From positions 1 to 24,190 of IMG/VR virus record IMGVR_UViG_3300021425_000192: a DNA stretch of 24,190 bases, one strand, 5' to 3'. Under the pieces are notes generated by a model. It had not been told where the DNA came from, did no database searches, and saw nothing but the letters and a program-made list of their open reading frames with translations. This DNA comes from a virus. Below, in pieces: positions 1 to 24,190 of the stretch. The position numbers were made by a program, and so were the translations under genes. How positions within the stretch are numbered: position 1 is the stretch's first letter; the number at the start of each line of letters is the position of its first letter.

Positions 1-1134
1 GCCTTTTTCGTTGTAAGACTCTACAAAAGCGTTTACTTCGTTTACAAAAGAAAAGCCTGGCTTAGTTCCGCCTTTTCCTACGTTTGGCTTTTGCTTGTTA
101 GCAGCCATAGCTATTTTAGCATTGTTGTCTATAAAATCTGTAAAATATCCTAAGAAAGCGTCTGTTAAATCTTCGTTTTTTAAAACGTCTAGCATTTCGT
201 CTTTTTGCGCAGGCGTTGTAGCTGTTAAACCGTTATCCGCTAATAGTTTGTCTAACCATACTGTAGCGTAAGCTGATTCCGAACCTTCTGTTCTATCAGC
301 TGTAAAACCGCCGAATATAACAGGTCTTAATTTTTCAGGATCTGATTTAGCTAAGTTCATCATACCGCTAATAACTTCTCTTCTTGAGTCTTCATTCCAC
401 TTACCACTAGCACCAAGCTTCCTAGCATCGTTAACAAATTCTGATAGTTGAGTTTCAAACTTTAAGTCTACTTGCTTTGTAGATTGTAGCTCTGGTAAGC
501 TAATAAGCTTTTCACCATCTTTGTAATATCCGCCAACTTGTTTTTCACCATTTATTACAGGATTCCAAACTACATGGTTTTTAAAGCTGCCGTCTAATAG
601 CTGCGTGTGTACTAGCTGCTCCAGTCTAGTTGGATTAGGATCTGGATTTTTTTGATTAGCTATAGCATTAGAATAAAGTGTATTAATATGATCTTTATCT
701 CTTTTGTAAAGCTTAAACTTATCTTTTATGGAAGCCAGCTGATTAACCTCTTGCAGCTTTTTATTTTTGCCTACAAAAGGACTTTCAGATCTTTTAATTA
801 ATCTATAAGCTTCTTCGTTGTCTTTTTCTATTTCTTCAGTTAATGTAGCGTTTACTGCTGGGCTATTTGCAAGATCAAGATTTAAAGGCTTTTTAGATAA
901 ATCTTTAGCGTAGTTTTGTAAATCTTTTATTTCATTAGATACAGGTTGGTTTGACTCTTGCAAGTATTTATTATAAGCAGCTTCAGTATTTTCTAAAGCT
1001 TGAGAAGCAACTTCAGATAAATCTGTAACACTTTTATTAATGTACTTCACGAACTCAGTACTCCTAGCAGTGTTGTACTTAGTTTGAGCGTCGTTCAGCC
1101 TTGTTAATGATTTTTGTAAAAAATTTAATGACAT
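1..1134 (-). CDS. Hypothetical protein after the ejection-type protein (3' end cut by window edge)
   Basis: This frame is open for 378 codons from an ATG at 1134 and runs off the left edge without a stop, so the protein is partial. It begins MSLNFLQKSLTRLNDAQTKY. The first 160 or so residues are charged, Asn/Lys/Glu-rich and probably helical. The middle has short aromatic stretches such as VVWNPVINGE and VGGYYKDGEK. I see no signal peptide, membrane segment or catalytic motif. It starts 9 nt after the stop of the glycine-zipper protein and uses the same codon style. Its position after the stabilisation and ejection-type genes is where podoviruses encode further internal virion (cargo) proteins, so that role is a reasonable inference from position only. 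Confidence 0.75.
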   Translation of the reverse strand, partial: MSLNFLQKSLTRLNDAQTKYNTARSTEFVKYINKSVTDLSEVASQALENTEAAYNKYLQESNQPVSNEIKDLQNYAKDLSKKPLNLDLANSPAVNATLTEEIEKDNEEAYRLIKRSESPFVGKNKKLQEVNQLASIKDKFKLYKRDKDHINTLYSNAIANQKNPDPNPTRLEQLVHTQLLDGSFKNHVVWNPVINGEKQVGGYYKDGEKLISLPELQSTKQVDLKFETQLSEFVNDARKLGASGKWNEDSRREVISGMMNLAKSDPEKLRPVIFGGFTADRTEGSESAYATVWLDKLLADNGLTATTPAQKDEMLDVLKNEDLTDAFLGYFTDFIDNNAKIAMAANKQKPNVGKGGTKPGFSFVNEVNAFVESYNEKG

Positions 1135-1143
1135 GTCTATTAT

Positions 1144-2064
1144 TTAATTATTCCCTAAACTTAAGTTAGAGCTAGGCGTGGTTATACTTAAATTGCTAAG
1201 ATCCGCAAATTGAGTTGTAGTATTTCCTGTGCTATTACCAGTACCGCTAAAAGCATTTATAATTGTTGGTGCAGCGCTTAAAATATTGCTAAACAAGTCA
1301 CTGTTTGCTTCTTGCTGCGCTTGAGCCGTTTCAGTTTGCCCGGCTAATTGTTGAGCAGAAAAGCCTAAAGCTAAAGCTTCTCTTTCTGCTTGCATTTGTT
1401 GTACGCTCATAGCGCCTTTAGCTTCTAGCTTTTGAATATCCATACCAGCTTTACCTCTAGCAAAATCAATTTGTCTTTGTGCATCAGCAATTTTAAACTC
1501 AGCCTGTCTAGCTTGTTCAGCGCCTTGAGCTTTTAATCTTTCGTTTTGAGCTTCTTGACTACCAATGTCTGCGGCTATTTGTTGTCTAACTTGCGCGTTT
1601 TGTTTAGCTAAAAGTCCAGCAATACTAGCTATACCAGCAGCACCACCAGCACTAGCTCTAGCACTTTGTAGCACAGCCGCTTGTGACTCCTCAGCCATTT
1701 GCCTTTGATAATCTGCAGATTTTAAATTAACAGTCAAGTCTTCATACTTGTTCTCTGTAGATATTTTTGATAACGGATTTTCAAGACCTTCAAAAGCGTT
1801 AGTCATACCAGCAAAAGGATTTGATATTTCTGCGCTAGTAAAAGCGTCTAATTGACTTTGAAATTCAGCTTGTTGTTGAGCTAAATTTTCATCGATTATG
1901 TCGTTTTCTTTACCGGTCATATACCCACCAAGACCACCAATGATTGCTCCACCAATAGCGCCAACAGGTCCAGCCGCTGCTCCGCTAGCCGCACCTGACA
2001 CTGCTCCACCTAGAATATCTGTAAAAGTGTTCTTTAAAGGACTTTTTAATTCTCCGTAACTCAT
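1144..2064 (-). CDS. Ejection-type internal virion protein with glycine-zipper segment
   Basis: A 306-residue protein. Residues about 17-50 are a Gly/Ala-rich hydrophobic stretch with repeated small-xxx-small spacing (GGAVSGAASGAAAGPVGAIG and onward), a glycine-zipper membrane-insertion type. After a linker comes the block YEDLTVN near residue 107, then a long Ala/Gln-rich helical region (about 115-250) including ASAGGAAGIASIAGLLAKQN and IGSQEAQNERLKAQGAEQAR. The tail is Ser/Thr/Asn-rich. This architecture is what I associate with podoviral internal or DNA-ejection proteins (T7 gp14, P22 gp7/gp20 type) and with a family common in marine phages. It follows the giant stabilisation gene, as expected for an ejection protein. 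Likely role: leaves the virion with DNA and helps form the envelope channel. No enzymatic motif is seen. Confidence 0.7.
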   Translation of the reverse strand: MSYGELKSPLKNTFTDILGGAVSGAASGAAAGPVGAIGGAIIGGLGGYMTGKENDIIDENLAQQQAEFQSQLDAFTSAEISNPFAGMTNAFEGLENPLSKISTENKYEDLTVNLKSADYQRQMAEESQAAVLQSARASAGGAAGIASIAGLLAKQNAQVRQQIAADIGSQEAQNERLKAQGAEQARQAEFKIADAQRQIDFARGKAGMDIQKLEAKGAMSVQQMQAEREALALGFSAQQLAGQTETAQAQQEANSDLFSNILSAAPTIINAFSGTGNSTGNTTTQFADLSNLSITTPSSNLSLGNN

Positions 2065-2093
2065 TTTATTCTTTTATTATATTATTATTACAT

Positions 2094-5000
2094 CTATTTA
2101 CTGCTTTCTATAGCGTTTAGCGCTGCTGAAAACAGCTCAGATTTATTATTGAAGTCATTGTTTCTCCATACAACTCTTGCGTAGTAACCTTTAACGCTTG
2201 AATGTTCAACTGGGCTAGACGTTGAAGTAATCACAATCTCAAGAAGACTGTTAGGATTAAATATAGGACTACCAGTTACATAATCTGTGTTAGTTGTAAC
2301 GTTCGCAAAGTTTCCAACACCTAGTGTTAAGTCAGTTACTATTTGTCTAGAATTAAACGACTGTATAAGACCAAGACTTTCGTTTTGACCTATAGATTCT
2401 CCTAGGCCGAATATCTTCACGCCTCCATCTGAGTCTAACGAATCAGGGTCAAATCGAGTAATTCTTAACTCCATAAGCGACTGTATAGAAGATAAATCTA
2501 TAACCCCATAATCAAAAGTTATCACTAATCTTTGACTACCGTCAGGATGCGGTGTAATACTAATAGGATTTCCTAAAGATACGTTTAGTTTTTTATTAGC
2601 TTCTTCCGCGTTTAACGCTACAGCGTTTGATTTATGCATGAAATTATTATGCCACTTATTTTCTTTGTTTTTGAAATTGATTGACATACCTACTTCTAGA
2701 TCTGTTCTAGCATCACTAACCCACCATCCATCATGCGCTAAGTTTGTTGATAAAACCCTGTCGTTTGAATTAGGTATAATTTTAGCTTGAGATCCTTCGT
2801 AGTTAATATAAGTAAAGTCTTTTACTATTCCAGGTGACTCGTTATATATCAAAGCAACTCGTGGCTCTTGACCAGTATAATTTCCTTGATGATAACCAAC
2901 ATGATAACCATAAGCAGCGCCTTCGTTGTCGTGGTGATAAGTTCTTGCGTTTAAGTGACTGAAATATTGATTTTTCAAACTATAACCTTGTGCACTAGCA
3001 TAATATGTATGAAAACTAGTCCAAGTGTCTAGACTTTCGTCCCAAGCAATAACAAGACCTTCGTTTATTGGATCTTCAATATCTAAAGCTTTAAACGTTT
3101 GACTAGATATTAAATACTCGCCTTTATCAATATCGTAGCTACCGAAAAGATAATCTTCACCTTCTCTAGCTTCAGTTAAATATTCTTTAAAGTACGAGTC
3201 CATACCTTCATCAGATATTAATGTCATACCATCTTTTGATAATCTTATAACAACGCCTCGCTTAGCGTCTGTAAAATAAGATCTAAAACCGTAATGAGCA
3301 AAAGATTCTGGATTATTTGATATACCGTATTCTCCATCAAAAGCAATAGACTGTCCTAAAACCCTATTTGTAGCTAGTAGCTCTGGATTTGAGTCAGCTT
3401 TAAATATAGCGTCTTTATTAGATAAAACTTTTAGAATCTTATCTTCACAAAGAACAATTAAGTCGTTAGCTCGAGAAAATAGTTTTTGTACTGTACCGTG
3501 ATCAGGATTAAACCTTTTAGTTATACCTAAAGCTTCTATAAACTGATTGGTCTCATTAAAATTACTGTAAGAGTTGTATATTCCTGAGAAAATTAAACCT
3601 TCACCAACCTTAACTTCAGCATAATCATCATATATACTAGAAGCTTTTACACCTTTTTGTATTCTAGCTCCATTAAAACTGTTGTTAGCTGTAGATATTT
3701 CTATACCATTACCAAAGCAGAAACAATTGTAATAAGGCAAAGCTATAGGTAGAACTAAATCATTTACCAATCTAAAGTTAGATAAATGAGTATGTCTTTT
3801 AACGAGTATAGTATTACTGTTAACAACGCTTTGAGCAACAGTAACATATACGTGCTCTCCAACGTTTAATCTTCCGCCTCTGTATTCTTGAATTTTTAAT
3901 ACTACATGGTCAGGAGCTGGTGGAACAGTTATAGTAACAGCTTGATCTAATGTTAACTCTGTAAAAATATCATCGTTTATACTATGTCTACCAACGTTGG
4001 TTCTAACACCTGTAACTACTATAGGCGTTAAATCTACTTCATCTAAAATGCTAACGGCGCCATCACCGTCTACGTCGCTAGTGTATAGTTGTGGGAAAAA
4101 TGTATCACCAGCCTGAACATTACTATTTAAACTTAAAGAACCGCCAGGACCAGGTACTAAAGTTGAATAATAATAAGCTTCAACCATACGCCCAACTTTA
4201 ACAAACTGCTCGTCAGTATCGTCGTCTAGTACAATAGGATAAGCTTGTGAAGCTTCGTAATATAAATCCGTATCGTAATTAGGTTTAGGCCTTGTTTCAA
4301 ATACACCTTGAGTTTTAGCTGTGTTAGGGCCAGGCAGCGGACCTATGTCATTATTTACTATTAAAGGTCTGTCTGTTTTAACATAAACAAAAAACTTACC
4401 TTCAAACTGAGCTACCTCGTCAGAAACATCTCCTCCATCGGTGTCTACTAAAAGCTGTGGTGGTGGCTCATTTGTTATTCTTTGAACAATATACTCTAAA
4501 GTTAAATTATCAGGCTCATAAAAGTTTGTCATGTTTGAAAGCGCTGGATCTGGAGGACCAGATCTTCTATGAGCTCTTTTTTGAACTAATACATCACCTT
4601 CTTGAACTTTATTTCTATGATCAGAGCTAAATATTAATACACTGTTAGCCCCTTCTGATATACTAGCGTTTATTTCTTCAATACTAGTTTCATCTACAGT
4701 ACTATCTTCTATAAAATGCAAAACTTGCTCTAACGGTAAAACGTGATAGTCTAACGATGTATCTTTAACGAAGAACTTATAAGACTTAGCCCAACTAGGA
4801 TGTGGGTTTTTAACAGATACAGTTAGCCTTTGTGTTTTATTAGCGTCTTCTGGACCTACCTTTATAACAGCTTGCCTGTTGGTTAATACAGGTGTTTCTC
4901 TACCAAGCTCATCTCTATAAACAATACCAACTTGATAAGATCTAAAAGACTTTATAGATTCTTGTGGTATTCCAAAATTAGGATTAACACCTGAGTATAT

Positions 5001-8000
5001 GTCTTCAAATAATTCTATTACACCATCGTCTGAACTAATACCTACAGACACTGGACTTCCATCAGGACCTAAAATTTCTGCTTGTATTTGGTTTACATAA
5101 GTGTATAGTCCAACTTCAAGATTAACTTTAACATCGCTTGATGCTATGATTTGTCCAAGATCTTCGTTTGTAATTGCGTTTTCAACTAAGTTGTAATCTT
5201 TCAAATAATTTCCATACACAACTCTATTAGCTGTAACTTCTTGAGCTTTAGCATTTCTTGGAACTGAGTCGAAAGGCCTTAACATTTGGTTAGGATCTAT
5301 TGTTAAACCTAAAGTGTTAGCGTTAAACGGATGTAATCCAGTATAAGATCCGTTAGCTGGTAGATTAAACTCACCGTCTCTAAAGTCGTATTTTTTTACA
5401 GCATATATATTTGTTGCTTCTTCACTTTTAACTAAAAGCTCTACCGCCTTAACATCATGAGGTATATTTTTAGGTGCCCAGTCTATTAATCTAAGTGATT
5501 TTATTTCGTTAATTAAAGATATATAAAAGTTTGGCCAATCAATTTTTTGATTTAATGTTCTCCAAATAACAGTTGTAAAAGGAGCTAAACCAGAATACTC
5601 ATTATCTTCATACTGGTATCTATAAGAAAATCTTAACATAGCTTCTCTTAAAGCTCTTTCATCACTAAGCCTATCGCTGTTATCTACTTCAGACTCTAAA
5701 CCTACAGACCAAACTTGAGGAAGTGGTGGACCATAATACCTATAGTCTCCGTCTGGTGTTAAGCCTTCGTGACCCCAACCTTGAGGAGCCGTAAAATAAG
5801 GTGACTTTCTGTTTTGAGCATCTTCAGGAAGTAAAGCTGCGTTTTTAGTGTGATCACCTTGACCTATAGTTTGTAAAGTTCCACCTCCACCTTTTCTTAA
5901 AAAATTTCTACTCAAATCACATCTAAGTGTTGGATCTAATGGTTTTTTAGCGTTATTTTCTATTATTCTAATAGTAACAACGTATTGACTAAAATGATGA
6001 GTTGTCGAGAAAAAGCTTGGCGGCAAGTTTATATTATTACCGTCAACACCTACTACAACCTCACCTGCAGGGTTAGTTCCATCATTAAAAGTTCCATTAA
6101 CTAACTTGTTGTTTAAAAATATAAACTTTTGCGTTAAGTCGTTGTAATAGTTGCCTAAGTTATCTTTCCAACCGTTTTCATCAAACACTCCGTTTACTAC
6201 AGCGCCACCACCATTAGGTCGCATGTTTATGTGCTCAATTTTTTCTATTCTTGCTCTAACTCTATCAGCAAAACCATCGTGCCTTCTAGTAGCATACCTT
6301 GCTAAATTTGTACCTTCGTAATACATTACGCCGAGATCTTGACCACCACCACCGCCAACTAATGGGTTGCCGCTATCAAGTATTGAATGGTCTGTACTGT
6401 AAGCGTTTGGCCCTCCTTGAGAATAATCAACGTCAGTATATTGACCAACAGCTTTACTGTTTCTAACGTTACCTTGTCCTTCTAGCACAATTATATCTCC
6501 TACTTGAAAGCCGTGCGGCTGCACTACAAATCTACCTGGGCCAGTAGGTCTAAAAGCTCCATTTTCATTTTGTTCTATTCTACCATTATGAAGATAGCTT
6601 TCCATACCCGCAGGGTTTCCAATACCCCAATATTCATTAATAGCAGCAATATTATCTAAAGGTCCAGATAAATTAACTTGAGAAAATAATCCACCTAAAT
6701 GATAAGCTTTGTCTACAGGGTGACTGTTAGGCGTTAATGGACCTGACATTGTGTTGAATTGATAGAAAATATCACCTTCAGGATTTGCGTCACCTGAATA
6801 ACTTCCACCAGGACTAAAGTATTGAAGCACTTCAGTGTTGTCGGATGCTGCGTTAGCGCCTCTAATACCACCTGTTCCTCTGTACTGAAAAAACAAGTCT
6901 AAATCTCCTGGATCATCTACACTGTTGTTATACTGCGCACCATCCCAAGAATAACCACCTACTTGAGCTATTGGGCCTCCAGTGTAGAGTATATGCCCTC
7001 CGGTTGGATCATCAGGTAAGTCAAAAGGATAAAGTTCTATTAAATTAAGAAACCCTGAGTTTAAGTATTTTTTAAATACAGGGTATGGCACGGCTTGATT
7101 GTTGTCTGCGTCTACAATGTTGGTCGGAAAATCTGAATGTACTGGAAACATAAGCGTCTGTATGTCAAACTTGTCGTATTCTCCATATCTTGTAGAATTG
7201 TCAGACATACCTAAAAATCCAGCACTAGCACCTATTTCCTCTTGATATAATATATATGAATCGTAACCGCCGATATATTCTCTACCAAAACCTCCAGCCC
7301 AAGCGTTCCAACCTAAAGTATCAGGAACGTCAAGAGTTAAACTTGCTCTAAAATCAGCTATTTGATCATTAGCCATAGCATCCCAGTTACCACCAAGTAT
7401 ATGTTCAAAGTTGTAAAAACTATCTACTTCAACATTGTACACTCCACCAACGTAACCAGTATTTTGCAGTTGACCCGGCCCTTCTGTTGGAGCCATAAAT
7501 CCAGCTTCATTCAAAAACGCAATAGGAAATTGTAGAACTTTACCTTCTGGGTGATTAGGATGTATAGGAAAAGGATGTGTCATAACACCTCTTGTTTTAC
7601 CTACTATACTATTTTCGCTGCTTATAGCGCCACCTGAAATATCTGTTAAAACTTTCAAGTGCTCTTCAGGGTTTGGTCTTAAAACTGTGCAGTGTGATTC
7701 AATCACACCACCTAAGCCTGTATTAATAGCATTAGCTGCTATAGCGCCATTAGGATGATGACCTGTAAAATCCCACTCAGGTACGCCTTGAAAACCTATG
7801 TTGTCGTCTGAGTTTTCTTTTAAAAGTCTAGTATGGAAAAATCTTCTATCAGTAATCCAGTCAGGATATATTGATTGCGCATCAGATAGTGTTCCGACTC
7901 TAGATCTTAATATATTTATTTTTTTAGGCTCGTTTTTAGAGTCTGTAAAAAATATTAACCCATCAAAAACATTTATACCAGTTATGTATCTATTACCGTA

Positions 8001-9632
8001 GTCAAAGTCTAATATTCTTTTAGACTTAAAAACAACATTATTGAAAGGAGGTATTATAGCGTTAATAAAAACGTTTTGATCATCTTTTAAATAAATTCTA
8101 TAATTAGCTCTATCAACATAATCTACGTATATAGCGTCTATGTCGTCATTAATAGGAGCAGCGTTAGGCTGTACAGTAGCTTCAGTACCTATTATGTTGT
8201 CGTACTGATAAACACGCATGTCTTCTCTAACGTCTAAGTTACGCATGTTGAAACCATCAACATCAAGTTGTATATACGATCTACCTTCGTTATCAACGCC
8301 ATACTCACTTACGCCAGATCTTATTTCATAGACATCGTTAAATATTAAGTCCATTAAACCCATGTCTGTAACGCCACCGCTATTTGTCATACTTTGCGTA
8401 GGCTCATACTCATATATAGCGTCAGATCTAATAACAACGTTTCTTCCGCTTATTCCATCTGGTGGTAATACTTGAGGATCTACAACTGGAGGCTCTACAA
8501 CTGGAGGATCTACAACCTCGCCGTCTTCGTTTACATAGTATCCTGGCACGCCATCTTCAAAACTACGGAACAAAGTGTTAAAGCAATAACCATTAGGAGC
8601 GTCCTCCATTCCAAGTAGCTCATTGACGCCAAGCCCGTCTTGATCAATATTTGTTATCTGTTGAAATAAGCCAGAAAAATAAAAGGTAGAGTTATTTAAA
8701 GGTCCAGGATTTTCATCAAATTGACCATTAAATACTAATTCGTTGAGATCAGGAATTGCATCATAAATAGTTATGATACTACCTTCTACTTCTACCTGAA
8801 TTAGCCCTCCACTAGCAATTTCAATAATTTCTTTAAGATTTTGTGCTTTTTGTTCACCGCTTTCAGCGTGAGCCATAAAGTATGTTGGACCATAACCAAC
8901 GCCCGACAACAAATCACCGTTTTGAGGATTAGCAGGGGCATCTGGAAGAAATTGATTGTCAAATCCACCGTTTTCTGGAGATGGCTCGTAATAAATAGTA
9001 ATAACATTGCTTAATATAGACTCACCGGAGTAAAATGTTGGAAACACATAGTCATTAAACCTAATATAAGCAGCTCTTCCAGCAAAAATAGTAACGTCCG
9101 GTAATACATTACCAGCGGCTATGTCATTTTGATTTCCTCCAACCCCTTGGCCGTCTTCGGCTAAACAGCTAGTGTCATAATTCCCATCAGTAAAGCTAAA
9201 GGTAAAACTTCTAGGTGTTCCAGGAACAAACACAGGATCGGTAGGATCTACTACTGGTCCACCTACATCTGGCCCGCCTACTATTGGTCCTCCATCTTCT
9301 GGAAAAATGTTGTTAACGTGTACTGAGTCTTGTACAAAATGATAGGCTAGGTCGTTAGCTTTGTCTACAGAAGTACCTACTATTTTAGCACTTGCAAAGC
9401 CTGTTAGTCTAGGTCCAAAAGTATTATTAGGAAGATCTCCTTGATGTCCCCAACGATCTAATGCTATGATTTCAACGTTAGCTCTAATAGTTTCTAGCGC
9501 TCCTTGATTACCTTCAGAAGAACTACTAACTCTTATATTTAAAGCCTCACGGTATAAACCTTGGCCTACTAACCTCTCATCAAGGTCAAGATTCATTCCA
9601 CCTTTAACAAAAGTTCTTTTTAACTCAGCCAT
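2094..9632 (-). CDS. Giant tail stabilisation / muzzle-type protein (2512 aa)
   Basis: The N-terminus has VKGGMNLDLDERLVGQGLYR and EALNIRVS, the signature I associate with the stabilisation/muzzle family of crAss-like and marine phages. Other family-like blocks are YITGINVFDGLIFFTDSKNE and PKKINI (about 547-575), FSYRYQYEDNEYSGLAPFT (about 1334-1352), VTANRVVYGNYLKDYN (about 1460-1480), GEYGISNNPESFAHYGFRSY with SKDGMTLISDEGM (about 2094-2150), and a C-terminus of KGYYARVV then ELFSAALNAIESSK. Expected role: distal part of the short tail, sealing the channel below the connector rings (compare P22 gp10/T7 gp12). It is unusually long. Residues about 140-370 form a module bounded by Pro/Gly pentapeptide repeats, and about 690-1320 is Gly/Asn/Tyr-rich sequence I cannot assign. 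The ATG at 9632 follows the connector gene by 2 nt. Confidence 0.85.
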   Translation of the reverse strand: MAELKRTFVKGGMNLDLDERLVGQGLYREALNIRVSSSSEGNQGALETIRANVEIIALDRWGHQGDLPNNTFGPRLTGFASAKIVGTSVDKANDLAYHFVQDSVHVNNIFPEDGGPIVGGPDVGGPVVDPTDPVFVPGTPRSFTFSFTDGNYDTSCLAEDGQGVGGNQNDIAAGNVLPDVTIFAGRAAYIRFNDYVFPTFYSGESILSNVITIYYEPSPENGGFDNQFLPDAPANPQNGDLLSGVGYGPTYFMAHAESGEQKAQNLKEIIEIASGGLIQVEVEGSIITIYDAIPDLNELVFNGQFDENPGPLNNSTFYFSGLFQQITNIDQDGLGVNELLGMEDAPNGYCFNTLFRSFEDGVPGYYVNEDGEVVDPPVVEPPVVDPQVLPPDGISGRNVVIRSDAIYEYEPTQSMTNSGGVTDMGLMDLIFNDVYEIRSGVSEYGVDNEGRSYIQLDVDGFNMRNLDVREDMRVYQYDNIIGTEATVQPNAAPINDDIDAIYVDYVDRANYRIYLKDDQNVFINAIIPPFNNVVFKSKRILDFDYGNRYITGINVFDGLIFFTDSKNEPKKINILRSRVGTLSDAQSIYPDWITDRRFFHTRLLKENSDDNIGFQGVPEWDFTGHHPNGAIAANAINTGLGGVIESHCTVLRPNPEEHLKVLTDISGGAISSENSIVGKTRGVMTHPFPIHPNHPEGKVLQFPIAFLNEAGFMAPTEGPGQLQNTGYVGGVYNVEVDSFYNFEHILGGNWDAMANDQIADFRASLTLDVPDTLGWNAWAGGFGREYIGGYDSYILYQEEIGASAGFLGMSDNSTRYGEYDKFDIQTLMFPVHSDFPTNIVDADNNQAVPYPVFKKYLNSGFLNLIELYPFDLPDDPTGGHILYTGGPIAQVGGYSWDGAQYNNSVDDPGDLDLFFQYRGTGGIRGANAASDNTEVLQYFSPGGSYSGDANPEGDIFYQFNTMSGPLTPNSHPVDKAYHLGGLFSQVNLSGPLDNIAAINEYWGIGNPAGMESYLHNGRIEQNENGAFRPTGPGRFVVQPHGFQVGDIIVLEGQGNVRNSKAVGQYTDVDYSQGGPNAYSTDHSILDSGNPLVGGGGGQDLGVMYYEGTNLARYATRRHDGFADRVRARIEKIEHINMRPNGGGAVVNGVFDENGWKDNLGNYYNDLTQKFIFLNNKLVNGTFNDGTNPAGEVVVGVDGNNINLPPSFFSTTHHFSQYVVTIRIIENNAKKPLDPTLRCDLSRNFLRKGGGGTLQTIGQGDHTKNAALLPEDAQNRKSPYFTAPQGWGHEGLTPDGDYRYYGPPLPQVWSVGLESEVDNSDRLSDERALREAMLRFSYRYQYEDNEYSGLAPFTTVIWRTLNQKIDWPNFYISLINEIKSLRLIDWAPKNIPHDVKAVELLVKSEEATNIYAVKKYDFRDGEFNLPANGSYTGLHPFNANTLGLTIDPNQMLRPFDSVPRNAKAQEVTANRVVYGNYLKDYNLVENAITNEDLGQIIASSDVKVNLEVGLYTYVNQIQAEILGPDGSPVSVGISSDDGVIELFEDIYSGVNPNFGIPQESIKSFRSYQVGIVYRDELGRETPVLTNRQAVIKVGPEDANKTQRLTVSVKNPHPSWAKSYKFFVKDTSLDYHVLPLEQVLHFIEDSTVDETSIEEINASISEGANSVLIFSSDHRNKVQEGDVLVQKRAHRRSGPPDPALSNMTNFYEPDNLTLEYIVQRITNEPPPQLLVDTDGGDVSDEVAQFEGKFFVYVKTDRPLIVNNDIGPLPGPNTAKTQGVFETRPKPNYDTDLYYEASQAYPIVLDDDTDEQFVKVGRMVEAYYYSTLVPGPGGSLSLNSNVQAGDTFFPQLYTSDVDGDGAVSILDEVDLTPIVVTGVRTNVGRHSINDDIFTELTLDQAVTITVPPAPDHVVLKIQEYRGGRLNVGEHVYVTVAQSVVNSNTILVKRHTHLSNFRLVNDLVLPIALPYYNCFCFGNGIEISTANNSFNGARIQKGVKASSIYDDYAEVKVGEGLIFSGIYNSYSNFNETNQFIEALGITKRFNPDHGTVQKLFSRANDLIVLCEDKILKVLSNKDAIFKADSNPELLATNRVLGQSIAFDGEYGISNNPESFAHYGFRSYFTDAKRGVVIRLSKDGMTLISDEGMDSYFKEYLTEAREGEDYLFGSYDIDKGEYLISSQTFKALDIEDPINEGLVIAWDESLDTWTSFHTYYASAQGYSLKNQYFSHLNARTYHHDNEGAAYGYHVGYHQGNYTGQEPRVALIYNESPGIVKDFTYINYEGSQAKIIPNSNDRVLSTNLAHDGWWVSDARTDLEVGMSINFKNKENKWHNNFMHKSNAVALNAEEANKKLNVSLGNPISITPHPDGSQRLVITFDYGVIDLSSIQSLMELRITRFDPDSLDSDGGVKIFGLGESIGQNESLGLIQSFNSRQIVTDLTLGVGNFANVTTNTDYVTGSPIFNPNSLLEIVITSTSSPVEHSSVKGYYARVVWRNNDFNNKSELFSAALNAIESSK
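8476..8520 (-). repeat. 15-bp tandem repeat, three copies, encoding VVDPP-type pentapeptides
   Basis: On the plus strand the units are ggatctacaactgga, ggctctacaactgga and ggatctacaacctcg. The second differs from the first by one base and the third is degenerate at its end. Read on the minus strand within the giant tail gene they encode VVDPP, VVEPP and VVDPQ (residues 373-387), continuing into VLPPD. A more diverged pentapeptide run, GGPIV-GGPDV-GGPVV-DPTDP (residues 114-133), lies upstream in the protein at 9234-9293. Proline-rich runs of this sort usually act as stiff linkers. The near-identical DNA of the first two units suggests recent slippage expansion. Confidence 0.85.
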
Positions 9633-9634
9633 AT

Positions 9635-10888
9635 TTAGTGCTTAATAAACTTATTTTGATTTCTTAATACTTGCGCAAACTCTTCTATTTTAAAGTTTGA
9701 TAATCTTAGCTTAGCGTTTCTTTTAGCTGCTCTAGCTTCCTTTTTTAACATAGCTAATATATTACCTGAAATTCCAGATCTAACAGAAGCTAAATTATAT
9801 TGTACGTATTTGTATAGCGCCTCTTCTGCAAATTTATGTATAATCATTTCGTGCTCGTCTCCAAGCGAGTCGCTAATATATTCTAAAACAACTACTTGAC
9901 CAACTAAACTAGAACCAAATCTTATTCTACCAGTTCTATGATCTATATAGTATGATCCGTTAGCTTGAGCTCTTTCAGACTCTAAGCCATATCTTCTTCC
10001 ATAAACGTCCATTAAATCATTATCTGCTTCTGGATCATAAGACACCGTGTCACTATTAACATTTTGTCCAGTCTTGTAGTTAGACGAAGCGGTAGAAGTA
10101 AAAGTCACAAAAGTCACTGTTTCATCAATAGGATTACCAATAAACTTGTTTAATGTTATAAGTGGCTCACCTGCCAAAGGAATTAAAGGTAAAGATTTAT
10201 TTACAGCTACTATACCTGCATTAGAGTCTCTTAAGCTATCAAACATAGGATCAGACATGTCTCTATTAGCTTGTAGCATTAATCCTCTTCTAACATCGGT
10301 TATAGATCCTAGCGTAAATCCACTTAAATGATAAACTGGATTACTTCTACTAGTAGTAGCTGTAGATCTAATTCTACAAGTAATTACATTAGTTGATACC
10401 TGCGTCATTCTTCTTAGGTCTTGAACCCCATCAGCGCCACCGCCTTCATCTAGATTATCATCACCAGTGTCAAAGCTTGGTAGACCATTTGAATCTTGAA
10501 CCATTCTAAACGCATTACCTGTTTTTCTTTCTGGATATAAAGGTCTATATAAACCATTAGAGTCTACAACTGATATTTTAGAATAATTAACGTAGTCTTT
10601 AGGTAATATAAAAGACAAGTCATTAGGCACCTCAAACTCTTGCGCTTTTATAGATTTTAAAGTATCATAACTTAATTCTTGCAAGCCTCTTTGTGCAAAA
10701 AAAGAAACTTCTGTTCTGTTTGCTTTTCTTATTATTTTATCTTCTCCTACGTAAGCGACCATAAAGCCGTTTAAAAAAGAGTGAAAGTCTGTATGCTGAT
10801 ACTTAGTTGCTAAAACATTAGCTGAGTTTCCAGAGTCTAATGAAGCATTACCATAATAATCCTGATCTGATATAAAGTCTTGCGCCAT
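9635..10888 (-). CDS. Connector / ring-type virion protein (417 aa)
   Basis: The N-terminal region carries FLNGFMVAYVGEDKIIRKAN, then FFAQRGLQELSYDTLKSIKA, then VPNDLSFILPKDYVNYSKIS and YRPLYPE (residues about 38-120). The C-terminal end has IRFGSSLVGQVVVLEYISD, HKFAEEALYKYVQYNLASVR and AAKRNAKLRLSNFKIEEFAQ followed by NKFIKH at the terminus. I recognise this combination as a conserved virion protein of marine and crAss-like Bacteroidota phages, always near the stabilisation gene, where it probably forms one of the rings joining portal to tail. No enzymatic motif is present. It begins with an ATG 1 nt after the preceding connector gene and ends 2 nt before the giant tail gene, so the three are almost certainly co-translated from one message. 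The ring assignment is inferred from family and position. Confidence 0.75.
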   Translation of the reverse strand: MAQDFISDQDYYGNASLDSGNSANVLATKYQHTDFHSFLNGFMVAYVGEDKIIRKANRTEVSFFAQRGLQELSYDTLKSIKAQEFEVPNDLSFILPKDYVNYSKISVVDSNGLYRPLYPERKTGNAFRMVQDSNGLPSFDTGDDNLDEGGGADGVQDLRRMTQVSTNVITCRIRSTATTSRSNPVYHLSGFTLGSITDVRRGLMLQANRDMSDPMFDSLRDSNAGIVAVNKSLPLIPLAGEPLITLNKFIGNPIDETVTFVTFTSTASSNYKTGQNVNSDTVSYDPEADNDLMDVYGRRYGLESERAQANGSYYIDHRTGRIRFGSSLVGQVVVLEYISDSLGDEHEMIIHKFAEEALYKYVQYNLASVRSGISGNILAMLKKEARAAKRNAKLRLSNFKIEEFAQVLRNQNKFIKH

Positions 10889-10889
10889 A

Positions 10890-11975
10890 TTATCTATTTC
10901 TTATTTGTTCTTTTTCTTGAGCTTTAGTTCTACCTACTTGAGATATATCTGCTTGTTTTAGTTTAACACCAGAAAGTTCTAGTATCTTATTGACTAAATT
11001 AGAGCTTTCCGAAACATGAAGTTCAAAATCAATTGAAGTACCTTGGTTGTAAATAGGATAACTTGTATTGCCAAGATTATTCTCTACATAACCCCATCTT
11101 GGTGTTGCTGGCTTTCTAATATATGAAATTATTAAAAGCTCTGGAGCAACGTTAGCGTGATCTAAAATACCGTTGTGATCAAAACCTCTAAATCTAGGGC
11201 TTCTACCGTGGCCTGGAGGATTGTCAAACTCACTGCCATCACCTGATGTAAAAACACTTGGATCTAAAAAGTATCTTTGCTGCGTATTGTAGTTGTTAGG
11301 ATAATTATCTTTTCCAAATACTCTAATAAAGTCACTTTTTCGACCTTCAAACGTGTACACAGGTCTTCTCATCGTTGGCCTTGTAAGTTTATTACCCATT
11401 ATATTTATGAGCTCTTTTTTACTTACATATTCTGCTTCGTTAACTGCAAAAGCCTTAGGTCCAATAATCATTTTACTAACTGCGTTTTTATCAGGTTCTT
11501 GTGAAGAATTTAATCTTTGTGGTCCGCCAGGTACTGTTGTTTCATATTGATTAGGCAAGCCTTGACCTGCCACATCACCATCAATGCCAGTGTATTCACC
11601 TCTCCGAAATAGTTCAGGCGAAAGTTCGTTAGTTTCAGACTCAGCAACTAAAACAGTTTGCATTTTGTAAAAATCAGTAGGAGTATACATTTGATACCTT
11701 CTAAAGCTATCTGGTTGAAAAGCTATTTCAGCACCGTATATTTCTTTTTCAAAATACTCTATTTTCTCTTGAATAATATCGTGTCTATCTGAATGTTCAG
11801 TATCATTAGGCCTTGCTCTACCATAAGCTTCTGAAGAATAAAAGTAGCTGTCAAATATTTCCATTTGAGCTTGATCAGCAAAACTATTAAATTCTGTAGG
11901 GGTTATATATCCTCTTTGCTCTTTATTAGCAATATCTAATACCTTCTGATATACTGAGTTAATATTTATCGGCAT
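10890..11975 (-). CDS. Connector / ring-type virion protein (361 aa) with the NKEQRGYITP signature
   Basis: The N-terminus, ININSVYQKVLDIANKEQRG then YITPTEFNSFADQAQMEIFD and SYFYSSEA (residues 4-50), is a signature I recognise from a virion protein found next to the stabilisation gene in crAss-like and marine phages. It looks helical and may be a head-completion/adaptor ring that docks on the portal. The C-terminal part contains ELLIISYIRKPATPRWGYVE and FELHVSESSNLVNKILELSG followed by a short basic, Gln-rich tail. The ATG at 11975 lies about 20 nt downstream of a strong UUCG-capped hairpin (11995-12020), the only structured leader in this half of the block. Function as a connector ring is inferred; the sequence itself shows only the family signature and the gene order. 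Confidence 0.75.
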   Translation of the reverse strand: MPININSVYQKVLDIANKEQRGYITPTEFNSFADQAQMEIFDSYFYSSEAYGRARPNDTEHSDRHDIIQEKIEYFEKEIYGAEIAFQPDSFRRYQMYTPTDFYKMQTVLVAESETNELSPELFRRGEYTGIDGDVAGQGLPNQYETTVPGGPQRLNSSQEPDKNAVSKMIIGPKAFAVNEAEYVSKKELINIMGNKLTRPTMRRPVYTFEGRKSDFIRVFGKDNYPNNYNTQQRYFLDPSVFTSGDGSEFDNPPGHGRSPRFRGFDHNGILDHANVAPELLIISYIRKPATPRWGYVENNLGNTSYPIYNQGTSIDFELHVSESSNLVNKILELSGVKLKQADISQVGRTKAQEKEQIRNR

Positions 11976-11994
11976 GTTATATTTTTTATAGTTA

Positions 11995-12020
11995 AGTAAC
12001 CACCCCGAAGAGTGGTTACT
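11995..12020 (-). promoter_or_regulatory. UUCG-tetraloop RNA hairpin between the 279-aa and 361-aa genes
   Basis: Read on the minus strand the RNA would be AGUAACCACUC, then UUCG, then GGGUGGUUACU. That gives nine Watson-Crick pairs, one U-G pair and a closing C-G pair capped by the exceptionally stable cUUCGg tetraloop. The sequence after it (UAACUAUAAAAAAU) lacks a U tract, so it is not a standard intrinsic terminator on the coding strand. It sits 20 nt before the ATG of the 361-residue connector gene. Possible roles are a processing or mRNA-stability element, a partial terminator, or a structured 5' leader. Confidence 0.6.
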
Positions 12021-12033
12021 CTTCTATAAATGA

Positions 12034-12873
12034 TTACGCGTTTAAGCGCTTTTCTATGTTGGAGTAAACCTCCATGCCTTCATCAGTTTTAAACCATTGA
12101 GCTAAAGCTGAATAAGGATGCTCGTCGAAAGGAACTGTCATAAGCTTTCTATCGTTAGAGCCCCAACTAAATGTACGTTGATCTTGCGAAAGCTTTACTA
12201 TACCAAGCTCTACAGCCCTAATACCAAAGTTTCTAAGTTGAACGTTTTCGTCAGTAGCTAAATCTAAGAACAATCTAGGATTTTTACGAGCAAATAGCAA
12301 TAAATCTCTTTTAAGCTCCTTAGAACTTAACTCGTTAACTCTAGAGCCAACTTCTGCTCTCATTATAGCTTCAGCTAAATCAATGTCTATAGATCTCGCT
12401 AAATCTAAAGCTTCTATTTCCATTTCTAAAATATCAAGCTCATTTTCAGCGTTTTCAATAGGTTTGTGTTCGTAATAAAGACTTTCTTTGTGTGGGTGGT
12501 ACAAAGATAATAACTTCTGCAAAACTGTTTTTTCTTTAGGAACATATAAAGATCCGCTTCTAAAAATAATGTGAGCCATTCGTTGGTCGCCTTGCATTTC
12601 ATCTACAAAGCAAGTTCTTTGGTTTTCGCAATATTTTACTTCTCTTTCGTAACCTTTCTCTTCATCAAACCAGTAAATGTTAGAAGATTTTATTGATCTT
12701 GTTAAAGGTTTTTTATTACCTTTTAAATAATAAACTCTATCTTTTATTTCCCACTTAGGTTCTTTTGACTCAGACTTAATTTTAACTTGAGTCATTTTAT
12801 TTGTAGCTTTTATTTCTGGTTGAGCTACTTCAACCTCTGGTGCAGTTTCTACTGCATTTTTTTTCTTTGCCAT
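12034..12873 (-). CDS. Conserved virion-associated protein downstream of the capsid gene (279 aa)
   Basis: The N-terminal 40 residues are low-complexity, Lys/Glu/Thr-rich. The core reads RVYYLKGNKKPLTRSI, then YEREVKYCENQRTCFVDEMQ, then AHIIFRSGSLYVPKEKTVLQ and KLLSLYHPHKE (about 46-130). I recognise this from a hypothetical protein family common in marine phage structural clusters. The rest is helical and acidic in its middle, with no catalytic motif. The gene stands between the terminator after the capsid gene and the hairpin before the connector genes, so it may be expressed at a different level from both. Its A/T-only leader is identical over 16 nt, including the start codon, to that of the scaffold-like gene. 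A head-completion or head-tail joining role is a guess from position; the family itself is uncharacterised as far as I know. Confidence 0.7.
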   Translation of the reverse strand: MAKKKNAVETAPEVEVAQPEIKATNKMTQVKIKSESKEPKWEIKDRVYYLKGNKKPLTRSIKSSNIYWFDEEKGYEREVKYCENQRTCFVDEMQGDQRMAHIIFRSGSLYVPKEKTVLQKLLSLYHPHKESLYYEHKPIENAENELDILEMEIEALDLARSIDIDLAEAIMRAEVGSRVNELSSKELKRDLLLFARKNPRLFLDLATDENVQLRNFGIRAVELGIVKLSQDQRTFSWGSNDRKLMTVPFDEHPYSALAQWFKTDEGMEVYSNIEKRLNA

Positions 12874-12890
12874 AATATAATATAATAAAA

Positions 12891-12922
12891 ATTAAAAAAA
12901 GCCGAGGGCGTTAGCCCTCGAC
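12891..12922 (-). terminator. Intrinsic terminator after the major capsid gene
   Basis: On the minus strand a 7-bp GC-rich stem, CGAGGGC paired with GCCCTCG around the loop TAAC, is followed by GC and then seven T, then AATTTTT. This is a textbook rho-independent terminator. The stem occupies 12903-12920 and the T tract 12894-12900. It starts 12 nt after the stop of the capsid gene. The downstream gene has only a 60-bp gap and no clear promoter, so the terminator is probably partial, tuning down expression of connector and tail genes relative to capsid protein. Confidence 0.85.
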
Positions 12923-12931
12923 TAAATTGAT

Positions 12932-14440
12932 TTACTTCATCAACACGAAGTTGTTAGCACCTTGTACTACTAAACATCTTTCAGTTAAGAAGTGAACTTG
13001 CATTGCATCTAACGCAGCTGTAGCAGCTCCAACAGATCCAGTAACCCAAGTCTTAAATCTACGATCATCAGTTTGAGAAGCACGGTAACGTACGTGTAAG
13101 AACGGACGCTTAATGTTTGTTCCTAATTGTTGATCATAAACAGTTGATGTACCAGCAGGGATAAATATACCTCTGATAGCACTAGCTCCAGCAGCAGTGT
13201 TAATACTACCTCTAGTAGCTTTGTCGTTTAAGTAACGGAAGTCAGACTTATAAAAGTCGTAAGATCCTCTACGGAAACCAGAAAAGCCTAAGTTAAGAGC
13301 CATATCTTCAGAGTTATCAAATACCCCGTAAGATGTACCACCAACATAGTAACCGTTCATAGAAGCTAACATGTCATCGATAGCAAGAGATACCGCTCTG
13401 TTGCAGAAAATCATGTTTTCTTCAATAGCGCCTTGCTTATCAAATTCAGCTAAGATAGCGTCAAACTCGTTTAAGTCAGTAGCAGGGTTAACACCGTCAA
13501 TACCAGCAGTAATATTACCTCTATCTTCTAAAGCAGCAAATAAACCTTCAGTACCTACTTGACTTGCACCAGCAACTGAACCAGGTAAAAGATTTGATCC
13601 ATCAGCAAGCGAAGCCGCAGCATTAAACTCAGATTCTAACATTGACATTTCTACGTAGTCAGTGAAACGAGCTCTTGTATCAGCTTCAGCTTTCAAGTAC
13701 CACAAGTAACCGTTAGCTCCTGCTTCAGAAGCAACTTCTACCCAACCAATACGAGATGTATCAGATCCTGATACTTCGTAGTAGTCTTTCATGATTATTG
13801 GCTTGTTAGTGAAAGTCTTAAAGTCTGGCTCATTAGCTCCTCTTGAGTCAGTAGCAGCACCAGTAGTACCTACGTGGTAAGACTGACCTTTGCTAAATTC
13901 AGAACCATAAACTAATATAGTTGTGTCATCAGCAGTTCCTGTAGCAGCTAAGTTAGCAGCTGAATAAGCAGCTACATCAATAACGTTGTTTGCTACTAAT
14001 GTAACTAAACATTTGAAAACACCGTTAGCGTTAGCAACGATAATAGTATCGTTAACTCTAACACCGTGATCAACACTACCAGCACCAACAGCGTTGCCAT
14101 CAATGTCTTTTTGTAAAGTAATCTGAGATGTAGCACCTGTACCGATGTTAGCACCACCAGCATTACTAGTTACTTGACCAGTGTATGATAAGTGTAGTCT
14201 ACCTTGCTCAGACCAAACAACTTGATCAGATGTCATAGACTCTTCAGCACCTATTTGAGATAAGAAACCAGAAATGGTACGAGGACCAAATACTTCAGCT
14301 TCTTTTTCCATTAGGTCTGGTAAATATTGCTGCGCCCAGTCGTTAGCGCCGCTTGTAAAGTCCAAGTAATTTGAAGCTAATGCCTGACGCTGTGGTGCAG
14401 GTACACTGTTCAAATTAGGACCGAATGATAATTGTGACAT
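12932..14440 (-). CDS. Major capsid protein (502 aa), probable HK97 fold
   Basis: Residues 47-86 read EAEVFGPRTISGFLSQIGAE then ESMTSDQVVWSEQGRLHLSY, a block I recognise from capsid proteins of marine and crAss-like phages. Residues about 90-185 are a Gly/Ala/Thr/Val-rich beta-strand insertion (for example VRVNDTIIVANANG and CLVTLVANNVIDVAAY), probably an added surface or insertion domain. The following region, SYHVGTTGAATDSRGANEPD with KPIIMKDYYEVSGSDTSRIG, and the C-terminal HVRYRASQTDDRRFKTWVTG fit the rest of a capsid fold. It follows the scaffold-like gene, is followed by a strong terminator, and its leader holds a GGA six bases before the ATG, a weak Shine-Dalgarno-like element unusual for this block. 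All of this suits the most abundant virion protein. No N-terminal protease cleavage site can be identified by eye. Confidence 0.85.
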   Translation of the reverse strand: MSQLSFGPNLNSVPAPQRQALASNYLDFTSGANDWAQQYLPDLMEKEAEVFGPRTISGFLSQIGAEESMTSDQVVWSEQGRLHLSYTGQVTSNAGGANIGTGATSQITLQKDIDGNAVGAGSVDHGVRVNDTIIVANANGVFKCLVTLVANNVIDVAAYSAANLAATGTADDTTILVYGSEFSKGQSYHVGTTGAATDSRGANEPDFKTFTNKPIIMKDYYEVSGSDTSRIGWVEVASEAGANGYLWYLKAEADTRARFTDYVEMSMLESEFNAAASLADGSNLLPGSVAGASQVGTEGLFAALEDRGNITAGIDGVNPATDLNEFDAILAEFDKQGAIEENMIFCNRAVSLAIDDMLASMNGYYVGGTSYGVFDNSEDMALNLGFSGFRRGSYDFYKSDFRYLNDKATRGSINTAAGASAIRGIFIPAGTSTVYDQQLGTNIKRPFLHVRYRASQTDDRRFKTWVTGSVGAATAALDAMQVHFLTERCLVVQGANNFVLMK

Positions 14441-14459
14441 AATTCCTAAATTTTAAATG

Positions 14460-15662
14460 TTATTTATTTTTTTTAATTTTAAACTTAAAATCTGAACTAT
14501 CATCGCCTAGTACTCTAAACTTAATCTCACCATCACCAAACTCTTTATGAGTGGATCTTGGCTCCATATTAATGTTTTTTGCTTTATTAACACTTTCTCT
14601 TACAGCATCAGCTTTGCCTTGCTCATAAAAATGTTTAGCAATAGCATCAGCGTTCATAGCTGTAAATAGAGATTTGTGATAACCTGCAGCATTATCTATT
14701 GTGCCATCTTCACTTAGAAACTTTCCAAGAAAATTATTAATGTCACCTTGATTTTGCTTAACAGCATCAACATCACTAACTTTAAATCTGTATTTTTTAT
14801 CACCGACACTATATTCAAAACCTTTGAACTTGTCGTTAAAAACTTGATCAGTTTTTTGTTTAAATGCAGATTTTTGTTTTTCGTTTAGAACTTTAGCCTG
14901 TTCAGACTTAGAGTTGTAATCGTTGAAAAAATTAATAGCTTTTTGTTGATCTTCAGTCAACTTAGAGCCGTTTTTAATTTCTTCATAATACTTAGACTTT
15001 TGCCCGTCTAAATAGGCTCTAGCGTTTGCAACCTGCTCTTTTAACGCTAATTTTTTTCTTTTAATATCTCTATCTTCATCAACTTCTTCATCGAAGCTAA
15101 ATTGATCTTCCATCAAAAAGTGTATTTCTTCTCCACTTAAATGTGGTTTAGTTTTTCTATAATACTCTCTTAGTATAGTATCGTTATCTACTTCTGAATA
15201 ATCTTGGTTTAGTTTAACAAAATCCTCTAAACTACCACCAGTTTCTTCCATAAAGTTTACTAGCTTTTCTAAATTGCCAGGTACTTTTACTTGTAGATCA
15301 CCAGATTCACTAACACTAACATCAAGACTTTGTTCTTGTTGATGCTCTTCTTCCGTTTCTTCTACAACGGTTTGTTCTTGTGCTTCTTCTTCCGGCTGTA
15401 CTTCTTCAAGTTCCTGTACGGCATCGGCACTTTCATCGCTTCCAACCACTCTTGTGTCGTCAGCTTCTGCATCGTTAGTTTCTTCTGGTTGCTCATCTTC
15501 TTGGTTTAACGCATTATCTAAATCTATTTTAATAACGCTATCGTTTTCTGCAGAATCAAATTTACTATTGTCTACAGTTTGCTCTTCTTGTTGAGGTTGT
15601 TCAACAGTCTCATTAGTTTGTTCAACAACTTCTTCAACAACGTTTTCGTTGTTTTCTTCCAT
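14460..15662 (-). CDS. Acidic scaffold-like protein upstream of the capsid gene (400 aa)
   Basis: Residues 1-125 are extremely acidic, low-complexity Glu/Gln/Val/Asp sequence, probably disordered. The rest is mostly helical: LREYYRKTKPHLSGEEIHFL (about 165-185), a charged coiled-coil-like stretch with LALKEQVANARAYLDGQKSK, and GYHKSLFTAMNADAIAKHFY then EQGKADAVRESVNKAKNINM (about 325-365). It ends with the basic tail FKFKIKKNK. The acidic-to-helical-to-basic design and the place directly before the capsid gene match phage scaffolding proteins, which bind capsid subunits through a basic C-terminus and leave before DNA enters. I recognise the C-terminal half from similarly placed genes in marine phages. 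The start is fixed by an ATG after an A/T-only leader (TATATTATATT). Scaffolding function is inferred. Confidence 0.75.
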   Translation of the reverse strand: MEENNENVVEEVVEQTNETVEQPQQEEQTVDNSKFDSAENDSVIKIDLDNALNQEDEQPEETNDAEADDTRVVGSDESADAVQELEEVQPEEEAQEQTVVEETEEEHQQEQSLDVSVSESGDLQVKVPGNLEKLVNFMEETGGSLEDFVKLNQDYSEVDNDTILREYYRKTKPHLSGEEIHFLMEDQFSFDEEVDEDRDIKRKKLALKEQVANARAYLDGQKSKYYEEIKNGSKLTEDQQKAINFFNDYNSKSEQAKVLNEKQKSAFKQKTDQVFNDKFKGFEYSVGDKKYRFKVSDVDAVKQNQGDINNFLGKFLSEDGTIDNAAGYHKSLFTAMNADAIAKHFYEQGKADAVRESVNKAKNINMEPRSTHKEFGDGEIKFRVLGDDSSDFKFKIKKNK

Positions 15663-15684
15663 AATATAATATAAAATTAGTTAA

Positions 15685-18102
15685 TTATTTAGGACTAAAG
15701 GCCTCTAAACCAAATCCACTTCCGAGTATATCATTACCTGATGACTCAAACTTTTTAGGTGTTGCACCTGATTTTCTTTGGTCTATAAGTTCGCTTTGCT
15801 GTGAAGCCTGTATTCTAGTCCTTTCGTCTTTGCGATCTTCTTTTTCTTTTTCTCTACCTTTTAAATTTTCAGCTTGCATGTTTTGAACTTGCGTGTTATA
15901 CTGAAACTCTAAAGCCATTAACTGTTTTTTAAGCTCAACTTCTTGTTGCATAGCTTTAGATTTAAACTCAGCTTTCGCTTGCTCTACCTGTATATCAGCT
16001 TGAGCTTTGCTAGCGTGTTTTTGTTGCTCTAGCTGCGCTGCTATTTGCTGTTGCTGAGCGTTGGCTTGTGCTTGCTGCTGCATGTTGGCTTTTTGAGCGG
16101 CGGCTGCGGCTTGCATTTTCTTTTTTCTTCTAAGCTTCAACACTTGGTTAGCTAGTTTAAGATTTTTAATCTGCCTTATGTCTATAGCATCTTCAAGATC
16201 TATGCTTTGTTGCTGTATAGACATTTGTATATTGTTTTCAAGTCTTTGCTTTTCTTCTTCGTCTGGAGCTACTTCTAAAAATATACCAAAGTCATACAAG
16301 TGCATTTGACTTAACTCTTCTAAACTAGCAATACTATGAGAACCTATAGCTTGAATAAAGGCTTCTTTAGTGGGTGAAAATTCTAGCACATCAGATATTC
16401 TAAGTGACATAGACTCTAAAGTGTCTGACACTAAAAACATACCAGCTTGCAATATATGCCTTGTAGCTGTGTTTGAGTTTTGAGCTGCTAACTTTTGTAA
16501 TCCAACAAGAGAGTTTTTATCAGGAGTGCTACCGTCTCTAGCTTCATTTAACCCGGTTGTATCTCTAATCATTTGCAAATAATAGTTGTAGTTACCTATT
16601 AGAGCTTGCATTTTACTACCGCCATTACTGTTTCGTATTTCTTGTATTGGCACTTTACCAGGGTTTCTATCACCGTCTTGAGTTATTGACCTACCAATAA
16701 CAGAACCTGTTTGGAAGAACATATTTAAAGCTTCCTGTGGATTATAGTTTGTACCGTTACCTAAGTCTATCTCAGCTAGCCCGTCAGCATCTAAATAAAT
16801 ACCATCAGGTATTATTTTAGACATCACTTGTTGTATTTTTAAATGTGTAAGCTGTATCATATCTGCAAAACCAGTTATACGGCTTACTATACTTTCTATT
16901 CTTCCTTCATACATGCGAGGAGCAACTATACTATAATTCATTTTAACTTTAGTATAATCACTTTTAGGTCTAATCATATTTTTGCAAAGCTCCCATCTTA
17001 AAAGCTTTTGCGCACCTAAAATATAAGCCCCGTCGTATAAAACTTCAATTTGTCTTGATACTCTTTCAAAGTTTTCGTTTTTAGGTGGATTAAAGCTATC
17101 ATCTTTTTCAATAGCTTTGTTAGAACCTGTTGCTGTTTCTTTTATTTTGTAAACATTATTCATGTATGTTTTATAGTTAAAATATAAAACTTGAACTATG
17201 TTTTGATCTTGATTTTTTCTTGAGTAGTTGTTACCTTTATGTGCTTTGTAGTTTTTGCTAGATATATCTTTTAAGTCTTCTTCTGTCAAAAACGGAAACT
17301 GCTTAGCTAGTTCGTTTATTGGTATATCTTTAACTTCACCAGCGTAATATATATCTTCAAAAAACGGCGAGTCAGTAGTAGAATAAACTAAATTAGCAGG
17401 ATCAACATAATCTAAAACTATACCTTCAGAAGTATTAAATGAAGTTTTAACAGCTCCAATACCTATTACGGCTAAGTCATAGAAAAATCTTCTTTTAATT
17501 AAATCAAACTTATTACCGTTTAATAAAACGTTTAAAGCTTGCTCTTGTGCAATTTCAGCTTCTTGCTTGTAACTAAGCTGCATATGCAAGCCTAATTCTT
17601 CTACGCTGTCAGGTAATGTTTGAGGATCGTTTTCATACATATTAACACCAAGCTCTTTTAGAGAAAAATCTTTTATCTCTTTTAGCTTCATGTCTTTTAG
17701 TATAGACTCCATATACTCTGTTCTTTTGCTAGCTCCGTAAGGATCTTGAGAGTAAGCTTTAACTGAATATTCTTTGTCTGCCATGCCATTGACTACGATG
17801 TCCACGAACTTAGGTATTATAGGAACTGGCTTCCAGTCTAAGTTTAAATAGCTTAAGTCACCGTTTATTGATAACTCATCTTTATATTTTTGTATTGGTT
17901 GTTCGCCTCTAGCATAAAGTCTTAGGCTTCTGAACGTATCTCCGTTTGAAGTATATCTTCTTGAATAATAGTTTTGACCATCATTATTGTTATAAAACCA
18001 TTCAGCCTCTATAGCTTTTGCTATTTTTAAACCATAGTCATAACTTACTTTTTCTATGTCGCTTACCGCCTGACTTGGAAAATAATTGTTTGGTGACTTC
18101 AT
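15685..18102 (-). CDS. Portal protein (805 aa)
   Basis: The protein forms the ring at the packaging vertex through which DNA enters and leaves. Early blocks RSLRLYARGEQPIQKYKDEL and LDWKPVPIIPKFVDIVVNGM (about 58-107) match what I know of large portals in crAss-like and related phages. The central region contains LDYVDPANLVYSTTDSPFFE, KNMIRPKSDYTKVKMNYS and IRDTTGLNEARDGSTPDKNS (about 515-535), the last two typical of portal wing/stem segments. Residues about 655-775 are a long Gln/Ala-rich then charged coiled coil, beyond the usual portal core, followed by a Gly/Ser-rich end. It starts 2 nt after the terminase stop and precedes the scaffold-like gene, the standard terminase-portal-scaffold-capsid order. 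Confidence rests on order, length and the family blocks together. Confidence 0.88.
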   Translation of the reverse strand: MKSPNNYFPSQAVSDIEKVSYDYGLKIAKAIEAEWFYNNNDGQNYYSRRYTSNGDTFRSLRLYARGEQPIQKYKDELSINGDLSYLNLDWKPVPIIPKFVDIVVNGMADKEYSVKAYSQDPYGASKRTEYMESILKDMKLKEIKDFSLKELGVNMYENDPQTLPDSVEELGLHMQLSYKQEAEIAQEQALNVLLNGNKFDLIKRRFFYDLAVIGIGAVKTSFNTSEGIVLDYVDPANLVYSTTDSPFFEDIYYAGEVKDIPINELAKQFPFLTEEDLKDISSKNYKAHKGNNYSRKNQDQNIVQVLYFNYKTYMNNVYKIKETATGSNKAIEKDDSFNPPKNENFERVSRQIEVLYDGAYILGAQKLLRWELCKNMIRPKSDYTKVKMNYSIVAPRMYEGRIESIVSRITGFADMIQLTHLKIQQVMSKIIPDGIYLDADGLAEIDLGNGTNYNPQEALNMFFQTGSVIGRSITQDGDRNPGKVPIQEIRNSNGGSKMQALIGNYNYYLQMIRDTTGLNEARDGSTPDKNSLVGLQKLAAQNSNTATRHILQAGMFLVSDTLESMSLRISDVLEFSPTKEAFIQAIGSHSIASLEELSQMHLYDFGIFLEVAPDEEEKQRLENNIQMSIQQQSIDLEDAIDIRQIKNLKLANQVLKLRRKKKMQAAAAAQKANMQQQAQANAQQQQIAAQLEQQKHASKAQADIQVEQAKAEFKSKAMQQEVELKKQLMALEFQYNTQVQNMQAENLKGREKEKEDRKDERTRIQASQQSELIDQRKSGATPKKFESSGNDILGSGFGLEAFSPK

Positions 18103-18104
18103 AC

Positions 18105-20318
18105 TTATTTAATTATCTTTGATGTATAGCCGTCATTACTAAATCTAGCTATATTTATATTTAGTTTTGGTATTGGTCTATTAGATACTGGAGAATACAA
18201 ATGTCTATTACAACCCATTATCGCTAGACCACTACTTATTGAAGCATCGTGTTTTGTTCTTTTATTTATGTCAAACTTTGCCCAATCATTTAGCGTTTCG
18301 TTAAAATAAACATTTCCGTAGTCGCCATTTTCTTTAATACCAACGTGATCATTAATATACATTTCAATAGCAGCCGCGTGCGCTTGTTTAATATCTTCAC
18401 TAGAGTTTGGCATACCACCAACCTCTCTTTCAGTGGTTGAAAGTTTATTCCAAACTTTATCTGGTCTATTCATGCTAAAGCCTCTATATCCTCTTCGTTT
18501 TAAATAATACAGAAGTCTTGGCTTGTTATTCTCTGCGAGCAATGGCATACCATAAAAAACTAGTGCCATTAATACATCTTCAAAAAATATTTCAGCGGTT
18601 TGTGGTCTAGCTATATATTCTAAAAAGAACGTGTTAGCAGGAGCGTCTTCCATAGAAAACTTAGTTAGTCCATGAAGAGATCCGTTGGATCCTCTACCAT
18701 CAACAGTGCCGCTAATATCATAACTATCGCAGCCAAAAGCGCCCATGTGTTCATTTCCAGGATATTTAACTCCATTTCTTACTATCACTCTATTTTGAAG
18801 ATTTGTATTAGGAACCCAACTAACTTTAAATCTTCCGTTAGGATCAGGGTTAAAAACAACTCTAGTATCTTTAACGCCGTTTACCCACTGAAAACTACCT
18901 TGAGTTACTACAGCAGAGTTTCTTATACCTTCATTATAATCTATTTGCTCGTAAATCTTAACTAGATTAAACAAGCTATTTTTTGTTTCGTCTCTAAAAG
19001 CGTGTTCTTCTGTTCTTGGAAACTGTCTATAAAATTCATTTAAAGCATCTTGATCACCTTTTAAGCCATCAGCCTCGTTGTCCCAATGGTTTATAACGCC
19101 AATATCAATTAATTCACCGTGTGGTCCGTACACATCATTATGTGGGTTATTAAATACTGGTTTTCCAAATTCGTCAATAAATCCTTCATAGTTCCATTCC
19201 ATTGGTATAAACAAAGAATATAAACCAGACTTTGTTTGTCCATTACGGTTTCGGCTTGTAACATCTGAATCATTGTAAAGCTTTTTAAAATTATCACCAC
19301 CTTTATCAAGAGCATTGCTCGTTGATCCCATCATGCATTTACCAACTATCCTAGCACCTAGTCTTAAACAAGTTTTAGTTACTCGCCAGTTGTTTAAAAT
19401 ATTGTCAGGCCTTTCCCACTTACCACTTTCGTCGTGCACTAACAGATTAAGCTTTTCACCGTCATAGCTGTTGTCACCTGTATTTTTCCAGTCAATAGTA
19501 GTATCAAGTCCAACCAGCTCTTCTTGCTTTTCGTTCGCAGTAATTTTCCTACGCGTAAACTTACTTGCAGGAACCCTATAAGCGAGTTCACTTTTAGGTC
19601 TGTCCATACCGTCTTGTATCGGTTTAAAGAAAAACGGATAGTTGACAGATATTGGTACAACCTTGTCAGTAAACATTTTTTTAGCATCAGAACCACTTTT
19701 AGATAATATTCCATATCTAGCATCACTCGATATAGTAGCCAAGTTAACAGTCTCAGCTGAGCTCATAAACGAGAAACCACTACGTCTATTTTTTAAGTAA
19801 CACATGCCGTAACATCTACTATCTGCTTTGCATGCTTCCCAGAATATAAAGAACAATCTATTAGCTTCTCTAAAATTAGGAGCGCCAACATCTATTTTAC
19901 TCCATTGTAAGTACATATAATGACTACCAGTTATATATGTTGGTTCATCATTATTATAAAACCAAAAACCTTCGTCACGACGTTTAAACTCTTCGTCTAT
20001 ATAATCGTACCATTGATCTTTGGCTTCTTCTGGATAATTTCTCCAGTCAAATATACTTTTTAATTTACCTAACTCTTTAGGATATTCTATTCTTTGCCAC
20101 TTGTTTTTGTTGAACACGTGCAGTTTTTGTGGTTCAGCCGGCAGCCCAATTCGCAAATTTTGTATCTCCAATATTTGTCCAATTCGTCCAGTTTTTGAGA
20201 TAACCACAATATCATGCTCTTTATTATATCCATACTTCCATAAACGTTTTTTGTTAAGTCGACTTATAGTAGTCCTCTTAACTGGTTCAACAATTTTATA
20301 TAGAGTTTGTTCGTACAT
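18105..20318 (-). CDS. terL: Terminase large subunit (packaging ATPase and nuclease)
   Basis: This is the DNA-packaging motor. The ATPase half has an altered Walker A, KNRRSGFS (176-183). Its lysine is at the front, as in lambda gpA, rather than in the usual GK(S/T). A Walker B-type strand, LLVHDE (292-297), ends in Asp-Glu, and GST (331-333) may be the coupling motif. The C-terminal half looks like the RNase H-fold nuclease: GCDSYD (530-535), an acidic FFED (578-581), and KFDINKRTKHDASISSGLAI (681-700) with D691 as a candidate catalytic residue. At 737 residues it is longer than many terminases because of an N-terminal extension of about 150 residues. Its ATG overlaps the stop of the preceding small gene by one base (TAATG), suggesting translational coupling to a small-subunit candidate. 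Confidence 0.92.
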   Translation of the reverse strand: MYEQTLYKIVEPVKRTTISRLNKKRLWKYGYNKEHDIVVISKTGRIGQILEIQNLRIGLPAEPQKLHVFNKNKWQRIEYPKELGKLKSIFDWRNYPEEAKDQWYDYIDEEFKRRDEGFWFYNNDEPTYITGSHYMYLQWSKIDVGAPNFREANRLFFIFWEACKADSRCYGMCYLKNRRSGFSFMSSAETVNLATISSDARYGILSKSGSDAKKMFTDKVVPISVNYPFFFKPIQDGMDRPKSELAYRVPASKFTRRKITANEKQEELVGLDTTIDWKNTGDNSYDGEKLNLLVHDESGKWERPDNILNNWRVTKTCLRLGARIVGKCMMGSTSNALDKGGDNFKKLYNDSDVTSRNRNGQTKSGLYSLFIPMEWNYEGFIDEFGKPVFNNPHNDVYGPHGELIDIGVINHWDNEADGLKGDQDALNEFYRQFPRTEEHAFRDETKNSLFNLVKIYEQIDYNEGIRNSAVVTQGSFQWVNGVKDTRVVFNPDPNGRFKVSWVPNTNLQNRVIVRNGVKYPGNEHMGAFGCDSYDISGTVDGRGSNGSLHGLTKFSMEDAPANTFFLEYIARPQTAEIFFEDVLMALVFYGMPLLAENNKPRLLYYLKRRGYRGFSMNRPDKVWNKLSTTEREVGGMPNSSEDIKQAHAAAIEMYINDHVGIKENGDYGNVYFNETLNDWAKFDINKRTKHDASISSGLAIMGCNRHLYSPVSNRPIPKLNINIARFSNDGYTSKIIK

Positions 20319-20596
20319 TACTTAGATCTTCCCTCAGCAAAGCCTTTAAACACTCTTTCTTTTTTTTCTTCAGGCTCTTTGCCTTCTATAATATTTTCTT
20401 CTTCTTGAATACGATTAAGTATTTCAAAAGCATCAAATATAGCTAACTTTTTAGTTGCGGCTGCATTTTTTAGTCTATCAGCGGAAACATCATCTTCAGT
20501 GTTAGTTATTATTTGCTCTTCAGCAACTTTTATTAACTCTTTAACTGCTTTGTGCCCAGCTTGGATTATAAATCTCTTCGTTTCCTTGATACTCAT
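20318..20596 (-). CDS. Small helical protein, candidate terminase small subunit (92 aa)
   Basis: The protein is predicted helical and charged. Its centre, DDVSADRLKNAAATKKLAIF then DAFEILNRIQEEENII (35-70), is a pattern I associate with a small gene directly before the large terminase in marine phages. The C-terminal 20 residues are basic and Gly/Lys/Arg-containing. It overlaps the GroES-like gene by 56 nt in another frame at its 5' end, and its stop overlaps the terminase ATG by one base. Position and size suit a small terminase subunit that recognises DNA and regulates the motor, but I cannot see a definite helix-turn-helix, so this remains a position-based proposal. The ATG at 20596 is preceded by AAATTAAAT-like A/T sequence. 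Confidence 0.65.
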   Translation of the reverse strand: MSIKETKRFIIQAGHKAVKELIKVAEEQIITNTEDDVSADRLKNAAATKKLAIFDAFEILNRIQEEENIIEGKEPEEKKERVFKGFAEGRSK

Positions 20597-21128
20597 ATTT
20601 AATTGTAATAAATTGATTATGCACTCTAAAAAGTCTTTTACCTTCTAGTAAAAACTCGTATTGAGAAAAAGGCGTGTAGCTAACTACGTCACCTTGTTTA
20701 AACTTTTTGTTGCCGTAAACAACAACACCTTTGTTAGGATGCTCGACTTTTCTATTCATTGATAACTCTTCTACAAAAGGCTGTACAAAGCAATAATCTT
20801 GTAAAGGCTTCCACTCATCTCTTTTATAAGCGTAAACTTGGTCTTTTTGAACAAAGTACTTATTGTCTTCAAAATAGCTTTTACTATTTTTTTCTCTACC
20901 TTTTACATCGTACCATCTTCTAAAAACGTTATGATGAACTAATACTATGTCGCCTTTTTTAATTTCTGTTTCAAAAGACATAGGTAAAGATATTACTCTT
21001 GCTAATCTATTAACATACTTAGCATCTTCTATGCTAGTGTTTATTATTAGCTCTTTATCGTCAACATTAACAGAGTTTTTATATCTACTGCCAATAGGCT
21101 CTACTATATAGCTATTTATAGATTTCAC
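20541..21128 (-). CDS. GroES-like co-chaperonin with two tandem GroES-type halves (195 aa)
   Basis: Each half resembles GroES. In the N-half (about 6-101), SYIVEPIGSRY stands for the first strand, RLARVISLPMSFETEIKKGD then IVLVHHNVF (41-69) for the GkVvaVG...vkvGDkVlf core, and YFVQKDQVYAYK for the end strand. In the C-half (about 106-179), WKPLQDYCFVQPF, KGVVVYGNKKFKQGDVVSYT and FLLEGKRLFRVHNQFITIKY repeat the plan. Phage GroES-type proteins such as T4 gp31 pair with host GroEL to fold the capsid protein; a similar job is likely here, just upstream of packaging and capsid genes. The start is a GTG at 21128 overlapping the upstream TAG by one base (TAGTG); a TGA lies only three codons upstream and the next ATG would remove the first strands. 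Function is inferred from fold resemblance. Confidence 0.7.
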   Translation of the reverse strand: MKSINSYIVEPIGSRYKNSVNVDDKELIINTSIEDAKYVNRLARVISLPMSFETEIKKGDIVLVHHNVFRRWYDVKGREKNSKSYFEDNKYFVQKDQVYAYKRDEWKPLQDYCFVQPFVEELSMNRKVEHPNKGVVVYGNKKFKQGDVVSYTPFSQYEFLLEGKRLFRVHNQFITIKYEYQGNEEIYNPSWAQSS

Positions 21129-21361
21129 TAGTACTCAAGATTATACTCAACAGAAACAGCCATATTCTTATTAAAGTCTTTCCATGGCATTACGCTTTTG
21201 TTTTTTCTAATATATATAGAGTATTTTTCTTGCTCTTCTATTATATCGCAGATTTTATGCCCTCCGTAGACCTCTTGGCCCACGGAGTAATGCATTGAAT
21301 CTATTTTATAATCTTTACCTATCGTTATCTTTCTTATCAGCTTCGTTGTTTCCATTTTCAT
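21128..21361 (-). CDS. Small conserved phage protein ending in a VEYNLEY-type tail (77 aa)
   Basis: The sequence has KLIRKITIGKDYKIDSMHYS, VGQEVYGGHKICDII and WKDFNKNMAVSVEYNLEY. I recognise this as a small protein recurring in structural or replication-adjacent clusters of Bacteroidota phages; its function is unknown to me. It looks beta-rich, compact and soluble, without membrane segment or metal site. Two starts are possible: ATG at 21361 (MKMETT) or ATG at 21355 (METT). The first has the TATAATG-type leader and is used here. Either way the gene overlaps the previous one by more than 40 nt in a different frame, and it ends in a TAGTG overlap with the GroES-like gene, which suggests translational coupling. 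Confidence 0.65.
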   Translation of the reverse strand: MKMETTKLIRKITIGKDYKIDSMHYSVGQEVYGGHKICDIIEEQEKYSIYIRKNKSVMPWKDFNKNMAVSVEYNLEY

Positions 21362-21632
21362 TATATTTAATTGCTCCAGTTTTTATATCAATATCGCATG
21401 AGCCATATTTTTCTTCAAAACCTTTTTTTGTTTCGTCAATAAACTTATTTATAGTCATTATGTCGTGGCTTATTAAATGCTTTTTGTGCTCTAACACGCC
21501 TAGCTCTCTGTGAGCCATGTCTAAAGACTTAATAACTTGTTGTAAAGACTCTAACTCTGCATCCTCTATGCTAGTTGGTTTAGTTAAATCTATAATTTCT
21601 TCTTTTACTTTTGGTGTTTTTCTTTTTGCCAT
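21315..21632 (-). CDS. Small coiled-coil protein of unknown function (105 aa)
   Basis: It begins MAKRKTPKVKEEIIDLTKPT. Residues about 22-72 form a charged heptad-like helix (EDAELESLQQVIKSLDMAHR, then ELGVLEHKKHLISHDIMTIN). The C-terminus is Asn/Asp/Lys-rich (NENGNNEADKKDNDR), probably disordered. No enzyme motif or membrane segment is visible and I do not recognise a specific family. Its ATG follows an all-A/T leader (TTAATTAAATTAAATAAA), 14 nt after the HxH coiled-coil gene. The last 47 nt are shared with the start of the next gene in another frame. Clean codon use and tight spacing support it as a real gene. A structural or assembly helper is possible; nothing in the sequence proves it. 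Confidence 0.65.
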   Translation of the reverse strand: MAKRKTPKVKEEIIDLTKPTSIEDAELESLQQVIKSLDMAHRELGVLEHKKHLISHDIMTINKFIDETKKGFEEKYGSCDIDIKTGAIKYNENGNNEADKKDNDR

Positions 21633-21646
21633 TTTATTTAATTTAA

Positions 21647-22285
21647 TTAATAATTACTACGATAAATTCTTTTTACCGTTTCTTCTTCTCGTATAACTTC
21701 TTCAGTTTGTTTTTTAATTTCTTGTTGTAATTGCGTTTTGTTTAAAACCAAATTACTTGAATCCTTAGAGGTATCTTCTACAACTTTAACAGCAGCTGTA
21801 GCTTTTTGTAAATAATTTGTTTCTATTTTGTTGCTATTTAACAATAGCTCAAATCTACTAGGATCAGATTTTTGAGCAGTTTTTTTATCAAGCTGAACTT
21901 TTTCTCTTTGAGAGTTTAACTCTACTAAAGAACGATCTATATTGTTTATTTTACCTCTAGCTACGTTGTCAAGACTTCTAGCCTTGTTAAACTTTTTTAT
22001 TTTTAACACTTCTATAAGCTCTTGCTTTTCCTGCTCTAAGCTATTAATTTTGTTTGATAGTATAATATTAGCTTGATTAGCTTCGCGTATGTAGTTTTGA
22101 TAATCAGATCTTTGATTTAAACTTAGATTAGCTTTATGGAATTTGCCAGCCATGTAGCCAGTTTGGCCTTCGTACTCATGCGTATGATAACCAACCATGC
22201 GAGGAGAACTAGTTGCTCCCCACGCTATTGCTTCACTTTTATTAGTGAACAATGGTATGTCGTCTATATACGTAAGTATAGGCAT
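21647..22285 (-). CDS. Coiled-coil protein with N-terminal HxH motif, possible virion protein (212 aa)
   Basis: I place the start at the ATG at 22285 (MPILTYIDDIPLFTNKSEAI), which overlaps the upstream TAA by one base (TAATG). A longer frame begins at 22339, but its extra 18 residues, rich in Cys, Trp and Phe, overlap the upstream gene and look spurious. Residues 30-50 contain MVGYHTHEYEGQTGYMAGKF then H, giving H34, H36 and H50 as a possible metal site. From about residue 60 to the end it is a charged coiled coil (NSLEQEKQELIEVLKIKKF, LQQEIKKQTEEVIREEETVK). A GYHxH...YM pattern recalls short motifs in marine phage virion proteins, but I cannot name the family. The upstream neighbour looks like a virion protein. 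A small fibre or assembly role is speculative. Confidence 0.65.
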   Translation of the reverse strand: MPILTYIDDIPLFTNKSEAIAWGATSSPRMVGYHTHEYEGQTGYMAGKFHKANLSLNQRSDYQNYIREANQANIILSNKINSLEQEKQELIEVLKIKKFNKARSLDNVARGKINNIDRSLVELNSQREKVQLDKKTAQKSDPSRFELLLNSNKIETNYLQKATAAVKVVEDTSKDSSNLVLNKTQLQQEIKKQTEEVIREEETVKRIYRSNY

Positions 22286-22929
22286 TATACGCCAAAATAG
22301 CAGATTACACCAGCAGCAGAAGGAGTGAAGTTTGTCCATCTACCATATATAGTAACTCCTTTTGGAAATACTTGACCTGAAGCTGTTAAACCACCAGCGC
22401 CGTGAACACTGTCTAAGAATACTAAGCCTTGAGTGCTTGGAGTTATATCAGCATCTATTTGTATTGTTGTTGAGTTAGTCACCCCAGTTACTTTAACACC
22501 TCTTTTATTTGGTCCTTTAGCTATCGGTATTGGAGTTTCAGCATCAATAGTTAAACCAGTAGTATCAGTATCACCTTGAGCAACTAATAAAACATATTGA
22601 CCAACAGCTACTTTATCACTACCAGTAGTTAAAGTTATGTCGTTACCAGCAGTAACGTTAGCGTCAGGAATATCGCTAGCATGAACACCGTTAAAGTTTG
22701 CAAAGTTATCTGCAGCTTGAATATCTCCACTAGTGTCTTGTATGTTTACATAGTTAGGTCCGTGTCTATCTAGTTTTTCAGAAGTTAACACAGTCGGTGT
22801 GTTGTCGTCTAAAAAAGTTATAGCAGTTATAACTAATCCTGAAGGAGGAATTATAGGCTTAGCTACGTCAGAGTAAGCACTACCCATTTGCCCAAAGGCA
22901 TACGCTACGGATGTTGAATTTTGTCCCAT
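22285..22929 (-). CDS. Beta-rich probable virion/decoration protein (214 aa)
   Basis: The N-terminus is MGQNSTSVAYAFGQMGSAYS, with no signal peptide, then a linker through PPSGLVITAITFLDD. Residues about 95-165 are alternating beta strands (TLTTGSDKVAVGQYVLLVAQ, RGVKVTGVTNSTTIQIDADI). The C-terminus, FPKGVTIYGRWTNFTPSAAG then VICYFGV, is a pattern I recognise from small structural proteins of marine cyanophages and related phages. The composition (Gly/Thr/Val/Ala/Asp, few charged helices) suits a capsid-surface or fibre-head protein. It starts one base after the holin-like gene and ends in a TAATG overlap with the HxH protein. Its strand pattern resembles the insertion in the capsid protein, but I see no direct sequence identity. 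Virion localisation is inferred. Confidence 0.65.
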   Translation of the reverse strand: MGQNSTSVAYAFGQMGSAYSDVAKPIIPPSGLVITAITFLDDNTPTVLTSEKLDRHGPNYVNIQDTSGDIQAADNFANFNGVHASDIPDANVTAGNDITLTTGSDKVAVGQYVLLVAQGDTDTTGLTIDAETPIPIAKGPNKRGVKVTGVTNSTTIQIDADITPSTQGLVFLDSVHGAGGLTASGQVFPKGVTIYGRWTNFTPSAAGVICYFGV

Positions 22930-22930
22930 T

Positions 22931-23353
22931 TTATTTTTCTTTTATTTTTTCGTTTTTATTTGAGCTTCCTCCGAAGAAGAAATCTATTATTGTGTTTACT
23001 TTAGCGCTCATAGCACCAAATATAGTTGATATAAAGCTGATTTCAAATTCACCTAAATCTATAGCTTTTGTAACAAAGTAGTTAAACATTACAAATGTAA
23101 TACCAAAATAAGCTATAGTAAATAGTGTTGCTAAAACTTTTTGAATAATAGCATCGTCTTTATATAGATCACGTGCAGACTTGCGATCTTCAACTTCTTT
23201 TGCAAAAGCTTCACGTTCTGCGTCTAGTAAAAGTTTCTTTAACGCAAGCTTAGCTTCGTCTCGCTCTTTGTCTGTAGTTACAACTTTATCAAGTATACCT
23301 TCAGCGTTGTCAACGATCTTACCAAATAAACCTCCTACTAAGTTATTTATCAT
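22931..23353 (-). CDS. Holin-like membrane protein (140 aa)
   Basis: The N-terminal 14 residues are amphipathic and hydrophobic (MINNLVGGLFGKIV). A charged helix follows, with LLLDAEREAFAKEVEDRKSA then RDLYKDD (about 41-67). Two membrane segments are clear: about 71-94 (QKVLATLFTIAYFGITFVMF and onward) and about 104-128 (FEISFISTIFGAMSAKVNTI and onward). The end is FFFGGSSNKNEKIKEK, close to the FGsS-plus-basic-tail ending I know from the three-segment phage and gene-transfer-agent holins. Such proteins make the inner-membrane lesion that starts lysis. The ATG overlaps the stop of the preceding basic protein by four bases (ATGA). No endolysin is seen in the window. It could instead be a membrane protein with a different role, but the layout fits a holin best. 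Confidence 0.7.
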   Translation of the reverse strand: MINNLVGGLFGKIVDNAEGILDKVVTTDKERDEAKLALKKLLLDAEREAFAKEVEDRKSARDLYKDDAIIQKVLATLFTIAYFGITFVMFNYFVTKAIDLGEFEISFISTIFGAMSAKVNTIIDFFFGGSSNKNEKIKEK

Positions 23354-23625
23354 CTTCTGTTTTTTCTATTGTTTATAGCATCACCAATTTGATCGCTAAA
23401 TGTTGGCACGGCGCCTACGTGAGCATCTGAGTCGGGGTGAATAGAAGTGCCCTTAACAAAGCCTTTTCTACTACTAACAACGCTTTTAGGTTTAGCTGGA
23501 CCCTTACCCATAGCAATGTTATCGTTCATTTCTTCAGTTTTAGCGTCGCTAACTTGACCTTTGTGATAACCACCTTTATTCTCTTTGCTTTTAAATCCTG
23601 AAAAGCCTTTCATTTTAAATGCCAT
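23350..23625 (-). CDS. Small basic protein with MAFKMK N-terminus (91 aa)
   Basis: The protein begins MAFKMKGFSGFKSKENKGGY and is rich in Lys, Gly, Ser and Asn, probably largely disordered. A central stretch, KGPAKPKSVVSSRKGFVKGT, is strongly basic, and it ends NNRKNRR. The same six starting residues open the neighbouring 115-residue protein, and the first 15 bases of both genes are identical (ATGGCATTTAAAATG). I recall short marine phage proteins beginning MAFKMKGFS as a frequent, uncharacterised type. Basic, Gly/Lys-rich composition would suit DNA binding inside the capsid or binding to another virion protein. It overlaps the holin-like start by four bases. Function is unknown. Confidence 0.7.
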   Translation of the reverse strand: MAFKMKGFSGFKSKENKGGYHKGQVSDAKTEEMNDNIAMGKGPAKPKSVVSSRKGFVKGTSIHPDSDAHVGAVPTFSDQIGDAINNRKNRR

Positions 23626-23628
23626 GTC

Positions 23629-23976
23629 TTAATATGTTTTTTTACTGTTAATCTTTTTAGTATTAGCCTTTTGTATTTGCTTTACTATCCTAGGGTCTTC
23701 ACTACTAAGAGGATTTATAATACCACCCATTAAAGCTTTACTTCCAAAATTAGCTATTTTTTTACCGATTTTTGTCCATGTTCCATGCTGGCCACCACCT
23801 GGCTTGTATACAGTCCTCTTAACTTGATTACTGCTAGGAGGCGTTTGACCGTACTTAGCGTTAGGATTATGCTTTACCGTAATTTTTCCTTTTCCTTTTC
23901 CATCGCCATTTTTAAATACTGAGGGAAAGTTTTTTTTCATAGGGCCTTCTGCGCCAGCCTTCATTTTAAATGCCAT
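23629..23976 (-). CDS. Small basic protein with MAFKMK N-terminus (115 aa)
   Basis: It begins MAFKMKAGAEGPMKKNFPSV and is strongly basic and Gly/Pro/Lys-rich for about 60 residues (for example KNGDGKGKGKITVKHNPNAK). After YKPGGGQHGTWTKIGKKIAN there is a weakly hydrophobic segment, FGSKALMGGIINPL (about 77-90), and a basic tail ending KKINSKKTY. The N-terminus matches its 91-residue neighbour. GPMKKNF (11-17) also resembles SPLKNTF in the first residues of the glycine-zipper protein. The gene starts three bases after the metallopeptidase-like frame and ends three bases before its partner. An internal head protein or a small assembly factor is possible; no domain lets me say more. Confidence 0.7.
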   Translation of the reverse strand: MAFKMKAGAEGPMKKNFPSVFKNGDGKGKGKITVKHNPNAKYGQTPPSSNQVKRTVYKPGGGQHGTWTKIGKKIANFGSKALMGGIINPLSSEDPRIVKQIQKANTKKINSKKTY

Positions 23977-23979
23977 AAT

Positions 23980-24190
23980 TTATACTTTATCGTTTTCCCA
24001 AGGTAATTCTTTATCACCTTCTTGGTATTTTACACCTGTGCTTGGATCCATTATATAACCATCACCTCTTGGCCAAACTTGACCTTGATGGTATACAGCG
24101 TTGTCATCATAAGTTGTTCTACCTATTTTCATGTCTGTTTGATGTTGAACTTCATGTACAACTACACGTTCAACTTCTTCTTCAGGCACG
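23980..24190 (-). CDS. C-terminal end of a protein with zinc-metallopeptidase motif HEVQH (5' end outside window)
   Basis: Only the last 69 to 70 residues lie in the window. They include EEEVERVVVHEVQHQTDMKI then GRTTYDDNAVYHQGQVWP, and end ELPWENDKV. HEVQH fits the HExxH zinc-site pattern: two histidines binding metal and a catalytic glutamate. It is preceded by the hydrophobic VVV typical of the helix start. Resembling sequences occur in phage polyvalent and virion-associated metallopeptidase-like domains. The third zinc ligand cannot be fixed from this fragment (candidates are the Asp in HQTD and downstream Asp/His). A GTG at 24189 could be read as a start but is very unlikely, because the motif would begin only ten residues in; the frame is open to the edge. 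Role unknown: virion maturation or lysis are both possible. Confidence 0.65.
   Translation of the reverse strand, partial: VPEEEVERVVVHEVQHQTDMKIGRTTYDDNAVYHQGQVWPRGDGYIMDPSTGVKYQEGDKELPWENDKV

Follow-up and report, generated by a model that had tools for sequence, protein, structure and literature searches.

To our knowledge, host choice by crAss-like phages is poorly understood, and their muzzle protein has been discussed mainly as a gate. In the muzzle of crAss001, gp44, two domains are inserted in the propeller and interrupt it, IG2 within blade 3 and IG1 between that blade and blade 2; the accessible text of that paper also states that insertions make muzzles differ in length and can influence their surface properties, and locates the variable ones in the crass and IG2 regions (PMC10172136). 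T7 gp12 and its relatives are described, in the excerpts available, as a seven-bladed propeller with inserted domains; T7 gp12 has a fibre-dock element, and a dock loop in SU10 extends blade 1 (PMC6702177, PMC10575957, PMC9509320). In the T-even phages, according to the open portions of two papers, conserved glycine-rich motifs of the gp38 adhesin alternate with reshuffled hypervariable segments (PMC6630733, PMC12529663).

The window analyzed here is the whole of a 24,190-nucleotide stretch of DNA from an uncultured phage (IMG/VR record IMGVR_UViG_3300021425_000192, positions 1 to 24,190). Comparison loci are cited by number (L001 to L081) where they must be told apart; six IMG/VR relatives were 50–87% identical to the window over their best segment. 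The window's 2512-amino-acid open reading frame is, by family matches and gene order, a crAss-like muzzle protein. Residues 5–109 matched PF25731 (crAss muzzle protein, Pfam) with an E value of 6.6e-8 (31.6 bits, cut-off 27), and the protein matched phrog_14478 in PHROGs with an E value of 5.3e-92. The muzzles of L001 and L004 likewise matched PF25731; those of L017 and Cellulophaga phi38:1 were not listed. At E 0.01, PF25729 (crAss_MUZ_C) was absent from the matches of the window protein, L001, L004, and L017; phi38:1 has it. The gene lies after the terminase–portal–structural genes and small tail genes, as crAss-like muzzle genes do; in Maribacter phage Panino and in ctfjg026 the genes likewise run from terminase through portal, unknown, structural protein, and smaller genes to the giant protein. 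Five neighboring genes were assigned by PHROGs, one to portal, three to virion structural proteins, and one to unknown function. Because 86 of the 87 phage records that matched the terminase are named as Flavobacterium, Cellulophaga, Tenacibaculum, or Maribacter phages, the host is likely to be among the flavobacteria; the closest terminase match (63.8%) is a contig from Manatee Spring. Two scans of genome contigs found no relative, so the host assignment was taken from the terminase alone. The features of the gene are as follows.

2094..9632, minus strand: gene for the crAss-like muzzle protein, 2512 amino acids (open reading frame, PF25731, phrog_14478, gene order).
9312..9632, minus strand: conserved N-terminal part, residues 1–107, with 107 of 107 residues identical to L001; it ends in two predicted strands.
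8445..9311, minus strand: inserted module, residues 108–396, present in the window, L001, L002, and L003, and absent from L004, L005, L051, and 24 further rows of the alignment.
9234..9293, minus strand: arm 1, residues 114–133, GGPIV GGPDV GGPVV DPTDP (GGPIVGGPDVGGPVVDPTDP), found by TRF with period 15.
8547..9212, minus strand: divergent core, residues 141–362, read as a putatively exchanged block from dS and dN against L001 and from 20-codon pS steps.
8763..8858, minus strand: best-predicted part of the core, a helix at 259–274 and strands at 279–283 and 286–290 (pLDDT block means of 80–92 in both models).
8457..8516, minus strand: arm 2, residues 373–392, VVDPP VVEPP VVDPQ VLPPD (VVDPPVVEPPVVDPQVLPPD), found by TRF with period 15.
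8403..8438, minus strand: predicted strand at residues 399–410 (VVIRSDAIYEYE), read as strand C of the blade that the module interrupts.

Both arms are coded by short tandem repeats. TRF gave 18 rows for the window. The top-scoring array, at 8470–8516, has period 15, 3.1 copies, and a score of 80; the other, at 9248–9290, has period 15, 2.9 copies, and a score of 51. When the codons of the muzzle gene were shuffled 300 times, a score of 80 was reached in 1 shuffle and a score of 51 in 13, counting any period; arrays of period 15 with a score of at least 51 occurred in none of the 300, vs. two in the real gene. The arms are also alike in DNA and form one direct-repeat family of six 30-nucleotide copies, three at each end, with 60–100% identity to the reference copy. 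Relative to the window, L001 has 30 additional nucleotides in arm 1 and 27 in arm 2, and its left arm contains no copy of the 15-base motif at two or fewer mismatches. In L003 the first arm is acidic, and the second is proline-rich and has no pentad; L002 has a related domain with no proline-rich stretch at the arm positions. Because L002 lacks the proline-rich arms and L003 lacks the pentad, the pentads seem to be an addition peculiar to one sub-lineage and the domain appears to be independent of them. The sequence-only reading had pointed out the two pentapeptide stretches and had proposed that arm length may vary between strains and that a domain is carried on the repeat arms. The stretches were confirmed by translation, TRF, and the codon shuffles, and the arms do differ in length among close relatives; the proposal of a domain on repeat arms held for the window, where the arms had the very low pLDDT typical of flexible segments, and not for L002 or L003. 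As direct repeats of each other, the arms could recombine and delete the module in frame, and no scar of such a deletion was seen at the junctions in L004, L005, and L051.

The presence of the module was determined from 31 aligned muzzles, that of the window and those of 30 loci. From 53 muzzle loci, 34 were considered; a duplicate, L041, was removed, as was L014, whose motif fell outside the pattern used, and L005, with the same misfit, was added by hand. Two of the resulting 32 usable loci, L018 and L036, were omitted as near copies, and the other 19 of the 53, mostly the near-identical L017 group, were left out together with some further loci. Four of the 31 muzzles carry the module, and these are also four of the seven members of the close clade. 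Between the alignment columns that hold residues 134 and 372 of the window protein, the carriers have 214–249 residues and the other 27 rows have 0 to 31. The stretch from the N-terminal part to the IYEY/IYEH strand is ~270–320 residues long in the window, L001, L003, and L002 and only ~10–30 residues long in L004, L005, and L051. A profile of the module, searched against all six frames of L001 through L081 and the window, matched only the four carriers and duplicate records, the next match having an E value of 0.14. L001, L002, and L003 each have one copy and L004, L005, and L051 have none, all of these records being possibly incomplete. Because three relatives within the clade lack the domain, a muzzle can exist without it. 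In a tree of the part downstream of the ITGIN...TDSKNEPKK block (residues 550–571), in which L017 formed one very long branch, the carriers were on one side of a single branch (support 87/91, below the starred level), which fits a single gain of the module.

Structure models were made for the module alone (4 sequences; mean pLDDT 65, pTM 0.70) and for residues 1–627 of the 2512 (mean pLDDT 60, pTM 0.45, with residues 1–81 below 50). In the longer model the pLDDT was under 50 at 108–130 and 379–397, as flexible segments give, and strands were predicted at 83–90, 95–107, and 399–410, the last two flanking the module. The core was predicted to be mixed alpha/beta; its 16-residue helix and the hairpin gave ten-residue blocks of pLDDT 87–92 in the module-only model, and residues 251–300 were 80% identical to L001. 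The strands at 83–90 and 95–107 were taken as predicted strands A and B of the first propeller blade, and in L004, L005, and L051 a short linker joins the N-terminal part to a counterpart of the strand at 399–410. When the window protein was aligned by MAFFT with the short muzzles and crAss001 gp44, the insertion fell at a short turn between the putative second and third strands of the first blade, preceding the site of IG1 in crAss001. A profile comparison with crAss001 gp44 aligned only residues 7–62, at a probability of 11%, and the blade assignment therefore leans on the short MAFFT alignment. From this alignment and the low-confidence model we infer that the insertion sits in a loop of the first propeller blade. 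In propellers, the loops between strands B and C share a face with the links between blades, and the module would therefore be on the distal side.

These results bear on the remaining proposals of the sequence-only reading. A discrete domain was borne out, residues 108–396 being replaced by a short linker in L004, L005, and L051. Residues 114–392, whose presence or absence in homologues that reading had suggested checking, were missing from 27 of the 31 rows, and the insertion is somewhat longer, spanning ~108–396. The module had been described as about 240 beta-rich residues flanked by the repeats: the repeats do bound it, while the strongly divergent core, ~141–362, begins and ends slightly inside the arms and was predicted to be mixed alpha/beta and not purely beta. 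In the models, which are of low confidence, the module lay between arms of low pLDDT.

The module diverges faster than the remainder of the protein. Identity to L001 was 128 of 215 residues over 134–372, with 24 gaps, and 1965 of 2114 aligned residues over 397–2512; the corresponding values were 61 of 186 and 1677 of 2098 for L003 and 46 of 166 and 1360 of 2067 for L002. In windows of 50 residues, the lowest identity to L001 and L003 was in the module, whereas in the comparison with L002 the belts at 801–850 and 2401–2450 were nearly as low. A second, milder variable belt lies at residues 701–850.

Only one pair, the window and L001, was close enough for comparison of alleles, and in this pair the silent sites also changed. 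The core (134–372; 215 aligned codons) had a dS of 1.33 and a dN of 0.32. Upstream, dS was 0.07 for residues 1–107 and 0.10 for arm 1 (108–133, 26 codons); downstream it was 0.05 for arm 2 (373–396, 24 codons), 0.25 for 397–700, 0.44 for 701–950, 0.37 for 951–1300, and 0.22 for 1301–2350, and dN outside the core was 0.00–0.14. In steps of 20 codons, pS rose from 0.06 at 121–140 to 1.00 at 141–160 and fell from 0.65 at 341–360 to 0.20 at 361–380 and 0.06 at 381–400. The silent difference thus shifts about tenfold within 20–40 codons just inside each arm; single steps contain few sites and the arms only 24–26 codons, so the pooled core value is the more trustworthy. For comparison, seven other genes had pS values of 0.07–0.24 and pN values of 0.004–0.045 against L001, with a maximum pS of 0.33 among their 37 windows of 200 codons, and the maximum for 200-codon muzzle windows that do not overlap the module was 0.36. 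By blastn the outer pieces of the window were 95.2% and 95.3% identical to L001 and the piece at 1246–8562, which holds most of the muzzle gene, was 92.0% identical; within the module a single piece of 145 bases aligned, at 80%. Because selection on the protein alone leaves silent differences unraised and a block of different ancestry raises them, the core in this one pair appears to be an allelic block that recombination has replaced, its junctions lying just within the arms. Beyond arm length, then, the core itself differs between close phages in a way that looks like block replacement. Against L003, dS was 1.34 for 108–133, 1.26 for 134–372, 1.30 for 373–396, and 0.46–0.95 elsewhere; the arms are there as diverged as the core and therefore form a conserved frame in the window/L001 pair only. 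Pattern scans found no third allele or donor of the core. These scans are insensitive: one with the window's own module gave no match, missing the known relative L001, so absence from them means little.

Searches for a known fold or family gave weak leads. With the model of residues 1–627, VIA-align matched the module region to T7-like nozzles (Z 5.8–6.5; three rows of 93–97 residues), PhiTE (6.3), and FliD (6.0), and listed several proteins known to be propellers, at Z 4.6–4.8 and with ranges spanning the module flanks. The nozzle matches cover nozzle residues ~140–249, taken to be the nozzle-tip region from residues named in the accessible part of the T7 paper; at Z under 8 they are a lead and not evidence of membership. 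With the module alone every row was at or below 4.8, and the T7-like nozzles scored no higher than 4.5, level with tail sheath, FliD, and flagellin. No row reached Z 8 with either the longer model or the module alone, and the matches may reflect common arrangements only. Pfam gave nothing at E values up to 5 for the modules of the window, L001, and L002; for L003 it gave SidD (E 0.031, 13.9 bits against a cut-off of 27), which was taken as chance. PHROGs gave solely phrog_28344, for L002 (E 0.043), and the best E value in the PDB sequence search was 0.14. No match was found by tblastn of the module against phages or by blastn against plasmids. Foldseek with the module found none at E 0.001 in PDB or BFVD (best BFVD E 0.0048), and a BFVD match of the longer model (E 5.8e-4) was not used because of its TM of 0.12 and rmsd of 22.8. 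None of the family or fold matches in Pfam, PHROGs, PDB, BFVD, or tblastn points to receptor binding.

We consider it somewhat better than an even bet that residues 108–396 are an accessory domain of the first blade that is carried on flexible arms, is present or absent as a unit, has had its core exchanged, and putatively contacts the host. The main rival is that the module docks or braces another part of the virion (a tail fibre, a ring protein, or the neighboring muzzle subunit) and changes with that partner rather than with the host. Nozzles of related tails do have fibre-dock elements, as in T7 gp12, the short-fibre dock loop of SU10 is an extension of blade 1, and the weak fold similarity is to part of the T7-like nozzles; however, no comparable jump against L001 was seen in the seven other genes, although the 18.6 kb that the two phages share may not include the partner gene, and we regard docking as unlikely. 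Improbable to a greater degree is a loosely constrained spacer that drifts rapidly in place without exchange. Such drift would account for the high amino acid divergence, the indels, the absence of the module from relatives, and the divergence of the arms along with the core in L003. Relaxed selection, however, lifts dN and not dS, and the silent difference from L001 shifts roughly tenfold at both ends of the core and exceeds that of every 200-codon window outside the module.

Targeted diversification can be weighed by the kind of change. The variable region of a diversity-generating retroelement has adenine-specific substitutions without indels. The block here is ~670 nucleotides long and has many indels and all six types of substitution, with A involved in 112 of 214; it is thus very improbable that such an element, or other targeted hypermutation, diversifies the module, although retroelements acting on tail proteins have been described in crAss-like phages, according to the available part of one report (PMC12386605). 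The least probable of the readings is that the region is integral to the muzzle fold and its repeats incidental: the related domain of L002 does lack the repeats, but the whole region is missing from three members of the clade (L004, L005, and L051), which contradict this reading, and from 24 further rows.

Under the preferred reading of an exchangeable accessory domain, residues 108–396 would form a domain that interrupts the first blade of the muzzle propeller at the hairpin loop joining strands B and C and is carried by two flexible proline-rich arms. Homologous recombination in the conserved flanks and arms would replace the core, making it an exchangeable cassette, and slippage at the short repeats would allow arm length to drift. 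With less certainty than for the recombination step, the muzzle hexamer would display six copies of the module on its outer side, towards the cell, where they would touch the host surface (a receptor, glycan, or capsule), and changing host surfaces would favor exchange. Contact with the host surface is the most likely role for a module that is peripheral and flexible, changes fast, seems to be exchangeable, and does not occur in some relatives, and receptor binding is plausible; a block swap of the core in a close pair is what one might expect where a tail part meets the host. It is a more tentative and rather doubtful proposal that the tail gatekeeper of this phage group is itself a determinant of host range, with a recognition domain exchanged by recombination on repeat-built hinges on a gate-forming propeller blade. 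If a recognition domain does ride on that blade, contact with the host could couple mechanically to opening. A muzzle domain replaced as a block in phages otherwise ~95% identical would mark a spot where the gatekeeper may meet the host.

Insertions of this kind are already known, because the crAss001 paper, in its accessible text, reports muzzle insertions that can affect the surface. The crAss001 gp44 and the window protein belong to the same family (PF25731), and both have domains inserted in the propeller. They differ in that the window protein appears to have its insertion in the first blade, where crAss001 has a short turn in the MAFFT alignment, and in its repeat arms and apparent exchange. 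Within the open-access literature searched, we found no muzzle described as carrying an exchangeable domain in its first blade, nor any account of the first-blade site, the repeat arms, or a block exchange such as the one that appears to have occurred here. The nearest described way of working is that of T-even gp38, in which, from the portions of the papers available, low-complexity motifs frame variable segments that are reshuffled between relatives. Conserved flanking motifs that frame a hypervariable segment are likewise seen in the comparison of the window with L001, but not in that with L003. Whereas gp38 is an adhesin of the fibre tip whose receptor role is known, the module in the window is a putative loop insertion in a tail-tip protein and a candidate at most for receptor contact; here, arms coded by repeats and variable in length would frame an exchangeable domain within a core virion protein.

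The crAss-like muzzle protein has further inserted and variable regions, listed here with two other genes.

about 8030-8400, muzzle residues about 412-535: smaller inserted region (IFNDVYEIR...), from the alignment of muzzles
about 5670-7870, residues about 590-1320: large insertion, from spacing compared with L017
7083-7532, residues 701-850: second variable belt, an identity drop against relatives
1144-2064 (-): gene 3' of the muzzle gene, with sub-threshold glycine-zipper matches
20541-21128 (-): gene a short way upstream of terminase, position compared with Panino

In the muzzle alignment, the IFNDVYEIR... region was found in long muzzles and was missing from the type of L017, a more distant relative with a short muzzle; we take it to belong to the same propeller blade as the module, that is, the first. 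The NEPKK and YRYQYEDNEYS blocks were separated by about 700 residues in the window muzzle versus about 26 in L017.

Identity to the closest relative, L001, was 68-80% in 50-residue windows across the belt versus 88-100% in the three adjoining ones (601-700, 851-900); against the remaining five relatives the belt had 11-51% identity. Across residues 701-950, dN versus L001 was 0.136.

Glycine-zipper matches in the gene downstream of the muzzle scored under the Pfam cut-off, and roughly 90 nt around 1160-1245 were missing from L001 by blastn comparison. The gene near terminase had no match in a Pfam search at E 0.01; at the corresponding position, the Maribacter phage Panino has an annotated GroES co-chaperonin.
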